Shown piece by piece: positions 1 through 64,000 of a stretch of 64,000 nucleotides of DNA. Origin of the DNA: Sphaerisporangium corydalis (lineage in GTDB: Bacteria > Actinomycetota > Actinomycetes > Streptosporangiales > Streptosporangiaceae); the NCBI RefSeq assembly GCF_025506355.1, contig NZ_JANZYP010000007.1, positions 62,001-126,000 of the forward strand, in the 5' to 3' direction. Below the pieces are notes generated by a model. It was given only the letters and a program-made list of their open reading frames with translations. It did no database searches and was not told the origin of the DNA. The position numbers and the translations under genes are program-made. The stretch's first letter is position 1. Each line of letters opens with the position of its first letter.

Positions 1-881
1 GCGGCGCGGTCTTCCTGGAGGGCGCCAAGGTGCCCTGGTTCGGCTGGGCGACCGGCCCGCAGTGGTGCGGCACCACCACCGGCTTCGGCTACAACGGCTG
101 CCTGGCGCCCAAGCCCGGCGCCGGCTCGCAGACCTGGTGGGGCAACCAGCTCGCCGACCTGGCCGGCGGCGCCCAGGGCAAGACCGTCTACGTGCAGACC
201 ACCGACTCCAGCGGCAGCAAGTACGGCGGCACCACGATCTCCCAGTCCTTCCAGGCCGCCGGCTTCAAGCTGGTCGGCGTCAACTCCGGCCTGCCCGCCG
301 CCGCGCCGCCCCCCGACTGGCTGCCGTACGTGAACAAGATCATGCGGTCGGACGGGGGCGCGGCGCCGGACGTCGTGGTGTCCATCATCGCCGGCACCAA
401 GTTCAACACCGGCCTGTACTCGGCGCTGAAGAAGGCCGGATACAAGGGGATACTGACCGACGCGACCAGCTACGACGCGGCGATCCTCAAGGACCCCGCC
501 ACCGCGCAGGCGCTGGAGGGCGTGGTCGCGGCGCCGATGTTCGAGCCCTTCGAGTCCACCGCGCCCGAGGTGGCCCGGCTCAGGGCCGACGTCGAGAAGG
601 TCGCCCCCGGCACCACGCTCACCCAGCACCTGGCCATCGGCTACTGGTCGGCCGACATCTTCCTGAAGGTGCTCGAGAAGACCGGAAAGGACCTGACCAG
701 GGAGAGCTTCCTGCGGACCGCCAACTCCGGGTTCACCTACGAGAACCCCGGTTTCGGCCGCATCGAGTACCCCAAGGACCACACCGAGCCGAACGGCTGC
801 GGCGCCCTGGTCAAGCTCGTCGGCGGCGCCTTCCAGGTGGCCGAGAACATGAAGTGCTTCGACAACGTGCCACTGAAGTGA
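1..881 (+). CDS. ABC transporter substrate-binding protein, LIV type (5' end missing)
   Basis: This is the C-terminal ~290 residues of a periplasmic-binding-protein-like (Peripla_BP_6, Leu/Ile/Val-type) solute receptor. The frame is open from base 3 to the window edge, so the signal peptide and N-terminus lie outside. The visible part has the expected alternating pattern, including a stretch around NTGLYSALKKAGYKG and a distal LAIGYWSADIFLKVL helix. It is followed after 105 bp by the permease/ATPase fusion and then the LivG ATPase, so it is presumably the receptor of that importer. The ligand is unknown. The genes downstream (TetR, FadE31-like) make a steroid- or acid-derived substrate possible, but this is inference only. 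Confidence 0.85.
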   Translation, partial: GAVFLEGAKVPWFGWATGPQWCGTTTGFGYNGCLAPKPGAGSQTWWGNQLADLAGGAQGKTVYVQTTDSSGSKYGGTTISQSFQAAGFKLVGVNSGLPAAAPPPDWLPYVNKIMRSDGGAAPDVVVSIIAGTKFNTGLYSALKKAGYKGILTDATSYDAAILKDPATAQALEGVVAAPMFEPFESTAPEVARLRADVEKVAPGTTLTQHLAIGYWSADIFLKVLEKTGKDLTRESFLRTANSGFTYENPGFGRIEYPKDHTEPNGCGALVKLVGGAFQVAENMKCFDNVPLK

Positions 882-883
882 CC

Positions 884-943
884 ACAGTGCCGCCGACTAC
901 AGTGCCGCCCGCCACAGTGCCGCCCGCCACAGTGCCGTCCACC
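884..943 (+). repeat. Four tandem 15-bp repeats between receptor and permease genes
   Basis: Four head-to-tail copies of a 15-bp unit close to ACAGTGCCGCCCGCC (884-898, 899-913, 914-928, 929-943) lie 3 bp after the TGA of the receptor gene. The first and last copies carry 3-base and 2-base changes. Read in frame 2 the array would encode a Thr-Val-Pro-Pro-Ala pentapeptide repeat, but no translation start fits, so I treat it as intergenic. Confidence 0.8.
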
Positions 944-986
944 ACCGGGCCGTCCCGGAAGCTCTCCGCGCCACCAGGGGGATCCC

Positions 987-3818
987 ATGTCGGAGCTTCT
1001 CGGCTACGTCCTCAGCGGCCTGGTCACCGGCGCCGTCTTCGCGGTGATGGCGTCGGGCCTCACCCTGTCGTACGCGGCGACCGGCGTGTTCAACTTCGCC
1101 CACGGGGCCGTCGGCTTCCTGACCGCCCTGGTCTACTACGAGCTCACCGCCGCCTTCGGCTGGCCCACCTGGGCGGCGGCGGTGGCGGCGGTCGCGGTCT
1201 TCGCCCCCGGGCTCGGGTACGCCCTGCACAGGGCGATGTTCCGCGGGCTGGCCCAGGCGGGTGAGACGGCCCAGATCGTCGGCACCATCGGCCTGACGAT
1301 CGCGCTGCCCGCCCTCGGCCTGTGGGTGATCGAGCTGTCCGGCGGCCTGCTGGCCGCCGCCGACGCCACCGCCCTGCCGCGCGGCCTCGGGCCGTACCCG
1401 CCGGTCACCGTCGAGATCGGCGGCGTCGGGCTCGACTCCGCCCAGATCATGACCTTCTGCCTCGCCGCGCTCGCCGCCGCCGGGCTGTGGGCGTTCCTGC
1501 GGCACACCGTGTACGGGCTGCGCATGCGGGCCTCGGTGGACCGGCGGCGGCTCGCCACCCTGCGCGGCATCGACGCGGACGCCTCCTCGGCGCTGGCCTG
1601 GATGCTCGGTTCCACGCTGGCCGGGCTGGCCGGCGTGCTCGCCGTCCCGACCCTGGGCCTGGACGCGACGGCGTTCACGGTGATGCTGTTCGTGTCGGCG
1701 ACCGCGGCGGTGTTCGGGCGGCTGACCTCGATCCCGGTGACGTTCGCGGCGGGACTCGGGCTCGGCGTGGTGCAGAACCTGGTCGCCGGGTACGCCGACT
1801 TCGCGGAGAACGTCACCGGCCTGCGCACGGCGGTGCCCGTGCTGCTGCTGTTCGCGGGGCTCGTGCTGCTGAACCGCTCGCGGGAGCGGGTGGCGGGCTC
1901 CGCCTCCGAGGACGCCCCGCCACCCGACCATCTCGCCGCCCGGCCCGCGTGGCGTCGCCGCGCCCCCTGGGTGGCGGCCACGGTCGCGCTGCTGGCCTGG
2001 ACCTTTCTGGCCGACGGCTACTACGCCGGGATCGCCGCCCAGGGGCTGGTCCTGGCGCTGATCTTCTGCTCGTTCGTCGTGGTCACCGGGATCGGCGGGA
2101 TGGTCAACCTGGCGCAGGCGTCGTTCGCGGCGATGGCCGCGCTGACCTGCGGGTGGGCGTTCTCCTCGGGGTTGCCGCTGGTGGCGGCGATTTTGGCTGG
2201 GGTGCTCGCGGCGACGGCGGCCGGGGTCCTGGTCGCGCTGCCCGCCCTCCGGCTCGGCGGGCGCGTGCTGACCCTGGCCACCCTGGCCCTCGCGCTGCTG
2301 GCGGACCAGGTGCTGTTCCAGATCGACGCGTTCAGCAACGGCACGATCGGGTGGCCGCTGCCCGCGCTCGGGTTCGGCTTCGCCGACACCACCGACCCGC
2401 GCGTGCGGGTGGTGCTGCTGCTGGCCCTCATCGGCGTGATCGGGCTGCTGGTCCGCAACCTCGAACGGTCGGCGTCCGGCCGGGCGATCCTCGCGGTGCG
2501 GTCCGCGCCCGCCGCCGCGACCACCTCCGGCATCTCGGCCCCGAGGACGAAGATCCTGCTGTTCGCGCTGGCGTCGATGATCGCCGGGCTGGGCGGCGTG
2601 CTGTTCGCCACCTTCAAGGGCTCGATCACCGCTACCGACCTGCCCGCCTTCGCGGGCTTCGTCTGGCTCGCGGTGGTGGTGCTCCAGGGGGTACGCCGGA
2701 TCGGCGGCGCGGTGATCGCGGGGATCGTGGCGGCGGCCGTCCCGGAGATCCTGTCGAGTCTCGATATATCAGCGCATGTGGGGGCGATCCTCTTCGGCAC
2801 GGGCGGCGTGATCCTCGCCAAGCACCCGGACGGCGTCCTCGCCCAGCTCGCCGACCTCCGCCACCGCGCCCGCGCCGCCCTGGCACGGCGCCACACGCCC
2901 GGCGGCGAACGGCCCGGCGGCGAGCAGCCCCCCGGCGAGCGTGCGCCCCGGCCCCGGCCGACGGTCGTGCGGAGTCCCGGCGAGGCGCCCGCGTCCGTCC
3001 GGAGCCCCGGCGAGGCGCCCGCGTCCGTCCGGAGTCCCAGCGATGCGCCCACGTCCGTCCGGAGTCCCGGCAAGGTGCCCGCGTCCGTCCGGAGTCCCGG
3101 CGATGCGCCCGCGCCGAAAGCGACCGGTCACGTGGAGGCGCCGGTGTTCGCGCTGGAGTCCGTCGTGGCCGGGTACGGCGAGGTGACCGTCCTGCGCGGG
3201 GTGGACCTGGTCGTGTGGCCGGGGGAGGTGGTGGCGCTGCTGGGCGCCAACGGCGCCGGCAAGTCCACGGCCTGCGCCGTCGCCGCGGGCGACCTGCCGG
3301 TCACGGCCGGGCGGGTCCGCCTCGGCGGCGTCGACGTCACCGCCTGGCCCGCCCACCGCAGGGCCAGGCAGGGCGTGCTGCTGGCCCCCGAGGGCCGGGG
3401 CGTGTTCCCCGGGCTGACCGTGGAGGAGAACCTGCGGACCTGGCTCACCGACCCCGCCCCCGTGTACGACCGGCTGCCGCAGCTCGCGGCGCGCCGGACG
3501 GTCGCGGCCGGCGCACTGTCCGGCGGCGAGCAGCAACTGCTGACCATCGCCCCGGCCCTGGTCCGCCCGCCGAGGGTGCTGGTCGCCGACGAGCCGTCGC
3601 TGGGCTTGGCCCCGCTCGTCGTCGAGCAGATCTTCGCGCTGTTCGCCGAGCTGCGGGACCGGGGGGTGGCGCTGCTGCTGGTCGAGGAGAAGGCGGCCGA
3701 GACGTTGCGCGTCGCCGACCGGGTGGCGTTCATGCGGCTCGGCCGCATCACCTGGACCGGCCCGCGCGCGGAGGTCGACCCGGATCGCCTCACCGCCGCC
3801 TACCTGGGGGTCTCATGA
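987..3818 (+). CDS. LivH-LivM-LivF fusion: ABC permease pair joined to an ATPase
   Basis: One 943-residue frame holds three parts that are normally separate. Residues ~1-300 are a LivH-type permease (FNFAHGAVGF near the N-terminus). Residues ~315-625 are a LivM-type permease (GIGGMVNLAQASF). Residues ~715-943 are a LivF-type ATPase with Walker A GANGAGKS near residue 752, signature LSGGEQQ near 843 and Walker B VLVADEP. Permease and ATPase are joined by a ~85-residue Pro/Ser/Arg-rich linker with a decapeptide repeat. An AGGGGG ribosome site precedes ATG 987. The stop overlaps livG (ATGA). LivHM fusions occur; adding LivF is unusual. A frameshift artefact is unlikely, because the linker repeats stay in frame. 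Confidence 0.88.
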   Translation: MSELLGYVLSGLVTGAVFAVMASGLTLSYAATGVFNFAHGAVGFLTALVYYELTAAFGWPTWAAAVAAVAVFAPGLGYALHRAMFRGLAQAGETAQIVGTIGLTIALPALGLWVIELSGGLLAAADATALPRGLGPYPPVTVEIGGVGLDSAQIMTFCLAALAAAGLWAFLRHTVYGLRMRASVDRRRLATLRGIDADASSALAWMLGSTLAGLAGVLAVPTLGLDATAFTVMLFVSATAAVFGRLTSIPVTFAAGLGLGVVQNLVAGYADFAENVTGLRTAVPVLLLFAGLVLLNRSRERVAGSASEDAPPPDHLAARPAWRRRAPWVAATVALLAWTFLADGYYAGIAAQGLVLALIFCSFVVVTGIGGMVNLAQASFAAMAALTCGWAFSSGLPLVAAILAGVLAATAAGVLVALPALRLGGRVLTLATLALALLADQVLFQIDAFSNGTIGWPLPALGFGFADTTDPRVRVVLLLALIGVIGLLVRNLERSASGRAILAVRSAPAAATTSGISAPRTKILLFALASMIAGLGGVLFATFKGSITATDLPAFAGFVWLAVVVLQGVRRIGGAVIAGIVAAAVPEILSSLDISAHVGAILFGTGGVILAKHPDGVLAQLADLRHRARAALARRHTPGGERPGGEQPPGERAPRPRPTVVRSPGEAPASVRSPGEAPASVRSPSDAPTSVRSPGKVPASVRSPGDAPAPKATGHVEAPVFALESVVAGYGEVTVLRGVDLVVWPGEVVALLGANGAGKSTACAVAAGDLPVTAGRVRLGGVDVTAWPAHRRARQGVLLAPEGRGVFPGLTVEENLRTWLTDPAPVYDRLPQLAARRTVAAGALSGGEQQLLTIAPALVRPPRVLVADEPSLGLAPLVVEQIFALFAELRDRGVALLLVEEKAAETLRVADRVAFMRLGRITWTGPRAEVDPDRLTAAYLGVS
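2970..3119 (+). repeat. Five 30-bp tandem repeats coding the permease-ATPase linker
   Basis: Five contiguous 30-bp units begin at 2970, 3000, 3030, 3060 and 3090. Each encodes a decapeptide close to RSPGEAPASV, and the last is degenerate at its end. Copies differ by 1-5 bases, mostly at wobble or charge-changing sites (E, D or K at position 5). The array is wholly inside the LivHMF reading frame and forms the flexible linker before the ATPase domain. Copy number is likely to vary between strains. Confidence 0.92.
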
Positions 3819-4555
3819 TCGCTGTCGAGGGCGTGTCGGTGTCGTTCGGCGGGGTCAGGGCGCTGCGCGAGGTGTCGTTCGAGGTGCCCGCCGGGCAGGT
3901 GTGCGGGGTCATCGGCCCGAACGGCGCGGGCAAGACGACGCTGTTCGACGTCGTCTCCGGGCTGCGCCGGCCGGGCGGCGGCACCGTGCGCGTCGACGGC
4001 CGTGACGTCACCGCCGTCTCGGCGGTGCGGCGGGCACGGGCCGGGATCCGGCGCACGTTCCAGCGCACCCAGGTGTTCGGCCGCCTGACCGTGGCCGACA
4101 ATGTGCTCGCGGCCATGGAGTGGCGCGGCGGGGGCGGCGGCCTGCCGGCCGACCTGGCCGGGCTGCCCGCCCGGCGCGCCCAGGAGCGACGGCGGCGGGA
4201 ACGGGTGGAGGAGGTGCTGGAGCTGTGCGGGCTGGCCGGGCTGCGCGACGCCTACGCGGCGTCGCTGCCCGTCGGGCGGCGCCGCCTGGTCGAGCTGGCG
4301 CGCGCCCTGGCCGACCGGCCGTCCCTGCTCCTGCTCGACGAGCCCACCTCCGGCCTGGACGCCGGGCAGACCGCACGCCTCGCGGAGATCATCGCCGGCC
4401 TGGACACGACGGTGCTGCTGGTCGAGCATGACATGAGCTTCGTCATGGGCGTCTGCGACCGCCTGGTCGTCCTCGACCTCGGCAGGGTCATCGCCTCCGG
4501 CACCCCGGCCGAGATCCGCGCCGACCTCACCGTCCGCGCCGCCTACCTGGGCTAG
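3815..4555 (+). CDS. LivG-type ABC transporter ATPase
   Basis: A 246-residue ATPase of the branched-chain amino acid transport class, the second nucleotide-binding subunit of the importer encoded upstream. Walker A GPNGAGKT lies near residue 34, the Q-loop region FQRTQVFGRLTV follows, Walker B LLLLDEP is near 172 and the H-loop is in LLVEHDMSFV. The signature region reads SLPVGRRRL, a departure from the usual LSYGxQR, so the canonical signature Gly-Gln is only partly kept. The ATG overlaps the stop of the fusion gene, so translation is coupled. The product acts at the inner face of the membrane. Confidence 0.9.
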   Translation: MIAVEGVSVSFGGVRALREVSFEVPAGQVCGVIGPNGAGKTTLFDVVSGLRRPGGGTVRVDGRDVTAVSAVRRARAGIRRTFQRTQVFGRLTVADNVLAAMEWRGGGGGLPADLAGLPARRAQERRRRERVEEVLELCGLAGLRDAYAASLPVGRRRLVELARALADRPSLLLLDEPTSGLDAGQTARLAEIIAGLDTTVLLVEHDMSFVMGVCDRLVVLDLGRVIASGTPAEIRADLTVRAAYLG

Positions 4556-4559
4556 CCGG

Positions 4560-4579
4560 ATGGCACACGGCTGTGCCAT
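4560..4579. promoter_or_regulatory. Inverted repeat between livG and the TetR gene
   Basis: Perfect 8-bp arms ATGGCACA and TGTGCCAT flank a 4-bp CGGC loop, 4 bp after the livG stop and 40 bp before the TetR start. There is no T-tract. It could be an operator for the adjacent TetR protein or a weak terminator; the short spacer fits either. Confidence 0.45.
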
Positions 4580-4619
4580 CCAGGTTCGCCGGTGCCCTGT
4601 TCTGGGATACGTTACGGGC

Positions 4620-5189
4620 GTGACCAGCGCTGCCGTACCCGAGTCCGGGACCCGTGGCCGGACCCGCCGCGCCATCGTGGAGGCGGCCGTCTCGGTGCTG
4701 GGCCGCGACCGCACGGCGACGCTGGCCGACATCGCCGGGGCCGCGGGCGTCGGGCGCAGCACGCTGCACCGCTACTTCGCCGACCGCGAGGAACTGGTCG
4801 AGGCGGTCATCGGTGACTCGTTCCGGGTCGTGGAGCGGTCGGTCCAGGACGCAGAGCCCGGCCAGGGGCCGCCGCTCGCGGCGATGCGACGGCTGGTCGC
4901 GGCGCTGGTCGGCGCCGGCGACCGGCTGCTGTTCCTGTTCGGCGACCCGCGCACCCTCGAGGGGCGCAAGGCCGCGCCTGAGCCCGCCGCGAGCCCGGTG
5001 ATCGAGCTCATCAGGCGCGGCCAGGCCGAGGGCGTGTTCGACCCCGAGGCGGTCCCCGCCTGGATCGAGCAGGTGCTGTGGGCGCTGGTGTACACCGGCT
5101 GCGAGGCGGCCGGCAAGGGGCTGCTGTCCCGGCACGAGGTCGCCTCGGCCGTCGTCCGCACCCTGGAGAACGGCATCCACGTCCGGTAG
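4620..5189 (+). CDS. TetR/AcrR family transcriptional regulator
   Basis: A 189-residue one-component regulator with a classic N-terminal TetR DNA-binding domain: the helix-turn-helix runs over TLADIAGAAGVGRSTLHRYFADREEL (residues ~30-57). The C-terminal ligand-binding half is unrecognised. I take GTG 4620 as start because the alternative ATG at 4560 lies inside an inverted repeat and would add 20 residues with no TetR character. A GATACG hexamer ~10 bp upstream suggests a nearly leaderless transcript. It lies between an ABC importer and acyl-CoA dehydrogenases, so it may control either. It is clearly different from the KstR2-like protein at 43149. Confidence 0.82.
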   Translation: MTSAAVPESGTRGRTRRAIVEAAVSVLGRDRTATLADIAGAAGVGRSTLHRYFADREELVEAVIGDSFRVVERSVQDAEPGQGPPLAAMRRLVAALVGAGDRLLFLFGDPRTLEGRKAAPEPAASPVIELIRRGQAEGVFDPEAVPAWIEQVLWALVYTGCEAAGKGLLSRHEVASAVVRTLENGIHVR

Positions 5190-5224
5190 CGCCGCTCGTG
5201 AGCGGCTCGGTGGCCATCGCGCCC

Positions 5225-5257
5225 TGGCATGCGAACCAAGCGTGCGCTAGTTTGGTT
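5225..5257 (+). promoter_or_regulatory. Candidate promoter with KstR2-like box before fadE31
   Basis: A 24-bp imperfect palindrome at 5234-5257 has arms AACCAAGCGTGC and GCTAGTTTGGTT. It overlaps a possible -10 TAGTTT (5248-5253), set 17 bp from a weak -35 TGGCAT (5225-5230). The same palindrome, almost base for base but reversed, precedes the DUF35 gene at 22692-22715. Transcription would start near 5260, leaving a short leader with the GGAGGG ribosome site. Confidence 0.6.
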
Positions 5258-5278
5258 AAGCCGAGCTACGGAGGGCAT

Positions 5279-6424
5279 GTGGATCTCGACTTCACGCGGG
5301 CCGAGCAGGAGTTCCGCGCCGAGGCGCGCGGATGGCTCGCGGCGCACGTGCCGGAGACCCCCCTCCCCTCCATGGACACCGCCAAGGGCTTCGAGGCGCA
5401 CCGCGAATGGGAACGCCTCCTCGCCGAGGAACGGTACTCGGTCGTGAGCTGGCCCCGCGAGTACGGCGGGCGGGACGCCTCCCTGGTCGAGTGGCTGATC
5501 TTCGAGGAGGAGTACTGGGCCGCGGGCGCGCCCGGCAGGGTCGGCCAGAACGGCATCTTCCTGCTCGCGCCCACCCTGTTCTCGGCCGGCACCGCCGCCC
5601 AGCGGGACCGTTTCCTCGGCAGGATGGCCCGCGCCGACGACATCTGGGCGCAGGCGTGGTCCGAGCCCGAGGCCGGCAGCGACCTCGCCTCCTTACGGGC
5701 CCGCGCCGAACGCGCCGACGGAGGCTGGCGCCTGTACGGGCAGAAGACCTGGAGCTCACGCGCCAGCTACGCGGACTGGGGGTTCGGGCTGTTCCGTTCC
5801 GACCCCGGCTCCGCCCGGCACCGGGGGCTCTCGTACTTCATGTTCCCCCTCGCCGACGTCGCCGTCCGGCCCATCGCCCAGCTCGACGGCGAGCACGGGT
5901 TCGCCGAGCTGTACTTCGACGGCGTCTTCGTCCCCGACGACCAGGTACTCGGCGCGCCCGGCGAGGGCTGGCGCATCGCCATGGCCACCACCTCCTCAGA
6001 GCGTGGCCTCACGCTCCGCAGCCCCGGCCGGTTCCTCGCCACCGCCGACCGCCTGGTGCGGCTGGCGCGCGGCCCTGGCACCGATCCCGTGCTGGCCGAC
6101 CAGGTCGCGCGCGCCTGGCTCGACGCCGAGGCCTACCGGCTGCACACCTTCGGCATCGCCCGCAGGCTGTCGGCCGGGGAGGAGATCGGCTCGGCGTCCA
6201 GCATGGGGAAGGTCTTCTGGTCGGAGCTGGACGTGCGCATGCACACCCTGGCCCTGCAACTGCTCGGCCAGCGCGGGCTGCTGTCGGGCGGCGCCCCCGA
6301 CTCGGCGGACGGCGGGCGGTGGCTGGACGGCTTCCTGTTCTCCCTCGCGGGCCCGATCTACGCGGGCACCAACGAGATCCAGCGCAACATCATCGCCGAG
6401 CGCGTCCTCGGGCTGCCGCGATGA
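5279..6424 (+). CDS. fadE31: Acyl-CoA dehydrogenase, FadE31-like
   Basis: A 381-residue flavin acyl-CoA dehydrogenase. The N-terminal helical domain contains WPREYGGRDASL, the beta domain AQAWSEPEAGSDLASL and GQKTWSSRASYADWGFGLFRSDP, and the C-terminal domain ends in YAGTNEIQRNIIAERVLGLPR. In memory the closest family is mycobacterial FadE31 (WAQAWSEPESGSDLASL, SSRAPFGERGFGLFRSDP), which forms hetero-oligomers with a second FadE in late steroid-ring degradation. GTG 5279 follows a GGAGGG site at 4-5 bp; an ATG at 5277 is out of frame. The stop overlaps the next dehydrogenase (ATGA). A KstR2-like box lies 22-45 bp upstream. Confidence 0.75.
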   Translation: MDLDFTRAEQEFRAEARGWLAAHVPETPLPSMDTAKGFEAHREWERLLAEERYSVVSWPREYGGRDASLVEWLIFEEEYWAAGAPGRVGQNGIFLLAPTLFSAGTAAQRDRFLGRMARADDIWAQAWSEPEAGSDLASLRARAERADGGWRLYGQKTWSSRASYADWGFGLFRSDPGSARHRGLSYFMFPLADVAVRPIAQLDGEHGFAELYFDGVFVPDDQVLGAPGEGWRIAMATTSSERGLTLRSPGRFLATADRLVRLARGPGTDPVLADQVARAWLDAEAYRLHTFGIARRLSAGEEIGSASSMGKVFWSELDVRMHTLALQLLGQRGLLSGGAPDSADGGRWLDGFLFSLAGPIYAGTNEIQRNIIAERVLGLPR

Positions 6425-7431
6425 ACTTCGCCTTCAACGACGACCAGCTCGCGCTCGCCGCGACCGTCAGGAGCGTGCTGCGGGCCCACTGCCCCCCGCG
6501 TGCCGTACGGGACGCGGGCCGGGACGGCGACCGCACCCCGGCCTGGTCCCAGCTCGCCAAGGCCGGGCTGTTCGCGATGCTCGTCCCCGAACGCCACGAC
6601 GGGCTGGGGCTCGGGATGACCGACGCGATCCTGGCCTTCGAGGAGACCGGCAGGGCGGCGCTCCCCGGGCCGGTCGCCGAGACCGTCGCCGCCGCGCCGG
6701 TCCTGCTCGCCGCCGGTACGGCCCCGGCGGCCTCGGCCCTGCGCGGGATCGCGGCCGGTACGACCCGGGTGAGCGTGCGGCTCGGCGACCAGGTCTACGT
6801 CCCGGACGCCGACCTCGCCGACCTGCTGATCCTGGAGGAGGACGGCGAGCCGTACGCGGTGCCCGCCGGCGCCGTCCGCCTCACGCCGCAGCCCGGCGTC
6901 GACCCGGTGCGCAGGCTGTTCGCGGTCGCCTTCGACCCCGCCCCCCGCACCCGGCTGCCGCACGCCGGACCGGCCGCGCTGCGCGGGGTGACGGTCGCGG
7001 TCGCGGCGCAGCTCATCGGCCTGGCCAGGCACCTGCTGGAGACGACGGTGGAGTACGCGAGGACGCGCAGGCAGTTCGGCACGGCCGTCGGCACCTTCCA
7101 GGCGGTCAAGCACCAGCTCGCCGACGTCGCCATCGGGGTCGACTTCGCCGCGCCCCTGGTGTACGCGGCGGCGTTCGCCATCGACCGGGACCTGCCCTCG
7201 GCCGACCGTGACGTCAGCGCGGCCAAGGCGGCCGCCGGCGAGGCGGCCGACCGGGCGGCCCGGGTCGCGCTCCAGGTCCACGGGGCCATCGGGTACACCG
7301 ACGAGCTGGACCTGCGGCTGTGGCTGGCCCGCGTCTGGTCGCTCGCGTCCGCCTACGGGGACACCGGGCTGCACCGCGCGCGGCTCAGGTCGGCCATCCT
7401 CGGCACCCCCGAGCTGCGGAGGTGGCCGTGA
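6421..7431 (+). CDS. Acyl-CoA dehydrogenase, FadE32/FadE33-like partner
   Basis: A 336-residue acyl-CoA dehydrogenase family protein, shorter and more divergent than its upstream partner. Recognisable parts are the N-terminal FNDDQLALAATVRSVLR, the motif EYARTRRQFGTAVGTFQAVKHQLADVAI and the C-terminal QVHGAIGYTDELDLRLWLAR. In actinobacterial steroid clusters fadE31 is followed by a short FadE (fadE32/33) that completes an alpha2beta2 enzyme. The ATGA overlap here and the 319-340-residue size fit that arrangement. I cannot tell FadE32 from FadE33. The stop also overlaps the downstream luciferase-like gene (GTGA). Confidence 0.7.
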   Translation: MNFAFNDDQLALAATVRSVLRAHCPPRAVRDAGRDGDRTPAWSQLAKAGLFAMLVPERHDGLGLGMTDAILAFEETGRAALPGPVAETVAAAPVLLAAGTAPAASALRGIAAGTTRVSVRLGDQVYVPDADLADLLILEEDGEPYAVPAGAVRLTPQPGVDPVRRLFAVAFDPAPRTRLPHAGPAALRGVTVAVAAQLIGLARHLLETTVEYARTRRQFGTAVGTFQAVKHQLADVAIGVDFAAPLVYAAAFAIDRDLPSADRDVSAAKAAAGEAADRAARVALQVHGAIGYTDELDLRLWLARVWSLASAYGDTGLHRARLRSAILGTPELRRWP

Positions 7432-8285
7432 GGTTCGGCGTGCCCCTCGGGCTGCTGCACCCGGCGGCGTGGAAGGACGTGGCCGTCGCCGCCGACGAGC
7501 TGGGGTTCGAGTCCGTCTGGCTGCCCGAGCACCTGGTCTTCACCACCGACCTGTCGCTCGCGATCTACCCCGGCACCGACAGGCCGGGCATCTCACCGAC
7601 GACGCCGCTGTTCGACGCGCCCGCGTACCTGTGCTGGCTGGCCGCCCTGACCTCCCGGGTTCGGCTCGGCACGGCCGTGCACCTGTACGCCCTGCGGCAC
7701 CCGTTCGTCTCGGCCCGTGCGTTCGCCACCCTCGACGTCGTGTCGGGCGGCCGGGCGATCTGCGGCGTCGGCGCGGGCTGGTACCCGGGGGAGTGGGCGG
7801 CCTCGGGCCAGGACTTCGCGACGCGCGGGCCCCGGCTGGACGAGGCCATCGAGGTGACCAGGCGGCTGTGGTCGGAGCCCGCCGTGGCGCACGACGGCCG
7901 GTTCTTCTCCTTCCCCGAGGTGGCCTTCGAGCCCAAGCCGGTCCAGGAGCGGCTGCCCATCCTCGCCGGCGGGGAGTCGCCGGCGGCGCTGCGCCGGGCG
8001 GCGCGCCTGTGCGACGGGTGGATCAGCATGCCGCACACGCTGGAGTCCGTCCGGCCTCTGCTCGACCGGCTCGCCGCGCTGCGCGAGGCGCACGGCTCGC
8101 GCGAGCCGTTCTCCGTCACCGCGCACGCCTACGCGCTGGAGTCCCCTGAGGAGGCCGGGGCGTGGGAGGCGCTCGGCGTCGACCGTATGATCGTCCGCCC
8201 CTGGGCCCGGGGCCGCGACGCGGTACGTGCGCTCACCGGCTTCGCCGACCGGTACGGCCTCGACGGCCGGGACGCGGGGCGCTGA
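7428..8285 (+). CDS. Luciferase-like (LLM) F420/FMN-dependent oxidoreductase
   Basis: A 285-residue TIM-barrel oxidoreductase of the bacterial luciferase-like monooxygenase class, probably F420-dependent. Features are the N-terminal ADELGFESVWLPEH, the strand VRLGTAVHLYALRHPF, GRAICGVGAGWYPGE and DEAIEVTRRLWSEP. It is translationally coupled to the short FadE (GTG 7428 overlaps its TGA), so it likely acts in the same catabolic step series, perhaps on a CoA thioester. The substrate is unknown. Its last 157 bp overlap the convergent CHAP-domain gene. Confidence 0.78.
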   Translation: MRFGVPLGLLHPAAWKDVAVAADELGFESVWLPEHLVFTTDLSLAIYPGTDRPGISPTTPLFDAPAYLCWLAALTSRVRLGTAVHLYALRHPFVSARAFATLDVVSGGRAICGVGAGWYPGEWAASGQDFATRGPRLDEAIEVTRRLWSEPAVAHDGRFFSFPEVAFEPKPVQERLPILAGGESPAALRRAARLCDGWISMPHTLESVRPLLDRLAALREAHGSREPFSVTAHAYALESPEEAGAWEALGVDRMIVRPWARGRDAVRALTGFADRYGLDGRDAGR

Positions 8286-9064
8286 CGGCCGGGACGCGCG
8301 GCGACGCGGGCCAGGACGATCGAGGTCCGCAGGACCTTCACGTACGCGATCAGGACCAGCGCGGCGATCAGCAGGGGGATGGCCACGGTCCCGGCGCCCG
8401 CGATCGGCTGCTGGGGTCCGAGTGCGGTGACGCCGGCGGCGGGCACGCTCATCGTGGCGGTGGTCGGCAGGGGGGACTCCGCCGCCGTGAGGCTGATCGC
8501 GGGGGCGTCGGTGGCCGGCGCGGCGGGGGCGGCGCCGATCTCGACGCCCCGGTTGGGGACGGAGGGCTCGCCCTTCGCCTCCAGGGGGACGTCGGCCATC
8601 TTCTCCTTGATCTTGTCGGGGTAGCCGTAGCCGACGACGGCGCTCTGGTCGCGGACCTTCTCCCTGACGTGCTCGCCGTCGACGTTCCCCTCGATGGTGT
8701 GGATCGTGTCGCCGTCCACCGAGAGCACCATGCCGACGTGGTCGATCTCGTCGACGGCGCCGGAGCCGCTCCAGTCGTAGAAGACCACCGCGCCCGGCTC
8801 GGGGGTGGTGCCCCAGGCGTCGTGGTGGATGAACCACTTGGCGTGGTCGACGGTGTAGGCGAACTGGCCGAACCACTTCTCGTACCCGAGGTCGTGCGCC
8901 GCCCAGGACAGGAACATGTCGCACCAGGGCTGCGCCGAGTAGTCGGCGTCGAACTCGACCGTGCGGCCGTACCAGTGGCCGAACTTGGTGTAACCGTTCA
9001 CCTGCTCGCTGTAGCCGAGCTGGGACTTGAGTAAAGCGATGATCTGCTGAAGTTCTGGCGACAT
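8129..9064 (-). CDS. CHAP-domain protein with C-terminal membrane anchor
   Basis: A 311-residue protein with an N-terminal CHAP (amidase/peptidase) domain: candidate catalytic Cys48 in QPWCDMF and His109 in EIDHVGMV. A Pro/Ala-rich region follows, then a single hydrophobic segment (~residues 230-252, IPLLIAALVLIAY) and a very basic tail. It may hydrolyse or bind peptidoglycan, but no N-terminal signal peptide is visible, so topology is uncertain. I prefer ATG 9064 over 9085 because the CHAP domain begins right after it. The basic tail is encoded antisense to the 3' end of the luciferase-like gene; the true C-terminus could be shorter. Confidence 0.7.
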   Translation of the reverse strand: MSPELQQIIALLKSQLGYSEQVNGYTKFGHWYGRTVEFDADYSAQPWCDMFLSWAAHDLGYEKWFGQFAYTVDHAKWFIHHDAWGTTPEPGAVVFYDWSGSGAVDEIDHVGMVLSVDGDTIHTIEGNVDGEHVREKVRDQSAVVGYGYPDKIKEKMADVPLEAKGEPSVPNRGVEIGAAPAAPATDAPAISLTAAESPLPTTATMSVPAAGVTALGPQQPIAGAGTVAIPLLIAALVLIAYVKVLRTSIVLARVAARPGRQRPASRPSRPYRSAKPVSARTASRPRAQGRTIIRSTPSASHAPASSGDSSA

Positions 9065-9333
9065 AGGAAGTGAGGGACCTTCCACTTGTGGCTGCTAACG
9101 CTGGGGCACGTCAGTTACGGCTGTGGAGGAGGACGTTAGCCAGGAAAAGCGCAGGTCAAAAGAGTGCTGACTTGACCCTCACCCGGCTTGTCGGGACGTG
9201 TCACGCGCCGGAAACCCCGTGTTCCACGGGGGTTCATGTTCCGGACGGGCTTCCGGAGGGCCATTCCTCGAATGGGATTTCTTGCCCAAAACTTGACGTA
9301 ACGGGCGGTTCGAACGGCGTTCGGGGCCTCCCC

Positions 9334-9339
9334 TAGACT
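9334..9339 (+). promoter_or_regulatory. Candidate -10 element of a leaderless promoter
   Basis: TAGACT ends 7 bp before the ATG of the thioesterase gene at 9347, the spacing expected for a leaderless transcript starting at the ATG. No good -35 is visible at 17-18 bp. Confidence 0.5.
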
Positions 9340-9346
9340 CCTGGGC

Positions 9347-10006
9347 ATGATGCCCGATCTCGTGACGCCCCAGGAGTCCGGTGACGAAAACCGTCTCACG
9401 GCGCTCGCCTTACTGGCCCAGCAGGTGCGGGACCTCGTCGACGCGGTCGTGCTGACGGACGTGGGCGAGGAGGAGCTGAAGGCGGTGACCGCCGAGGTGG
9501 GGGCGCTGACCGACCGCCTGCTGACCGCGCGCCGCCCGTCCCCGCTGCCGCACGAGATAGGGCCCGACGGCCGCTTCCGCAATCTTGGCAACGCCGTCAC
9601 CGGCGGCTGCAACCCCCACGCGCTCCCGCTCGTCATGGACAGGACCGCCGAGGAGGGCTCCAGGGCCGAGATCGCCTTCCGGCCCGTCCACGAGGGCCCG
9701 CCCGCCTCGGTGCACGGCGGCGTCAGCGCCATGATCCTCGACCACATGCTCGGGGACGCCGTCGCGGTGTCGGGCCGTGCGGGCGTCACGGGCACGCTGA
9801 CCATCAAGTACCGGCGGCCGGTCCCCTACGGCGAGCCGCTGGTCGCCCGCTCGGCGGTGTCGCGCGCGGAGGGGCGCAAGACGTGGGTGCAGGGCACGAT
9901 CGCCTCACCGGAGGGCACGACCCTGGTCGAGGCCACCGGCCTGTTCATCACGCCCTCGCGGTGGCTGAACGGCGACGGGCCCGTGGAGGGCTCGGTCAAC
10001 GCCTGA
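9347..10006 (+). CDS. PaaI-like hotdog thioesterase
   Basis: A 219-residue protein with a C-terminal hotdog fold. VHGGVSAMILDHMLGDAV (residues ~124-141) is the typical PaaI/4HBT active-site helix, followed by GTLTIKYRRPVPYGEPL. The N-terminal ~70 residues form an extra helical extension. It probably hydrolyses acyl-CoA thioesters, releasing CoA; the substrate is unknown. It stands alone between convergent neighbours and appears to have its own leaderless promoter. Confidence 0.8.
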   Translation: MMPDLVTPQESGDENRLTALALLAQQVRDLVDAVVLTDVGEEELKAVTAEVGALTDRLLTARRPSPLPHEIGPDGRFRNLGNAVTGGCNPHALPLVMDRTAEEGSRAEIAFRPVHEGPPASVHGGVSAMILDHMLGDAVAVSGRAGVTGTLTIKYRRPVPYGEPLVARSAVSRAEGRKTWVQGTIASPEGTTLVEATGLFITPSRWLNGDGPVEGSVNA

Positions 10007-10040
10007 CCCCCCGCACCGGCGCCTGTGAACCGAGCGCCGG

Positions 10041-11237
10041 TCAGGACGACGGGGACGGGACGATCTTGGGCGTGGCGGCGGGCGGCACGTCGAGCGGCAT
10101 GTGGAGCTGCTGCGCCAGCCACGGCAGGGCCTCGGGGATCTCGCGGTTCCAGGTGTTGAAGTTGTGCCCGCCGCTCGGCAGGATCAGCGAGGACGCCTCC
10201 ATCGGCGGCTTCACCGCGTCCAGGAACGCCAGCGTCGTCCGGTAGTTGGACTCGCCCTGCCTGCTGCTGGTCACCAGCACCGAGATCGGCGGATGGGGCA
10301 GGTTGGCCAGCCGCCACATCAGGTCGTTCTCGTTCTTCAGCCGGGCGTCGCCGGCGAACAGGTCGCCGGTCGTGGCGTCCACCGGCGCCTGGTAGTACCC
10401 CGACAGGGAGACCGCCGAGGAGAACGCCTCGGGGTGGCGCATGCTCATCTTCAGCGCGCAGAAGCCGCCGGTGGACCCGCCGAGGACCCCCCAGTTGGCC
10501 GCCTCGGTCCCGACACGGAACGCGCCCGCCATCGACTCGCGCAGGTCCTTGGTGAAGTACGTCTCCACCTGCGGCCCGCCGGGCACGTCCATGCACTCGG
10601 TGTCGCGGGGCGGCGCGACGGTGGGCCGCATGAGCACCAGGATCGTGGGCGCCATGTCGTCCCGGTCGATCGCCTTGGCGGCGATCGTCGGGATGTTCAT
10701 CCGGGTGACCAGGTTGCGGGCGTCGCCGGGATAGCCGGTCAGCGCCACGATGGCCGGGAAGCGCGTGTGGGCGTACCGCTTCTCGAAGTACTGCGGGGGC
10801 AGGTAGACGTACGCGGGCGAGCTCAGGCCCGAGGACGCGCCGGAGATGACGACCTGTTCCAGCTTCCCCCCGGAGCCGCCCTTCCTGGTGGTGATCAGCG
10901 GCACGTGCGCGCTGCTGATGATCTGCACGCCCGAGGACGGGTGCAGGCCGGGGCCGGTCCCGCCGGGGTCGGCGTCGGCGACGATGGGGGCGGCGGTGCC
11001 GACGTCCGTCCCGAAAAGGTCGCTCCAGCTTCCATAAAACCCGAAATAGTTGTTCATAAGGAGCGCCAGGGCGGAAAGGGTGAGAATCTGATTTCCCACC
11101 AGAACGCCCACACGTCCCGCGACGGCGGGCCATGTGCGGGCGCTGAGCCTCGGCCATATCCACCAGACCGACGTGACAAGGCCCGCCAGCGCGAGCAGGC
11201 TCACCAGAACCTCAAGCTTTGTCGTCGTGAGTCCCAA
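10041..11237 (-). CDS. Membrane-anchored alpha/beta-hydrolase esterase (antigen 85/esterase D class)
   Basis: A 398-residue protein. Two N-terminal hydrophobic segments (residues ~8-27 and ~42-61) anchor it, leaving a large external alpha/beta-hydrolase domain. The nucleophile is Ser255 in GGSTGG and the candidate catalytic His is His358 in SGGHNFNTW. The overall layout (AYVYLPPQYF, then ALTGYPG) resembles the putative esterase/mycolyltransferase family. Since non-mycolata also have it, an esterase acting on cell-surface or extracellular esters is the safest reading. It is transcribed divergently from the DUF2156 gene. Confidence 0.78.
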   Translation of the reverse strand: MGLTTTKLEVLVSLLALAGLVTSVWWIWPRLSARTWPAVAGRVGVLVGNQILTLSALALLMNNYFGFYGSWSDLFGTDVGTAAPIVADADPGGTGPGLHPSSGVQIISSAHVPLITTRKGGSGGKLEQVVISGASSGLSSPAYVYLPPQYFEKRYAHTRFPAIVALTGYPGDARNLVTRMNIPTIAAKAIDRDDMAPTILVLMRPTVAPPRDTECMDVPGGPQVETYFTKDLRESMAGAFRVGTEAANWGVLGGSTGGFCALKMSMRHPEAFSSAVSLSGYYQAPVDATTGDLFAGDARLKNENDLMWRLANLPHPPISVLVTSSRQGESNYRTTLAFLDAVKPPMEASSLILPSGGHNFNTWNREIPEALPWLAQQLHMPLDVPPAATPKIVPSPSS

Positions 11238-11385
11238 AATAACGCTCCCCCGGTCTTGGTCCCACTCCCAGCATCTTTTAGGCTGGTGCCTGGCAAAAGT
11301 TACTCATTCGATATAAGGCCAGAGTAGGGATGTATCACTTCGGAGACCTCCGGCGCACGGACCCCACGCTCTAGTGTGTCCTTAC

Positions 11386-13194
11386 GTGAGGGATCGAACA
11401 CGCCTTACGCGCGTGCTGGCGTCGCGCTCATGGGTGCCGGCGGCGGCCGGATACGCCGCGCTCGCCGTCGGAATACTCGACATCGTCAGGGGAGTGGTCC
11501 CGCATTTCCGGCGGAGCCGGGTCAGCGCCATCGCGGGCGTCCTGCCGGGCACCGTCACCACGCTCGCCGCGGCGGCCTCGCTGATCGTCGGCGTGTTGCT
11601 GATCATGCTCGCCCACGCGCTGCACCGCAGGAAGGTGCGGGCCTGGCGCGCGGTGGTCGTGCTGCTGCCGCTGGGCGCCCTGGTGGAGGTCGTGCGCTGG
11701 CGCCACTCCGCCACCGCCGTCATCAGCCTGGTGTTGTTCATCGTCCTCCTGGTCAACCGCCGTGAGTTCCACGCCCTGTCCGACCCCCGATCGCGCTGGC
11801 GCGCGCTGTGGAACTTCCTCGCGCTCGGCGTCCTCGACATCGTCATCGGCTGGCTGATCGTCAGCGTGCAGCCGACGACCATCGTCGGCGAGCCGTCCAC
11901 GCTCGACCGGCTCCAGCACGTGCTGCTCGGGCTGGTCGGCATGGAAGGCCCGGTCCAATACTCTCTCGACCGCACCGCCGACCTGGTGTACTACTCGCTC
12001 GCCGCGCTCGGCGCGCTCACCGCGATCACGACGCTGTACCTCGCGCTCCGCCCGGAACGCCCGGTCTCCGCGCTCAGCGGCGACGACGAGGAACGGGTGC
12101 GCGGCCTGCTCGCCCGGCACGGCGCGCTGGACTCCCTGGGCTACTTCGCGCTGCGGCGCGACAAGAGCGTGATCTTCTCCCCGTCCGGCAAGGCCGTGAT
12201 CGCCTACCGCGTCGTGGGCGGGGTGATGCTGGCGAGCGGCGACCCGATCGGCGACATCGAGGCCTGGCCCGGCGCGATCAGGCGCTTCATGGAGGAGGTC
12301 ACGCGGCACGCCTGGGTCCCCGCCGTCATCGGGTGCAGCGAGGCGGGGGGCGAGATCTGGACCCGCGAGGCGGGGCTCTCGGCCCTGGAGATCGGCGACG
12401 AGGCGATCGTCGAGGTCGCCGACTTCACCCTGGAGGGCCGCGCCATGCGCAACGTCCGCCAGATGGTGAACCGCACCGAGCGCGCCGGGTACAAATGCCT
12501 GGTCCGCCGGGTGCGAGACCTCAGCGCCGAGGAGAAGGAGCAGATCCGCACCGCCGCAGATTCCTGGCGCGGCACCGAGACCGAGCGAGGATTCTCCATG
12601 GCGCTCGGCCGCTTCGGCGACCCCGCCGACGACGAGTGCGTGGTCGTCACCGCCCACAAGGCGCCCGACGAGGCCGGTGCCTCGGCCGGCGGCGACATCC
12701 GGGCGGTCCTGCACTTCGTCCCCTGGGGCACCAACGGGATCTCGCTCGACCTCATGCGCCGCGACCGCGACGCCGACCCCGGGCTCAACGAGCTGTTGAT
12801 CGTCAAGGCGCTGCAGGCCGCGCCCGCCATGGGCCTGACCAGGGTCTCGCTGAACTTCGCCATGTTCCGTTCGGCGCTCGCCCGGGGGGAGCGGCTCGGC
12901 GCGGGGCCGGTGCTGCGGGCCTGGCGCGGGCTGCTGGTGTTCCTGTCGCGCTGGTTCCAGATCGAGTCGCTGTACAAGTTCAACGCCAAGTTCCGGCCCT
13001 TCTGGGAGCCGAGGTTCCTGGTGTACCCGACGGCCCGCGACCTGCCGCGCATCGGCATCTCGGCGCTCCAGGCCGAGGCGTTCCTCACGGTCGGCATCCC
13101 GAGGCCGCCCTTCCGGCGGAAGAGCCGTTCGGGCTCGGGGGCGACCCCGCCGGATCCCGCGCCGTCCAGCGGGCCGCTGCCGATTTCACCGTAA
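11386..13194 (+). CDS. DUF2156 (phosphatidylglycerol lysyltransferase-like) membrane protein
   Basis: About 602 residues: five or six N-terminal membrane helices (~10-220) followed by a cytosolic DUF2156 acyltransferase domain (~240-570), with characteristic stretches VMLASGDPIGD, MRNVRQMVNR and QIESLYKFNAKFRPFWEPRFLVY. This architecture occurs in MprF/LysX-type aminoacyl-phospholipid synthases. No lysyl-tRNA synthetase domain is fused here, so an aminoacyl-tRNA made elsewhere would be the donor. GTG 11386 is preferred over GTG 11374, since a -10-like TAGTGT (11372-11377) overlaps the latter and would give a leaderless transcript at 11386. Confidence 0.78.
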   Translation: MRDRTRLTRVLASRSWVPAAAGYAALAVGILDIVRGVVPHFRRSRVSAIAGVLPGTVTTLAAAASLIVGVLLIMLAHALHRRKVRAWRAVVVLLPLGALVEVVRWRHSATAVISLVLFIVLLVNRREFHALSDPRSRWRALWNFLALGVLDIVIGWLIVSVQPTTIVGEPSTLDRLQHVLLGLVGMEGPVQYSLDRTADLVYYSLAALGALTAITTLYLALRPERPVSALSGDDEERVRGLLARHGALDSLGYFALRRDKSVIFSPSGKAVIAYRVVGGVMLASGDPIGDIEAWPGAIRRFMEEVTRHAWVPAVIGCSEAGGEIWTREAGLSALEIGDEAIVEVADFTLEGRAMRNVRQMVNRTERAGYKCLVRRVRDLSAEEKEQIRTAADSWRGTETERGFSMALGRFGDPADDECVVVTAHKAPDEAGASAGGDIRAVLHFVPWGTNGISLDLMRRDRDADPGLNELLIVKALQAAPAMGLTRVSLNFAMFRSALARGERLGAGPVLRAWRGLLVFLSRWFQIESLYKFNAKFRPFWEPRFLVYPTARDLPRIGISALQAEAFLTVGIPRPPFRRKSRSGSGATPPDPAPSSGPLPISP

Positions 13195-13632
13195 AATCAC
13201 TGGAAAGTTCGTCCATTCCGCCGGTGATGATCCGGGCATGCCGGTGAACGGCCGGGAATCCGGCGGCATTCCGAAATTTACTCCCTTGGCGGGCGAGTCC
13301 GTTTTTATAACGATTCGGATACGCTGACGGGCTTTCCGGTCGATGATAAAGCGTCCGCCGCGCCGGAGGAGGGAAAGTGCGGGTGATTTAACCGCGCGCT
13401 TACCGGAGTTAACCGCGCGCTGAGGAAGCGCCTCATGACGGCGGCCGGAAATGCCTGATACGGCCGGTGAGTCGGATCAGGGCGATCCCGATGATATCGC
13501 TTCTCCGCACCGCGCTGGACCATGCCGAAGAGCACACCATCCCCGTCGATCTTCACTTAAGGTAAGCATCTCGCTAATAGCACACCAAGCCATCGCTGCC
13601 CCGGCGGCTTTCATCGTGAGGTCGTCGTCCGC
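13195..13632. other. Intergenic region, no convincing gene
   Basis: 438 bp with lower G+C than its surroundings, including a T-rich patch near 13300-13312. No frame shows actinomycete-like third-position bias with a ribosome site, and I see no strong hairpin. It probably holds the promoter of the mannosyltransferase gene. Confidence 0.5.
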
Positions 13633-15090
13633 GTGCACCCCGCCACCATCCGACCGAGGGAGCGGCTCGCCGGGCGCGCGGGGCTCGTCACGATCGGCGT
13701 CTCCCTCGCGCTCATGCTGGCCGTCGCCCTCCTCGGCCCGTCGGCCGCGGTGCCGGACCTCGGCGGCGGCGGCCCGCCCTGGTCCTTCCACGCCCGCCCG
13801 GCCGACCCGCTGGTGATCATGCTCTGCTGGTCGGCCGTCATCGCCGCCGGGCTCGGCGTGGCCGCCGCGCTGTACGCGCTGCGCCGGGGCTGGCGCCCGT
13901 CGCGGGCGGTCCTGCTCACCGGCACGGTTGCCGCCGTGCTCGCCCTGGCGCTCGTGCCGCCCGCCGGCTCCACCGACGTGCTCAACTACGCGATCTACGG
14001 CCGCATCGCCGCCCTCGGCCAGGACCCGTACGTGACCGCCCCGGCCTGGCTGCACGAACTGCGGGACCCGGTGGGCCGTCTGGCCCCCCTGGCCTGGCGT
14101 AACACACCCTCGGTGTACGGGCCGCTGGCCACCTGGGCGCAACTGGCCGCCGCGCGGATCGGCGGCGGTTCGATGGCGGCCACCGTCCTGGCTCTGAAGC
14201 TGATGGCCGGGGCGGCGTTCCTGCTGGCGGCGCTCGCGCTCGACCGGCTGGCCGGGCGGGACCCCGGCAGGCGGGCCCGCGTCCACCTGCTGTGGAGCCT
14301 CAACCCGCTGATGCTGTGGCACATGGTGCTCGGCGGGCACGTCGACGGCCTCGGCGTGGTGCCGCTGCTCGCGGCCCTGCTCGTCCTGCGCCGGCGCGGC
14401 GTCCTCGCGGGCCTGGCGGCCGGCGCGCTGCTGGGCGCGGCGGCCGCCGTCAAGGCGCCGTTCATCCTGGCCGGGACAGGCCTGGTGTGGGCGGCCCGCC
14501 GGTCGGCCGCCCCCCTGCTGGCCATGCTCATGGGCACCTTCGCCGCCCTGGTCGCCATGTACGCGACGCAGGGCCCCGAGGCGCTCGGGAACCTGGCCGG
14601 CAAGATCGGTTCCCACTCGCTGGCCGACCCGTGGCGCGTCATCACCGACGCGCTCGGCCTGGGCGTCGGGCCCTCCGCGCTGGAGGGGCGGCTGGCGCTC
14701 GGCGCCGCCCTGCTCATCGGCCTGCTGCTCTGCCGTGGCCTGCCGCCGGGACCGGACGACCTGCCGGCCGTGCGCCCGGCGCTGGCGTGGTGCCTGTGCT
14801 GGCTGCTCACCTCACCCGTGCAGCACCCCTGGTATGACGCGCTGCTGTTCCCCCTGCTGGCCCTCATGCCGGCGAGCCGCCTGGACGGGCCGCTGGTCCT
14901 GCGGGGTGTGGTGACCGGCCTCATCTACCTGCCGGGGGCGGCGAGCGTCCTGGCGCCCACCGCGCTGACGCAGTGGATCGCCGAGACCTACCGCCCGTGG
15001 GTCGCCCCGCTGGCCGCCGACGCCGTCATCGTCTGCGTCGTCGCGCTGAGCATCGCGCGCGCCTTTCCCCACCGCCCTCTCAGGCGGTGA
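13633..15090 (+). CDS. MptB-like GT-C polyprenol-phosphomannose mannosyltransferase
   Basis: A 485-residue polytopic membrane protein (about 12 hydrophobic segments). The early loop after the first helices holds TDVLNYAIYGRIAALGQDPY, the Asp/Tyr motif of the MptA/MptB alpha-1,6-mannosyltransferase family. NTPSVYGPLATW and LWSLNPLMLWHMVLGGHVDGLG follow, as in that family. It would use polyprenyl-phosphomannose on the outer face of the membrane to build lipomannan-like glycolipids. GTG 13633 is the first start in frame; no strong ribosome site is visible. The end overlaps the convergent regulator gene by 11 bp. Confidence 0.75.
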   Translation: MHPATIRPRERLAGRAGLVTIGVSLALMLAVALLGPSAAVPDLGGGGPPWSFHARPADPLVIMLCWSAVIAAGLGVAAALYALRRGWRPSRAVLLTGTVAAVLALALVPPAGSTDVLNYAIYGRIAALGQDPYVTAPAWLHELRDPVGRLAPLAWRNTPSVYGPLATWAQLAAARIGGGSMAATVLALKLMAGAAFLLAALALDRLAGRDPGRRARVHLLWSLNPLMLWHMVLGGHVDGLGVVPLLAALLVLRRRGVLAGLAAGALLGAAAAVKAPFILAGTGLVWAARRSAAPLLAMLMGTFAALVAMYATQGPEALGNLAGKIGSHSLADPWRVITDALGLGVGPSALEGRLALGAALLIGLLLCRGLPPGPDDLPAVRPALAWCLCWLLTSPVQHPWYDALLFPLLALMPASRLDGPLVLRGVVTGLIYLPGAASVLAPTALTQWIAETYRPWVAPLAADAVIVCVVALSIARAFPHRPLRR

Positions 15091-16675
15091 GCCGGGCGGC
15101 GTGCAGGCGCTCGTCCAGCGCGGCCACGCTGCGGGTGCGGTGCCAGGGACTGAGCTTCTCACGCGTCTCCACCACCGAACGGGCCAGGCGCGGCGAGGTG
15201 TTCTGCCCGGCCAGGCGCGCCGCCTCGCCGAGTTCCTCGCACGCCGCCTCGATGTCACGGAGCTGGAGGTGGGCCTGCGCCGTCTTCAGGCGGATGTAGG
15301 CGACGTTCCGCACGAAGGCGGGGTCGATGCCGGCCGCCGCCGTGGCGGCCACCTGGAGCGCGCGGGCCGGGTCGCCGGTGTCCAGCAGGCAGCCGGTCTT
15401 GGTCGACAGGTACTGCCCCTCGCCGTAGAAGGGGACGAGCCGGGCGCCCGGGTCGCCCGCGTCGGCCTCGTTCAGGTCCTTGCGGGCCTGGTCCACCGAG
15501 CGGAAGCAGCGCGTGTGGTCCTTGCGGCGCTCGCTCTTGGCCGACCGTTTCACCACGGCGGCGTAGGCGCGGGCGCCGACGTCGCAGGCGTAGGCCGTCA
15601 GCAGCCTGCTGCCCGCCCGCTGGCCCCACGCCAGGGCGCCGAGGGCGTGCTCGACACCGAGGCGCGGATCGCCACGCCAGGTGGCGAGCTGGCTCCAGTT
15701 GGCCAGCACCATGCTGCACATCGCGTCGTCGTCGGCCTGGTGGGCCGCGTTCCGCGCCTGCGAGTAGTAGTGGTCGGCGCCGCGGAAGTCGTTCAGGTTG
15801 AACAGCATCCACGCGTTGCACCGGCGGATGTCGGCCAGCAGGGACAGTAACTTCGACCGCATCTGCTCGGGCACCCCCGAGGAGAGCAGGGAGACGACGA
15901 GGCGGTGCTGGGCCAGCACCGTGTCGACCGTCGCCTGCGGGCCGAGCGCGTCCTCCTGGCGCATGCAGTGCTGGAGCACCGCCGCGATGTGGCCCACCGT
16001 CGCGTCGTCGACCCGGCTCGGATCGGCCGCCGCCATGCTCAGGCGCTGCGTCTCGTCGGCGTCCAGCCGGTCGAGCTGCGGTGAGGCGTAGGCGGAGGTG
16101 GCGGCCGCTCCGATCAGGGCGAGAACGTCACGTCGATTCATCTGCGTTGCCCAATCCGTCAAGGCGTGGACGAGTTGCTCGAACTCCCGATCACGCAGTT
16201 CTCCTGGAGACATCGGCCCGGGGAGCGGCTGAACGGGCAGGATGCCCTTAATGTCGCTAAATGTGAGGCTAACGGCGGCGGACGGGGGCGGGATATCCCG
16301 CCCGCGGGCGACAGTCGCGTTCTGGTCACGCTGCGTGTGGTCCTCGCCGTCGATGAGGTCGGACGCCCGGCACCCATAGACACGGGCCAGCCGGTTGAGC
16401 CCGGCGACCGGCGGCTCGTTGCCCGTCGCGGTCGGCCACGCCTCCCACGAGCCGAGCTTGCGGACGCTGAACGGCTCGGAAGGCCACAGCGCCTTCCACT
16501 CGTCCACCACCCGGTCCTGCGTGTAGCGGTGCGCCTCACGGAACGCCTGGCGGGCGTTCAGCCGATAGCGCCTCTGGTACTCCTGCGCGACCTCGGCCCA
16601 CGTCGACCCCCGCTCGCGAAGCTCGGCGGTGAGGCGGTCCATCTCTTCTTTGAGGCTGCGTGGCTTACGTGGCAT
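15080..16675 (-). CDS. Actinomycete regulator with N-terminal HTH-like region and TPR-like repeats
   Basis: A 531-residue protein of a family common in streptomycetes and Streptosporangiales. The N-terminal ~110 residues resemble an XRE-like region (RLNARQAFREAHRYTQDRVVDEW, then NRLARVYGCRASDLID). Residues ~180-520 are all-helical and TPR-like (HAADDDAMCSMVLANWSQLA-type units; LKTAQAHLQLRDIEAACEELGEAARLAG). Such proteins are thought to be transcriptional regulators of development or specialised metabolism; the signal is unknown. ATG 16675 starts the frame. It is divergent from the HATPase gene at 16979. Confidence 0.7.
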   Translation of the reverse strand: MPRKPRSLKEEMDRLTAELRERGSTWAEVAQEYQRRYRLNARQAFREAHRYTQDRVVDEWKALWPSEPFSVRKLGSWEAWPTATGNEPPVAGLNRLARVYGCRASDLIDGEDHTQRDQNATVARGRDIPPPSAAVSLTFSDIKGILPVQPLPGPMSPGELRDREFEQLVHALTDWATQMNRRDVLALIGAAATSAYASPQLDRLDADETQRLSMAAADPSRVDDATVGHIAAVLQHCMRQEDALGPQATVDTVLAQHRLVVSLLSSGVPEQMRSKLLSLLADIRRCNAWMLFNLNDFRGADHYYSQARNAAHQADDDAMCSMVLANWSQLATWRGDPRLGVEHALGALAWGQRAGSRLLTAYACDVGARAYAAVVKRSAKSERRKDHTRCFRSVDQARKDLNEADAGDPGARLVPFYGEGQYLSTKTGCLLDTGDPARALQVAATAAAGIDPAFVRNVAYIRLKTAQAHLQLRDIEAACEELGEAARLAGQNTSPRLARSVVETREKLSPWHRTRSVAALDERLHAARLTA

Positions 16676-16978
16676 CGCGTACCCTCCGACCCCCGTGGAT
16701 GCGTATCGCCGACACCGAGAGTAGCCAGAACAATCAAGCCGCTACGGAGGGTTGCCAGGAATCGGCGGCCGGACCGCCGGTTTCTGTCACACCCGCCCGC
16801 CTCACCGGCGGATCCGGCGGCGGGGCCTACAGACGGACCCCGTCAAAGCGCCTGTTGGCACGGACGCCGCCCACCGGAAGGTAAAGGTCCGGCCCCTGTC
16901 ACCTGGGTCCCGCCGTTCCGGCGCGGGGCCGCCACGAGGCCGAGGCACGCCTATGCGAAAGGCCAGGGAGATCACGTG
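16676..16978. other. Divergent intergenic region
   Basis: 303 bp between the TPR-type regulator and the HATPase gene. It must hold both promoters. No clear -35/-10 pair or palindrome stands out, and no small gene is supported. An AGGGAG ribosome site near 16965 serves the HATPase gene. Confidence 0.5.
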
Positions 16979-17398
16979 ATGACCAGCGTCCCGACCTGCC
17001 CATGTGAGGCCCGCTGGGAGCTGCCCGCCGACCCGAGCGTCACGGCGAAGTGCCGTGCGCTGGTCCGGGAGGCGCTCACCGAGTGGGACATGCACCACCT
17101 GATCGACGACGTGATGGTCGTCGTCACCGAGTTGCTGGGGAACGCCATTTTGCACGGCGGTCCCCCCATCCACGTCGTCCTGCGCGCCGACCAGGGGCTG
17201 TTGACCGGTTCGGTGGCCGACGGCGGCGCGGGGTGGCCGAGGATGCGCGCCACCGGCGCCGAGACCGAGCACGGGCGCGGCCTGCGCATCGTCACCGCGC
17301 TCACCCTCGGGTGGGGCGTCGAGCCCGCGCCGGGGGGAGCCGGCAAGTCCATCTGGTTCACCTGCGGCCGGCCCGTCCCGGGGGCGCGGGGTCAGTAA
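16979..17398 (+). CDS. HATPase_c_2 ATP-binding protein (anti-sigma regulatory kinase type)
   Basis: A 139-residue stand-alone GHKL ATPase domain. The N-box is VVVTELLGNAILHG and the G2-like box HGRGLRIVTALTLGWG. Many actinomycetes have dozens of these RsbW/SpoIIAB-like proteins, usually paired with unlinked sigma or anti-sigma-antagonist partners. No partner is next to it. ATG 16979 is chosen; the in-frame GTG 16976 just before it is an alternative with similar spacing from the AGGGAG site. Confidence 0.85.
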   Translation: MTSVPTCPCEARWELPADPSVTAKCRALVREALTEWDMHHLIDDVMVVVTELLGNAILHGGPPIHVVLRADQGLLTGSVADGGAGWPRMRATGAETEHGRGLRIVTALTLGWGVEPAPGGAGKSIWFTCGRPVPGARGQ

Positions 17399-18141
17399 CC
17401 GGCGCCGGTGAGCATGCCGCCGTCGACGGTGAACTCACTGCCGGTGCAGTAGCTGGAGCGATCGGAGGCCAGGAACGCCACCACGTGCGAGACCTCGACC
17501 GGCTTGGCGAACCGCTTGATCACCATGGCCCGCATGAACGCCTCGCCGTCGACCTCCGCCATGATCTCCGGGTCCAGTGCCATGTCGGTGTTGATCGCCC
17601 CGGGGTGCACGGAGTTGACGCGGATCTTCATCCCGGCCAGCTCGCGCGCGGCCGCCTTGGTCACGCCGCGCACGCCGAACTTCGAGGCCGCGTACGCCGA
17701 CATCCCCTCGGCGCCGATGAAGCCCTCGACCGACGAGATGTTGACGATCGACCCGCGCCCTGCGGCCTTCATGGGCTCGATCACCGACTTGACGCCGAGC
17801 CAGGTGCCCTTGAGGTTCACGTCCAGGACCCGCTCGTACTCCTCGACGGTCATGTCGGCGATCCGGCGGAACTTGATGATCCCGGCATTGTTCACCAGCA
17901 CGTTCAGCTTGCCGTAGGTCTCGGTGGTGACCGCGACCGCGTGGGCCCACTCCTCCGGCCGGGTCACGTCGTGGCGGACGAACACGGCGCCGGTCTCCTC
18001 GGCCAGCGCCTTGCCCTCGTCCTCCAGGACGTCGCCGAAGACGACCTGCGCGCCTTCCTGGAGGAACAGCCGGACATGGGAGGCGCCCATGCCCCGCGCG
18101 CCGCCGGTGACGAGGGCGACCTTCCCGTCGAGCATTCCCAT
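17392..18141 (-). CDS. Short-chain dehydrogenase, 3-alpha/20-beta-hydroxysteroid dehydrogenase-like (FabG3 type)
   Basis: A 249-residue classical SDR with TGGARGMG at residues ~13-20, NNAG near 88, the catalytic Ser in ISSVEGF and YAASK as the Tyr/Lys pair, ending FTVDGGMLTG. GKVALVTGGARGMGASHVRL and the QVVFGDVLEDEGKAL stretch are very close to mycobacterial FabG3 (Rv2002), a 20-beta-hydroxysteroid dehydrogenase. It is the last gene of a co-directed set that starts at the DUF35 gene (22687), 62 bp after the ADP-forming ligase. A GGAGG site precedes ATG 18141. Likely oxidises or reduces a steroid or acyl hydroxyl group. Confidence 0.78.
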   Translation of the reverse strand: MGMLDGKVALVTGGARGMGASHVRLFLQEGAQVVFGDVLEDEGKALAEETGAVFVRHDVTRPEEWAHAVAVTTETYGKLNVLVNNAGIIKFRRIADMTVEEYERVLDVNLKGTWLGVKSVIEPMKAAGRGSIVNISSVEGFIGAEGMSAYAASKFGVRGVTKAAARELAGMKIRVNSVHPGAINTDMALDPEIMAEVDGEAFMRAMVIKRFAKPVEVSHVVAFLASDRSSYCTGSEFTVDGGMLTGAGY

Positions 18142-18202
18142 GAGTTCCTCCGGAGTTTCTGAAGTGCTGAGTCCGGCGCCGGCGGTCCGGGCACCGGGAG
18201 GT

Positions 18203-20350
18203 TCAGGTACCCGTGACCGGGCCGTGCGGGGTGCCCGTGGGGCCGTGCGGGGTGCCCGTGGCCTGGCCGTGCGGGGTGTCCGCGCGGGCGCGGGCGAAGC
18301 GTTTGCCCGCCGCCACGGCCGCCGCCGCACCCTCGACCGACCGGTACACCGGGATCCCGGCCGCCGCCGCGATGGCCCGCACCTCGTCCTCGACGCCCGG
18401 CGGCGCGCACTCGCCGTTGCGCGTGACGAGCGCGATGCGGGTGCCCGGCAGCAGGGCCTGGGCCTCGGCGAGGTGCCGCGTGTAGGCGTACAGGGGCTCG
18501 GCCGCGTCGCCGTAGGTGAAGAAGCTCTGCGTGTTCACGTGGGCGATCACGTCCGGGTACGGCAGCCGCGACACGATCGCGGTGATCGCCTCCCGCACGA
18601 GGCCGGCCCACGCCCGGGGGCCGACCGGGATCTCCAGCGGGTTCGCCAGGGAACTCCCGATGCCGACGCCGAGCGCGGAGAGCGCCCCGAGCACCGGCTC
18701 GGGCAGCGGGTCGAGGACGAGCCCCGCGCCGTCGAGGACGTCCGCGGCCAGGACGCTCGCCCCGCCGCTCGGCCCGATGACCAGCACCCCCGGGCCGCCG
18801 GGCACCGGCCGCGCGGCGTGGGCCTGGAAGTACGCGAGCGCGCCGATCAGGTCGTCCTGGCTGGACACCAGCGTGGCCCCGCACTGGTCGGCGACCGCCT
18901 GCCACACGCGGCCGTCACCGGCGAGCCCGCCGGTGTGGGAGGCGGCGGCCCGCCGCCCCTGCAGGCTCCGGCCGCCGACCAGCAACGCCACCGGCATCCG
19001 CCCGCGCACCGCCATCAGCGCCTCGAACAGCGCCCGCCCGTCACGCGGGTCCTCCAGGTACAGCCCGGCCACCGAGGTCTCCGGGTCGGCCGCGAGCCAG
19101 CGCACCAGTTCGGCCGCGGTGACGTCGGCGGAGTTGCCCACGGTGACCACTCGGCTGAACGCCAGGCCGCGCCGCTCGCCCACCTTGATGACCTCACCGG
19201 CAAGCCCGCCGCTCTGGGAGATCAGCGCGACGCTGCCCGGCGGCCCCTGCCGGCCGCCGACGAACGTCTGGCGGCCACGCGGGCTGTACACGCCCAAGCA
19301 GTTGGGGCCGAGGAGTCGCGTCCCGGCCTCGCGGGCCGCGCCGGCGAGCTCGCGTTCCAGCTCCGGGTGGTCCAGCTCGCCGAACCCGCCGCTCATCACC
19401 TGGACGAACGGGACGCCCGCCGCCTGCCGCACGACGCCGGCGCAGCGGGCGGCGGGGACGGCGACCAGGAGGTAGTCGGCGCCCGCGTCGCCCGGCGTCG
19501 GCACGGCGGGCACCCCGGCGATCTCCTCGGCCTCGGGGTGCACCGCGACCACCGGGACGCCGGTGAGCTTGTAGAACTCCAGGAACATGTTGCCGAAGTT
19601 CGGCCGGGTGGTGGACGCGCCGACGACCGCGACCTTCTTCGGCTCGAAAAGCGCGGTGAAGTCCGTGTCCGCCCGCTCCGGACCGTCCGGGACGGCGGTG
19701 CCCGGGGGGACGGGGAGGTGGCGCGCGTCGACCGCGACGGCACCGCCGGGGGAGGCGATCACCGGGTTCAGCTCGAACTCGCCGAGGTCCAGTTCCTCCC
19801 ACAGCCCGCCGGGACCTCCGAGCCGCACCAGCAACCCGGCCAGCGCGTCCAGGTCCACGGCCGGGGTGCCCCGGTGCCCCGACAGCAGCGGGAAGGCGCG
19901 CAGCGACGCCAGCATCTCCCGCGCGCCGGCCTCGTCGATCGGGCAGACCCGCACGGCGGTGTCCCGCATGACCTCCGCCCACACCCCGCCGAGCCCGGCG
20001 AGGATCACCGGCCCGAACCCGGGGTCGCGCACCAGCCCGACGATCAGTTCGACGCCCGGGGCGGCCTGCTCCTCGACGAGGAACCCGGCCGCCTCGACGC
20101 CCAGCGCGGCCAGCCGCTCGCGCATCGCGGCGGCGGCCTCGGCCGCGTCCGCCGCCGACGCCAGGCCCAGCCGTACGGCCCCCGCGTCCGACTTGTGCAC
20201 CAGGCCGGGCCCGTACGCCTTCAGCACCAGCGGAGGAGCGAGCCCGGCGGCGGCCTCGGCGACCCGCTCGGGCCCGGCGGCCGTGACGCCCCTGGGGACG
20301 GCGACGCCGGCGGCGCGCAGCCGGGCCTTGACCTCGTGCTCAGGGATCAC
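18203..20350 (-). CDS. ADP-forming acyl-CoA synthetase, beta-alpha domain order
   Basis: A 715-residue NDP-forming acyl-CoA ligase. Here the ATP-grasp domain comes first (residues ~1-230; LVLKAYGPGLVHKSDAGAV, FGPVILAGLGG), then the CoA-binding Rossmann domain (~235-360; FEPKKVAVVGAS) and the ligase domain with the phosphorylatable His near 472 in ASHTGGLAGD. Many family members place ATP-grasp last. The C-terminus ends in Thr-Pro-His-Gly repeats encoded by short direct repeats at ~18205-18280. GTG 20350 overlaps the stop of the AMP-ligase gene, so the two ligases are coupled. The acyl substrate is unknown, probably a steroid- or terpenoid-derived acid. Confidence 0.8.
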   Translation of the reverse strand: MIPEHEVKARLRAAGVAVPRGVTAAGPERVAEAAAGLAPPLVLKAYGPGLVHKSDAGAVRLGLASAADAAEAAAAMRERLAALGVEAAGFLVEEQAAPGVELIVGLVRDPGFGPVILAGLGGVWAEVMRDTAVRVCPIDEAGAREMLASLRAFPLLSGHRGTPAVDLDALAGLLVRLGGPGGLWEELDLGEFELNPVIASPGGAVAVDARHLPVPPGTAVPDGPERADTDFTALFEPKKVAVVGASTTRPNFGNMFLEFYKLTGVPVVAVHPEAEEIAGVPAVPTPGDAGADYLLVAVPAARCAGVVRQAAGVPFVQVMSGGFGELDHPELERELAGAAREAGTRLLGPNCLGVYSPRGRQTFVGGRQGPPGSVALISQSGGLAGEVIKVGERRGLAFSRVVTVGNSADVTAAELVRWLAADPETSVAGLYLEDPRDGRALFEALMAVRGRMPVALLVGGRSLQGRRAAASHTGGLAGDGRVWQAVADQCGATLVSSQDDLIGALAYFQAHAARPVPGGPGVLVIGPSGGASVLAADVLDGAGLVLDPLPEPVLGALSALGVGIGSSLANPLEIPVGPRAWAGLVREAITAIVSRLPYPDVIAHVNTQSFFTYGDAAEPLYAYTRHLAEAQALLPGTRIALVTRNGECAPPGVEDEVRAIAAAAGIPVYRSVEGAAAAVAAGKRFARARADTPHGQATGTPHGPTGTPHGPVTGT

Positions 20351-21936
20351 GCCTGGTCCACGAGGTGCTGGTAGCGCTCGCGGATCTCCCGTCGCAGCAG
20401 TTTGCCCGGACCGCCCGAGGCGTCCTGGGAGTGCGGCAGCTCCTCGGCCACAACGACGCGGTCGGGCCGCTGGTGCTCGGGCAGCCGTTCGGCGAGCGCC
20501 GCAGCGAGCTTGTCGGCGTCCAGGGAGTGCCCGGCCCGGGGGACCACGGCCAGCAGGATCCGCTGCTCCGACGCCTCCTGCCCCTCGGCGTGGGCGGGCA
20601 CCCCGGCCACGCCCGCCTCGGCCACCCCGTCCAGGGCGGCGGCGGCGTCCTCCACGGTGGACGGCTGGCTCCACCGGCCGTCCTTGAGGATGGCGTCCTC
20701 GCGGCGGCCCAGCACGGTCAGGGTGCCGTCCTCGGACACGACGCCGAGGTCGCCGCCGACGTACCAGCCGTCCCGCAGCGCCTCGGCGGTCTTCTCCGGC
20801 AGCTTGTCGTACCCGGCCATGCGGTGCGGGCCCGCGAGGTTGATCTCGCCGGTCCTGCCGACGACGCGGGCGCCGTCCGGGCCGGTGATCCGCACGGCGC
20901 AGCCCGTCCTGGCCCGCCCGGACGAGCCGAGCGGGGTGCTGCCGTCGTCCACCCGGCCGAAGCACGTGTACGGCGCCTCGGTCTGCCCGTAGTAGCTGTA
21001 GACGCCCGCGTCGGGCAGCCGTTCTTTGACGCGGGCCAGCAGCGTGGCGGACAGCGGCTCGCCGCCCAGCATGATCACCCGGAGCGTGGACAGGTCGGCG
21101 GCGGCGTGCTCGTCGGTGCCGAGCAGGGCCGCGTAGAAGGACGGGATCTGCGAGACGTGCGTGACCCGCTCCCGGGGGACCACCCGCAGGAAGTTCGCGG
21201 GACCCCAGTCCTGCTCCAGCACCAGGCGCATGCCCGTGTAGAGGGCGGGCCCGACGATGGCCGGGAAGCCGATGCCCCAGATGATCGCGCCGGTGCCGAA
21301 CACCGAGCCGGGCTCGCGCGGAACGTCCAGCCAGATCTGCGCGGTGGCGAGCGACGACGCGTGGGTGTGGACGACGGCCTTCGGCAGGCCGGTCGTCCCG
21401 GAGGTGTAGTAGAGCGCCAGCGGGTCGTCATCGGAGCCGCCGAGCTCGGGCTCGTCCTCGCCCGCGGCCGCGGTCAGGGCGTCGAGGTCCACGGCGTCGC
21501 CGTCGGCCGGGGGGCCGCCCACCTTGATCCAGGTGGTGACGCCGGGCAGCTCGGGCCGGATGCGGGCGACCACCTGCTCCACCGTCGAGTCGTACACGAA
21601 CGCCGTGCACTCGGAGGCCGCCACCACCGCCCGCAGCGTCTCCACCGGCCAGTAGGGGTTGAGCGCCGAGGTCAGGACGCCCAGCTTGGCCTGGGCGAGG
21701 TACACCTCGGCGACCTTCAGCGTCTCGTTGAGCAGGACGGCGACCCGCCGCCCCGCCTCGACGCCGGCCGCGCGCAGGGCGTGGGCGCGCTGGTTGACCA
21801 GGCGGTTCAGCCGGTCGTAGGTGAAACTCTGCTCGCCGCAGTAGGTCAGCGCGACGCGCTCAGGAGTGCGCAGCGCGTTCGCCGTGAGGACGGCGTAGCC
21901 GTAGTTGCCGTAGGGGGAGCCATGCGGTCGAGCCAT
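20347..21936 (-). CDS. AMP-forming acyl-CoA ligase (ANL superfamily)
   Basis: A 529-residue adenylate-forming enzyme. The P-loop is YYTSGTTGLPKAVVHTH (residues ~175-191), the second motif YSYYGQTEAPYTCFG, the hinge YVGGDLGVV and the C-terminal LGRREDAILKDGRWSQPSTVE. It activates a carboxylate as acyl-AMP and transfers it to CoA. The Lys expected near the C-terminus may be in SGGPGKLLRREI. It overlaps the ADP-forming ligase gene by 4 bp. Having an AMP-forming and an ADP-forming ligase coupled in one operon is unusual and may mean two different acids are activated. The substrate is not assignable. Confidence 0.82.
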   Translation of the reverse strand: MARPHGSPYGNYGYAVLTANALRTPERVALTYCGEQSFTYDRLNRLVNQRAHALRAAGVEAGRRVAVLLNETLKVAEVYLAQAKLGVLTSALNPYWPVETLRAVVAASECTAFVYDSTVEQVVARIRPELPGVTTWIKVGGPPADGDAVDLDALTAAAGEDEPELGGSDDDPLALYYTSGTTGLPKAVVHTHASSLATAQIWLDVPREPGSVFGTGAIIWGIGFPAIVGPALYTGMRLVLEQDWGPANFLRVVPRERVTHVSQIPSFYAALLGTDEHAAADLSTLRVIMLGGEPLSATLLARVKERLPDAGVYSYYGQTEAPYTCFGRVDDGSTPLGSSGRARTGCAVRITGPDGARVVGRTGEINLAGPHRMAGYDKLPEKTAEALRDGWYVGGDLGVVSEDGTLTVLGRREDAILKDGRWSQPSTVEDAAAALDGVAEAGVAGVPAHAEGQEASEQRILLAVVPRAGHSLDADKLAAALAERLPEHQRPDRVVVAEELPHSQDASGGPGKLLRREIRERYQHLVDQA

Positions 21937-21971
21937 GGGACGGCCTCCACAAGAGAGGTGACACAGGGGGG

Positions 21972-22325
21972 TCAGAGGGCCGAATAGAGGACGAAGAGGT
22001 TGCCGGAGGGGTCGCGGAGCACGGCCCTGATCTCGTGCGGGCCGGCCTCGGCGGGGACCACCACCTCGGCCCCCGCGGCCGTCAGGTCGCGTACGGCCTC
22101 GGCGACGTCGCCGACCTTGTAGGAGGGGGCGGTGGCCGCCCCCGCGACCTGTTCCTCGGGCGCGGCGAGCGCGATGGTGACACCCCCCGCGTCCAGCGCG
22201 GCGAACCGGTCGCCGTCGCGGAACTTCACCTTCAGCCCGAGTACCTCGGAGTAGAAGGTCACCGCCTTGTCCAGGTCGTCGACGGGGATCAGGACGTTGC
22301 CGAGCTTCTGGGCGTGCGCGCTCAC
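21972..22325 (-). CDS. VOC (glyoxalase/bleomycin-resistance fold) protein
   Basis: A 117-residue single-domain vicinal-oxygen-chelate protein: GNVLIPVDDLDKAVTFYSEVLGLKVKF at the N-terminus and VLRDPSGNLFVLY at the C-terminus. GTG 22325 is chosen because it overlaps the stop of the DUF35 gene (GTGA); an ATG at 22337 would overlap that gene more. Possible roles are an epimerase-, dioxygenase- or lyase-like step on a CoA ester. It lies between an acyl-CoA-binding-type DUF35 protein and the ligase genes, so the substrate is likely a catabolic intermediate. Confidence 0.75.
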   Translation of the reverse strand: MSAHAQKLGNVLIPVDDLDKAVTFYSEVLGLKVKFRDGDRFAALDAGGVTIALAAPEEQVAGAATAPSYKVGDVAEAVRDLTAAGAEVVVPAEAGPHEIRAVLRDPSGNLFVLYSAL

Positions 22326-22687
22326 GCTGGCCTCCACTGGGGTAGGTCGTCTTGATCGAAAGTTACCCGGACCGGCATGCCCACCCGCACCCGCTCGATT
22401 GCGCAGTCCACGACCTGCCCGAAGGCGCGGACGCCCTCCGGCAGGTCCACCCAGGCCAGCACGTACGGCTCGCGTCCCTGGAACTCCGGGACGAAGCTCC
22501 GGTGCACGACCGTGAAGGTGTGGACGACCGCGTCACCGGAGACGGGCGCGAAGGAGAGGCCGGCCGACCCGCAGTGCGGGCACTCGGCGGCCGGCGGATG
22601 CACCCGCCGCCCGCAGGCCGGGCAGGCCTGGACGACCAGCTCGCCGCGGCGGCAGGCATCCCAGTAGGGCTCGGTGTCACCGGTCAT
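22322..22687 (-). CDS. DUF35 Zn-ribbon/OB-fold protein
   Basis: A 121-residue protein with an N-terminal zinc ribbon (CPACGRR, CPHCGSA; residues ~22-42) and a C-terminal OB fold (VVHTFTVVHRSFVPEF, PYVLAWVDLPEG). DUF35 proteins bind acyl-CoA and partner thiolase-like enzymes, as in the ChsH2-Ltp2 aldolase of steroid side-chain degradation. No thiolase is adjacent here; the orphan Ltp-type protein at 41342 is a possible partner. ATG 22687 lies 8 nt after a -10-like element, so the transcript may be leaderless. First gene of a five-gene minus-strand set ending at 17392. Confidence 0.82.
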   Translation of the reverse strand: MTGDTEPYWDACRRGELVVQACPACGRRVHPPAAECPHCGSAGLSFAPVSGDAVVHTFTVVHRSFVPEFQGREPYVLAWVDLPEGVRAFGQVVDCAIERVRVGMPVRVTFDQDDLPQWRPA

Positions 22688-22691
22688 CGCA

Positions 22692-22724
22692 AGCCAAGCT
22701 AGCGCACGCTTGGTTCACCGACAA
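22692..22724 (-). promoter_or_regulatory. Promoter with KstR2-like box before the DUF35 operon
   Basis: On the minus strand: -35 TTGTCG (22724-22719), a 17-bp spacer, then -10 TAGCTT (22701-22696), 8 nt before ATG 22687. The palindrome at 22692-22715, with plus-strand arms AGCCAAGCTAGC and GCACGCTTGGTT, fills the spacer and -10. Repressor binding there would block RNA polymerase. It is nearly identical, in reverse, to the box at 5234-5257. Confidence 0.68.
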
Positions 22725-22768
22725 GGCCTCACACCCGGGCCGCCGGTCAGGTGAGGTGGGGCCGCCGG

Positions 22769-25162
22769 TCAGCGGACGATGGGGCCGTCGTTGTCGCCGT
22801 CGCCGGGGGGCTCCGTCGTCGGAGGCTCCTCGGTCGGCTCCCTCGTCGGCTCCTTGGTGGGCTCCTCGCTCGGCTCCGGGGTCGGCTCCGCGCAGGCCGG
22901 GCCCTTACGGGCGGTCCTCCGCGAGGCGCTGTCCGAACCGAGCGCGGAGCTGACGGTCACCGTGACCTGCCGCACGTCGGTGTATCCGCACGAGGGGGTG
23001 GCGAACCGCACCGTGTAGACGCGGTCGTAGACCTTGTCCCCCGAAAGGGTCGCCCGGCGGGCGGAGGAGCGGTTGACCGTGCGCTCGCCCACGGTGACGG
23101 CCTGCTGGAAGGCGGCCGAGAGCCGGACCGGGTCGGTCGTCGCGTTCTTCACCCGGACCACGAGCGTGCTGCCGTTCCACGAGGAGATCGAGACCGTCGG
23201 CGGCGGGCACTTCGGCCCGGTGACCCGGACCTCCTTGAACTGGGTCCCGTTGGCGGCACCCGGCTGGGTGGTCACCCGCGCACCGAACCACGCGCTCGTG
23301 CCGCAGTCGACGTCGCCGAGCGAGCCGCGCAACGAGAGCGGGTAGCGCGTCTGACCGGACAGGGTGCGGCTCGCCCGGTCGACGACCTTGGCCGTGCCCT
23401 CGCCCTCCCTGCGGGTGAACTCCCCGGCCAGGCGGACCGCGCCCGGCCCGCTCGTGCGCACGACGATCCCGGCGGTGCGGCCGTTCCACTCCAGGGACAC
23501 GTCGTCCACCGAGGGCGGCGGGCACGGGGCGCCCTTCACCGCGACGACGTCGCTGCGGCTCGACGCCTGCGGCGTGGTCGTGACGCTCACCTGGCGGTAC
23601 AGGGTCTCGCCGCACGGGGGCGCGGTGAACCCGCCGTCGATCGGCTGGGTGTAGGAGGTGGAGCCCGTCAGCACGAAGGACTTCGGCGCGCCGAGCGTGA
23701 GCCTCGACCGGGACGGGCCCTCGGCGAAGCGCGCGGCGAGCGTGACGTTGCGCGGGGTCGAGGCGCGCACCCGCACCGTGGCGACGCGCCCGTCGAACCC
23801 GACCACGCTCAGGTCACGCACGGCGTGCGGCGTAGGAGTCGGGGTGGGGGTCGGTGTCGGAGTCGGAGTCGGGGTGGGCTTCGGCGTCGGTGTGGGGGTC
23901 GCCTTGGGGGTCGGGGTGGCCTTCTGGGTGTGGGCCGGGGTGGGCTTCGCGCTCGTCACCGGATCGCTGCTCGGAGGGATCACCGGCGTCGACTCGGGCG
24001 GGTCGGACGCCGCCGAGACGACGTCCTCCGGCTCGGGGCTGGGCGACACCGGTTTCTTCGACAGCGGCTTGGTCGGCCCGTCGGTGGGCTGCTGGACGGC
24101 CGCCTGGACGGTCGGCTTGGGAGACGTCGTCAGGGCCACGTCCCGCACGGGCGAGCCGCTGCGGTTGGCCGCGAGCACGGCGATCACCACGCCCACCGCC
24201 AGGATGCCGGACCCGACCAGGACCCGGGAGGTATGGCGCAGCGGGCGGCGCAGGACGGTCTGCGCGAGGCTGGTGCTGGCCTGCGGGGGCTGCTCGGCCA
24301 GGGGGAACAGCAGCAGGAGAAGGGCGGCCAGTTCGGCGAGGTGGCGGCGCCCGCGCTCCTCCCACTCCGGCCCGTACGCGGCGTGGGCCGAGGCCTCCAG
24401 CTCGCCGACGAACGCGCGGGCCGTCAGGGGGCGGTCGGCGGGGTTCTTGGCCAGCCCCCGGGTCACCAGGCCGTGCACCGAACTCGGCACGGCGTCCGCC
24501 GGGATCGGCGCCGTCTGGTGCAGGCGCATGAGGGCGGCGGGGTGGTCGGCGCTGTACGGCTTGCGGCCGGTCAGGCACTCGAAGAACACGCAGGTCGCGG
24601 CGTACACGTCGCTGGCGGGGCTGGCGGCGGCGCCGTTCCACTGCTCGGGCGCCATGTAGGGCGGGGTGCCGGCGGGCATACCGGGCTGGCCTGCGGGGGT
24701 GGCGATGCCGAAGTCGGCGAGCTTGCTGAACCCGTCGGCCCGGACGAGGACGTTCTCCGGCTTGTAGTCGCGGTGGACGATGCCGCCGGCGTGCGCGGCC
24801 GACAGGCCGAGAAGCGAGCCCTTGAGGACGACGAGCGCGGCCTCGGGGCTGGTCGAGCCGTGCTCGTGCAGGATCTTGCGGAGCGCGACGCCGTCCACCA
24901 GCTCCATGACGATCGCGGCGCCGAGCGGGCTCTCGACGTACTCGTAGAAGCGCACGATGTTGGGGTCGGTGATCTCGACCATCGTGTGGGCCTCTTCGCG
25001 GAACGCGGAGAGGAAGTGCGGGTCCCCCCTGAGCTCGTCGCTCAGATACTTGATCGCGACGTGCGCGCCGGTGCCGCTGTAGGTCGCGAGAACGACCCTG
25101 CCGCTGCCTCCGGTGCCGAGCACGCGTTCTTCACGGTATCCCGGAACGGACCAGGCGCTCAT
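22769..25162 (-). CDS. Membrane Ser/Thr protein kinase with triplicated external domain
   Basis: A 797-residue eukaryotic-type kinase. The kinase domain spans residues ~10-265 with GTGGSGRV, Lys38, HRDYKPEN (catalytic Asp132) and DFG at 150-152; Tyr replaces the usual Leu in HRDLKPEN. A single membrane helix lies near 313-332. A Pro/Ser region and a Thr-Pro dipeptide tract (~420-455) follow. The external part has three related ~95-residue modules, each with a conserved Cys pair (first in APPCGET / GAPCPPP) and a W/F-dG opening, then a Glu/Pro/Thr tail. The modules are presumably an extracellular sensor fold. ATG 25162 has a GAGGGG site. The target is unknown. Confidence 0.88.
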   Translation of the reverse strand: MSAWSVPGYREERVLGTGGSGRVVLATYSGTGAHVAIKYLSDELRGDPHFLSAFREEAHTMVEITDPNIVRFYEYVESPLGAAIVMELVDGVALRKILHEHGSTSPEAALVVLKGSLLGLSAAHAGGIVHRDYKPENVLVRADGFSKLADFGIATPAGQPGMPAGTPPYMAPEQWNGAAASPASDVYAATCVFFECLTGRKPYSADHPAALMRLHQTAPIPADAVPSSVHGLVTRGLAKNPADRPLTARAFVGELEASAHAAYGPEWEERGRRHLAELAALLLLLFPLAEQPPQASTSLAQTVLRRPLRHTSRVLVGSGILAVGVVIAVLAANRSGSPVRDVALTTSPKPTVQAAVQQPTDGPTKPLSKKPVSPSPEPEDVVSAASDPPESTPVIPPSSDPVTSAKPTPAHTQKATPTPKATPTPTPKPTPTPTPTPTPTPTPTPHAVRDLSVVGFDGRVATVRVRASTPRNVTLAARFAEGPSRSRLTLGAPKSFVLTGSTSYTQPIDGGFTAPPCGETLYRQVSVTTTPQASSRSDVVAVKGAPCPPPSVDDVSLEWNGRTAGIVVRTSGPGAVRLAGEFTRREGEGTAKVVDRASRTLSGQTRYPLSLRGSLGDVDCGTSAWFGARVTTQPGAANGTQFKEVRVTGPKCPPPTVSISSWNGSTLVVRVKNATTDPVRLSAAFQQAVTVGERTVNRSSARRATLSGDKVYDRVYTVRFATPSCGYTDVRQVTVTVSSALGSDSASRRTARKGPACAEPTPEPSEEPTKEPTREPTEEPPTTEPPGDGDNDGPIVR

Positions 25163-25291
25163 CGTTTTCCCCTCGGAGGTGATTCCCCGTCTCCCCATAC
25201 GAAGGTCTCACCCAATACGCCGGTTGTCACGGGAATGGTAGATCGTCAACAGTGACGATTCGATTACGGTAGGTGCCCGTCCTGCATACCA

Positions 25292-25339
25292 CAAGGTGCT
25301 AGCCTTGCGGGAGTCAACCAAGCAAGTGCTAGCTCGGAG
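25292..25339. promoter_or_regulatory. Two KstR2-like boxes before the isochorismatase-like gene
   Basis: Box 1 (25292-25307) is a palindrome with arms CAAGG and CCTTG around TGCTAG. Box 2 (25316-25339) begins AACCAAGCAAGT and continues GCTAGCTCGG. Box 2 matches the box at 31547 (CCAAGCAAGTGCTAG) and follows the same 24-bp layout as 5234. The GGAGGAG ribosome site overlaps its right end. Spacing allows one dimer on each box. Confidence 0.55.
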
Positions 25340-25348
25340 GAGTGCGAC

Positions 25349-25972
25349 GTGCCGGTGGACGTGGGATCGATGGTGGCGCCGGGCCGGACGGGCGTGCTGG
25401 TGATGGAGATGCAGCGCGGAGTCGTCGGAGATCTATCGAAATTTCCTGACCTGGTGGAGGCGTGCGCGGGCAACTCCGTGGTCCCCAACCTCCAGGCGCT
25501 GCTGGCGTCCGCGCGGGCGGCGAAGGTGCCCGTGGTCCACTGCACGGCCGCCTTCCGGGCCGACCGGGCCGGGACCCACGCGGCCAACAGCCCGTTCATC
25601 ACGGCCCTGCTCAAGGATCCCGCGCACATGCTGGAGGGCACGGGCGCGGTGGAGGTGCTCCCGGAACTGTGGGACCCGGGCGACCTGGAGTCCCGGCGCG
25701 GCCACGGCTTCTCGCCGTTCACCGGCACGTCCCTCGACATGCTCCTGCGCTCCCTCGGCGTCTCCACCGTCGTGGCCACGGGGGTGTCGCTCAACCTCGG
25801 CATCCCCGGCCTGACCCTGGAAGCGGTCAACCTCGGCTACCGGGTCGCCGTCGTCACCGACGCCGTCGCCGGCTTCCCCGCCGACTACGCCACCGCCGTC
25901 CTCACCCACACCCTCAGCCTCCTCGCCACCCGCCTGACCACCAAAACCCTCACCACCACCTGGACCCCCTGA
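25349..25972 (+). CDS. Isochorismatase-like hydrolase lacking the catalytic Cys
   Basis: A 207-residue protein of the isochorismatase/cysteine hydrolase fold, with VLVMEMQRG near residue 18 and KVPVVHCTAAFRAD near 58. The motif that normally carries the nucleophilic Cys (TGVxTNxCV) reads ATGVSLNLGIPGLT, with no Cys. The first acidic residue of the triad is Glu rather than Asp. It is therefore either a non-hydrolytic member or uses different chemistry. GTG 25349 has an overlapping GGAGGAG site. Two KstR2-like boxes precede it, which suggests a role in steroid-type catabolism, but this is inferred. Confidence 0.78.
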   Translation: MPVDVGSMVAPGRTGVLVMEMQRGVVGDLSKFPDLVEACAGNSVVPNLQALLASARAAKVPVVHCTAAFRADRAGTHAANSPFITALLKDPAHMLEGTGAVEVLPELWDPGDLESRRGHGFSPFTGTSLDMLLRSLGVSTVVATGVSLNLGIPGLTLEAVNLGYRVAVVTDAVAGFPADYATAVLTHTLSLLATRLTTKTLTTTWTP

Positions 25973-25990
25973 GACGGCGCGACGCCCGGC

Positions 25991-26252
25991 GGAAAAGGTC
26001 CTCGCCTTCGGCTCGGGCGTTCTTCTACGGCCTAGCGGCTCTGCCGACCCCCTCCGACCCCCCGCACCTCGACCTCCGCCACTCCATGACCCGCGCGGCT
26101 CGTATCCTCCCGGCTGGGTGCTTGTGTACTGGGCGCCGACGCGGTGGGACGGGGTACGGCGAATTCTGCGCCTCGTACGGCGCCGTGCCAGCGGAAATGG
26201 TCCTCGCCTTCGGCTCGGGCAGTTTTCCCAGGCCTAGCGGCCCTGCCGATGC
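25991..26252 (+). repeat. Left copies of a ~230-bp intergenic repeat
   Basis: Two tandem units: 25991-26192 (complete, 202 bp) and 26193-26252 (first ~60 bp only). Each opens with GGAAA(A/T)GGTCCTCGCC followed by TTCGGCTCGGGCGTTTT-like sequence. The full unit continues through CTCCGCCAC, GGCTCGTATCCTCCCGG, GGGCGCCGACGCG and a GGGACGGGGTACGGCGAA core. The same units occur at 29919-30387 in the opposite orientation. No reading frame is conserved between copies. The rest of the 25973-26478 gap shows nothing recognisable. Confidence 0.8.
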
Positions 26253-26478
26253 CCCGACACTCCAAGGGCCCACCAGGTCTGCCGACCCCGGGCCCGTCCG
26301 CCCCCGGACCTGAGCCCCTGCTTCTCTTTCGGGGGTCTGCTGCTCGGCCCGACGCGACGGGACGAAGAACGACGAAGCCTAATAGGCGATTTGAACCGCA
26401 TTTGTGACCGCTGAGTCGCAAGCGAGTTCCCTAGGAGCGCGCCAGCGGAACCGTCTGCCCAGTCGAGTCAGGAATGCT

Positions 26479-26703
26479 TCAGGCGTCGAACTCGGCATGC
26501 TTGACCCCGCACAGAAAGGTCGACCATTCGCCGGGACTCAAGACAAGCGCCGGGCCGGTCGGGTTCTTGCTGTCCCTGACTCCGATGACGCCAGGCAGAT
26601 TCGATGCGACTTCGACACAGTTCCCGCCATTGTCCGCACTGCGGGAACTCTTCTTCCACGTGGCCTGTGACAAATCCACGCCGGTCAGGTCTGGTGCTTC
26701 CAT
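26479..26703 (-). CDS. DUF397 protein
   Basis: A 74-residue DUF397 protein: DLSQATWKKSSRS at the N-terminus, GGNCVEVA in the middle and the terminal VRDSKNPTGPALVLSPGEW motif, all diagnostic. It overlaps the 3' end of the XRE gene by 19 bp. DUF397/XRE pairs are very common in Streptomyces and relatives (WhiJ-like modules). The small protein is thought to modulate its HTH partner. ATG 26703 is used because the domain starts right after it. Confidence 0.9.
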   Translation of the reverse strand: MEAPDLTGVDLSQATWKKSSRSADNGGNCVEVASNLPGVIGVRDSKNPTGPALVLSPGEWSTFLCGVKHAEFDA

Positions 26704-27512
26704 TGGCCCTGTGCTTCCTTGATCATGTCTAGCGACGGTCCGGAAGGGCATGCGTCCGCTCGTATCCTGTCATATCGGTCCCAGACCATCGAAACAAAAT
26801 CGTGCTCGGCCGAGACTTCTCCCCGCCCTGCCGACTCTACGGAGACTACCGTCGGAGCGTCCGGCAACTCGGCGATGATGAAGCCCGATGCCCAGCCTGC
26901 CGTGCAGGGAACGCCCTGGGGAACGACCTGAATTCTGACGTTCTGGCGGGTAGCCATGGTCGCCAGGTAGTCAAGCTGTTGGTTCATCACCTCAGGACTA
27001 CCGACAAGGCGGTGAAGCACGCCGGCGTCCAGAAGAACCCATAGGGCGGGGGGCTTGTCTCGATCTAGAAGTATCTTGCGTCGCATGCGAGCGCTGACGC
27101 CGTCCTCCACCTCTCGGTCCGAGGTGGCAAGGCCACCACGGAAGACGGCTCGCGCATAGTCCTCGGTCTGGAGCAGGCCAGGGATCAGGAGTGGGTCCCA
27201 ACTTCGTAGCGCACGCGCGTGAGGTTCGATTTCATCGCTCCAGCGGATATACCAGTCGGGTCCCATGGGAGATGAGAGATTCCGGCAGAGGCGGGCAAAG
27301 AGGCCGCCGGTATCAAACAGCTCGTCACAGCGGCTGGCGAAGTCAGACTTTGGCGTCCGATCTCCAACTTCGATGTGAGCGACGAGAGAGGACGAGCATC
27401 CAAGGCGTTTCCCCAGCGTGGCCTGCGTGAGTCCCGCTTCTTTGCGGACACGGGCCAACTCCCTGCCGAAGCGTCGTACCGGCGTCAATCGCGGGTCAAG
27501 ATCGTTCGCCAT
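26685..27512 (-). CDS. XRE-family regulator with DUF5753 domain
   Basis: A 275-residue regulator. The N-terminal HTH is at residues ~15-65 (FGRELARVRKEAGLTQATLGKRLGCSSSLVAHIEVG). The rest is DUF5753, marked by RSWDPLLIPGLLQTEDYARAV, the RRKILLDRDKPPALWVLLDAGVLHRLVG stretch and GWASGFIIAELPD. Together with the DUF397 gene it forms a standard actinomycete HTH/DUF397 module. Base composition is less G+C-rich than the flanking catabolic genes. It is divergent from the small ORF/HATPase pair at 27693-28312, which it may control. Confidence 0.9.
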   Translation of the reverse strand: MANDLDPRLTPVRRFGRELARVRKEAGLTQATLGKRLGCSSSLVAHIEVGDRTPKSDFASRCDELFDTGGLFARLCRNLSSPMGPDWYIRWSDEIEPHARALRSWDPLLIPGLLQTEDYARAVFRGGLATSDREVEDGVSARMRRKILLDRDKPPALWVLLDAGVLHRLVGSPEVMNQQLDYLATMATRQNVRIQVVPQGVPCTAGWASGFIIAELPDAPTVVSVESAGRGEVSAEHDFVSMVWDRYDRIRADACPSGPSLDMIKEAQGQWKHQT

Positions 27513-27692
27513 GCCTCACCCCTGCTTGTCCCTTCCTGCGTACTGACACGACACTTACAACCTGCTGACAGTCAGCCCCGATGGCTGGGTCCTTTCGTGC
27601 TGCGATTGTCCACAGATTTCTTCTGCCACTCAAGCTCTTAGTAGGCAATCTAGGAGAGTAGGCAACCGTTCCCAGCGTGGAAGTGACAGTAA

Positions 27693-27908
27693 ATGGACAA
27701 ACTGACCTCACTCCTGGGGCCAAAATGCCAAAGGGGCCGTAGGTGTGTGCGCATGCAGGAGCACAGCGACAAACAAATGGGCGCTAATCGGGCGCGGTAC
27801 ACGCAAGAGCATCAGTTCATTCACTTCACCTGGGGGCGGAGCAAGGCTCACCGGGTACGGGCGCTGGCCAACGACGTGGTGGATCGCATCGAGGAGGCGG
27901 CGAAGTGA
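27693..27908 (+). CDS. Small hypothetical protein coupled to HATPase
   Basis: A 71-residue protein from ATG 27693 (GGAAG site ~9 bp upstream), or 51 residues from ATG 27753. The C-terminal part (RSKAHRVRALANDVVDRIEEAA) is a charged amphipathic helix. No family is recognised. Its TGA overlaps the GTG of the HATPase gene, so the two are co-translated and may interact, as small antagonists do with GHKL anti-sigma factors. Confidence 0.6.
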   Translation: MDKLTSLLGPKCQRGRRCVRMQEHSDKQMGANRARYTQEHQFIHFTWGRSKAHRVRALANDVVDRIEEAAK

Positions 27909-28312
27909 AGACCCTGGGGCTTCTCGGCAGTGTCCATCTCCCGGGTAGAACCGAGTCGGTCGGGGTGGCTCGGGCGTATGTGCGTCTGCTGCTGCACGTG
28001 GCGGCGTCTTGGGATGTTGATCGGGTTGAGTTACTGGTCAGTGAGCTGGTGGCGAACGCGATTCAGCATTCGGAGTCGGGACGTCGGGCGGGTGGGCTGG
28101 TAGAGCTGGTGCTGAGCGAGACCGGTCATGCCTTGCGCGTCGATGTGATCGATGAGGGCTCGGTGAATCGCATCCCGCAAATTCCCGAGCAGGTGGATCC
28201 GCTGAGCGAGGGCGGCCGTGGGCTGTGGCTGGTCGCGCAACAGTCCTCGGCTTGGGGATGGGCGGAAGACCAAGCAGGGCGGGTCGTGTGGTTCGAGGTC
28301 GCACGATCATGA
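27905..28312 (+). CDS. HATPase_c_2 ATP-binding protein
   Basis: A 135-residue GHKL ATP-binding domain. The N-box is LLVSELVANAIQHS (residues ~41-54), followed by VDVIDEGS as the G1-like motif and GGRGLWLVAQQSSAWGW as G2. It resembles the second such protein at 16979 but belongs to a different subgroup. It starts at GTG 27905 inside the stop of the small upstream gene. Location, just before the peptide/methyltransferase pair and divergent from XRE/DUF397, suggests it helps regulate this island. Confidence 0.87.
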   Translation: MKTLGLLGSVHLPGRTESVGVARAYVRLLLHVAASWDVDRVELLVSELVANAIQHSESGRRAGGLVELVLSETGHALRVDVIDEGSVNRIPQIPEQVDPLSEGGRGLWLVAQQSSAWGWAEDQAGRVVWFEVARS

Positions 28313-28446
28313 TCACTCTCGGGCCATTAGGAGTCCTGTTCTCTTCCGATCACCGCTGGGATCGGCGCCGGGAGTTTTTCTTCCAGTAAAATATGATTTC
28401 TATGCCCGAGTCTGCGCAGATGGCAGAGCGGACATCTCTTAAAGTC

Positions 28447-28475
28447 TTGTCGGGTTCTGTTGGTCGATTTACGAT
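28447..28475 (+). promoter_or_regulatory. Promoter of the peptide/methyltransferase pair
   Basis: -35 TTGTCG (28447-28452), a 17-bp spacer and -10 TACGAT (28470-28475) in an A+T-rich stretch. Predicted start is near 28482. The ~45-nt leader ends in GAAGGAGA, 8 nt before the TTG start of the peptide gene. It separates this pair from the HATPase gene transcriptionally. Confidence 0.65.
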
Positions 28476-28525
28476 CGTCGGTAAGTTGAGCCAACATAAA
28501 GCACAGGCCGGAAGGAGATCGATCA

Positions 28526-28642
28526 TTGGGCAAGCATGATGGTGATAAGCCATCGGACAAGCCGGTGGAGAAGCCGAAACCGAACTCGGATGGAGCTCGC
28601 CCCGATCGGCCTGGCCAGCATGAGAAGCCGGGGAAGAAGTGA
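28526..28642 (+). CDS. Putative imiditide-type RiPP precursor peptide
   Basis: A 38-residue peptide starting at TTG 28526, with a strong GAAGGAGA site 8 nt upstream. It has 8 Lys, 7 Pro, 5 Asp, 2 Glu, 2 Arg and 2 His but no Cys, Thr or aromatic residue. KP dipeptides recur (DKPSDKPVEKPKP), followed by NSDGARPDRPG and a basic end EKPGKK. Two Asp-Gly steps, Asp5-Gly6 and Asp22-Gly23, are favourable for aspartimide formation. The TGA overlaps the GTG of the methyltransferase gene (28639-28642), so the two are translationally coupled. This is the arrangement known for imiditides: linear charged precursor plus PIMT-like methyltransferase. No search was run. Confidence 0.68.
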   Translation: MGKHDGDKPSDKPVEKPKPNSDGARPDRPGQHEKPGKK

Positions 28643-29781
28643 GCGCTGATCAGCGGGTCACGGCCCTTGCTGATCAAATGACGGACCTGGCCGAGAGTTG
28701 GCGGGTCGTGTTTCACGCTGTACCGCGTCATTTGTTCGTTCCAGACAGGGCTTGGTGTGATTGTGCCGACGGCCCTGGATATCTCATTGACCGGGGGGCC
28801 GATCCTGAGGCGTGGATGGACGCCGTGTATTCCGACGCGGCGATCGTCACGCAGCTCGACGACGGCGCGACCGAGATAGCGGAGGGGAAGGGTGACTACA
28901 CTTCTTCGTCGTCCGCGCCGGCCGTCGTGGCGGCGGCTTTGGGGTTGCTCGATCCCTATGATGGCGACGAGGTCTTGGAGATCGGCACGGGCACCGGCTG
29001 GACGGCCGGATTACTGGCGCATCGTCTCGGGGACGAGAGCGTGACCAGTGTCGAAATCGATCAGGCCGTGTTCACCGCAGCCTCCGAGAACCTGAAAAGG
29101 GCCGGATACGCCCCCCGGCTGATTCTCGGGAACGGATCCGAGGGATGGGCCGAAGTCGCGCCGTACGACCGGGTACACGTCACCTGTGGCGTATGTGAGG
29201 TGCCGTATGCGTGGGTGGAACAGACCCGTCCCGGCGGGGTGATCGTGCTCCCGTGGACGCCTCGGTGGGAAGGCGGCTACCTGACCCTGCTCACGGTGGT
29301 CGGAGATGGCACCGCCGTAGGAAGGTTCCACGGTGGCGTCGGGTTCATGCTGCTTCGGTCGCAGCGATGGGAGCTTCCTCAGCTTGAGGGAAACTATCGG
29401 AAGTCCTCGACCTACCTTGATCCGCGTCGGGTGGTGCGGGCCCCGGCGGGGGCCGCTGTCGCCGTGGCCGGACTGCTGCCGGATGTGTACGGCGCACATG
29501 CGGATCAGGAGGGCGGCGAATTCCATTTGTCACTGTGGTCGGAGGAGTCTGACGCTCAGGTCCACTACGCGCCCGATTACAAGGCCGTGGCGGTCCTGCA
29601 GCGGGGGCCGCGCAATCTGTGGGACGAGGTGGCGGCCGCTTATCTGCGGTGGCTCTCCTGGGGGGCGCCGTCCAAAGACCGGTTCGGGATGACGGTCACC
29701 CGCGGAGGCCAACACATTTGGCTGGACTCTCCAGACAACTCGATCACGGCTGTTAACAGGCACGCTGAACAGGCTGAATAG
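28639..29781 (+). CDS. PIMT-like O-methyltransferase of the RiPP-associated (aspartimide-forming) class
   Basis: A 380-residue protein homologous to protein-L-isoaspartate methyltransferases. The N-terminal part has VFHAVPRHLFVPDRAW and GDYTSSSSAPAVVAAAL. The SAM-binding motif I VLEIGTGTGWTAG is at residues ~113-125, with VTSVEIDQAVF after it. It is ~150 residues longer than repair PIMTs. Its C-terminus holds DRFGMTVTRGGQHIWLD (~347-363), like the extension found in methyltransferases that act on lanthipeptides, graspetides and imiditides. Those enzymes methylate an Asp side chain, which then cyclises to aspartimide. Coupled to the 38-residue peptide gene; no ATP-grasp, lanthionine or lasso gene is nearby, so the peptide is probably the direct substrate. 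Confidence 0.82.
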   Translation: MSADQRVTALADQMTDLAESWRVVFHAVPRHLFVPDRAWCDCADGPGYLIDRGADPEAWMDAVYSDAAIVTQLDDGATEIAEGKGDYTSSSSAPAVVAAALGLLDPYDGDEVLEIGTGTGWTAGLLAHRLGDESVTSVEIDQAVFTAASENLKRAGYAPRLILGNGSEGWAEVAPYDRVHVTCGVCEVPYAWVEQTRPGGVIVLPWTPRWEGGYLTLLTVVGDGTAVGRFHGGVGFMLLRSQRWELPQLEGNYRKSSTYLDPRRVVRAPAGAAVAVAGLLPDVYGAHADQEGGEFHLSLWSEESDAQVHYAPDYKAVAVLQRGPRNLWDEVAAAYLRWLSWGAPSKDRFGMTVTRGGQHIWLDSPDNSITAVNRHAEQAE

Positions 29782-29918
29782 ATGGTCGGGCACCCCGTGA
29801 GAGACCCGGGCGGCGACATCCGGATCGCTGTTCCCGGGGTGTTGCCGACGAGTTCTCCGATCATTTGGAGGGTGTGAGCCGTCTCGCGGGTCGCCGATGG
29901 GTGGGCGCGGTCGTACCC

Positions 29919-30387
29919 GGGCTCGGCGCCGCATGAGGCGCCGGATTCGCCGTTCTCCTGTCCCGTCGCGTCGGCGCCCAGTTCACGAGCATACGGCCGG
30001 GGGGATACGAGCCTGCGCAGGTCAAGGGGGTGGCGGAGGTCGTGGTGCGGGAGTCGAGGTTGGGGCGATCGGTAGGGCCGTGGGCGGGGGGTGGAGTGGG
30101 TCGGCAGGGCCGGTAGGCCGTGGGAAAACGCCCGAGCCGAAGGCGAGGACCATTTCCGCCGGGCTCGGCGCCGCATAAGGCGTTCGCCGTACTCCCGTCC
30201 CGTCGCGTCGGCGCCCAGTTCACGAGCATACGGCCGGGGGGATACGAGCCTGCGCAGGTCAAGGGGGTGGCGGAGGTCGTGGTGCGGGGGTCAGAGTGGG
30301 TCGGCGGAGCCGCGTGCGGGGTCGGAGTGGGTCGGCAGGGCCGGTAGGCCATGGGAAAACGCCCGAGCCGAAGGCGAGGACCTTTCC
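29919..30387 (-). repeat. Right copies of the ~230-bp intergenic repeat, inverted
   Basis: Two tandem units in reverse orientation to those at 25991-26252: 30387 down to 30158 (230 bp) and 30157 down to about 29919 (~239 bp). They are ~90% identical to one another over the shared block CGGCGCCCAGTTCACGAGC / ATACGGCCGGGGGGATACG and the block GCCCGAGCCGAAGGCGAGG. With the left copies they bracket 26253-29918. The remaining bases of the 29782-30432 gap show no gene. Confidence 0.82.
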
Positions 30388-30432
30388 GCCGATCGCGTCC
30401 TTCAAGGCATCGCACCCCCCGATTGATCGCGG

Positions 30433-31389
30433 TCAGAATGTGGCGATCGGGTTGACCGGGCTGCCGGACGTGCCGGCGAAGCGGACCGGTGCGACCGTGA
30501 GGTGGAAGTCCCACTGGCCGAGTTCGGCGGCCGTCGCCGCGCAGGCCTCCAGGTCGCAGTTGTCGAGCAGCCACAGACCCATCGCGACGAGGCTCACGGC
30601 GTGGACCGGCATCAGCACGTCGTCGTACCCCGACGGCTGAACGTCCTGGGGGGTGTCGGCGCCGATCATCGCGACCTCCCGTTCACGCAGCCATGGCAGG
30701 CAGGACGCGTGCCAGCCGGCCTGCGTGAAACCGCCGGCATAACCCGCCTCGTGCCGGACGCGGCCATAGCCGGTCCGCAGGAGTACCGCGTCGCCGGATC
30801 GCACCCGCACACCCTGGCGACGCTCGGCCTCCTCCAGGTCCTCGGGGAACACACCCTGCCCCGGTTCCAGCCACGGCACGTCGCGGGCCCTCGCGATGTC
30901 CAGCAGGACGCCACGCGTGATGATCCCGTTCGCCGCCGCCGTGACGGCCGCCCACGCCGATCCCGTCGCGGGGTCGACCAGTGAGTGCGACCGCCCGTTG
31001 TACATCGTGCCGTCCCAGAAGATGTGGCACGGCGAGTCGAGGTGGGTGAGGGTGTTGCCGTGGAACGTGATGCCGAGCCGCTCGGACGAAAAGCCCCAGC
31101 GCCGGTCGGCGTGGAATGCGGGCACCGGCATGTTCTCGGCACCCGGCATGTCGGCGGCGCACGGGCACGTCGTCGTCGACCGCTCCATGTCCTCCGGTAC
31201 GGCGACCTCCCACGCGCACGACACGCTCCTGCCGTGGCGCACGGCCCGCGCGGCCGTCAGCCGGACGTCGTCGGTGATGTGGTTCAGAGTGCCGAGCTCG
31301 TCGTCGTCGCCCCACCGCCCCCAGTTCGACAGCGTGTCGAAGTACCCGAGCACGTCGTCCTGCGTGGGCATCGGTCGCCCTGCCGTCAT
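30433..31389 (-). CDS. Cyclase family protein (kynurenine formamidase-like metal hydrolase)
   Basis: A 318-residue member of the cyclase/metal-dependent hydrolase family. The metal-binding motif HGNTLTHLDSPCH (HxGTHxDxPxH type) lies near residue 108-120, and MIGADTPQDVQP follows. The opening SNWGRWGDDDELGTLNHIT is typical of the large actinobacterial/proteobacterial cyclase subgroup. It probably hydrolyses an amide or ring-opens a cyclic compound. A paralogue lies at 33820. ATG 31389 has GGAGGAG 11 nt upstream; ATG 31371 is an alternative. Confidence 0.8.
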   Translation of the reverse strand: MTAGRPMPTQDDVLGYFDTLSNWGRWGDDDELGTLNHITDDVRLTAARAVRHGRSVSCAWEVAVPEDMERSTTTCPCAADMPGAENMPVPAFHADRRWGFSSERLGITFHGNTLTHLDSPCHIFWDGTMYNGRSHSLVDPATGSAWAAVTAAANGIITRGVLLDIARARDVPWLEPGQGVFPEDLEEAERRQGVRVRSGDAVLLRTGYGRVRHEAGYAGGFTQAGWHASCLPWLREREVAMIGADTPQDVQPSGYDDVLMPVHAVSLVAMGLWLLDNCDLEACAATAAELGQWDFHLTVAPVRFAGTSGSPVNPIATF

Positions 31390-31546
31390 CCCAGCATCGA
31401 CTCCTCCGGTCACGTGGTTCGAGACACCGCAGGCAGGGTATCCCGCCCTCTCCTTCGACATGACCTCGCTCAGGCCGGAGACGGTTGGGCGACCTCGATC
31501 CGACCCCCGGCGAAGGCCCACGTCGATCCTCGTCCGTACGAGCGGT

Positions 31547-31570
31547 GGCCAAGCAAGTGCTAGGTCGGTA
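31547..31570. promoter_or_regulatory. KstR2-like box before an SDR gene
   Basis: 24-bp site with halves GGCCAAGCAAGT and GCTAGGTCGGTA, sharing CCAAGCAAGTGCTAG with the box at 25316. TAGGTC (31561-31566) could be the -10, which would put transcription start near 31573 and favour ATG 31585 as the start codon. It also lies between divergent genes (cyclase at 31389, SDR at 31585). Confidence 0.55.
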
Positions 31571-31584
31571 TGGTTCGTGGGGTG

Positions 31585-32427
31585 ATGGAAGGGCTGGGGC
31601 TCGGGGGGCGTACCGCTGTCGTGACCGGCGGGGCCGGGGCCATCGGGTCGGCCATCTGCGCCGACCTGGTCTCGCTCGGCGCCCGCGTGGTGGTCGCCGA
31701 CATCGACGAAGCCGCCGCCGAGAGACTCGCCACCCACCTCTCCGAGAGCGCCGCGCCTGTCTCCGGGATCGGCTCACCCCTCGCTGAGGAGACCCGTTCA
31801 CCTCTCGCCGGGGACGGTTCTGCCGCGCGGGGGCCGAGCCGGTCCGATGGGGCCGTGGCCGTGCGGGTGGACCTGGCCGATCCGGGGTCGATCGAGGAGT
31901 TCTGTGCCCGGGTCGGGGAGGTGGACATCGTCGTGCACAACGCGGGCGTGTCCATCGTGGAGCCGTTCGTGACCAGTGACCCCGCCGGGTGGGACCTGAT
32001 GTGGGCGGTGAACCTCCGCGCGCCGATGCTGCTCACCCGCCTGCTGCTCCCCGGGATGCTGGCCCGCTCCTGGGGCAGGCTGGTCTTCATCTCCTCGGAC
32101 GGCGCCAGGGCGGGGTCCGGCGGCGAGGGCGCCTACGCGGCCACCAAGGCCGGTCTGTTCGGCCTGGCGAAAACCCTGGCCAGGGAGGCGGCGCGCGGCA
32201 ACGTGACCAGCAACGTCGTCTGCCCGGGCCCGACCGACACCCCCATGCTCCGCCGGGTCGACGCGGAGAAACCCGGCCTGGTGGAGAGGATCGCGAAAGG
32301 CATCCCGCTGAGGCGCCTGGGCACCCCGGCCGACGTCGCCGGCCTGGTCGCCTACCTCTGCACCGACCGCGCCGCCTACATCACCGGCCAGACCCTGTCC
32401 GTCAGCGGCGGAATCACGATGCAGTGA
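31585..32427 (+). CDS. Short-chain dehydrogenase/reductase
   Basis: A 280-residue SDR with TGGAGAIGSAI (residues ~14-24), HNAGVS, the catalytic region SSDGARAGSGGEGAYAATK and the terminal ITGQTLSVSGGITM. It contains a ~45-residue Ser/Pro/Glu-rich insert (~61-95) between the second strand and the DLADPGSIEEF helix that most SDRs lack. ATG 31585 is used; ATG 31570 would lie inside the putative operator. A KstR2-like box overlaps the promoter region, so it may act on a hydroxyacyl-CoA or steroid intermediate. Confidence 0.75.
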   Translation: MEGLGLGGRTAVVTGGAGAIGSAICADLVSLGARVVVADIDEAAAERLATHLSESAAPVSGIGSPLAEETRSPLAGDGSAARGPSRSDGAVAVRVDLADPGSIEEFCARVGEVDIVVHNAGVSIVEPFVTSDPAGWDLMWAVNLRAPMLLTRLLLPGMLARSWGRLVFISSDGARAGSGGEGAYAATKAGLFGLAKTLAREAARGNVTSNVVCPGPTDTPMLRRVDAEKPGLVERIAKGIPLRRLGTPADVAGLVAYLCTDRAAYITGQTLSVSGGITMQ

Positions 32428-32519
32428 GGACGACCATCCAGGACCCGGTCCCGCACTCCCGGCCGATACCCCGTCTCGGACGCCCGGCCCGCGTGATCGA
32501 CGCGTGCGGCGGCGGCCCG

Positions 32520-33788
32520 TCAGGGGAGGGAGTTGTAGGTGGCCTCGACGAGGCGGAAGGCGCGGAGGCTGCCGGCGGCGGAGGCCATCTTGTTCATGTT
32601 GTAGGCCATCGCGAGACCGTGCCGCACGTCCCCGAGGCCGATGGACCCGCCGAGCCCGGTGTGGCCGAAGGCCGAGTCGGCGCCCTTGGCCGGCGTCAGG
32701 AACGTCAGCCCGGACCGCATGTAGCCGAGGCCGAAGGAGCTGTCCACGAACATGACCCGGTCGGGCCCCTGGACGCGCCTGCGGATGGCGTCGTCGAGCG
32801 TCTCGGGCTTGACGATGTCGCCCGCGACGAGGTCCCGGTAGAAACCGGCCAGGCCGCGTGCCGTGGTGACGAGGCCCATCGCGGGCCAGCCCGCCCGCAT
32901 GATCACGGGGTGGTTCGCCCCGCCCTTGAGCTTGCCGGGGCTCGGGTTGCCCATGGCCCGGTTCATGAGGCTGTCCTTGTCGAGCGAGGCCTTGGCCATT
33001 TCGTAGAGCGGGTCGCCCGGCCCCCGGCCGCCCATCACGGCGTCGAGCGCCCTGTTCGCCCCGCCTTCGTCCCCGCCGGCATCCACCGCGCCGGGGTCGG
33101 ACGCGGTGCCGTCTTCGCCGGTCCCGGTCCCATCGGCGGACGTAGTGGTGCGCGTGCTCGCGGACAACTGCCCGGCGCGCGCGGTCACGTCGTCCGGGGC
33201 GCCCAGCCACAGGTCGAGCCCGCGCGGCCCGGCGATCTCCGCCGCGACCATCTCGCCCACGCTGCCGCCCGTGACGCGCCTGATCACCTCGCCGACCAGG
33301 AAGCCGTACGTGAGGGCGTGGTACCCGTGGGCGGTGCCCGGCTCCCAGATCGGGGCCTGCCCGGCCAGCCGGTCGGCGATGGCGGCCTGGTCCTCGAACT
33401 CCTCGACCGGGACCTCTCGCTCGATCACCGGAAGCCCGGCCTGGTGGGTCAGGAGGTGCTCGACGGTGATCTTCTCCTTGCCGTGGGCGGCGAACTCGGG
33501 CCACACCTCTGCCACGGGCCCGCGCACGTCGACCAGCCCGCGCTCGGCCAGCATGTGGAGCGCGGTGGCCGTGACCCCCTTGGTGCACGAGTACGACAGG
33601 ACCGGGGTGTCGCGCACCCACGGGCGCCCGGTGTGCCGGTCGGCCACGCCGTCCCACAGGTCCACGACGGGCTCACCGTCGAGGTAGACGGCGAAGGACG
33701 CGCCCAGCTCCTCTCCACGGGCGAAGTTGCCCTCGAAGACCTCGCGTACCCGGGCGAACCGGGGATCGCAGTCACCCTGAGCGGTCAT
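32520..33788 (-). CDS. Serine beta-lactamase-like esterase (class C/LipE type)
   Basis: A 422-residue member of the beta-lactamase/esterase family with SxxK at Ser67-Lys70 (SCTKG) and YHA as a YxN-like motif near residue 165. It has a family-specific acidic Gly/Asp/Thr-rich insert (~residues 215-250). Mycobacterial relatives (LipE, LipL) are esterases, several in steroid regulons. No signal peptide is visible, so it is likely cytoplasmic. Its ATG 33788 is divergent from the cyclase at 33820, with a KstR2-like half-box between them. Confidence 0.8.
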   Translation of the reverse strand: MTAQGDCDPRFARVREVFEGNFARGEELGASFAVYLDGEPVVDLWDGVADRHTGRPWVRDTPVLSYSCTKGVTATALHMLAERGLVDVRGPVAEVWPEFAAHGKEKITVEHLLTHQAGLPVIEREVPVEEFEDQAAIADRLAGQAPIWEPGTAHGYHALTYGFLVGEVIRRVTGGSVGEMVAAEIAGPRGLDLWLGAPDDVTARAGQLSASTRTTTSADGTGTGEDGTASDPGAVDAGGDEGGANRALDAVMGGRGPGDPLYEMAKASLDKDSLMNRAMGNPSPGKLKGGANHPVIMRAGWPAMGLVTTARGLAGFYRDLVAGDIVKPETLDDAIRRRVQGPDRVMFVDSSFGLGYMRSGLTFLTPAKGADSAFGHTGLGGSIGLGDVRHGLAMAYNMNKMASAAGSLRAFRLVEATYNSLP

Positions 33789-33801
33789 TACCGACCTCCG
33801 T

Positions 33802-33825
33802 TTGAAAGGAAGCGCTTGCTTGGTT
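33802..33825. promoter_or_regulatory. KstR2-like box between divergent beta-lactamase-like and cyclase genes
   Basis: Right half GCTTGCTTGGTT (33814-33825) is a perfect half of the 24-bp palindrome; the left half (33802-33813) keeps only GGAAGC. The core AAGCGCTT is intact. It covers the GAAAGGAAG ribosome site and TTG start of the cyclase gene and lies ~14 bp from the ATG of the divergent gene, so a bound repressor could block both. Confidence 0.6.
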
Positions 33826-34740
33826 ACCGAGCCTAACAACTGGGGGCGGTTCGGCCCAGACGACCAGCGGGGCACCCTCAACCTGCTGACGCCCGCCGCC
33901 GTGCTCGCCGCGCTCGCCACGGCGTCGACCGGCCAGGTGATCAGCCTGTCGATGCCGATCAGAGGCGCCACCTCGTCTCCGGCTCCGACGACCGTGCCCC
34001 ACCTCCGGGGCCGGCCGCTGCCACAGCATTTCATGTCGGTCGACGGCGGCGACTACGCGGCCGGGACCAAGGCGATCGGCGCCGGGCTGCGCATGGCCGA
34101 CGACGCGCTGATCGTCACCCACCACGGCACCACCACGCACATGGACGCGCTGTGCCACATGTGGTCGGGGGAGTCGCTGTACAACGGGCATCCCGCCGCG
34201 CGGGTCCGCTCGTACGGCGCGGCGCGCTGCGGCATCGAGACGGTGGGCGGCGTGGTGGCCCGTGGCGTGCTCTTCGACGTGCCCCGCCACCTGGGCCTGG
34301 ACCACCTGCCCGTCGGGTTCCGCGTGACCGGTGAGCTCCTTTCGGAGATGGCCCCGGACGTGCGGCCCGGCGACGTGGCCGTGGTCCGCACCGGGTGGCC
34401 GCTGGTGTGGGAGAGGTCGCCCGAGGAGTACTGGTCGGGGCAGCCCGGATTGTCCGGGGACGGCGGGCGGTGGCTCGCCTCCCGCGACGTCGCCCTGGTG
34501 GCCTCCGACAACGCCGCGATCGGCGGGCTCAACGCCCGCCAGCTCGCCGACGAGGACTTGGACGACGACCTCCACATGATCTTCCTGTGGCGGCACGGCA
34601 TCCACCTAGCCGAGATGCTCTGGCTGGAGGACCTGGCGGGCGCCCTTGACGGGACGAGGCGGGAATTCGTCTTCATCGCGGCCCCGCTGAAGATCGAGGG
34701 AGGCACCGGCAGCCCCATCAACCCGCTCGCGATCCTCTGA
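33820..34740 (+). CDS. Cyclase family protein (metal hydrolase), paralogue of 30433-31389
   Basis: A 306-residue cyclase family protein beginning VTEPNNWGRFGPDDQRGTLNLLTP. The metal motif is HHGTTTHMDALCHMW and the C-terminus GGTGSPINPLAIL, closely parallel to the other cyclase (GTSGSPVNPIATF). TTG 33820 is the likely start, 8 nt after GAAAGGAAG; a TTG at 33802 would put the start in the operator. It may open a ring or hydrolyse a lactone/amide in the same catabolic programme. Convergent with the acyl-CoA synthetase gene. Confidence 0.78.
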   Translation: MVTEPNNWGRFGPDDQRGTLNLLTPAAVLAALATASTGQVISLSMPIRGATSSPAPTTVPHLRGRPLPQHFMSVDGGDYAAGTKAIGAGLRMADDALIVTHHGTTTHMDALCHMWSGESLYNGHPAARVRSYGAARCGIETVGGVVARGVLFDVPRHLGLDHLPVGFRVTGELLSEMAPDVRPGDVAVVRTGWPLVWERSPEEYWSGQPGLSGDGGRWLASRDVALVASDNAAIGGLNARQLADEDLDDDLHMIFLWRHGIHLAEMLWLEDLAGALDGTRREFVFIAAPLKIEGGTGSPINPLAIL

Positions 34741-34754
34741 CCGCCGACCGGCGG
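34741..34754. terminator. Short hairpin between convergent genes
   Basis: Arms CCGCC and GGCGG around GACC sit exactly in the 18-bp gap between two convergent genes. Strong but short; no T-tract. Confidence 0.35.
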
Positions 34755-34758
34755 CCGG

Positions 34759-36255
34759 TCAGCCGCCCGGGTACGCGCCGCCGCCGTGATGGGCGTCCAG
34801 GGCGTCGTAGTCGGGGATGAAGCCCTTCTTGGGGATGGCGTCGGCGAACTCGACGTGCCTGGGCTTCTTGTAGGAGGCCAGCAGGCCGCGCACGTGGCCG
34901 GTCAGCTCCGCGGCGTCCGCCTGAGAGCCGGGCCGGAGGACGACGATCGCCTTGACCGCCTGCGTCCACCGTTCGTCCGGGACGCCGATGACGGCCGCGT
35001 CGGCGACGGCGGGGTGGGACTTCAGCGCGCGCTCCACCTCGGCCGGGTAGACGTTCTCGTTGCCCGACTTGATCATGCGCAGGCTCGGGCCGATGAAGGT
35101 CAGCGTGCCGTCCGGCTCGCGGCGGCCGAGGTCGCCGGTGTGGTGCCAGCCGCCACGGAACTTCCACTCGTTCAGCTCGGGCCGGTTGAAGTACCCGGAG
35201 AAGATCGATTTGCCGCGCGCGCAGATCTCGCCGACCTCGCCCGGCGGCACCTCGACGCCGGAGGCGTCCAGCAGGCGCACCTGGACCAGGGGCGAGGGCC
35301 GCCCGGCGAATCCGGCGGCGCCAGGGGCGAGGCCGAGGAACGTCAGCATGCCGCCCACCTCGGTCTGCCCGTACCCGCCCATCTTGGACCGGCACCACGG
35401 GGTGTCCGAGACCGTGATCATGTCGTCCCACTCCTGGGAGTGGGAGACGAACTCCAGGGACTTCAGGTCGTACTTCCCCCCGGCGTTGGCCGCGGCCACG
35501 GCGTCGATCATCGGGCCGAACAGGAACGCCTGCGTGCACTTCTCGGCGTCGACCAGCCGGCAGACCTCCTCGGCGTCGAACGCGGGCGTGAAGACGTTGG
35601 TGCCGCCGGCCAGCAGCGTGGCCAGGCAGAACATCATCGTGCCCACGTGGAACAGCGGCCCGCTGGTGAGGAAGGTGAAGCCCGGTTCCATCTGGCGCAC
35701 GTGCAGCAGGGACGCCGCGTGCGCGACCAGGGCCGCGTGGCCGAGCAGCGCCGCGTTCGGCCGCCCGTCGAAGGCGGCGGTGTACAGCGCGAGGACCGGG
35801 GCCGCGTCGTCCCCGAAGTCGGTTTCCAGGGCCGCGCCGCCCGCCAGGAAGCGCTCGTACTCGTCCCCGGAAAGCAGCCACCGCGCCCCCTCGGGCCGTA
35901 CGGCCTCGACGGCCTCCGACCGCTCCCAGACGACGACCTTCGGGGTGAGGTCGGACAGGACGAAGGCCAGCTCGTCGGGCGCCTGCCGCCAGTTCGCGGG
36001 GCAGAGGACCGCCCCGATCCGCGCGGCGGCGAGCAGCAGTTCCAGGACGCGGTGGGAGTTCTGCCCGAGCCACAGGACCCGGTCCCCCTCGCCTACCCCC
36101 TCGGCGGCGAGCGCGCCGGCCAGCCGGGTCACCCGCGCGTCGAGCGCGGGGTAGGTGAGCCGCACGTCCCCGTCGACCACCGCCGTGACCAGCGGGCGCG
36201 CGCGGGCGTGCTCGGCGAGGACGTCCGCCAGGGTGAGGCGGTGGACGGTGCTCAT
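34759..36255 (-). CDS. Acyl-CoA synthetase-like protein with altered P-loop
   Basis: A 498-residue ANL-superfamily protein. Most landmarks are intact: RVLWLGQNSHRVLELLLAAARIGAVLCPANWR, GYGQTEVGGMLTF, GGWHHTGDLGRREPDG, MIKSGNENVYPAEVE and ASYKKPRHVEF. The phosphate-binding loop that should read like YTSGTTGxPK is YTAAFDGRPNAALL, lacking the Ser/Thr and Lys. The C-terminal catalytic Lys may be in PKKGFIP. It either uses a modified ATP site or has lost adenylation. The ATG overlaps the stop of the luciferase-like gene (ATGA), so the pair is coupled. It is not close to my recollection of FadD3. Confidence 0.78.
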   Translation of the reverse strand: MSTVHRLTLADVLAEHARARPLVTAVVDGDVRLTYPALDARVTRLAGALAAEGVGEGDRVLWLGQNSHRVLELLLAAARIGAVLCPANWRQAPDELAFVLSDLTPKVVVWERSEAVEAVRPEGARWLLSGDEYERFLAGGAALETDFGDDAAPVLALYTAAFDGRPNAALLGHAALVAHAASLLHVRQMEPGFTFLTSGPLFHVGTMMFCLATLLAGGTNVFTPAFDAEEVCRLVDAEKCTQAFLFGPMIDAVAAANAGGKYDLKSLEFVSHSQEWDDMITVSDTPWCRSKMGGYGQTEVGGMLTFLGLAPGAAGFAGRPSPLVQVRLLDASGVEVPPGEVGEICARGKSIFSGYFNRPELNEWKFRGGWHHTGDLGRREPDGTLTFIGPSLRMIKSGNENVYPAEVERALKSHPAVADAAVIGVPDERWTQAVKAIVVLRPGSQADAAELTGHVRGLLASYKKPRHVEFADAIPKKGFIPDYDALDAHHGGGAYPGG

Positions 36256-37337
36256 CGCGCCTCCTGGGCGGGGGATCGGTCCTGGAAGGCGGGCATCACT
36301 TCGGCGGCGAAGAAGCGCATGACGTTCTCCATCTCCTCGAGGGGGATCGGCCGGGTGCTGCCGAAGTCGCACAGGAGGTTGGAGAAGCCGAAGTCCTCCA
36401 GCATCCGGATCTGGCCGATCACCCGCTCGGGGTCCCCGATGACCTCCAGCTGCTCCCAGCGGAACTCGTTGCTGACCGAACCGCCCTTGAGGTAGCGGTC
36501 CTGGTAGTACTCGAAGCCCTGGGCGGCCCTGCCGGTGCGGGAGTCGATGGGCGCGCTCTTCTCGTTGAAGATCCGGGCGCGGTCGAACATCTTCTCGAAC
36601 CTGGCCTGGGCCTCGCGGGCCCGTTCGGCGGTCGGGGCCACGTACACGCTGCGGGCCACGACCAGCTCGGCCGCCGCCACGTCGTGCCCGGCGGCCGCGG
36701 CCGTGCCGCGCCACGTCTCCGCCGCCTTGGCGATCTTGTGGAACGGCGCGGCGGGGTCGGCGAGGATCGGCATGCCGCGCTCCGCGTACATGGTGACGGT
36801 CTCGGGCGACACCGCGGCCACGTGGATCGGCGGGTACGGCGCCTGTGTCGGGCGGGGGACCAGCGACACCTCGGCGCCGGTCCGGTAGAACTTGCCCACG
36901 TGCTGGTAGGTCTCGTTGGACCACAGGCCGATGATCATTTCCAGCGACTCGTTGAACCGGTCGCGCGCCTCGGCCAGGTCGACGCCGAACCCCTCGAACT
37001 CGAAGCTCTGGTAGCCGCGCCCGATGCCGAGGTCGAGCCGGCCGCCGGACAGGACGTCCACCTGGGCCGCCTCCTCGGCGACGTGCACGGGGTTGTGCAG
37101 GGGCAGCACCACGATGCCCGTGCCGAGGCGCAGGCGCGTCGTGCGCGCGGCCAGGTGCGCGAGCATGGTGAACAGGTTGGGCACCACGCCGTAGTCGCGG
37201 AAGTGGTGCTCGGCCAGCCGCACCCCGTCGAAGCCCAGTTCCTCGGCCAGTTCGGCGAGCCTCAGGTGGTAGTCGTAGACGTCCTTGAAGCTCTGGCCGT
37301 CGAACCGGTGGAAGAGGTGGAAGGTCGAGAACTTCAT
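36252..37337 (-). CDS. Luciferase-like (LLM) flavin/F420 oxidoreductase
   Basis: A 361-residue LLM-class protein: MKFSTFHLFHRFDG start, AELAEELGFDGVRLAEHHF, RLRLGTGIVVLPLHNP, DVLSGGRLDLGIGRGYQSFEF, and a C-terminal FGFSNLLCDFGSTRPIPLEEMENVMRFF. This subgroup (FMN monooxygenase or F420-dependent) is larger than the LLM at 7428. ATG 37337 follows an AGGGG site; an upstream ATG at 37367 lacks one. First gene of a pair with the altered acyl-CoA synthetase; a KstR2-like box lies 77 bp upstream. Confidence 0.8.
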   Translation of the reverse strand: MKFSTFHLFHRFDGQSFKDVYDYHLRLAELAEELGFDGVRLAEHHFRDYGVVPNLFTMLAHLAARTTRLRLGTGIVVLPLHNPVHVAEEAAQVDVLSGGRLDLGIGRGYQSFEFEGFGVDLAEARDRFNESLEMIIGLWSNETYQHVGKFYRTGAEVSLVPRPTQAPYPPIHVAAVSPETVTMYAERGMPILADPAAPFHKIAKAAETWRGTAAAAGHDVAAAELVVARSVYVAPTAERAREAQARFEKMFDRARIFNEKSAPIDSRTGRAAQGFEYYQDRYLKGGSVSNEFRWEQLEVIGDPERVIGQIRMLEDFGFSNLLCDFGSTRPIPLEEMENVMRFFAAEVMPAFQDRSPAQEAR

Positions 37338-37413
37338 CGGCGGTACCCCTGGCGGTCGTCTCCACATGCCCTGTCGTCGCGCCCGTGCCGTGCTCCCGGC
37401 CCACCCGTCGGTG

Positions 37414-37439
37414 AACCAAGCGCTCGCTTGGGCAGCCTA
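37414..37439 (-). promoter_or_regulatory. KstR2-like box before the LLM/acyl-CoA synthetase pair
   Basis: ACCAAGCGCTCGCT (37415-37428) differs from AnCAAGnnCTTGnT at one fixed position, and CCAAGC/GCTTGG arms flank GCTC. On the minus strand a TAGGCT hexamer (37439-37434) just upstream could be the -10, putting the box at the start point. No clear -35. Confidence 0.55.
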
Positions 37440-37468
37440 CCAGGAGAACGGGGCGTCGCGGGAGCGGC

Positions 37469-37993
37469 CTAGCGGGCCCGGCGTCCGCCGATGATGGCGA
37501 GGATCTTCCGCAGGGCGTCCGCGGCCTCGCGGACGGCCTCGTCCGGCACGCCGGCCATGGTCCTGGTGTGCGCCCGCCCTGACCCCACGAGGGCCTTCGC
37601 GGTGAGGGCCAGCCCTTCCGGCGTCAGGCGCACCCAATGGCTGCGGCCGTCCCCGGTGTTGGCCTCGCGCTCGACGTAACCCGCCCTGACCAGCCGTTGC
37701 AGGACGTTGCTCGTGCCGCCGGAGGTGAGCAGGAGCGAGCGGGTGAGCTCGCTGGGCCGCAGCCGGTAGGGCTCGCCGACGCGGTTCAGCGCGGCGAGCA
37801 CGTCGAACTCGGCGTAGGTCAGCCCCAGCTCGGCCAGTTCCGCGCGCGTCGCCTGTTGCAGCAGCCCGTCGATGCGCGAGACGCGCTTGCTGAGCTCCAG
37901 GGTCGCGATCAGGGACGGGGACAGCTCGGACCGCTCCCACCCTGGGACCAGTGCGTCCACCTCGTCGCGGGCGTCCTGCCCATCATCCTGCAC
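37469..37993 (-). CDS. MarR-family transcriptional regulator
   Basis: A 174-residue winged-helix regulator: AELGLTYAEFDVLAALNRVG, then RPSELTRSLLLTSGGTSNVLQRLVRAGYVERE as recognition helix and start of the wing, then DGRSHWVRLTPEG. It is divergent from the amidohydrolase gene with 61 bp between them and a perfect palindrome at 38021-38034. It therefore probably controls that gene and itself in response to a small molecule. Confidence 0.87.
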   Translation of the reverse strand: MQDDGQDARDEVDALVPGWERSELSPSLIATLELSKRVSRIDGLLQQATRAELAELGLTYAEFDVLAALNRVGEPYRLRPSELTRSLLLTSGGTSNVLQRLVRAGYVEREANTGDGRSHWVRLTPEGLALTAKALVGSGRAHTRTMAGVPDEAVREAADALRKILAIIGGRRAR

Positions 37994-38020
37994 GAACCCA
38001 GGCTACCCTCCGTCGAGATT

Positions 38021-38034
38021 GCTTTCTCGAAAGC
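38021..38034. promoter_or_regulatory. Candidate MarR operator
   Basis: Perfect inverted repeat GCTTTC-TC-GAAAGC in the 61-bp gap between the divergent MarR and amidohydrolase genes. It does not match the KstR2-type boxes. Confidence 0.6.
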
Positions 38035-38054
38035 TTTTTCATAAGCTACCCGCC

Positions 38055-39380
38055 ATGACATCCTTGTTCGTACGAAACGGGCTCCTGATCGACATGGAGC
38101 CGGACCCCGCCACCGCCGGCCCCGGCGACGTCCTGGTGGAGGACGGGGTCATCACGGCCACCGGACCCGGCCTGCCCGAGGTCGCGGGCGCGGAGGTGAT
38201 CGACGCGACCGGAATGATCGTGATGCCCGGTTTCGTGGACACCCACCGGCACACCTGGCAGGCCGGCCTGCGCGCGGCGGCCCCCGACATCAGCTTCGGC
38301 GGGTACCTCGGCCGCGTGCTCGGCGAGTTCGCGCCGCGCTACCGGCCGGAGGACGTGTACACCGGCAACCTGGCCGGCGCGCTGGAGTGCCTCGACGCGG
38401 GGATCACGACGCTGGTCGACTGGTCGCACATCAACCTGACGCCCGCTCACACCGACGCGATCATCGAGTCGCTGCGGAACGCGGGGATCCGCGCCGTCCT
38501 CGGCTACTGCTACGGCGGCGACGGCGGGCCGGACGGCCTCACCGCCGAAGGTCACCGCGTGCGCGAGGAGCTGTTCGGCGGGGCCGGCGGCCTGCTGTCG
38601 ATGGCGGTGGCCGCGTTCGGCCCGGAGATCGTCAGCGAGGAGCAGGCCCTGCGCGAATGGCGGCTCGCCCGCGACCTCGACGTGCCCGTCACCGCGCACA
38701 TGGGCGGGCACGGTGCCGAGGGCGCCGAGCGGGGGCTGGCGTTCCTCCAGGACAACGGCCTGCTCGGGCCCGGCACCATGTTCGTGCACCCGAATTACTA
38801 CACCGCCGACGCCCTCCGGCGGATCGCGGACGGCGGCGGCACCGGTTCGGTGTCCCCGCTCGTCGAGGCCGAGCTCGGCATCGGGTACCCGGCGACCGGC
38901 CGGGCGCGTGCCGACGGCATGCCGGTCGGGCTCGGCGCCGACACCGTCGCGTGCGGGCCGGGCGACATGTTCAGCCTGATGCGGGCCGCGTACGTGCTCG
39001 AACGCGCGCGTCCCGGCGGCGCCGGGCTGGGGTTCACCACCCGGGACGTGCTGCGGATGGCCACGATCGAGGGGGCCGAGGTCGCGGGGCTGGCGGAGGT
39101 CACCGGGTCACTGCGTCCGGGCAAGCAGGCCGACCTCGTGCTGCTCCGCGTGGACGGGCTCGGCCAGGCGCCCGTGAACGACCCGATCGGCACGGTGGTC
39201 CTCGCCGCGGACACCAGATCGGTCGACACCGTGATCGTCGCGGGCCGGGTCGTCAAGCGCGGCGGCCGGCTCCTGCGCCACGACCTGCCGTCCCTGCGTG
39301 CCGCCCTGGCCGAGTCGGCCGCCTGCGTCACCGGCCGCCCAGGATCCGGGCGGACTCCGACTCCTGTGCCAGCCTCCTGA
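38055..39380 (+). CDS. Amidohydrolase (TrzA/AtzA-like, metal-dependent)
   Basis: A 441-residue amidohydrolase-superfamily protein. Metal-ligand signatures are VDTHRHTWQ near residue 60, AHMGGHG, FVHPNYY and LGADTVACGPGD; the C-terminal GSLRPGKQADLVLL is typical of the composite domain. It resembles chlorohydrolase/deaminase-type members acting on cyclic amidines or heterocycles. Substrate unknown. ATG 38055; the MarR palindrome lies 21-34 bp upstream. The 3' end overlaps the convergent MerR gene by 53 bp. Confidence 0.82.
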   Translation: MTSLFVRNGLLIDMEPDPATAGPGDVLVEDGVITATGPGLPEVAGAEVIDATGMIVMPGFVDTHRHTWQAGLRAAAPDISFGGYLGRVLGEFAPRYRPEDVYTGNLAGALECLDAGITTLVDWSHINLTPAHTDAIIESLRNAGIRAVLGYCYGGDGGPDGLTAEGHRVREELFGGAGGLLSMAVAAFGPEIVSEEQALREWRLARDLDVPVTAHMGGHGAEGAERGLAFLQDNGLLGPGTMFVHPNYYTADALRRIADGGGTGSVSPLVEAELGIGYPATGRARADGMPVGLGADTVACGPGDMFSLMRAAYVLERARPGGAGLGFTTRDVLRMATIEGAEVAGLAEVTGSLRPGKQADLVLLRVDGLGQAPVNDPIGTVVLAADTRSVDTVIVAGRVVKRGGRLLRHDLPSLRAALAESAACVTGRPGSGRTPTPVPAS

Positions 39381-39963
39381 GCACGTCGAAGGCCCTGCCG
39401 TACAGGACGGTGCCGATCACCAGGGACTCGACGGCGGTCTCGCGCGGGCCGTCGAACGGGATCTTGTGCATCTCCAGCTCCGAGACCAGCCGCATCATCA
39501 GGTCCGCGTACTGACGCAGGCCGTCGTCCCCGGCCGGCATGCCGAGCTGGTCGAGCCGCACCAGCACCTGCGCCAGCTCGTCCCGGGTGGGCGCCTCGGG
39601 GGCGATGCTCCAGCCCATGTCGCCGATCAGCTCGTCCACCCGCGTGAGGGCCGCCTGGTGCTCCCGGTCGTCCGGGCCGGCGTCGACCGGGGAGGCCAGC
39701 GCGTAGTGGGCGGTGCCCAGCATCTCGTGGACGGGGGTGTCCTCGTCCTCGACCGCCGCGATGATCTGGCCGATCGAGGCGACGGGCAGCCGGCCGACCT
39801 CCAGGAGCGCGCGGATGAGCCGCAACCGCCGCAGGTGCGGCTCGCCGTACTCCGCGCGGGTCGCGGCCGTCTGCTCACCGGCGGGGAGCAGGCCCTCGCG
39901 CAGGTAGTACTTGATCGTGGGGATCGGCACCCCCGACGCGGCGCTGAGCTGGGATATCCGCAT
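39328..39963 (-). CDS. MerR-family transcriptional regulator
   Basis: A 211-residue regulator: N-terminal MerR HTH (MRISQLSAASGVPIPTIKYYLREGLLP) and RLRLIRALLEVGRLPVASIGQII, followed by a ~130-residue all-alpha effector domain without a metal-binding Cys pair. This fits a MerR protein that senses an organic ligand rather than a metal. ATG 39963; a 21-bp palindrome sits 21 bp upstream, probably its own operator. Confidence 0.87.
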   Translation of the reverse strand: MRISQLSAASGVPIPTIKYYLREGLLPAGEQTAATRAEYGEPHLRRLRLIRALLEVGRLPVASIGQIIAAVEDEDTPVHEMLGTAHYALASPVDAGPDDREHQAALTRVDELIGDMGWSIAPEAPTRDELAQVLVRLDQLGMPAGDDGLRQYADLMMRLVSELEMHKIPFDGPRETAVESLVIGTVLYGRAFDVLRRLAQESESARILGGR

Positions 39964-39983
39964 TCCAGGATGGTACTGCCGAT

Positions 39984-40004
39984 CTGGATACCCTCACTAT
40001 CCAG
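39984..40004. promoter_or_regulatory. Candidate MerR operator
   Basis: Perfect 7-bp arms CTGGATA and TATCCAG separated by CCCTCAC, upstream of the MerR gene. Arm length and a 7-bp spacer are plausible for MerR dimer binding at its own promoter. Confidence 0.6.
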
Positions 40005-40030
40005 CCCGGCCGGCCGCCCGGCCGGCCGGG
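40005..40030. terminator. G+C-rich hairpin after the methyltransferase gene
   Basis: Perfect 10-bp arms CCCGGCCGGC and GCCGGCCGGG with a 6-nt loop, 9 bp past the stop of the minus-strand methyltransferase gene. No T-tract, as is usual for actinomycete terminators. Confidence 0.6.
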
Positions 40031-40039
40031 AAGGGGACG

Positions 40040-40858
40040 TCAGGCGGGGCCGTCCGGCGGGACGAGCCCGACGGCGCCGAGGACGCCCGGGGCCGTCGGA
40101 TCCTCCTCGGCCGCCCAGGTGGGGTGCCAGGAGTCCACGTGGACCAGGCCGGGCTCCACCAGGTCGAGCCCGGAGAAGTACGCGCCGATCTCCTCCCGGC
40201 CGCGCACCTTGAGCGCGCCCTTGGTCAGCGCGTAGATCTCCTTGGCCCGCGCCAGCGTCTCCTCGCTCAGCTCGCCCTTGAAGCCGTGCGAGAGCACCAG
40301 GGCCCCGCCGGGCGGGAGCAGCGAGCGCAGGTGGGCGACGATGCCCGCGGCCTCGTCATCGTCGTCGATGAAGTGCAGGATCGCGCACACGATGATCGCC
40401 AGCGGCCTGCCGAAGTCGATGTGCGCCTGGACCGCGGGGTTGTCGATGATCGCCTTGGGGTCGCGCAGGTCGCCCTCGATGACCAGGGTCCTCGGGTCGT
40501 CGGCGAGCAGGGCCCGGGCGTGGACGAGCACGATGGGATCGTTGTCCACGTAGACGACCCGCGCACCCGGCGACTCCGCGAGGGCGACCTGGTGGACGTT
40601 CTGGCTGGTCGGGAGCCCGGTGCCGATGTCGATGAACTGGTGGATCCCCATCTCGGCGAGGAACCGGACGGCCCTGCCGAGGAAGGCGCGGTTCTCGCGG
40701 GCGGTGTGCCGCACGTCCGGCACCACCTTCATGATCTTCTCGGCGGCCTCGCGGTCGGCGGCGAAATTGTCCTTTCCGCCGAGGAAGTAGTCGTACATCC
40801 GCGCGACGCTCGGTGTCGTGGGATCGATGCCCGGCGGGGCCTGCTCCTGCTCGCTCAT
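40040..40858 (-). CDS. SAV2177/DUF574-type SAM-dependent methyltransferase
   Basis: A 272-residue protein of the actinomycete SAV2177 methyltransferase family: PSVARMYDYFLGGKDNFAADREAAEKI near the start, FIDIGTGLPTSQNVHQVA as motif I, RVVYVDNDPIV and the late ILHFIDDDDEAAGIV. These are abundant in Streptomyces and Streptosporangiales and their substrates are mostly unknown. ATG 40858 is preferred, as the diagnostic PSVARMYDY lies ~15 residues in; an upstream start at 40972 would add a non-conserved basic leader. Confidence 0.88.
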   Translation of the reverse strand: MSEQEQAPPGIDPTTPSVARMYDYFLGGKDNFAADREAAEKIMKVVPDVRHTARENRAFLGRAVRFLAEMGIHQFIDIGTGLPTSQNVHQVALAESPGARVVYVDNDPIVLVHARALLADDPRTLVIEGDLRDPKAIIDNPAVQAHIDFGRPLAIIVCAILHFIDDDDEAAGIVAHLRSLLPPGGALVLSHGFKGELSEETLARAKEIYALTKGALKVRGREEIGAYFSGLDLVEPGLVHVDSWHPTWAAEEDPTAPGVLGAVGLVPPDGPA

Positions 40859-41039
40859 CCGCACCCTCGTCTCGTGACCCGCAGCCCTGGACCTGAGGCC
40901 TGGGCCCGGGACGCGAGGTCCTAAGCCCTGTGCCGAACGCCTTAGGCCGAATATAAACGAGAACGCCGACAATGTTGATCATGTGACGACTTTTCGGCAT
41001 ATCTGGTTTCGATCCGTCACACGAACGGGCGTGGTCCGG

Positions 41040-41067
41040 TTGTACCGAGCAAGCGCTTGCCTAAGTG
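41040..41067 (+). promoter_or_regulatory. KstR2-like box before the Ltp-type thiolase
   Basis: AGCAAGCGCTTGCC (41048-41061) matches AnCAAGnnCTTGnT except at the last base. It sits between a possible -35 TTGTAC (41040-41045) and -10 TAAGTG (41062-41067). The start codon is ~280 bp downstream, an unusually long leader. Confidence 0.55.
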
Positions 41068-41200
41068 AGATACGGGCGTTAGCGTGACGGGCGGCGGCCG
41101 AACATCCGGCGGTGTCCCGGCCGCGCCCCCAGACGCCGCGCGCCGGGGCGGTTAGCGCCCCGCCCCCGCGCGCGGCACCCCATCCGGCCCCCCCGCCGGC

Positions 41201-41273
41201 GCCCCGGGGGGGGGGGGGGCCCCCGCCCCCCCCCCCCCCCCCCCGGGGGGGGGGGGCCCCCCCCCCCCCCCGG
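41201..41273. repeat. G and C homopolymer tract
   Basis: Runs in order: G14 (41206-41219), C5, one G, C19 (41226-41244), G12 (41245-41256), C15 (41257-41271). The runs are mutually complementary and could fold back. This is unlike anything else in the window and may be an assembly or polishing artefact; if real it would be highly unstable. Confidence 0.85.
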
Positions 41274-41341
41274 CCCCGCGGCACCCCTTCCGGCCCCGCG
41301 GCCGTTCGCGCGACCCGGTCCGATCCGAGACGGAGGCGGCC

Positions 41342-42436
41342 ATGCAGGGCTTCGCCGGCCGGGCGGCCGTCACGGGCGTCGGCATGACCGCCCTGACCAG
41401 GCGCTCCGGCCGTACCGTCCTGGAACTGGCCGTCGAGGCCGCACGCGCGGCGCTCGCCGACGCCGAGGTCGGCCCGGGCGACGTCGACGCGGTGCTCAGC
41501 TACCACATGAACGACTCCGTGCCGGTGACGCAGGTCGCGCGGGCCCTGCGCATGGAGCGGATCGGCTGGCACAACGACATCAGCGGGGGCGGCACCCAGG
41601 CGGCGTCCATCCTCGGCGACGCGGCGATGCTGATCGGAAGCGGGCTCGCCAGGACCGTCCTGGTGTACCGGGCGCTCAACGGGCGGTCGGGCACGCGCAT
41701 GAACACCGTCTCGACCGGCCCGCAGGAGCGCTTCACCATCCCGTACGGGATGGCGGGCCCCATCCCGATGTTCGCCCTCGCCGCCCAGCGCTACCTGCAC
41801 GACACCGGCCTCACCGAGGAGCACCTGCACGCCGTCGTCGCCCAGTCCAGGGAGAACGCCACCGCCAACCCGCGCGCCCTGCGCAGGCAGGCGCTGCCGC
41901 TCGCCGACTACCTCGCCCGGCCCTACGTGTGCACGCCGCTGCGCACCGTGGACTGCTGCCAGGAGACCGACGGCGCCTGCGCCCTGGTGGTGCGGGACGC
42001 GCGGCTCGCGCCCGAGGCGCCGAGGATCCACACAGTCGTGCGGGGCGGCGGGCCCGGGTGCTCGGCCATGGACCGGGCGCCGGACGTGACGGCCGTCTTC
42101 TCCTCCTACGTCGCGCCCATGCTGTGGGCGGCCTCGGGCCTGTCGCCGCGCGACGTCGGCGTGGCGCTCCTGTACGACGCCTACTCGTGGCTGGTGCCCC
42201 GGCAACTGGAGGACTTCGGCCTCGCCGCCCGCCGCGACCTCGGCGCGTACCTGCTGGGGCGCGGCCACCGGTCGGTCAACCCGCACGGCGGCCTGCTGTC
42301 GGAGGGGTACGTGCACGGCCTGAACAACGTGGCGCAGGCGGTGCGCGAGCTGCGGGGCGGGGAGCACGAGACGGCGCTGGTCACGGGGTTCGGCGGCAGC
42401 TACGGAAGCGCGGCGTTGCTGCGGCGGGGCGGATGA
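41342..42436 (+). CDS. Ltp-type thiolase-fold protein (no nucleophilic Cys)
   Basis: A 364-residue thiolase-superfamily protein of the lipid-transfer/SCP-x type. The region that holds the nucleophilic Cys in thiolases reads SGGGTQAASILG, and the C-terminal part has LLYDAYSWLVPRQLEDFGL and NPHGGLLSEGYVHGLNNV. This pattern is shared with Ltp2, a retro-aldolase that works with a DUF35 partner in steroid side-chain removal. No DUF35 gene is adjacent; those at 22322 and 63202 are candidates. ATG 41342 with a GGAGG site. A KstR2-like box lies far upstream. Confidence 0.82.
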   Translation: MQGFAGRAAVTGVGMTALTRRSGRTVLELAVEAARAALADAEVGPGDVDAVLSYHMNDSVPVTQVARALRMERIGWHNDISGGGTQAASILGDAAMLIGSGLARTVLVYRALNGRSGTRMNTVSTGPQERFTIPYGMAGPIPMFALAAQRYLHDTGLTEEHLHAVVAQSRENATANPRALRRQALPLADYLARPYVCTPLRTVDCCQETDGACALVVRDARLAPEAPRIHTVVRGGGPGCSAMDRAPDVTAVFSSYVAPMLWAASGLSPRDVGVALLYDAYSWLVPRQLEDFGLAARRDLGAYLLGRGHRSVNPHGGLLSEGYVHGLNNVAQAVRELRGGEHETALVTGFGGSYGSAALLRRGG

Positions 42437-42468
42437 CATCCGCCGTCGGCCGGGTTCGCGCCGCGCCG

Positions 42469-43152
42469 TCAGTCGGCGGGCAGGTTCTTCAGGGCCTCGC
42501 GGCGGCTGAGCCCGTTCAGCCCCTTGTGGTTGACATAGCGCAGGACCTCGCGCGCGTCGGTCTTGGCGTACTCGCGCAGCGCCCAGCCGATCGCCTTACG
42601 GGCGAAGAAGTCGGTGTCGGCCAGGCTCGGCTCGATGCAGGCGTACAGCAGGCCCGCGTCGGTGCGCTCCTTGAAGGAGTTCTGGCTCAGGATGGCGGTG
42701 CGCCGCAGCCACAGGTCCTCGCCGCCGGCCCATTCGAGCATCAGCGGGCGCATCGTGTCGGGGTAGGCGCGCAGCAGCGACCCGACGCGGTTGATCGCCA
42801 GGTCGTCGACGTAGTCCCACCAGGCGCCGCTGACGATCATCTCCTCGTACATCGGCACGGTGTAGAGGGTCTGGAAGCCCTTGTAGAACCGGAAGGCGGC
42901 CAGCTCCATCGCGGCGTACCGCTCCTCGCGGTACTCGGCCTCGCGCCAGACCGCGAGCACGGTCCTGCGCCACTCGGGCGCGTTCTCGATGCGGTGCTCG
43001 CCGAGGACCCTCCGCAGCGCCGCCCGCCGGGGCACGGCCTGGACGCCGAGGAAGGGCATCGTGGACTTCATGTACGCCTGCATGGCCGGTGCCTTGGCCG
43101 GGTCGGCGGCCTCGGTGAGCGCCATGCGGATGGCTTTGTGGAGCGGGGTCAT
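42469..43152 (-). CDS. AlkD-like DNA alkylation repair protein
   Basis: A 227-residue all-alpha HEAT-like-repeat protein of the DNA alkylation repair (AlkC/AlkD) family: FLGVQAVPRRAALRRV, then YREERYAAMELAAF, WWDYVDDLAINRVG, LWLRRTAILSQNSFKERTD and FFARKAIGWALREYAKTD. It would excise alkylated bases as a monofunctional glycosylase. Unexpectedly, its ATG overlaps the stop of the KstR2-like gene (ATGA), so the two are co-translated. Confidence 0.87.
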   Translation of the reverse strand: MTPLHKAIRMALTEAADPAKAPAMQAYMKSTMPFLGVQAVPRRAALRRVLGEHRIENAPEWRRTVLAVWREAEYREERYAAMELAAFRFYKGFQTLYTVPMYEEMIVSGAWWDYVDDLAINRVGSLLRAYPDTMRPLMLEWAGGEDLWLRRTAILSQNSFKERTDAGLLYACIEPSLADTDFFARKAIGWALREYAKTDAREVLRYVNHKGLNGLSRREALKNLPAD

Positions 43153-43889
43153 GCTTTGTGGCTGGTCCGTTCCCCTGTGGCGAGACCGTCGAACAGGACG
43201 GTGACGTAGTGCTCGGCGAGACCGGCGGTGTTGAGCCGTCCACCGGGACGGAACCAGCGCACGGCGACCCAGATGGTGTCACGGATCATGCGGTAGGTGA
43301 GCTTGGGGTCGACGTCGGCGCGGAACAGGCCCTCGGCCTGGCCGCGCTTGATCTGCTCCACCCACATGCGCTCGACCTCGTCCTCGGCCCTGATGAGGTA
43401 GTCGAACCGGTCGCCCGGCAGCGAGCGCAGGTAGTTCCAGTCGTTCTGCATGACGGTGATGGCGGCGCGGTGCGGCTCCAGGGTGCTGAAGCCGATGCGC
43501 ACCATCTCGGACAGGACGGCGCGTGGGTCGCCCTCCTGCTCCAGGGCGGTCTTGTAGCGCCCGATCAGATCCGTGAGGAACGTCGACAGGACCTCGTCGA
43601 CGATCGTCTCCTTGGAGTCGAAGTGGTGGTAAAGGCTTCCGGAAAGGATGCCCGCCTCGTCGGCGATCTGCCGTACCGTGGTCGCCTGGAAACCCTTGCG
43701 CGCGAAGAGTTCGGCGGCGAGCTTCACGAGGTGGTCGCGGCGCTCGGAGGCGGAGCCCGAAGAGGACGTCCGCCGGGTCGTGCCCTGGCGCTTGGCGGCG
43801 CCGGAGCCACTCCGCGGGGGAGCTCCGCCGGTCGCCCCCGCGACCGCCGACGCGCCGCCGGAGTTCTTTCGCGTGTTCACGCCCTCCAT
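43149..43889 (-). CDS. kstR2: KstR2-like TetR repressor
   Basis: A 246-residue TetR regulator. The HTH at residues ~69-91 (ATTVRQIADEAGILSGSLYHHFDSKE) and the C-terminal stretch YRMIRDTIWVAVRWFRPGG closely match my recollection of mycobacterial KstR2 (AGILSGSLYHHFASKEEMVDEVL; FIRDTTWVSVRWYRPGG). KstR2 represses the HIP (steroid ring C/D) regulon and is released by HIP-CoA. This copy has an extra ~45-residue Gly/Ser/Ala/Arg N-terminal extension. It is divergent from fadA6 with an exact KstR2 consensus site between, so autoregulation is likely. Followed by an overlapping AlkD-like gene. Confidence 0.85.
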   Translation of the reverse strand: MEGVNTRKNSGGASAVAGATGGAPPRSGSGAAKRQGTTRRTSSSGSASERRDHLVKLAAELFARKGFQATTVRQIADEAGILSGSLYHHFDSKETIVDEVLSTFLTDLIGRYKTALEQEGDPRAVLSEMVRIGFSTLEPHRAAITVMQNDWNYLRSLPGDRFDYLIRAEDEVERMWVEQIKRGQAEGLFRADVDPKLTYRMIRDTIWVAVRWFRPGGRLNTAGLAEHYVTVLFDGLATGERTSHKA

Positions 43890-43964
43890 TATGGGCCTCC
43901 GTGCAATCGCTTGTTCACCTAACGCCTGCGGTGAGTCGCCTGCTCATCCCATGTTCCCCTGTCT

Positions 43965-43978
43965 AACAAGCGCTTGCT
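43965..43978. promoter_or_regulatory. KstR2 operator between kstR2 and fadA6
   Basis: AACAAGCGCTTGCT is an exact match to the KstR2 consensus AnCAAGnnCTTGnT. A half-like CAATCGCTTGTT at 43904-43915 lies closer to kstR2. On the plus strand TACCCT (43978-43983) may be the fadA6 -10. Confidence 0.75.
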
Positions 43979-44044
43979 ACCCTGGGTGATGACTGATTTG
44001 TAAATGCTTGCGCACCATTGGGGACGACCGGAAGGCGGCCTGCC

Positions 44045-45196
44045 ATGAGCGAGGCGTACATCGTCGGCGCCGTGCGCACCCCCGTCGGGCGGCGGAACGG
44101 CGGCCTGGCCCGCGTCCACCCCGCCGACCTCGGCGCCCACGTCATCCGCGCGCTCGTTGATCGTACCGGGATCGATCCTGGCGCGGTGGAGGACGTCGTC
44201 TTCGGCTGCGTGGACACCGTCGGGCCGCAGGCGGGGGACATCGCCCGCACCTGCTGGCTCGCCGCGGGGATGCCCGAGGAGGTGCCGGGGGTGACCGTGG
44301 ACCGGCAGTGCGGCTCCTCCCAGCAGGCCGTCCACTTCGCCGCGCAGGCCGTCCAGAGCGGGAACGCCGATCTGGTCGTCGCCGGGGGCGTGCAGAGCAT
44401 GAGCCTGGTGCCGATCTCCCAGGCCATGGTGGCCGGACAGGCACTCGGCTTCGCGAACCCGTTCGCGGGCTCCAAGGGGTGGGAGGCGCGGTACGGGAAG
44501 GGGGAGGTGTCCCAGTTCAGCGGCGCCGAGATGATCGCCGAGAGGTGGGACGTCTCGCGGGCCGCGATGGAGGAGTTCGCCTTCGAGTCCCACCGGCGGG
44601 CGCTCGCCGCCATCGACGAGGGCCGGTTCGTCCGCGAGATCGCCCCGCTTGAGGGGGTGCTGGACGACGAGGGGCCCCGCCGCGACACCACCCTCGCCAA
44701 GATGGCCGGCCTGCGGACCCTGGTCGAGGGCGGCCGGCTGACCGCCGCGCTCTCCTCGCAGATCTCCGACGGCGCCGCCGCGCTGCTGATCGCCTCCGAG
44801 GAGGCGCTGCGTACGCACAAGCTGACGCCGCGCGCCCGGATCCGCCACATGTCCGCGCGGGGCGCCGACCCGATCATGATGCTGTCCGCGCCGATCCCCG
44901 CGACCGCGCACGCCCTCGGGAAGTCCGGGATGAAGATCGAGGACTTCGACGCCGTGGAGATCAACGAGGCGTTCGCCTCGGTCGTGCTGGCCTGGCTGCG
45001 CGAGACCGGCGCCGACCCCGAGGTGGTCAACCCCAACGGCGGCGCCATCGCGCTCGGCCACCCTCTCGGCGCGACCGGGGCGCGGCTCATGACGTCCCTG
45101 CTGCACGAACTCGAACGCACCGGGGGCCGCTACGGCCTGCAGACCATGTGCGAGGGCGGCGGCCAGGCGAACGTCACCATCATCGAACGCCTCTGA
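44045..45196 (+). CDS. fadA6: FadA6-type acetyl-CoA acyltransferase (thiolase)
   Basis: A 383-residue thiolase with nucleophile Cys89 (DRQCGSSQQAV), EINEAFASV, the His motif NPNGGAIALGHPLGATG and the second Cys in MCEGGGQANVTIIERL. It fits FadA6 (Rv3556c), which acts in the final thiolysis steps of steroid ring C/D degradation; divergent placement from kstR2 supports this. ATG 44045 follows a GGAAGG site; the upstream GTG/ATG frame adds non-conserved residues. The product is cytoplasmic. Confidence 0.85.
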   Translation: MSEAYIVGAVRTPVGRRNGGLARVHPADLGAHVIRALVDRTGIDPGAVEDVVFGCVDTVGPQAGDIARTCWLAAGMPEEVPGVTVDRQCGSSQQAVHFAAQAVQSGNADLVVAGGVQSMSLVPISQAMVAGQALGFANPFAGSKGWEARYGKGEVSQFSGAEMIAERWDVSRAAMEEFAFESHRRALAAIDEGRFVREIAPLEGVLDDEGPRRDTTLAKMAGLRTLVEGGRLTAALSSQISDGAAALLIASEEALRTHKLTPRARIRHMSARGADPIMMLSAPIPATAHALGKSGMKIEDFDAVEINEAFASVVLAWLRETGADPEVVNPNGGAIALGHPLGATGARLMTSLLHELERTGGRYGLQTMCEGGGQANVTIIERL

Positions 45197-45531
45197 CCCA
45201 CACCGTCCACTTTCCCCCGTACCGTCCCGCGGTCGGCGAGGGCCGTTCGCGTCCTCGTTCGCATCCTTGGTCGCCTCCGCCTCCGGGACGTGTTCGCCGG
45301 GGGACGGGGAGTCGCGGGCGGGGCCGGGATACCGTGGGACATAGGACATGGGAGCGTTCCCCGAGGTGAGATCCCATGGTCGGGGGTATGGATAATAGGA
45401 AAGTTTCCTATTAGATTGTCGGATTGTCCCAGACGGTGCCCGGGTACGAGTCGTCTCCGGAGTGCCGCGAGCCGTACGGTCCTGCGAGCCTCCGGCGTCG
45501 CCGCCGAGGAGCCGCCAGGCGAGGAGAGTGC
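45197..45531. other. Intergenic region upstream of GH3 gene
   Basis: 335 bp without a supported gene. The only clear element is the A+T-rich palindrome at 45393-45413; the rest is ordinary G+C-rich sequence. Confidence 0.6.
45393..45413. promoter_or_regulatory. Perfect 21-bp palindrome before GH3 gene
   Basis: Arms TAATAGGAAA and TTTCCTATTA with one central G, in otherwise G+C-rich DNA, ~120 bp before ATG 45532. AGGAAA/TTTCCT palindromes of this kind precede amino-sugar and cell-wall-sugar genes in actinomycetes and are usually linked to ROK- or similar sugar regulators; that link is inference here. Confidence 0.65.
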
Positions 45532-47091
45532 ATGAAGCGCAGCCCCGAGCTACTGCGTCTGGCCGATTCGGTCCTCCTCCCCGGCTTCGACGGCAGGACC
45601 CCGCCCGACTGGCTGCGCCGCCGCCTCGCCGAGGGCCTGGCCGGGGTCGTGCTCTTCTCCAGGAACATCGGGACCCCCTCGCAGGTGGCCGAGCTGACGG
45701 CCGCCCTGCGCGCCGAACGACCCGACGCGGTCATCGGCGTGGACGAGGAGACCGGCGACGTCACCCGGCTGGAGGCGCACACCGGGAGCTCCCGGCCGGG
45801 CAACTACGCGCTCGGCGTGGTGGACGACGTAGCGCTCACCGAGCTGATCGCCCGGGGGCTCGGCGCCGACCTGGTCGCCGCCGGCATCGACGTGGACTTC
45901 GCCCCCTCCGCCGACGTGAACTCCAACCCCGACAATCCGGTCATCGGCCTGCGGTCGTTCGGCGCGGACCCGGAGCTGGTCGCGCGGCACACCGCCGCCT
46001 GGGTGCGGGGACTCCAGGCGGCGGGGGTCGCCGCGTGCGCCAAGCACTTCCCCGGCCACGGGGACACGGCGGTCGACTCCCACCACGGCCTGCCCGGCGT
46101 CCCGGCGTCGCTGGAGGACCTGCACGACGTGGAGCTGAGGCCCTTCCGCGCGGCCATCGCCGAGGGGGTGCGCATGATCATGACCGGCCACCTGCTGGTC
46201 GGCGCGTACGACCCCGGCTTCCCCGCGACGCTGAGCCGCCGCATCCTCACCGGGCTGCTCAGGGACGAACTGGGCTTCGACGGGGTGACCATCACCGACG
46301 CCATCGAGATGGCCGCCGTGACCGAACGGTTCGGCATCGGCGGCGCGAGCGCCCGGGCCGTCGCCGCCGGCGCCGATCTGATCTGCGTGGGCGGGGAGAA
46401 CTCGGGCGACGAGGTGGTGGCGACGATCCGCGAGGCCATCGCCGACGCGGTCACCGCCGGGCTGCTCCCAGAAGAACGCCTCGCCGAGGCCGCCCGCCGC
46501 GTGACCGACCTGACCACCTGGACCACCAAGCCCAAAACGTCCACCCCCGTCGCCGGGCCCCCCACCGCCGCCATCTCGTCGTCCGGCAGGGACTCCGCGC
46601 CGTCCGGCGAGCACGCGGTGGCGGGGCTGGTCGCCGCCCGGCGCGCGGTCAGGGTCACCAGGTGGCCGGGCGGCGGCGTGGTGCCGCTGGTCACCGCCCC
46701 GCACGTGGCCGAACTGGCGCCTCGCATGAACCTCGCCATCGACAAGGACATGCCGTGGGGGGTGGGCGAGCCGCTGGGCAAGCTCCTGCCCGGGACCACG
46801 GTCGTCCGCCTCCACCAGGAGAACGCCGCCGCCACGCTCGACGAGGCCGTCCTGGCCCCCGCGGCCGACCGGCCGCTGGTCGTGGTGGTCCGCGACGCGC
46901 ACCGCCACCCCTGGCAGACCGAGGTACTGGAGCGGCTGACCGACGTCCGCCCTGATCTGGTCGTCGTGGAGATGGGGCTGCCGGGCCGCACGGACTTCGG
47001 GGCCGTCCACATGGCCACCCACGGCGCCGCCCGCGTCTGCGGCCAGGCCGCCGCGGAGATCCTCACCGGCCTCCTCACCCCCCGCCCCTGA
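45532..47091 (+). CDS. Glycoside hydrolase family 3 (beta-N-acetylglucosaminidase, NagZ-like)
   Basis: A 519-residue GH3 enzyme. KHFPGHGDT at residues ~169-177 and the following SHHGLP are the NagZ-type signature with the His/Asp dyad; DGVTITDAIEMAAV holds the nucleophile region. The C-terminal ~170 residues form a second domain. There is no signal peptide, suggesting action on internalised muropeptides or amino sugars. ATG 45532 follows GAGGAG. A perfect palindrome upstream suggests sugar-responsive control. Confidence 0.85.
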   Translation: MKRSPELLRLADSVLLPGFDGRTPPDWLRRRLAEGLAGVVLFSRNIGTPSQVAELTAALRAERPDAVIGVDEETGDVTRLEAHTGSSRPGNYALGVVDDVALTELIARGLGADLVAAGIDVDFAPSADVNSNPDNPVIGLRSFGADPELVARHTAAWVRGLQAAGVAACAKHFPGHGDTAVDSHHGLPGVPASLEDLHDVELRPFRAAIAEGVRMIMTGHLLVGAYDPGFPATLSRRILTGLLRDELGFDGVTITDAIEMAAVTERFGIGGASARAVAAGADLICVGGENSGDEVVATIREAIADAVTAGLLPEERLAEAARRVTDLTTWTTKPKTSTPVAGPPTAAISSSGRDSAPSGEHAVAGLVAARRAVRVTRWPGGGVVPLVTAPHVAELAPRMNLAIDKDMPWGVGEPLGKLLPGTTVVRLHQENAAATLDEAVLAPAADRPLVVVVRDAHRHPWQTEVLERLTDVRPDLVVVEMGLPGRTDFGAVHMATHGAARVCGQAAAEILTGLLTPRP

Positions 47092-47155
47092 CCCACCCCC
47101 GGATCGGGCTCGACCGGTCGCGGGACTGTCGGTGGCGGCTGGTTGAATCGCGGGC

Positions 47156-47854
47156 ATGGACATCGCACGGCTGGTGAGCGAGCAGGGGGAGTTCGACGGT
47201 GTCGACCTCTCCGGGGTCGCGCTGACGGATCTGCTCCAGAAGGGGCCCCTGGTCTTTCGCGACTGCGACCTCACCGGCGCCGACCTGACCGAGGCGAGCC
47301 TGGTCGAGGCCGTGTTCGAGGGATGCGTGCTCGACCGGGCCGACTTCCGCAGGGCCGACCTCGACGGCGCCCGCTTCACCCGTGGCGGCGGCACCGGCGC
47401 CCGCTTCGGCGGCGCCGAGCTGACCGACGCGGTCTTCACCGGTGTCGACCTGTCCAGCGCCGACTTCGTCAACGCGCTGCTCACCGACGTCTCGTTCACC
47501 GGCTGCCGCATGATCGGCGCCAAGCTCTCCGGCTGCCGCGGCACGGGGTACGCCCTGTCCGGCAGCAACCTCACCATGGCCGACCTGTCCGGCTGCGGGT
47601 TCCGCGGCCAGGCGATCGACGGGGTCCGGTTCGACGAGGCCAACCTGGCCGCCTGCGACTTCACCAAGGCGGTGCTGACCGACTGCCGCCTGATCAGGGC
47701 CCACCTGGTCGACGCCAAGTTCGCCCAGGCCGACCTGCGCGGCACCGACCTCGGCGAGCTCGACGACACCGCCCTCCGCCACCTCCGAGGCGCCGTGATC
47801 GACCGGTTCCAGGCCGCCGCCATCCTCACCGCCCGAGGCCTCACCGTCCTCTGA
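47156..47854 (+). CDS. Pentapeptide-repeat protein
   Basis: A 232-residue protein composed of A(D/N)LxX pentapeptide repeats across nearly its whole length (for example CDLTGADLTEASLVEAVF, RADFRRADLDGARF, ADLRGTDLGELDDT). It should fold as a right-handed quadrilateral beta-helix. Some members (MfpA/Qnr) mimic DNA and protect gyrase, but that cannot be assigned here. It stands alone, 64 bp after the GH3 gene. Confidence 0.88.
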   Translation: MDIARLVSEQGEFDGVDLSGVALTDLLQKGPLVFRDCDLTGADLTEASLVEAVFEGCVLDRADFRRADLDGARFTRGGGTGARFGGAELTDAVFTGVDLSSADFVNALLTDVSFTGCRMIGAKLSGCRGTGYALSGSNLTMADLSGCGFRGQAIDGVRFDEANLAACDFTKAVLTDCRLIRAHLVDAKFAQADLRGTDLGELDDTALRHLRGAVIDRFQAAAILTARGLTVL

Positions 47855-47872
47855 CGTTCACCGAGCGGTGGG

Positions 47873-48940
47873 TCATGGGGTGGGGAGGCGGGAGAGGGAG
47901 TGGCGGGCCTCGGTCATGATGCGGGTGATCAGTTCCGCGCAGGTCGGCAGGTCGTCGATCACGCTCACGACCTGGCCGGACGCCATCACCCCGAGATCGG
48001 CGCGCCCGTCGACCATCGCCGCCCTGAGCAGCATCGGCGTGTTGGCCGCCTGGAGCACCTGCGCCCAGGTGAGGTCGCGCCCGTGCCTCATGCGACGGCC
48101 CTCCCGCAGCATCCCGGCCCAGCTCATGCCCGAGATCCTCTTGAACCGCGCCCCGTTCGCCACCGCACGGGCCAGCCCCGTGAGCCGGCCCGACCGTTCG
48201 AGCGAGTCGACGAACGGCGTCCTCAGCACCCGGTGCGGCACCCCGTCCACGCGGGTCGTCACGAGCGTCTCGGCCATCCCGAGGTACAGCTTCTTCACCT
48301 CGTCGCCCACGGTCGAGTCCGAGGTGAGCAGGAAGCGGGTGCCCATGGCGACCCCGGCCGCGCCGTACGCCAGCGCCGCGACCAGCCCCCGCCCGTCGAA
48401 GAACCCGCCGGCCGCGACGACCGGGATGTCCACGGCGTCGACGACCTGCGGGAGCAGGAGCGTGGTCGGGATCGGCCCGGTGTGCCCGCCGCCCTCACCA
48501 CCCTGCACGATCACGGCGTCCACCCCCCAGGCGGCGACCTTCTCCGCGTGGCGGCGCGCCCCCACCGAGGGCATCGTGACGACACCCGCGTCCTTGAGCC
48601 GGGCGATCAGCTCCTTCTTCGGCGCGAGGGCGAACGAGGCCACGCGCACGCCCTCGCGGATCATCACCTCGACCCGCTCACCGGCGTCGTCGGCGTCCGA
48701 TCGGATGTTGACCCCGAACGGCGCCGCCGTCCGCTCCTTGACCGACCTGATGGCGTCCGTCATCCGCTCGACCGACATGGTGGCGGCCGCGATGATCCCG
48801 AGGCCGCCCGCGCCGGAGGTCGCCGCCGCCAGCCGCGCGCCCGCGACGTACCCCATCCCGGTCTGCACGATCGGGTACCGGCACCCGACCAGCTCGGTGA
48901 ACGCGGTCGGCAGGGTCTGGTCCGCGCCGGGGGGAGTCAC
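47873..48940 (-). CDS. ipdC: IpdC-like flavoprotein (nitronate monooxygenase fold)
   Basis: A 355-residue TIM-barrel FMN protein of the 2-nitropropane dioxygenase family: RYPIVQTGMGYVAGARLAAATSGAGGLGIIAA, then VNIRSDADD, IVQGGEGGGHTGP and AAGGFFDGRGLVAALAYGAAGVAMGTRF. It lies directly after the ipdA-ipdB pair in the same order as Rv3551-Rv3553, which identifies it as IpdC, needed for steroid ring C/D (5-OH-HIC-CoA) breakdown. GTG 48940 overlaps the stop of ipdB. Convergent with the pentapeptide-repeat gene. Confidence 0.87.
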   Translation of the reverse strand: MTPPGADQTLPTAFTELVGCRYPIVQTGMGYVAGARLAAATSGAGGLGIIAAATMSVERMTDAIRSVKERTAAPFGVNIRSDADDAGERVEVMIREGVRVASFALAPKKELIARLKDAGVVTMPSVGARRHAEKVAAWGVDAVIVQGGEGGGHTGPIPTTLLLPQVVDAVDIPVVAAGGFFDGRGLVAALAYGAAGVAMGTRFLLTSDSTVGDEVKKLYLGMAETLVTTRVDGVPHRVLRTPFVDSLERSGRLTGLARAVANGARFKRISGMSWAGMLREGRRMRHGRDLTWAQVLQAANTPMLLRAAMVDGRADLGVMASGQVVSVIDDLPTCAELITRIMTEARHSLSRLPTP

Positions 48941-49767
48941 CCGGGGACCTCGCGGGTGCGGAGGGAGGCGGGGTCGAGGGTCTCGCGGAGGAGGCGGAGT
49001 TCCTCGGTGGTCGGTGAGCGTGTCTCGGGGACGGTGCCGCCGCCGGGCAGGGCCAGGTCGAAGCCGGTGCTCGCCACCACGTCCCGCACCGTCACCCCCG
49101 GATGGACCGAGACCAGCCGCATCGCCCCGCCCGGGGCGCCGAAGTCGAGGACGGCGAGGTTCGTCACGACCCGGCGCAGGTCGTGGAAGCGGGTGGCGCT
49201 CGCCCCGGCCTCGGCCGCCCGGTCGTACCCGACGCCGCTGACCATGTCCACGCGGGGGACGAAGACGCGGGGGGAGTGCCGGGGGATCCAGTAGCTGGTC
49301 GGGTCGCACACCGTGTTCCCCGGGGCGCCGCGCACGCCGAGAAGCTGGGACTTCGGGCGGGCCCAGTCGCCGATGCACGAGATGTTGGTGTTGCCGTGCT
49401 TGTCGATCTGGCTGGCGCCGAGCATGACGTGCCGCCGCCCCTGGAGCACCAGCCACAGGTGGTCGCGGAACGGCAGCCAGCCCTCGATCACCTCAGGGTC
49501 CTCGCCGAGCGCGGGCACGTCGCCGGTGAGCAGGCACACCCCGTCGTGCGTGATCAGGTCGGGTTCGAACGTCAGCCTGGCCAGGCGGGCGGCCAGGACC
49601 GTGATCGCCCCGCCGATCCCGGCCGCGAGGATCTCCCCGTCGCCCCGGAACGCCTCCGCGCACGCCACCACGCACACCTCGGCCCGCGTCGCCGGCCCAC
49701 CGTCATCCACGCCGCCCGGCCCCGGGCCTCCCGCGCCGATCGCGGAGCCGGTCGTCTCGGAGGTCAT
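48937..49767 (-). CDS. ipdB: IpdB-like CoA-transferase/COCHEA-CoA hydrolase beta subunit
   Basis: A 276-residue CoA-transferase-like beta subunit: VVACAEAFRGDGEILAAGIGG, LGASQIDKHGNTNISCIGDWARPKSQLLGVRGAPGNTV and SVHPGVTVRDVVASTGF. It pairs with IpdA in the IpdAB hydrolase that opens the last steroid ring (COCHEA-CoA). A ~25-residue Gly/Pro-rich N-terminal leader precedes the fold. It overlaps both ipdA (ATGA) and ipdC (GTGA). Confidence 0.87.
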   Translation of the reverse strand: MTSETTGSAIGAGGPGPGGVDDGGPATRAEVCVVACAEAFRGDGEILAAGIGGAITVLAARLARLTFEPDLITHDGVCLLTGDVPALGEDPEVIEGWLPFRDHLWLVLQGRRHVMLGASQIDKHGNTNISCIGDWARPKSQLLGVRGAPGNTVCDPTSYWIPRHSPRVFVPRVDMVSGVGYDRAAEAGASATRFHDLRRVVTNLAVLDFGAPGGAMRLVSVHPGVTVRDVVASTGFDLALPGGGTVPETRSPTTEELRLLRETLDPASLRTREVPG

Positions 49768-50627
49768 GGGGACTCCTCACGGGCGTGGCGGACGGCGTCC
49801 TGGTAGGCGGCCTCGTCGCCGGACAGGAAGCGCTCCTGGAACGCCGCCCACGCCGCCGGATCCGCCGCCGCGCCCGCGTACATCCTCTGGAACGCCTCGT
49901 CGCGCCCGTAGTCCGGCTCGCACGTGGTGAAGTGCGCGCCCCCGGGGGTCTCGGCGACGCCGGTGACCATCGACCTGCTGATCAGCAGGGACTGCACCGG
50001 CCCCTCCTTCAGCAGCCCGGCGGTGTCCACCACCCGCTCACAGGTCACGTAGCACCGGCCGGCCGCCTTGGCGTACAGGTCGTCGAGGTAGGGATCGGGC
50101 CCGAGGTACTGCGCGTTGCCCCGCCGGTCCGCGCGGTTCAGGTGCAGGAGCGCCACGTCCATGGTCAGGGCGGGCACCGCGACGAGCTCCTCGCCGTCCT
50201 CATAGGGCGAGCGGACCGTGCGCAGGCCGGGGTTGACGCGCATGACGTCCGACCCGAGGCCCGCCCGGGTCGGCAGGAACGGCAGCCGGTGGGCCGCCGC
50301 GAGCAGGCCGAACATGAACATGCCCTCGTCGTACTCGGTGAACCGCACGGCGCCGGTCTGCCGGGCGATCCGGAAGTGCGGTTCCAGCGGGATCGAGTCG
50401 AGGGTGACGAACGGCGCGACGACGTGGCTCACCTTGCCGTACGCGCACAGCAGGCCCACGTCCGCGCCACCGTACGACACCACCGTCAGGTCCTCCAGCG
50501 CGGAGCGGCAGATCGCCCGGACCAGGGCCATCGGCTTGCGCCGGGAACCCCACCCGCCGATCCCGATCGTCATGCCGCTCTCCAGCGAGCCGACGATCTC
50601 CTCGACCGACATCGTCTTGTCCCTCAC
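49764..50627 (-). CDS. ipdA: IpdA-like CoA-transferase/COCHEA-CoA hydrolase alpha subunit
   Basis: A 287-residue alpha subunit. MTIGIGGWGSRRKPMALVRAI near residue 19 is nearly the signature I recall for IpdA, followed by VVSYGGADVGLLCAYGKV, RFTEYDEGMFMFGL and DVALLHLNRADRRGNAQYLG. IpdAB hydrolyses the final ring of steroid catabolites. GTG 50627 overlaps the echA20 stop; an internal ATG six codons later is an alternative. Coupled to echA20 and ipdB. Confidence 0.88.
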   Translation of the reverse strand: MRDKTMSVEEIVGSLESGMTIGIGGWGSRRKPMALVRAICRSALEDLTVVSYGGADVGLLCAYGKVSHVVAPFVTLDSIPLEPHFRIARQTGAVRFTEYDEGMFMFGLLAAAHRLPFLPTRAGLGSDVMRVNPGLRTVRSPYEDGEELVAVPALTMDVALLHLNRADRRGNAQYLGPDPYLDDLYAKAAGRCYVTCERVVDTAGLLKEGPVQSLLISRSMVTGVAETPGGAHFTTCEPDYGRDEAFQRMYAGAAADPAAWAAFQERFLSGDEAAYQDAVRHAREESP

Positions 50628-51403
50628 CCGGCCTCCTCAGGCTTGTCCGTCGTCGGGACGATCTCCGGGGGGCGGCCGACGAAGGCGTCGCGGTGGCGGT
50701 CGCCCGCGCCCATCAGGTTGAGCTCGTAGGTGAGGCCCTGCTCGAAGCGGTAGCTGCGCCTGACGTCGACCGGGTCGATGCCGTTGAGCGACTCCTTGGC
50801 CCGGCGCAGGACGTACGGGTCCTTGTCGGCGATGCGCCCGGCGACCTCGAACGCCGCGTCCCTCAGCTTGTCCCGGGGCACGACCTCCAGCACCGAGCCG
50901 TGGTGGTGCAGCTCGGCCGCGGTGACGTTCCGGCAGGTGTACACCATGGCCCGCATGAGGTGCTGCGGTACGAGCCGCGCCAGGTGGGTGGCGGCGCCGA
51001 GCGCGCCCCGGTCGACCTCGGGCAGCCCGAAGTAGGCGTCCTCGCTGGCCACCACGATGTCGGCGTTGCCGACCAGGCCGATCCCGCCGCCCAGGCAGTG
51101 GCCGTGCACGGCGGCGAGGACCGGCACCTCGCACTCGTAGACGGCGGCGAAGGCGGCGTAGCAGCCCCGGTTGGCGCCGACCAGGGCCTCGAACCCGGCG
51201 GTGCGCTGCATCTCCTTGATGTCCACCCCGGCGTTGAAGCCCCTGCCCTCGGCGCGGAGCACGACGACCCGGGTCGCGGGGTCGCGCCCGGCGGTGAGGA
51301 CGGCGCTCGCCAGGTCGAACCAGCCCTGGACGGGGAGCGCGTTGACCGGAGGGACGTCCACCACGACCTCGGCGATCGGCCCGCCGCGAACTGTGATTCC
51401 CAT
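50624..51403 (-). CDS. echA20: EchA20-like crotonase (steroid ring hydrolase)
   Basis: A 259-residue crotonase: VPPVNALPVQGWFDLA, VVLRAEGRGFNAGVDIKEMQ (oxyanion hole), HGHCLGGGIGLVGNADIVVASEDAYFGLPEVDRGALGAATHLARLVPQHLMR, ending RFEQGLTYELNLMGAGDRHRDAFV. Near-identical blocks in Rv3550 make EchA20, the hydrolase that opens ring D of HIEC-CoA, a confident call. First gene of a four-gene coupled operon (echA20-ipdA-ipdB-ipdC), divergent from two SDR genes with a degenerate KstR2-like box between. Confidence 0.88.
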   Translation of the reverse strand: MGITVRGGPIAEVVVDVPPVNALPVQGWFDLASAVLTAGRDPATRVVVLRAEGRGFNAGVDIKEMQRTAGFEALVGANRGCYAAFAAVYECEVPVLAAVHGHCLGGGIGLVGNADIVVASEDAYFGLPEVDRGALGAATHLARLVPQHLMRAMVYTCRNVTAAELHHHGSVLEVVPRDKLRDAAFEVAGRIADKDPYVLRRAKESLNGIDPVDVRRSYRFEQGLTYELNLMGAGDRHRDAFVGRPPEIVPTTDKPEEAG

Positions 51404-51424
51404 CGCGCCCCTTCGACTATGGGC

Positions 51425-51438
51425 ACCTAACGCTTGCT
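51425..51438. promoter_or_regulatory. Degenerate KstR2-like box between echA20 and SDR genes
   Basis: ACCTAACGCTTGCT matches AnCAAGnnCTTGnT with two mismatches, and its right half continues as GCTTGCTTGGTA, a near-perfect half of the extended palindrome. It lies in the 76-bp gap between divergent operons. Confidence 0.55.
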
Positions 51439-51479
51439 TGGTACGGTAGCACGAAGGTCACTTCAGGGCGGTGGTGCGG

Positions 51480-52241
51480 ATGGTGGGCTACGACTACTCC
51501 GGCAGGGTGGTCCTGGTCACCGGGGGCAGCAGGGGCATCGGGGCCGGCATCGCGTCCGCCTTCCTCGGCGCGGGCGCCGAGGTGGTGGTCTGCGCCCGTA
51601 CGCCGCCCGAGAGGCCGCCCCAGGAGCCCGAGGGCGGGGCCGGGCCGTTCCGCCAGGCGCGCCACCTCGCGGCCGACGTGCGCGACCCGGGTGAGGTCGA
51701 CCGGCTGCTCGGCTCGGTCGAGGAGGCGTACGGCAGGCTCGACGTGCTGGTCAACAACGCAGGCGGGTCGCCGTACGCGCTGGTCGCCGGCACCTCGCCG
51801 CGCCTGCACGCCAAGATCATCGAGCTCAACCTGACCGCCCCCCTGCTGGTGTCGCAGCGGGCCCACCCCCTGCTGTCCCGGACCGCGGGCTCGGTCATCA
51901 TGATCGGCAGCGTGAGCGGCGACCGGCCCTCACCCGGTACGTCCGCCTACGGCGCGGCCAAGGCGGGGCTGCACCATCTGGCCGGGTGCCTGGCCGCCGA
52001 GTGGGCGCCGCTCGTACGGGTCAACACGGTGGTGGTCGGCCTCGCCGAGACCGAGAGCGCCGCCGATCACTACGCCGCCGGGCCGGAGCGGGTGGCCGCG
52101 ACGGTCCCCAGCGGGCGGATGGCCAGGCCACAGGACGTCGCGGAGGTGTGCCTGTGGCTCGGTTGCCCGGGTTACGTGACCGGCGCGCGGATCCACGTCC
52201 ACGGCGGCGGGGAGATCCCAGCTTGGCGACAACTCCAATGA
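51480..52241 (+). CDS. SDR of the ipd cluster (Rv3549c-like)
   Basis: A 253-residue SDR: VVLVTGGSRGIGAGIASAF, NNAGGSPYALVAG, IIELNLTAPLLVSQRA, the Tyr/Lys pair in GTSAYGAAKAGLHHL and an unusual C-terminus GARIHVHGGGEIPAW. The NNAGGSPYAL and VHGGGE blocks match my recollection of Rv3549c, and the position next to echA20 is the same. ATG 51480 is chosen; GTG 51471 is an in-frame alternative. Likely a hydroxyacyl-CoA dehydrogenase in ring C/D degradation. Confidence 0.8.
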   Translation: MVGYDYSGRVVLVTGGSRGIGAGIASAFLGAGAEVVVCARTPPERPPQEPEGGAGPFRQARHLAADVRDPGEVDRLLGSVEEAYGRLDVLVNNAGGSPYALVAGTSPRLHAKIIELNLTAPLLVSQRAHPLLSRTAGSVIMIGSVSGDRPSPGTSAYGAAKAGLHHLAGCLAAEWAPLVRVNTVVVGLAETESAADHYAAGPERVAATVPSGRMARPQDVAEVCLWLGCPGYVTGARIHVHGGGEIPAWRQLQ

Positions 52242-52305
52242 TTCGACATAAAACATGACTAAACGGGAATCTTGGTTAAATCACGGCGAAAAAAGGAATT
52301 GATGC

Positions 52306-53214
52306 ATGAGCGGAATCTGTGCGGGGCGGGTCGTCGTGGTGACCGGGGCGGGTCGTGGCATCGGGCGTGAGCACGCGCTGGAGTTCGCCCGGCAGGGCGC
52401 GAAGGTCGTGGTCAACGACCTCGGCACCGGTCTGGCGGGGGCGGGACGCTCCGGCGGGCCCGCGCAGGCCGTCGTGGAGGAGATCCGGGACACCGGCGGC
52501 CAGGCGGTCGCCAACTGCGACGACGTCGCCGACTGGGACGGGTCGGGCCGGCTGGTGAAGACCGCGCTCAGCGCCTTCGGCGGCCTGGACGTCCTGGTCA
52601 ACAACGCGGGCTTCGTGCGGGACCGCATGATCGTCTCGATGACCGAGCAGGAGTGGGACGACGTCGTCCGCGTCCACCTCAAGGGCCACTTCCTGCCGCT
52701 GCGGCACGCCGCCGCGTACTGGCGGGAGCGCTCGAAGGCCGGTGATCCCGTGGACGCGCGGGTGGTCAACACCTCCTCGGGCGCGGGGCTGCTCGGCAGC
52801 GTCGGCCAGGCGAACTACGCGGCGGCCAAGGCCGGGATCGTCGCCCTCACCCAGACGGCCGCCGCCGAACTCGGCCGCTACGGCGTGACCGTCAACGCCA
52901 TCGCCCCGGCCGCGCGCACGCGGATGACCGAGGAGGTCTTCGCCGCGATGATGGCACGGCCCGAATCGGGCTTCGACATGATGGACCCCGCCAACGTGGC
53001 GCCCCTGGTGGTCTGGCTGGGCTCTGCCGAGTCCTCCGGCGTGACCGGGAGGGTGTTCGAGGTGGAGGGCGGCATGATCTCGATCGCCACTGGCTGGCAC
53101 CACGGGCGCGGGGTCGACAAGGGCTCCCGATGGAAGGTCGGCGAGATCGGCGAGGCCATCGCCAAACTCCTCGCCGACGCCCCGTCCCCCGACCCCGTCT
53201 ACGGCACGACCTGA
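52306..53214 (+). CDS. SDR of the ipd cluster (Rv3548c-like)
   Basis: A 302-residue SDR of the longer, MFE2-like type: VVVTGAGRGIGREHALEFARQGAKVVVNDLG, NNAGFVRDRMIVSMTEQEWDDVVRVHLKGHF, GQANYAAAKAGIVALTQTAA, then a ~60-residue tail ending GKLLADAPSPDPVYG-like sequence. Same family and relative position as Rv3548c. AAAAGGAA precedes ATG 52306. The 64-bp gap after the previous SDR is A+T-rich and contains a half-site CTTGGTT, so it may have its own promoter. Confidence 0.8.
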   Translation: MSGICAGRVVVVTGAGRGIGREHALEFARQGAKVVVNDLGTGLAGAGRSGGPAQAVVEEIRDTGGQAVANCDDVADWDGSGRLVKTALSAFGGLDVLVNNAGFVRDRMIVSMTEQEWDDVVRVHLKGHFLPLRHAAAYWRERSKAGDPVDARVVNTSSGAGLLGSVGQANYAAAKAGIVALTQTAAAELGRYGVTVNAIAPAARTRMTEEVFAAMMARPESGFDMMDPANVAPLVVWLGSAESSGVTGRVFEVEGGMISIATGWHHGRGVDKGSRWKVGEIGEAIAKLLADAPSPDPVYGTT

Positions 53215-53254
53215 TCCCTCGGCGCGTGACCACGCGGGAACCCGGCCTCCGCCG

Positions 53255-53629
53255 TCAGGAGAAGGCGTAGCACTCCACCTCGGCGCGGCGGTAGGTCAGG
53301 CCCTGGGCGACGGAGTCCTCCGCGCAGCGCTTCTGGGTCTCGCTCAGGTTCAGCACGCCGCAGACCGAGACCCCCGAGTACGTCCGGCAGTCGAGGGTGG
53401 CGTCGGCCTCGCCGATCTTGTAGTCCCGCTCGACCGCCGCGCGGCAGTCCGACTGTGCCCGCGTCGCCTTGACGTACTTGCACTGGTCGGTCAGGACCTG
53501 GAACTGGTCCTGGCTGACCGTCCGCGCGCCGTGGGATGCCGGGGTCGGCGGTTCGACCGGCCCGCCTGCCGCCATCGTGCCGAAGAGGGCCATCACGGCG
53601 AACGCGACGACCGCCATGCTCTTCATCAT
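53255..53629 (-). CDS. Small secreted protein with six cysteines
   Basis: A 124-residue protein. The first ~22 residues form a signal peptide (MMKSMAVVAFAVMALFGTMAAGG). The mature part has six Cys (in TDQCKY, SDCRAA, LDCRTY, SVCGVL, KRCAED, VECYAF), probably three disulphides, and an even charge distribution. No family is recognised. It stands alone and is convergent with the SDR gene. Confidence 0.7.
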   Translation of the reverse strand: MMKSMAVVAFAVMALFGTMAAGGPVEPPTPASHGARTVSQDQFQVLTDQCKYVKATRAQSDCRAAVERDYKIGEADATLDCRTYSGVSVCGVLNLSETQKRCAEDSVAQGLTYRRAEVECYAFS

Positions 53630-53856
53630 GACCGCCCCCTCCCTGTTCTCGGTGTACCCAGAAGCAGGCCGTACATCCCGTATCCCCCCAGCTCAGCGCC
53701 CATTCGCTGACGTAACCGGCACGGGCGGCGAATTCTTCCCGATGCCCGGATCGACGTTCGGCCACCGGGTCGGCCAGGGGGAGTCGTCACCGGGAGGGCC
53801 GGGACATGTCCGTACGATACTTGCGGTGCTGACATGTCGACTTGTGGGGGAATGTC

Positions 53857-54687
53857 GTGAAGATTGCCTATGTCACGTGGGACGGTCCGGACGATGACCG
53901 GGAGCTCCTGCTGACCGAGTGGGAGCGGGCCGGCATCGACGGGTCGGCGGTGCGCTGGGACGATCCCGGCGCGGACTGGTCGGGCTTCGACGCGGCCGTG
54001 GTGCGTTCGCCGTGGAACTACGTCGACCATCGCCAGGAGTTCGTCGGCTGGGTGCGCAGGGCGTCCGCCGTGACCAGGCTGCTGAACCCGCCCGCCGTGC
54101 TGGAGCGCAACACCGACAAGACCTATCTCCGCGAGTTCGCGGAGCTCGGGATCCCCATCGTGCCGACACACTGGGTCGGTCCCGGCGACGCGGTCAGCCT
54201 TCCCCAGTGGGACGACTACGTGGTGAAGCCCACCGTCTCGGCCGGCGCCCGTGGCGCGATCCGCACCGCCGACGTCTCCGAGGCGGCGCTGCACGCCAAG
54301 AAGCTTGTCGCCGAGGGCAAGGTCGCCATGGTCCAGCCCTACCTCGACATGGTCGAGGCCGAGGGGGAGACGTCCCTGCTCTACTTCGGCGGCGAGTTCA
54401 GCCACGCCCTGCGCCGCGACGCCATGCTGGCCGACGGCACCGCGCCCCCGCGCTCCAACCACGTCCGGGCCGAGCTTCGCGACCCCGCCCCCGACCAGTT
54501 CGAACTCGCCGAGCGCGTGCTGGGCATGATCCCCGAACCGCTCCTGTACGCCCGCGTCGACCTCGTACGGCTCCCCGGCGGAACCCCGGCCCTCATCGAA
54601 CTCGAACTCACCGAGCCCTACCTCTACCTCGCCGCCGCCCCCGGCACCGCCACCCGCCTCACCACCGCCCTCCTCGCCCTCCTCTGA
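53857..54687 (+). CDS. ATP-grasp domain protein (RimK/DcsG-like)
   Basis: A 276-residue ATP-grasp enzyme: N-terminal IAYVTWDGPDDDRELLLTEW and VVRSPWNYVDHRQEFVGWV, ATP-binding DYVVKPTVSAGARGA near residue 120, and LIELELTEPYLYLAAAPG carrying the Mg ligands. Members ligate carboxylates to amines or thiols. DcsG of cycloserine biosynthesis is a relative, but the family is widespread and this copy has no biosynthetic neighbours. GTG 53857 follows a GGGGGA site. Confidence 0.82.
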   Translation: MKIAYVTWDGPDDDRELLLTEWERAGIDGSAVRWDDPGADWSGFDAAVVRSPWNYVDHRQEFVGWVRRASAVTRLLNPPAVLERNTDKTYLREFAELGIPIVPTHWVGPGDAVSLPQWDDYVVKPTVSAGARGAIRTADVSEAALHAKKLVAEGKVAMVQPYLDMVEAEGETSLLYFGGEFSHALRRDAMLADGTAPPRSNHVRAELRDPAPDQFELAERVLGMIPEPLLYARVDLVRLPGGTPALIELELTEPYLYLAAAPGTATRLTTALLALL

Positions 54688-54747
54688 ACACTGGACGATT
54701 TCGAACAGCTCCGGTCCGCGCCGCTGCGAACGGTGCGGACCAAGGCG

Positions 54748-55146
54748 TCATGCACTTTTGCGGTAGATCCGCACCTCCACGCCGGTCTTCTCGGCCGCTT
54801 TCATCTTCAGGTCGCTCGTGACCAGAGGAGCGTCAAGAGTTTGCGCCAGCACCACATACGCGGCGTCATAGGCGGTGAAGTTCTCGCACAGTTTCAGTAT
54901 GTCGCCGAACAGATTGCTCATCTGATAGCGGACCAGATGGATGCCCGTGAAGTCGTCCAGGGCGTCGCCGATCCGTGAGCGCTCCAGCTTCCTTCCGAGG
55001 AGGTGCCCTCGCAGGGCGCTCATGACCTCGAAGTCGATCAGGGTGGGCGCGTGCAGCTCCTCAGTCGCCAGGAGGTCGAGGAGTTCCAGGTTGACCGGCT
55101 CGTCGACGAGGGCGTTGACCACTGAGGATGAGTCGACGACGATCAT
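54748..55146 (-). CDS. VapC-type PIN-domain toxin
   Basis: A 132-residue PIN-domain RNase. Acidic residues are placed as expected: VVDSSSVVNAL (Asp5), FEVMSAL (Glu near 40), TAYDAAYVVLAQ (Asp near 93) and LVTSDLKMKAA (Asp near 111). It overlaps the antitoxin gene (ATGA). Inhibits translation by cleaving RNA when free. Base composition is less G+C-rich than surroundings, as is usual for mobile toxin-antitoxin pairs. Confidence 0.88.
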   Translation of the reverse strand: MIVVDSSSVVNALVDEPVNLELLDLLATEELHAPTLIDFEVMSALRGHLLGRKLERSRIGDALDDFTGIHLVRYQMSNLFGDILKLCENFTAYDAAYVVLAQTLDAPLVTSDLKMKAAEKTGVEVRIYRKSA

Positions 55147-55376
55147 GACGCATCACGCACGCGGCGGATCTGGTCGACCGTTTCCTCGACAGTGGGGCCG
55201 CCTTTGCGGTTCCGCTTGGCCATGCGAGCGATGACCTCCGCGTTGGCGGAAGTTCCGGCGAGATGGGTCAGCTCGGCGCGGAGGTACTCCGACAGGGTGA
55301 GGCCTCGTTCGGCCGCGCGGGCCTTGAGGGCGTTCACCGTGTTCTCCGGGACGTCTGGGATCTCTACCAGTGTCAT
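55143..55376 (-). CDS. VapB-type antitoxin
   Basis: A 77-residue antitoxin with an N-terminal ribbon-helix-helix-type region (TLVEIPDVPENTVNALKARAAERGLTLSEYLRAEL) and a charged C-terminal tail (KRNRKGGPTVEETVDQIRRVRD) that would wrap VapC. ATG 55376 is preferred over 55412. Coupled to vapC; the complex presumably represses its own promoter. Confidence 0.85.
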   Translation of the reverse strand: MTLVEIPDVPENTVNALKARAAERGLTLSEYLRAELTHLAGTSANAEVIARMAKRNRKGGPTVEETVDQIRRVRDAS

Positions 55377-55469
55377 GGAATCAGGGTATGCGGTTGCTTG
55401 CAGGGTACTCAAGGGGGAGTTCGCTTACCGTGTTCGTGGTGTGACGTTCGGCGACATCCTCTCATGAAG

Positions 55470-55508
55470 ACGGCTCGCGCCTCTGGGGAATTGGGAGGCG
55501 CGAGCCGT
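55470..55508. terminator. Strong hairpin after the M14 peptidase gene
   Basis: Perfect 14-bp arms ACGGCTCGCGCCTC and GAGGCGCGAGCCGT with an 11-nt loop, 17 bp downstream of the peptidase stop on the minus strand. It lies between the peptidase and vapBC genes. Confidence 0.85.
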
Positions 55509-55525
55509 TGGTGGTCAGGGTGGGG

Positions 55526-58063
55526 TCAGGGGAGGACCACCGCGAGGGGGGTCACACCGGCGGTGTGCAGGGTGGCGGGGAGCTTGGTGGCCCAGGGGTG
55601 TTCGTCGAGGGCGAGGCCACCGGGGTTGTCGACCACGAAGCGGACGGCGCCGTCCGGGCCGGCCTGTTCGATCCACTTGGCCCCGAAGCCGGTGAGCGCC
55701 GAGGCGACCTTGGCCCGGTCGGCCGCGTTGACGGTGATCCGGATGGGCGCGTCCAGGTCCGTGACGGCCGTCACCAGGGCGTTCGGCCCGGCGGTCGTGT
55801 TCGGGGCGGCGAGGCGGGGGGCCGGGGGGTGGGGGAGGTCGGCGGTGAGGGCGTTGGTGATCAGCCGGGTGGTGCCGTCGGTGAACGCGCGGAAGTTCGG
55901 CTCCGAGGCGAACAGCACCGCGTGGCCCTGCCCGACGGGCTCGTCCAGTACCGCGGCCGTCCCGCCCAGTTCCTCGGCGCCGAGCTCGAACCCGGAGACG
56001 AACCAGTCGGGTGAGGTGGCGGCCGGGTAGGACGCCACGACCTGCGACGGGTCAGAGGCCCGCATCAGCGGGTCGTAGGAGTAGAACGACCAGGCCGTGG
56101 AGCCGACCCCGGCCGCCAGCGGGCCCTTGGCGACGCCGACCCGGAACAGCGAGCCGGGCACGTCGGACGTCGGCGCGGTGAAGGTCGCCGTGCTCAGCCC
56201 GGCGAGGGACGCGAGCTGGGCGCCGCCGCTCCAGCCGACGTACCGGCCGCCGCCGTTGACCCACGCCTTGAGCGCGTCACGCCCGGGCTGCCCGAGCAGG
56301 GTGTTGGCCGAGGAGGCGGGCCCTGCGGGGGCCAGCAGGACGTCGATGCCCGCCAGCTTGCCCGCCGCCACGTCCGCCGGCCTGAGCTTGGTGTAGGGCA
56401 GCTTCCACTCGCGGTCGAGGCGCTGCCGCAGCCAGCCGAGCGACTCGGTGGTGGTGGTCGAGGTGGCCGACAGTTCCAGCACGCCGACCTTGGGCTTCCT
56501 GGCCGGCGCCGGGGGCGACACCACGGCGGGGACGGCCTTGGCGGGGATGGCGAGCGGCAGCAGGGTGCTGCCCGAGGACCCGCCGGACACGTTGGCCAGC
56601 AGCGGCAGGCTCCACGCGGTCACGTCGTAGAAGTAGGGGAACGGCGTGTAGCTGTTCTCGTTCAGCATGGCCTGGATCCAGTGCTTCTGGCCCTGGGCCA
56701 TGGGGATCCAGTACGTGCCCTTGGGCAGCGTGGCCCGGCCGGGCGCCCGGCCGTACTCCTTGAAGTCCGGCACCGTGGTCGCCTTGGCGAGCGTGAACAC
56801 CTGGACGTCCATGCGCTGCAGCCGGCGCACGATGGACTCGACGGCCGCCTTCTTGGCCGGGTCGTCGGCCCGCAGGAAGTAGTGGCGCACCGGGCGGTCG
56901 GGCACCTGCGTGATGACCTCGTTGCCCGGGTTGTACACCTGGTTGGGCTCCAGCTTGCCGGCCAGGCCCTGCTTGAACGCGTCGGCGTACATGCCGTGCC
57001 AGGTGGTCAGGATGTCGTTCTTGTGGGAGGCGGCGGCCGACAGCGACACCCACTGCGTGAGGTACTGCTCGAAGGCGCGGGCCGAGATCGGGGAGTCGCC
57101 GCCCTTCTCATAGGTCATGCCGGCGGCGTTGAAGCCGGTCGTCGGCACCGTGTCCCCGTAGCCCATGTAGAACAGGTCGTACACGTCCCGGTTGGTGAAC
57201 GGCAGCCCGCGGCGGGTGAACTCGTCGATCATCGCCTTGCCGTACAGGTTGCTGATCCAGTCGTAGGCCGGTTCGGCGATCTCGTGGTAGATCGGGTCGG
57301 CGTTCGGCGGGAAGAAGTACGCGGTGCCGCCCTGCTCGTGCGCGTCGATGTAGAGCTGCGGCGGGTACTTGCGGAGCAGTTCGAGCTTGCCGTCGGTCTC
57401 CGGCTGGGTCCGGGCGAACCAGTCCCGGTTCATGTCGAAGCCGTAGGCGTTGCGGCGGTTGTCGGCCTCGCGGCCGTCGGGGTTCTGGATCGGCAGGACG
57501 ACCACGGTCGCGTTGTCGAGGATGCGCCTGGCCGCGCAGTCGTCGCGGTCGGACAGGTCGTACAGCGTCTTGAGCGCCGCGTCGGCGCCGCTCTCCTCGT
57601 TGCCGTGCACGTTGCCGGTGACCCACAGGATCGTCGTGCTGTGCTTGGCGATCTCCTTGGCCAGCACGGAGGGCGTGAGCGGGCTGCGGAGCGCCTTGAT
57701 GGCGAGCTCCGTCGCGGCGAGGCCGCCCCGGCTGACGTTCGCGGGCCTGCCGACGATCGCGTACTTCAGCGGGCGGCCCTGCGCGGTCGTGGCCAGGGTG
57801 CCGGAGACGACACGGTCGCTGGCCTTGTCGATGGCGCCGAGGAGGGTGTCGGACTCGGCCGAGGTGACCTCGCGCTCGCCGAGGTCGAAACCGAGCACGC
57901 TCTTGGGCGTCGGGACCTTGTTGAGGTACACGGGTGTGGTCTGGGTGGGATCACACGTGCTGGAGGTCTGCTTGGGGGCGGGGTCGGCCTGTGCGGCCCC
58001 GGCGGGGACGGCTATCGCGAACGCCAGTACGGCGGGCGCGACGACCTTGAAGCGCTTGAACAT
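55526..58063 (-). CDS. Secreted M14-family zinc carboxypeptidase with extra C-terminal domains
   Basis: An 845-residue secreted enzyme. A signal peptide covers ~26 residues (AVLAFAIAVPAGAAQA). The M14 domain has zinc ligands His153 and Glu156 (VHGNEESG) and His242 (YIDAHEQGG), NPDGREADNRRNAYGFDMNRDW for substrate binding and the catalytic Glu in TYEKGGDS. It is much longer than simple M14 enzymes. Residues ~520-720 include a glutamine-amidotransferase/ThuA-like region (VGVLELSAT; DVLLAPAG; WVNGGGRYVGWSGGAQLASL). It degrades external peptides. A strong terminator follows. Confidence 0.87.
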   Translation of the reverse strand: MFKRFKVVAPAVLAFAIAVPAGAAQADPAPKQTSSTCDPTQTTPVYLNKVPTPKSVLGFDLGEREVTSAESDTLLGAIDKASDRVVSGTLATTAQGRPLKYAIVGRPANVSRGGLAATELAIKALRSPLTPSVLAKEIAKHSTTILWVTGNVHGNEESGADAALKTLYDLSDRDDCAARRILDNATVVVLPIQNPDGREADNRRNAYGFDMNRDWFARTQPETDGKLELLRKYPPQLYIDAHEQGGTAYFFPPNADPIYHEIAEPAYDWISNLYGKAMIDEFTRRGLPFTNRDVYDLFYMGYGDTVPTTGFNAAGMTYEKGGDSPISARAFEQYLTQWVSLSAAASHKNDILTTWHGMYADAFKQGLAGKLEPNQVYNPGNEVITQVPDRPVRHYFLRADDPAKKAAVESIVRRLQRMDVQVFTLAKATTVPDFKEYGRAPGRATLPKGTYWIPMAQGQKHWIQAMLNENSYTPFPYFYDVTAWSLPLLANVSGGSSGSTLLPLAIPAKAVPAVVSPPAPARKPKVGVLELSATSTTTTESLGWLRQRLDREWKLPYTKLRPADVAAGKLAGIDVLLAPAGPASSANTLLGQPGRDALKAWVNGGGRYVGWSGGAQLASLAGLSTATFTAPTSDVPGSLFRVGVAKGPLAAGVGSTAWSFYSYDPLMRASDPSQVVASYPAATSPDWFVSGFELGAEELGGTAAVLDEPVGQGHAVLFASEPNFRAFTDGTTRLITNALTADLPHPPAPRLAAPNTTAGPNALVTAVTDLDAPIRITVNAADRAKVASALTGFGAKWIEQAGPDGAVRFVVDNPGGLALDEHPWATKLPATLHTAGVTPLAVVLP

Positions 58064-58159
58064 GTGATCACCGTGTCACCGGTGCCTACCTGTGACAAGA
58101 GTGGTTCTTTACATCTGCGTTATGTCTGCGACGCATGGACCCCCCCGGCGCGGTCGCGG

Positions 58160-58918
58160 TCAGGTCGTGGAGATGCCGCCGTCGACGGGGATGACGGCGC
58201 CGGTGAGGTAGGCGCCCGCGCGGGACGACAGGTAGATCGCCGCCCCGGCCATGTCGTCGGGCCGGCCGATGCGGCCCAGCGGGACGTGCGTCTCGATGGC
58301 CGCGCGCGTCCGGGGGTCGTCCAGCGCGAAGGCCATCATCTTGGACTCGAACGGCCCGGGGGCGATGGCGTTGACCGTGATGAACTCGGCGGCGAGCTTG
58401 TGCGCGAGGTGCCGGGTGAGCATGTGCACGCCGGCCTTGGCGGCCGAGTAGGCGTAGTTCTCCACGTCGGGGACGCGGATGCCGTCGACCGACCCGATGT
58501 TGATCACCCGGGCGGGGTCCTCGGCGGAGGCGGCGGCGCGCAGCAGCGGCAGGAACCGCTGGGTCAGGAAGAAGACGCCCTTGACGTTGATGCCCCACAG
58601 CTTGTCGAAGGCGTGCTCGGGGTACTCCGCGAGCGGCGCGCCCCAGGTCGCGCCGGCGTTGTTCACCAGGACGTCCAGCCGGTCCTCGCGTTCGGTGACG
58701 GCCGCCACCAGCGTCTCGATGCCCTCGGGGGTGGACAGGTCGGCGGGCACGGCGACGCAGCCCAGCTCGGCGGCGGTCTTCTCCACCTCGGCGGCCTTGC
58801 GCGAGGAGATGTACACGGTCGCGCCCTCGGCGGCGAACCCGGTGGCGATCATCTTCCCGATGCCACGGGAACCGCCCGTGACGACGACCGTCTTGCCTTC
58901 GACCGAGAACAGGCTCAT
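58160..58918 (-). CDS. Short-chain dehydrogenase/reductase
   Basis: A 252-residue SDR: VVVTGGSRGIGKMIATGFAAEGATVYISSRK, NNAGATWGAPLAEYPEHAFDKLWGINVKG, INIGSVDGIRVPDVENYAYSAAKAG and AYLTGAVIPVDGGIST. The subgroup (long WGAPL loop) is common in actinobacterial lipid catabolism. It follows ipdF after 81 bp on the same strand, but a separate ACCGAC/GTCGGT palindrome lies in that gap, so it may be controlled independently. ATG 58918; the ribosome site is weak. Confidence 0.8.
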   Translation of the reverse strand: MSLFSVEGKTVVVTGGSRGIGKMIATGFAAEGATVYISSRKAAEVEKTAAELGCVAVPADLSTPEGIETLVAAVTEREDRLDVLVNNAGATWGAPLAEYPEHAFDKLWGINVKGVFFLTQRFLPLLRAAASAEDPARVINIGSVDGIRVPDVENYAYSAAKAGVHMLTRHLAHKLAAEFITVNAIAPGPFESKMMAFALDDPRTRAAIETHVPLGRIGRPDDMAGAAIYLSSRAGAYLTGAVIPVDGGISTT

Positions 58919-58956
58919 GCCACCGATGATGCCGCACATGCTCACGCGCCGTCCAT

Positions 58957-58970
58957 ACCGACTGGTCGGT
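58957..58970. promoter_or_regulatory. TetR-type palindrome between ipdF and an SDR gene
   Basis: Perfect arms ACCGAC and GTCGGT with a 2-bp TG spacer, extended by outer TA..TT. The sequence class (ACCGACnnGTCGGT) is typical of a different TetR regulator from KstR2. It sits ~40 bp before ATG 58918. Confidence 0.6.
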
Positions 58971-58999
58971 TGGTCTGTCACGCCGGCCGGGGCTGGTCG

Positions 59000-59773
59000 T
59001 CAGGGGTGCTGGCTGGAGACCGAGACGATCTCGCCGGTCATGTAGGAGGAGTAGTCGCTCGCCAGGAAGACGATGACGTTGGCGACCTCCCACGGCTCGG
59101 CCGACCGGCCGAACGCCTCCTTGGCGGTCAGCTCGGCGAGCAGGTCGTCACTGGTCACCTTGGCCAGGAAGGGATGCATGGCCAGCGACGGCGCCACCGC
59201 GTTGATCCGCACCCCGTGCTCGGCGGCCTCCAGCGCGGCGCACCTGGTCAGGGCCATCACCCCCGCCTTGGCCGCCGCGTAGTGCGACTGCCCGCGCTGC
59301 GCCCGCCACCCGATGACCGAGGCGTTGTTGACGATCACGCCACGCCCCTGGGGGACCATGTGCCGCAGCGCCGCGCGGGTGCAGCGCATGGTGCCGTTGA
59401 GGGTGACGTCCAGGACCACGTGCCACTGCTCGTCGGTCATGTCCATAAGGTCCGCCGTGCCGCCGAGGCCGGCGTTGTTGACCACGACGTCAATGCGCCC
59501 GTGCGCGTCCATGACCGCGTCGAACAGGGCGAGCACCTGGGCCTCCGAGGTGACGTCGCACGGCACGGCGAGCGGGCGGACGCCGGTCAGGCCGGTCAGC
59601 GCGTCGGCCGCCTCGCCGAGCCGGCGTTCGTGCCGGTCGGAGATGACGACCGTGCCGCCCTCCTCGGCGCAGCGCCTGGCCGTCGCGTACCCGATGCCCG
59701 CCCCGGCGGCGGCCGTCACCAGCGTGACCTTCCCGTCCAGCAGCCCGTGCGCGGCGGGGTAGGCGGGCGTCAC
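59000..59773 (-). CDS. ipdF: IpdF-like SDR (5-hydroxy-HIP-CoA dehydrogenase)
   Basis: A 257-residue SDR with the unusual cofactor motif TAAAGAGIG in place of TGxxxGIG, GTVVISDRHERRLGEAAD, VVNNAGLGGTADLMDMTDEQW, the block NNASVIGWRAQRGQSHYAAAKAGVMALTRCAALEAAEHGVRINAV and the C-terminus DYSSYMTGEIVSVSSQHP. These blocks match Rv3559c (IpdF) as I recall it almost throughout. It oxidises the 5-hydroxyl of methylhexahydroindanone-CoA. GTG 59773 overlaps the stop of fadE30, the same neighbour as in mycobacteria. Confidence 0.9.
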   Translation of the reverse strand: MTPAYPAAHGLLDGKVTLVTAAAGAGIGYATARRCAEEGGTVVISDRHERRLGEAADALTGLTGVRPLAVPCDVTSEAQVLALFDAVMDAHGRIDVVVNNAGLGGTADLMDMTDEQWHVVLDVTLNGTMRCTRAALRHMVPQGRGVIVNNASVIGWRAQRGQSHYAAAKAGVMALTRCAALEAAEHGVRINAVAPSLAMHPFLAKVTSDDLLAELTAKEAFGRSAEPWEVANVIVFLASDYSSYMTGEIVSVSSQHP

Positions 59774-60960
59774 GGCGAGGCCCGGTGCGTCTCGGCGGCC
59801 CTGGGCGCGCGGTCCTTGGGCAGGCCGAGGGTGCGCTCGGCGATGATGTCGCGCTGGATCTCGCTGGAGCCGGCGTAGATGGTGTCGGCCCGGCTGAACA
59901 GGTAGAGCCGCTGCAGGTCGTTCAGGTCGTACGGCGCGCCGTCCGCCAGAAGGCCCGCCCTCCCCTGGACGGCCTGCGCCAGCTCGCCCAGCCGGCGGTG
60001 CCACTCCGACCAGTAGAGCTTGGCGATGGACACCTCGGGCCCCGGTTCCCCTGCCGACAGGGAGGTCATCACGCGCAGCGCGTTGAACCGCATGACCTCC
60101 AGCTCCAGCCACGACCGTACGAGACGGTCGCGCAGCACCGGGTCCTCGGCGGCGCCGGTGCGGCGGGCGGTCTCGATGACCGACTCCAGCTCGCGGCGGA
60201 AGCCGATCTGCTGGCCGAGCGTCGAGGCGCCCCGCTCGTACCCGAGGGTGGCCATGGCGACCCGCCAGCCCTCGCCGGGCGCGCCGAGGATGTTGGCCTC
60301 GTCGGTGCGGGCGCCGTCGAAGAAGACCTCGTTGAACTCGCTGGTGCCGGTCATCTGGACGATCGGCCGGACCTGGACGCCTGGCTGGTCCATGGGCACC
60401 AGCAGGTAGGACAGGCCACGGTGCCGCTGGGACCCGGGTTCGGTCCTGGCCAGCACGAAGCACCAGTCGGCCACGTGCGCGAGCGACGTCCATACCTTCT
60501 GCCCGGTGACGGCCCACGCGCCGCCGGTGAGCACGCCCCGCGTCCGCACGCCCGCGAGGTCGGAGCCGGCGTCCGGTTCTGAGTACCCCTGGCACCACAG
60601 TTCCTCGCCGGACCGGATGGGCGGCAGGAAGCGGCGCTTCTGCTCCTCGGTGCCGAACGCGAGGATCGTCGGCCCGATCAGGCCCTCGCCGATGTGCCCC
60701 ACCCGGGCCGGCGCGCCCGCTCTGGCGTACTCCTCGTGGAAGATGACCTGCTCGTCCAGGGACGCGTCGCGGCCGCCGTACTCCTTGGGCCAGCCGAGGC
60801 AGGTCCACCCGGCGGCGCCGAGATGGCGCTCCCAGGCCACCCGCAGCTCGTGGCCCTCGTGCTCCCGTCCCGGCCCGCCGAGGCCGCGCGCGGCGGCGAA
60901 CTCGCCGGTCAGGTTCTCCTCCAGCCAGGCGCGCGCCTCCTGGCGAAAGCCGTCGCTCAT
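59770..60960 (-). CDS. fadE30: FadE30-like acyl-CoA dehydrogenase
   Basis: A 396-residue acyl-CoA dehydrogenase: FRQEARAWLEENLTGEFAAARGLGGPGREHEGHELRVAWERHL at the start, CLGWPKEYGGRDASL, CQGYSEPDAGSDLAGVRTRG, GQKVWTSLAHVADWCFVLARTEP and the C-terminal YAGSSEIQRDIIAERTLGLPKD. The pairing with ipdF and the N-terminal pattern fit FadE30 (Rv3560c), which dehydrogenates the propionyl side chain of the indanone-CoA intermediate. ATG 60960. It lies 16 bp downstream of the HsaB-like gene on the same strand. Confidence 0.87.
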   Translation of the reverse strand: MSDGFRQEARAWLEENLTGEFAAARGLGGPGREHEGHELRVAWERHLGAAGWTCLGWPKEYGGRDASLDEQVIFHEEYARAGAPARVGHIGEGLIGPTILAFGTEEQKRRFLPPIRSGEELWCQGYSEPDAGSDLAGVRTRGVLTGGAWAVTGQKVWTSLAHVADWCFVLARTEPGSQRHRGLSYLLVPMDQPGVQVRPIVQMTGTSEFNEVFFDGARTDEANILGAPGEGWRVAMATLGYERGASTLGQQIGFRRELESVIETARRTGAAEDPVLRDRLVRSWLELEVMRFNALRVMTSLSAGEPGPEVSIAKLYWSEWHRRLGELAQAVQGRAGLLADGAPYDLNDLQRLYLFSRADTIYAGSSEIQRDIIAERTLGLPKDRAPRAAETHRASP

Positions 60961-60976
60961 GCGCGGGGGGCCTCGC

Positions 60977-61678
60977 TCATGCGTGGAAGCGGCCGTAGCC
61001 GCCGCGGTAGAACACCAGGGGCCCCTCGTCGGCGTGCACGTCCAGGTCGTGCACGCGGGCCACGACGATGATGTGGTCCCCCGCGACGAGCTCGGACTCC
61101 ACCGTGCAGTCGATCCACGCCAGCGCGCCCTCGACGACGGGGCTGCCGCCGGGGGAGAAGTGCCAGGCGATCCCGGCGAACTTGTCCCCGCCCTTGGCCG
61201 CGAGCTGCCTGCTGACCTGCTCGTGGTCCTCGGCCAGGACGTTCACGCAGAGGCGGCCCGCCGACTTCAGCCTCGGCCAGCTCGTGCTGGTGTGCGCGAC
61301 GCAGAAGGCGACCAGCGGCGGGTCCAGGGAGACCGAGGTGAACGAGTTGGCCGCGAGGCCGCACGGCTCGCCGGTGACCGGGTCGAGCGCGGTGATCGCG
61401 ACGACGCCCGTGGCGAACCGGCCGAGAACGCTGCGGAAGTGCTGCCCGTCGGCGGCCGTGGGCCGTGCGCCGCTCGTCGCGGGGGCGATCCGCCCGTCCG
61501 CGCCCGAGGGCCCCGGGGGGGACGTGCGCTCGGGGGGGAAGGCCGTCCGGCTCCTCGGGAGGGGCGGCAGGGGCGGGGGTGGCGCGGGGGCGGGGGAGCC
61601 GTCGTGCACGGCGGAGGGGTGCCCGTGGACCGCGGCGGCGCCGTGCGGCGCGACCAGCCGGGCCGTGTGGGTGCTCAT
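60977..61678 (-). CDS. HsaB-like flavin reductase
   Basis: A 233-residue protein. The C-terminal ~165 residues form a flavin reductase domain (FRSVLGRFATGVVAITALDP, GLAANSFTSVSLDPPLVAFC, DKFAGIAWHFSPGGSPVVEGALAWIDCTV, GDHIIVVARVHDLDV, LLFYRGGYG-like end). This resembles HsaB, the reductase of the 3-HSA hydroxylase, but no HsaA gene is present here. A long N-terminal extension (~65 residues) rich in Pro, Ala and His is unusual. ATG 61678 is the likely start. First gene of a minus-strand set with fadE30 and ipdF; an exact KstR2 box overlaps its promoter. Confidence 0.8.
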   Translation of the reverse strand: MSTHTARLVAPHGAAAVHGHPSAVHDGSPAPAPPPPLPPLPRSRTAFPPERTSPPGPSGADGRIAPATSGARPTAADGQHFRSVLGRFATGVVAITALDPVTGEPCGLAANSFTSVSLDPPLVAFCVAHTSTSWPRLKSAGRLCVNVLAEDHEQVSRQLAAKGGDKFAGIAWHFSPGGSPVVEGALAWIDCTVESELVAGDHIIVVARVHDLDVHADEGPLVFYRGGYGRFHA

Positions 61679-61780
61679 CGTCGTGCTCGCCTCCTTGGGT
61701 GGCGCCTGGGGGGCCACGGGAAGTGCTCGATGGGGAGAGGTCGAGTGGGGGAGCGGCTCCTCCATCGTATCCCTTACTTT

Positions 61781-61827
61781 ACCAAGCGCTTGCTTGGACG
61801 ATAGGAGCGCGACCGCCGGGATGTCAA
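61781..61827 (-). promoter_or_regulatory. KstR2-controlled promoter of the hsaB-like/fadE30/ipdF set
   Basis: Minus strand: -35 TTGACA (61827-61822), 18-bp spacer, -10 TATCGT (61803-61798), predicted start near 61791. The operator ACCAAGCGCTTGCT (61781-61794) matches AnCAAGnnCTTGnT exactly and covers the start point; it extends to CTTGG on the right. The leader is ~110 nt. Confidence 0.8.
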
Positions 61828-61958
61828 GGCGGTCACGCGTTCGCGCATGTCAGTCGGTCCCCATCGTTCCCCCGCGCCTCCGCCTTCCAGGGGTGGCGTC
61901 ACCCACCCTGCAACCTCAACCAGGGTTCACGTCAAGTTCATCCCACGCAGGGAGATCA

Positions 61959-62010
61959 TTGACACCGCCGATCGGCCCTGCCTAACCTCGAAACCGTACA
62001 AGCGCTTGGT
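61959..62010 (+). promoter_or_regulatory. KstR2-controlled promoter of the Ltp/DUF35 pair
   Basis: -35 TTGACA (61959-61964), 18-bp spacer, -10 TAACCT (61983-61988), predicted start near 61995. The operator TACAAGCGCTTGGT (61997-62010) differs from AnCAAGnnCTTGnT only at the first base and covers the start point, the same geometry as its divergent neighbour. Confidence 0.8.
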
Positions 62011-62039
62011 TGACTTTCGGCCGGGCCCGGGAGGTGGCC

Positions 62040-63200
62040 GTGCGCGGGTTCTGTGACCGTACGGCCGTGGCCGGCGTCGGCTACACCGCGTTCTCCAGGA
62101 ACTCCTGGGTCAGCACCCTGACCCTCGCCTGCGAGGCCGTGCTCGCAGCCCTGGACGACGCGGGGCTCACCCCCGACGACGTGGACGGCATCGCCACCCA
62201 CCGCGTCGGCGACTCGGCCGCGCCGTCGGTGGTCGGCCCGGCGCTCGGCATCGACGCGCCCGCGTGGTACCTCGACCAGTTCGGCGGCGGCAGCGTCTCG
62301 CACGCGGTGATCGGCCAGGCGGCCCTCGCCGTCGCGGCCGGCGTGGCCGAGACGGTGGTCTGCTACCGCGCCGTCAACGCCCGCTCGGAGTTCCGCATGG
62401 GCGGGACGGGCCGTGGGGTGCCGGTCAGCCCGGAGGTGCAGTACCAGGCGCCGTACGGGTACACCGCGCCGCCGCAGCAGTACGCGATGTACGCCCGCGC
62501 CCACATGCTGAAATATGGCACCAAGGCCGAGCATTTCGGGCAACTGGCCGTCACCCAGCGGGCCAACGCCGTCAAGAACCCCCGCGCCCTGATGCGCGCG
62601 CCCATCACTTTGGACGACTACCTGGCCAGCCGCTGGATCGCCGAGCCGTTCCGCCTGCTGGACTGCTGCCTGGAGACCGACGGCGCTTGCGCGGTCGTCG
62701 TGACCACGGCCGAGCGTGCCAGGGACCTGCGCCGCCCGCCGGTCCTGATCTCGGCGGCGGCCTGGGGCGGCGGCGACTCCTTCCTGTCCGGCCGCGAGCC
62801 CGCCGACCCGACCGTCACCAGCGCGGCCGAGCTGGCGCCCCGCCTGTACGCGATGGCCGGCGCAGGGCCGGAGGACGTCGACGTCGCCGAGCTCTACGAC
62901 TGCTTCACCTACTCGGTGATCGTCCAGTTGGAGGACTACGGCTTCTGCGCCAAGGGGGAGGGCGGCCCGTTCGTCGCCTCCGGGGCGACGGCGCCCGGCG
63001 GAGCGCTGCCGGTCAACACCCACGGGGGGTTCCTCTCGGAGGGTTATGTCCACGGGGTGAACCACATCGCCGAGGCGGTGTCGCAGCTCAGGGGCGACGC
63101 GGGGGACCGGCAGGTGCCGGGCGCGGAGGTGGCGCTGTCCACCGCTCAGCCCGGCTACATCCTGCCCGCCACCTCCGCGCTGATCCTGCGGAGGGGCTGA
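62040..63200 (+). CDS. Ltp-type thiolase-fold aldolase
   Basis: A 386-residue lipid-transfer-protein-type thiolase. The usual nucleophile region reads QFGGGSVSHAVIGQAAL, with no Cys. The C-terminal AELYDCFTYSVIVQLEDYGFCAKGEGGPFV and NTHGGFLSEGYVHGVNHI are the Ltp2-like signature. With the DUF35 gene 1 bp downstream it should form a DUF35-Ltp complex, which in known cases catalyses retro-aldol cleavage of a branched acyl-CoA. GTG 62040 follows GGGAGG. A paralogue without an adjacent DUF35 gene is at 41342. Confidence 0.83.
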   Translation: MRGFCDRTAVAGVGYTAFSRNSWVSTLTLACEAVLAALDDAGLTPDDVDGIATHRVGDSAAPSVVGPALGIDAPAWYLDQFGGGSVSHAVIGQAALAVAAGVAETVVCYRAVNARSEFRMGGTGRGVPVSPEVQYQAPYGYTAPPQQYAMYARAHMLKYGTKAEHFGQLAVTQRANAVKNPRALMRAPITLDDYLASRWIAEPFRLLDCCLETDGACAVVVTTAERARDLRRPPVLISAAAWGGGDSFLSGREPADPTVTSAAELAPRLYAMAGAGPEDVDVAELYDCFTYSVIVQLEDYGFCAKGEGGPFVASGATAPGGALPVNTHGGFLSEGYVHGVNHIAEAVSQLRGDAGDRQVPGAEVALSTAQPGYILPATSALILRRG

Positions 63201-63201
63201 C

Positions 63202-63588
63202 ATGATCAAGCCGGTGCCCGACCGGGACTCCGCCGAGTGGTGGGAGCGCGCCGCCAGGCACGAGTTCGTCGTCCAGGCCTGCGGCACCTGCGGCACGCTG
63301 CGCTTTCCCGCCCGCGCGTACTGCGCCCGCTGCCGGGGACGCGAGTGGCACTGGCGCGAGGTCGCCCCGGCCGGGCGGGTCGTGAGCTGGATCGTCAACC
63401 ACCAGCCGTTCCTGCCGGACGCGCCCACGCCGTACACGGTGGTCATGGTCCGCCTCACCGACGCCCCCGCGTGCGTGATGGTCGGCAACTGGCACGGGCC
63501 CGCGGAGCCGGTGGCGGACCAGCCCGTCACGGTGTCCTACACCTATGTGGACGAGCGGCTCTCACTGATCAACTGGGAGCCGGCGTGA
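63202..63588 (+). CDS. DUF35 Zn-ribbon/OB-fold partner of the Ltp aldolase
   Basis: A 128-residue DUF35 protein: zinc ribbon CGTCGTLRFPARAYCARC (four Cys in two pairs, residues ~31-48) and OB fold WIVNHQPFLPDAPTPYTVVMV. It starts 1 bp after the thiolase stop with GAGGGG as its ribosome site. It presumably binds the acyl-CoA and completes the aldolase active site. Sequence differs clearly from the other DUF35 protein at 22322 (CPAC/CPHC). Confidence 0.85.
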   Translation: MIKPVPDRDSAEWWERAARHEFVVQACGTCGTLRFPARAYCARCRGREWHWREVAPAGRVVSWIVNHQPFLPDAPTPYTVVMVRLTDAPACVMVGNWHGPAEPVADQPVTVSYTYVDERLSLINWEPA

Positions 63589-63695
63589 GTCGTGGCCCTC
63601 GCGCCGTGATCGTCGGGCGATTTGACCGGGCTTGACTGATGCCGTTCTGGTCTGACCGGTCTTGACCGATGCGCCGAACCCGTGCATAACGAAAG

Positions 63696-63732
63696 CGTGT
63701 CCTGGCGGGCGTGGGGGACCCGCCAGGACACG
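63696..63732. terminator. Strong bidirectional hairpin terminator
   Basis: Perfect 14-bp arms CGTGTCCTGGCGGG and CCCGCCAGGACACG with a 9-nt loop, ~105 bp after the DUF35 gene and ~57 bp from the stop of the convergent gene at the window end. Suitable for both. Confidence 0.85.
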
Positions 63733-63788
63733 TTCCGCCCCGGCGCGACTTCCAGGACCCCGGCGAGGGTTGGGGTCCTGGCCGTCGT

Positions 63789-64000
63789 TTACCGCGCGGA
63801 GTCCTGAGGAGGCCGGTCGGTGGACTGGTCCGACCAATCACGCGGCTCTTCGCCGGCCGGCCTGCGCAGATGGCGTGTGACGAGCTGGGCGGCGCCGACG
63901 GGGTCGGCGGCCGGGTGGGTGACGGTGAGGCCGTCCTCGTTCCAGACGAACGAGCCCTTTCTGCACCACACGGTCAGCTCGGTGGTCACCGAGAGCACGG
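63789..64000 (-). CDS. Small hypothetical protein (possibly truncated by the window)
   Basis: At least 69 residues, with a possible GTG start at 63998 or further outside. The visible core TELTVWCRKGSFVWNEDGLTVTHPAADPVGAAQLVTRHLRR looks conserved in composition (WCRKGSFVW), followed by a polar tail rich in Asp, Arg and Pro. No function is known to me. Its stop lies ~57 bp beyond a strong hairpin. Confidence 0.55.
   Translation of the reverse strand, partial: VLSVTTELTVWCRKGSFVWNEDGLTVTHPAADPVGAAQLVTRHLRRPAGEEPRDWSDQSTDRPPQDSAR

What the first reader, a model, noticed from the sequence alone, without database searches (positions are those of the whole stretch)
28526..29781. Two-gene imiditide-type RiPP candidate: Lys/Pro/Asp peptide coupled to a PIMT-like methyltransferase
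A 38-residue charged peptide with no Cys and two Asp-Gly steps (Asp5-Gly6, Asp22-Gly23) overlaps, by GTGA, a 380-residue PIMT homologue. The enzyme carries the C-terminal extension (DRFGMTVTRGGQHIWLD) of RiPP-modifying methyltransferases. It has its own good promoter (TTGTCG-17-TACGAT) and ribosome site. Known imiditides (founder NmaA/NmaM of Nonomuraea maritima) have this two-gene layout and gain an aspartimide. The KP-repeat sequence here may be a new subfamily. The peptide gene is short and TTG-started, so automatic annotation would probably miss it.
Basis: partly seen in the sequence, partly recalled or inferred. Interest (0 to 1): 0.88.

Follow-up and report, generated by a model that had tools for sequence, protein, structure and literature searches.

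The report
Two-gene aspartimide peptide locus (imiditide)
An actinobacterium carries a tiny Lys/Pro-rich peptide gene that overlaps the gene of an enzyme which probably turns one aspartate of that peptide into a reactive ring; this class is already known, but comparing relatives points to which residue is changed and shows that some relatives carry an asparagine there instead.

Summary
A 38-codon TTG-started ORF (28526-28642) overlaps by GTGA a 380-aa PIMT-like methyltransferase (28639-29781). The peptide is a real gene: dN/dS is 0.10 against its nearest relative, and 119 of 199 homologous methyltransferases have such an ORF upstream by my criterion, against 0/199 in each of two controls. The enzyme has the WXXXGXP motif and extra C-terminal domain described for RiPP-modifying PAMTs. 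No ATP-grasp gene was found on its contig. It is a new member of a published class (type I pamtides = imiditides), not a new kind. Residue 5 is Asp in only 16 of 119 peptides. Asp22 is the likelier target, 8 residues before a C-terminal Gly-X-His, a spacing seen across the class: Asp or Asn at -7/-8 in 42 of 61, 0 of 2000 shuffles. The proposed promoter scores below the scan's threshold. Unreported as far as I could read: in two or three lineages Asn-Gly replaces Asp-Gly at this site, kept by selection in one. Four of five type II precursors found share the MGKH start. The chemistry is inferred, not shown.

The parts
28526..28642 (+). Precursor peptide gene, 38 aa, TTG start: MGKHDGDKPSDKPVEKPKPNSDGARPDRPGQHEKPGKK
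   Evidence: like peptides in relatives; dN/dS 0.10 against L002
28639..29781 (+). PIMT-type aspartyl O-methyltransferase (PAMT), 380 aa, GTG start overlapping the peptide stop by GTGA
   Evidence: Pfam PCMT 1.7e-27; best NCBIfam model TIGR04188, 303.7 bits, below its cut-off of 380; AlphaFold2 pLDDT 92.5, top PDB match 1dl5
28589..28594 (+). Codons of Asp22-Gly23, the likely modified site
   Evidence: aligned Asp-Gly in L002, L053, L004, L058, L056, L059, L155, Asp-Glu in L055, Asn-Gly in L005, L060, L061; 8 residues before the C-terminal Gly-X-His
28613..28621 (+). C-terminal Gly30-Gln31-His32, probable enzyme-recognition tail (inferred); the codons after it also hold a likely ribosome site for the methyltransferase
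   Evidence: 61 of 119 peptides have a C-terminal GxH; a short tail is what remains in L003, L057 and L006
28529..28537 (+). N-terminal Gly-Lys-His right after the start codon
   Evidence: His at residue 4 in 76 of 119 peptides, start chosen by ribosome site; shared with four of five type II precursors found
28512..28517 (+). Ribosome-binding site AAGGAG, 8 nt before the TTG
   Evidence: read
29398..29781 (+). Extra C-terminal domain of the enzyme (from residue 254), with an acidic stretch SEESD (301-305) and the motif WLSWGAP (338-344)
   Evidence: W338, G342, P344 invariant in 22 aligned sequences; WXXXGXP in 173 of 199; fold

Best explanation
This is a type I pamtide (imiditide) locus. The peptide is made first; its last codons carry the ribosome site of the enzyme gene, so the two are probably translated together. 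The methyltransferase binds the peptide's tail with its extra C-terminal domain, places Asp22, eight residues upstream of Gly-Gln-His, in the active site and methylates its side chain. The ester then closes without further help onto the amide of Gly23 to give an aspartimide, which slowly opens to isoAsp/Asp. Shown here: the gene pair, selection on the peptide, the enzyme family and domain, the motif, the spacing rule. Inferred: translational coupling, tail recognition, methylation, ring formation, export and function.
For: Peptide ORF under purifying selection. Peptide upstream of 119/199 methyltransferases, controls 0/199 and 0/199. Peptide types follow the enzyme tree, by eye. Enzyme: PCMT domain, nearest named model TIGR04188, extra C-terminal domain in the order Lee 2023 describe, WXXXGXP. 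A locus whose peptide has ITVTSDGK at residues 19-26, as printed for the experimentally studied FcaA, has an enzyme 42.7% identical to this one and the same MGKH start. Position of Asp22: Asp counts peak at -6 to -8 from the C-terminal GxH in 61 peptides; Asp or Asn at -7/-8 in 42 against a shuffle mean of 17.9, 0 of 2000; after clustering at 50% identity, Asp in 17 of 28 against 6.5, 0 of 2000. In the window's 20-row clade 12 of the 15 rows with a peptide fit. Removing the last 10 residues of NmaA, or changing the last 5 of SpaA to Ala, harms modification (review), as a tail-based ruler predicts.
Against: No chemistry was tested. 80 of 199 homologous enzymes had no such peptide by my criterion, and five of 20 in the window's clade keep the enzyme while the peptide is lost or degraded, so the enzyme may have other substrates; Lee 2023 also leave 3653 PAMTs without a partner. 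19 of 61 GxH peptides have neither Asp nor Asn at -7/-8 (several have Asp at -6), and 58 of 119 peptides lack a C-terminal GxH. [quoted passage not shown] TIGR04188 is below its cut-off. L175's only Asp is followed by Pro and cannot form an aspartimide.
Confidence: 0.82

Rival explanations
1. The enzyme is a general isoAsp repair or protein methyltransferase, and the small ORF is a translational-coupling leader that helps its expression; the peptide is not the substrate.
For: Close relatives keep the enzyme with the peptide lost except for its last codons, which hold the likely ribosome site (L003, L057, L006).
Against: The whole peptide, not only its tail, is under selection (dN/dS 0.10); composition and Asp spacing recur in many peptides. 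E. coli-type repair PIMTs lack the extra C-terminal domain, though T. maritima PIMT has one.
Confidence: 0.1
2. Auxiliary enzyme of a graspetide (ATP-grasp) system whose other genes are elsewhere; the peptide is first cross-linked and then modified.
For: The best NCBIfam model is TIGR04188, the graspetide-associated methyltransferase; the genome has an ATP-grasp gene over cut-off on contig C140.
Against: That ATP-grasp gene lies next to its own PAMT fragment at a contig end. No TIGR04187 match on the window's contig C130. The peptide has no Thr and is only 38 residues long.
Confidence: 0.04
3. The product is a metal-binding peptide: after Met removal the N-terminus Gly-Lys-His is an ATCUN Cu(II)/Ni(II) site (motif recalled, from no call), and the C-terminal Gly-X-His may help close a loop that presents Asp22, as zinc does in type II precursors. 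This could hold together with the main explanation.
For: His at residue 4 in 76 of 119 peptides against 2.9% His elsewhere; 24 of the 39 peptides with a single possible start have it. MGKH also starts four of five zinc-ribbon type II precursors found.
Against: 43 of 119 lack His at residue 4 (20 of 42 after clustering at 50% identity); some keep the motif behind a short N-terminal extension, so it may be recognition rather than metal binding. The listed assay mix for SpaA held no added metal, and NmaA without its first 20 residues was still modified, at lower level.
Confidence: 0.15

Closest known systems
Type I pamtides / imiditides (SpaA/SpaM of Streptomyces sparsogenes; NmaA/NmaM of Nonomuraea maritima)
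   Same: Two-gene layout, short Gly/Pro/Asp/Lys-rich precursor without Cys, PAMT with extra C-terminal domain and WXXXGXP, no other RiPP enzyme seen near it
   Different: Likely modified residue followed by Gly (by His in NmaA); 38 residues against about 45; acidic SEESD where NmaM is described with DEDGD (comparable place judged by eye); modification not shown
Type II pamtides / cysimiditides (FcaA/FcaM)
   Same: MGKH start and homologous PAMT, 42.7% identical
   Different: No CxxCxGxG zinc ribbon; no Cys at all
Graspetide-associated methyltransferase TIGR04188 (group 13 graspetides)
   Same: Same enzyme family (303.7 bits)
   Different: Below the 380-bit cut-off; no ATP-grasp match on the contig
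Thermotoga maritima PIMT (1DL5)
   Same: Best PDB match of the model; has an extra C-terminal domain
   Different: 21% identity, TM-score 0.55 and rmsd 7.7 over the whole chain

Membership tests
Type I pamtide / imiditide | Two-gene cluster: small precursor directly beside a PAMT | tested here: met
[quoted passage not shown]
   strand 254-258, helix in two pieces 262-279, four strands 284-322, helix 327-340, then two more strands; description read
Type I pamtide / imiditide | WXXXGXP motif in that domain | tested here: met
   WLSWGAP 338-344; 173 of 199 homologues
Type I pamtide / imiditide | Precursor about 45 aa, rich in Gly, Pro, Asp, Lys, without the zinc-ribbon cysteines | tested here: met
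   38 aa with K8 P7 G5 D5, no Cys
Type I pamtide / imiditide | Conserved Asp near conserved Pro/Gly | tested here: met
   Asp22-Gly23; exceptions in the window's own 20-row clade: Asn in L005, L060, L061, no clear site in L007, L062, L128
Type I pamtide / imiditide | No primary enzyme of another RiPP class beside it | tested here: met
   16 ORFs between 22751 and 37419, the pair included, scanned with Pfam and 6 of them with NCBIfam: none such; no TIGR04187 match on C130. Not every ORF of the window was scanned.
Type I pamtide / imiditide | Methyl ester and aspartimide/isoAsp formed on the linear peptide | not testable with these tools
   needs mass spectrometry
Type II pamtide | Two CxxCxGxG motifs | tested here: not met
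   no Cys in the peptide
Group 13 graspetide | ATP-grasp ligase in the cluster | tested here: not met
   3 TIGR04187 matches in the genome, on C140, C136 and C119; none on C130
Group 13 graspetide | TIGR04188 over its cut-off | tested here: not met
   303.7 against 380 bits
Canonical (E. coli-type) repair PIMT | Single catalytic domain without C-terminal extension | tested here: not met
   PCMT match is residues 87-232 of 380; C-terminal domain modelled

The most novel reading that the evidence does not exclude
What selection keeps in this class is the succinimide/isoAsp at a fixed place, not the methylation of Asp itself. The enzyme measures 6-8 residues from a C-terminal Gly-X-His tail, and in at least two (probably three) lineages the site has become Asn-Gly, a dipeptide that forms the same succinimide by spontaneous deamidation; there the enzyme would act on the resulting isoAsp/Asp, like a repair PIMT captured for biosynthesis.
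Probability: 0.3. Interest if true: 0.72.

Novelty: new member of a known kind. Interest (0 to 1): 0.45.

Why it matters
It adds a clear, compact imiditide pair in what is probably a Sphaerisporangium genome. It also gives the class testable rules: which Asp is modified (tail spacing), an MGKH start shared by type I and type II precursors, and natural Asn-Gly variants that separate 'methylation is needed' from 'the succinimide is needed'. The review of the class names the link to biological function as the bigger challenge.

Tried and rejected
Graspetide auxiliary role: rejected, no ATP-grasp match on the contig. Asp5-Gly6 as the modified site: rejected, residue 5 is Asp in 16 and Glu in 45 of 119; in the window's clade L002, L004 and L007 keep Asp. 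Sigma-70 promoter: below the scan's threshold; the upstream alignment shows no conserved -35, only TACGAT also in L002 and L005. Reading the Asn-Gly of the 'KNGHKP' peptides (L196, L209, L216, L225, L228, L230, L187) as the same event: set aside, because these peptides also keep Asp further along. L060/L061 are weaker cases: both keep an Asp at -6, and L060's N-terminal half is degraded. Strict ATCUN reading: 43 of 119 do not fit. Regulators as part of the system: only 3 of 80 named loci (L094, L100, L118) show the same HTH(-)/HATPase(+)/PAMT order. More members of the window's clade: a second query over the 341 genomes of the family listed only places already seen; a search of 54 genomes of the Asn-Gly genus listed five places, already known. 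The search scored only the best 5-6 candidates per genome and did not list all matches. The original imiditide paper (JACS 2023) is not held; its content is taken from the review.

Full report
What is there. The window holds a TTG-started 38-codon ORF at 28526-28642 and, overlapping it by GTGA, a 380-codon GTG-started ORF at 28639-29781. The peptide reads MGKHDGDKPSDKPVEKPKPNSDGARPDRPGQHEKPGKK. AAGGAG lies 8 nt before the TTG, and the peptide's last codons (GGGGAAGAA before GTG) offer a ribosome site for the enzyme. The proposed -35/-10 pair exists as letters but matches 8 of 12 consensus positions by my count; the scan, whose limit is 9, found no promoter in 28300-30450 (0.4 expected). Promoters of other types are not covered by it.

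The peptide is a real gene. Against the nearest relative, L002 (enzyme 80% identical), 33 of 37 codons give the same residue with dN/dS 0.10; over 19 hand-chosen pairs pooled, pS is 0.31 and pN 0.067, single pairs ranging from 0.01 to 0.58 with two not computable. I compared 199 distinct homologous methyltransferases from the loci held by then: 119 have a polar, Gly/Pro/Asp/Lys/Glu/His-rich ORF of 24-75 codons ending between -200 and +90 of the enzyme start, 80 do not. The same criterion gave 0 of 199 on the antisense strand and 0 of 199 inside the enzyme gene. By eye, peptide types follow the branches of the enzyme tree (101 rows, quick method, SH-aLRT support only).

The enzyme. Pfam gives PCMT (1.7e-27). 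The best NCBIfam model is TIGR04188 with 303.7 bits, under its cut-off of 380. The AlphaFold2 model is confident (pLDDT 92.5, pTM 0.90), and its best PDB match is T. maritima PIMT, 1dl5 (E 4.5e-20, TM-score 0.55, rmsd 7.7, 21% identity). After the catalytic domain the model shows a strand, a helix in two pieces, four strands and a helix (254-340), then two more strands; Lee et al. [quoted passage not shown] W338, G342 and P344 of WXXXGXP (named in Zhu & Link 2026, PMC13001092, parts 1-3 of 5 read) are invariant in 22 aligned sequences, and the motif is found in 173 of 199 (105 of 119 with a peptide, 68 of 80 without).

Not a graspetide accessory. The genome has three ATP-grasp (TIGR04187) matches, on contigs C140, C136 and C119, none on the window's contig C130. 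The one over cut-off sits beside its own PAMT fragment at a contig end; the other part is probably on C15. Of 16 ORFs scanned between 22751 and 37419 (the pair included), those with a Pfam match besides the enzyme are an HTH/DUF5753 regulator, a HATPase, a kinase, an isochorismatase-domain protein, two cyclase-domain proteins and an AMP-binding enzyme.

Which residue. Residue 5 is Asp in 16 and Glu in 45 of 119 peptides. At the place of Asp22 the near relatives L002, L053, L004, L058, L056, L059 and L155 have Asp-Gly and L055 Asp-Glu. A rule appears across the class: 61 of 119 peptides have a C-terminal Gly-X-His, and counting back from that Gly, Asp peaks at -7 (29), -8 (14) and -6 (13). Asp or Asn stands at -7/-8 in 42 of 61 (Asp alone 39), shuffles give 17.9 on average and none of 2000 reach 42. 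After clustering at 50% identity, Asp is at -7/-8 in 17 of 28 against 6.5 expected, 0 of 2000. Asp22 is at -8. In the window's 20-row clade 12 of the 15 rows with a peptide fit; L007, L062 and L128 do not. In L055 and L056 the aligned Asp is at -9 and a second Asp at -7. In L121 (Nonomuraea) the Asp at -7 is followed by His, as the review reports for the modified Asp of NmaA. That NmaA needs its last 10 (not its last 5) residues and SpaA its last 5 fits a tail-based ruler.

Asn in place of Asp. In L005 (a congener, enzyme 69% identical) the -8 residue is Asn, followed by Gly; the nearest Asp before the Gly-X-His is at -22, and another follows in the tail. In L061 and L060 Asn-Gly stands at -8 as well, but an Asp is present at -6. 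In five Nonomuraea-type loci (L070, L074, L159, L164, L087) Asn-Gly stands where related loci (L156-L158) have Asp-Gly; in the four that have a C-terminal Gly-X-His it lies at -5 and no Asp is nearer than -19. On the enzyme tree the fewest changes between Asp and Asn are 3 for 33 hand-assigned rows, or 2 without L060/L061; such counts give no direction, but the Asn rows lie inside Asp-bearing groups. All 8 Asn are followed by Gly; 18 of 25 Asp are, so this alone is weak. The Asn-Gly peptides of the Nonomuraea clade are not decaying: dN/dS is 0.11 for L070/L159 and for L074/L164. Three of the five in that clade have lost the Gly of WXXXGXP. Asn can form an aspartimide by spontaneous deamidation (stated; that Asn-Gly is the fastest such pair is recalled), and Lee et al. 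saw isoAsp at an Asn of SsfA in the sample without the methyltransferase. I found no mention of Asn at the modified site in the two papers (parts read, and term searches), nor did the listings of searches or the passages of PMC11285071 point to one; supplements and the original imiditide paper were not readable here, so this is not a claim of priority.

A shared start. With starts chosen by ribosome site, His stands at residue 4 in 76 of 119 peptides (24 of 39 with only one possible start); His elsewhere is 2.9%. After clustering at 50% identity it is 22 of 42. Of five zinc-ribbon (type II) precursors found, four (L239, L241, L242, L262) start MGKH and one (L261) MGKGKH. L262/L284 has ITVTSDGK exactly at residues 19-26, as printed for FcaA, so it is probably FcaA or nearly so; its enzyme is 42.7% identical to the window's. 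The start may thus be older than the split into types. After Met removal Gly-X-His could bind copper (ATCUN, recalled), but 43 of 119 do not fit, so this stays a rival idea; a search for papers with ATCUN and RiPP listed three with unrelated titles.

Loss. In the window's 20-row clade the enzyme outlives the peptide in L003 (only a tail ..RHEKPEAT left), L057 (an upstream frame now ends in EHETPQGK), L054 (peptide start joined in frame to the enzyme), L031 (own-genome paralogue, degraded) and L006 (tail only); L060 and L062 look partly degraded. The tail may persist because it carries the enzyme's ribosome site, or the enzymes may have other substrates.

Verdict. A well-supported new member of the type I pamtide/imiditide class. 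The chemistry at Asp22 is inferred. The unusual part is comparative: the spacing rule and the recurrent Asn-Gly. The genus is inferred as Sphaerisporangium because the congener contig G004:C88 has the length and match position of a named S. rufum contig.

Noticed in passing
window 29946-30055 and 30183-30292; 30087-30154 and 30318-30385: Direct repeats of 110 nt (97%) and 68 nt (94%) just downstream of the methyltransferase.
   Followed up: partly
L285 (G000 C140:1-6000) and L286 (C15:1-3000): A separate graspetide-type locus in the same genome, apparently split over contig ends: ATP-grasp gene over the TIGR04187 cut-off beside a PAMT fragment, the other PAMT part probably on C15.
   Followed up: partly
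L032 and L031 (own genome, C141 and C119): Two paralogous PAMTs: one with an intact, different precursor (MGKDDGKGGGG...), one with a degraded precursor.
   Followed up: partly
L175: Precursor whose only Asp is followed by Pro, which cannot form an aspartimide.
   Followed up: no
L161 (G078 C37): Two PAMT matches in tandem 26 nt apart, only the first with a recognised precursor.
   Followed up: no
L094, L100, L118: Same order as the window: HTH/DUF5753 on the minus strand, HATPase on the plus strand, then the PAMT; 3 of 80 named loci.
   Followed up: partly
L054: Natural in-frame joining of the precursor's first half to the methyltransferase, with the peptide core and the enzyme's first 27 residues missing.
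   Followed up: no
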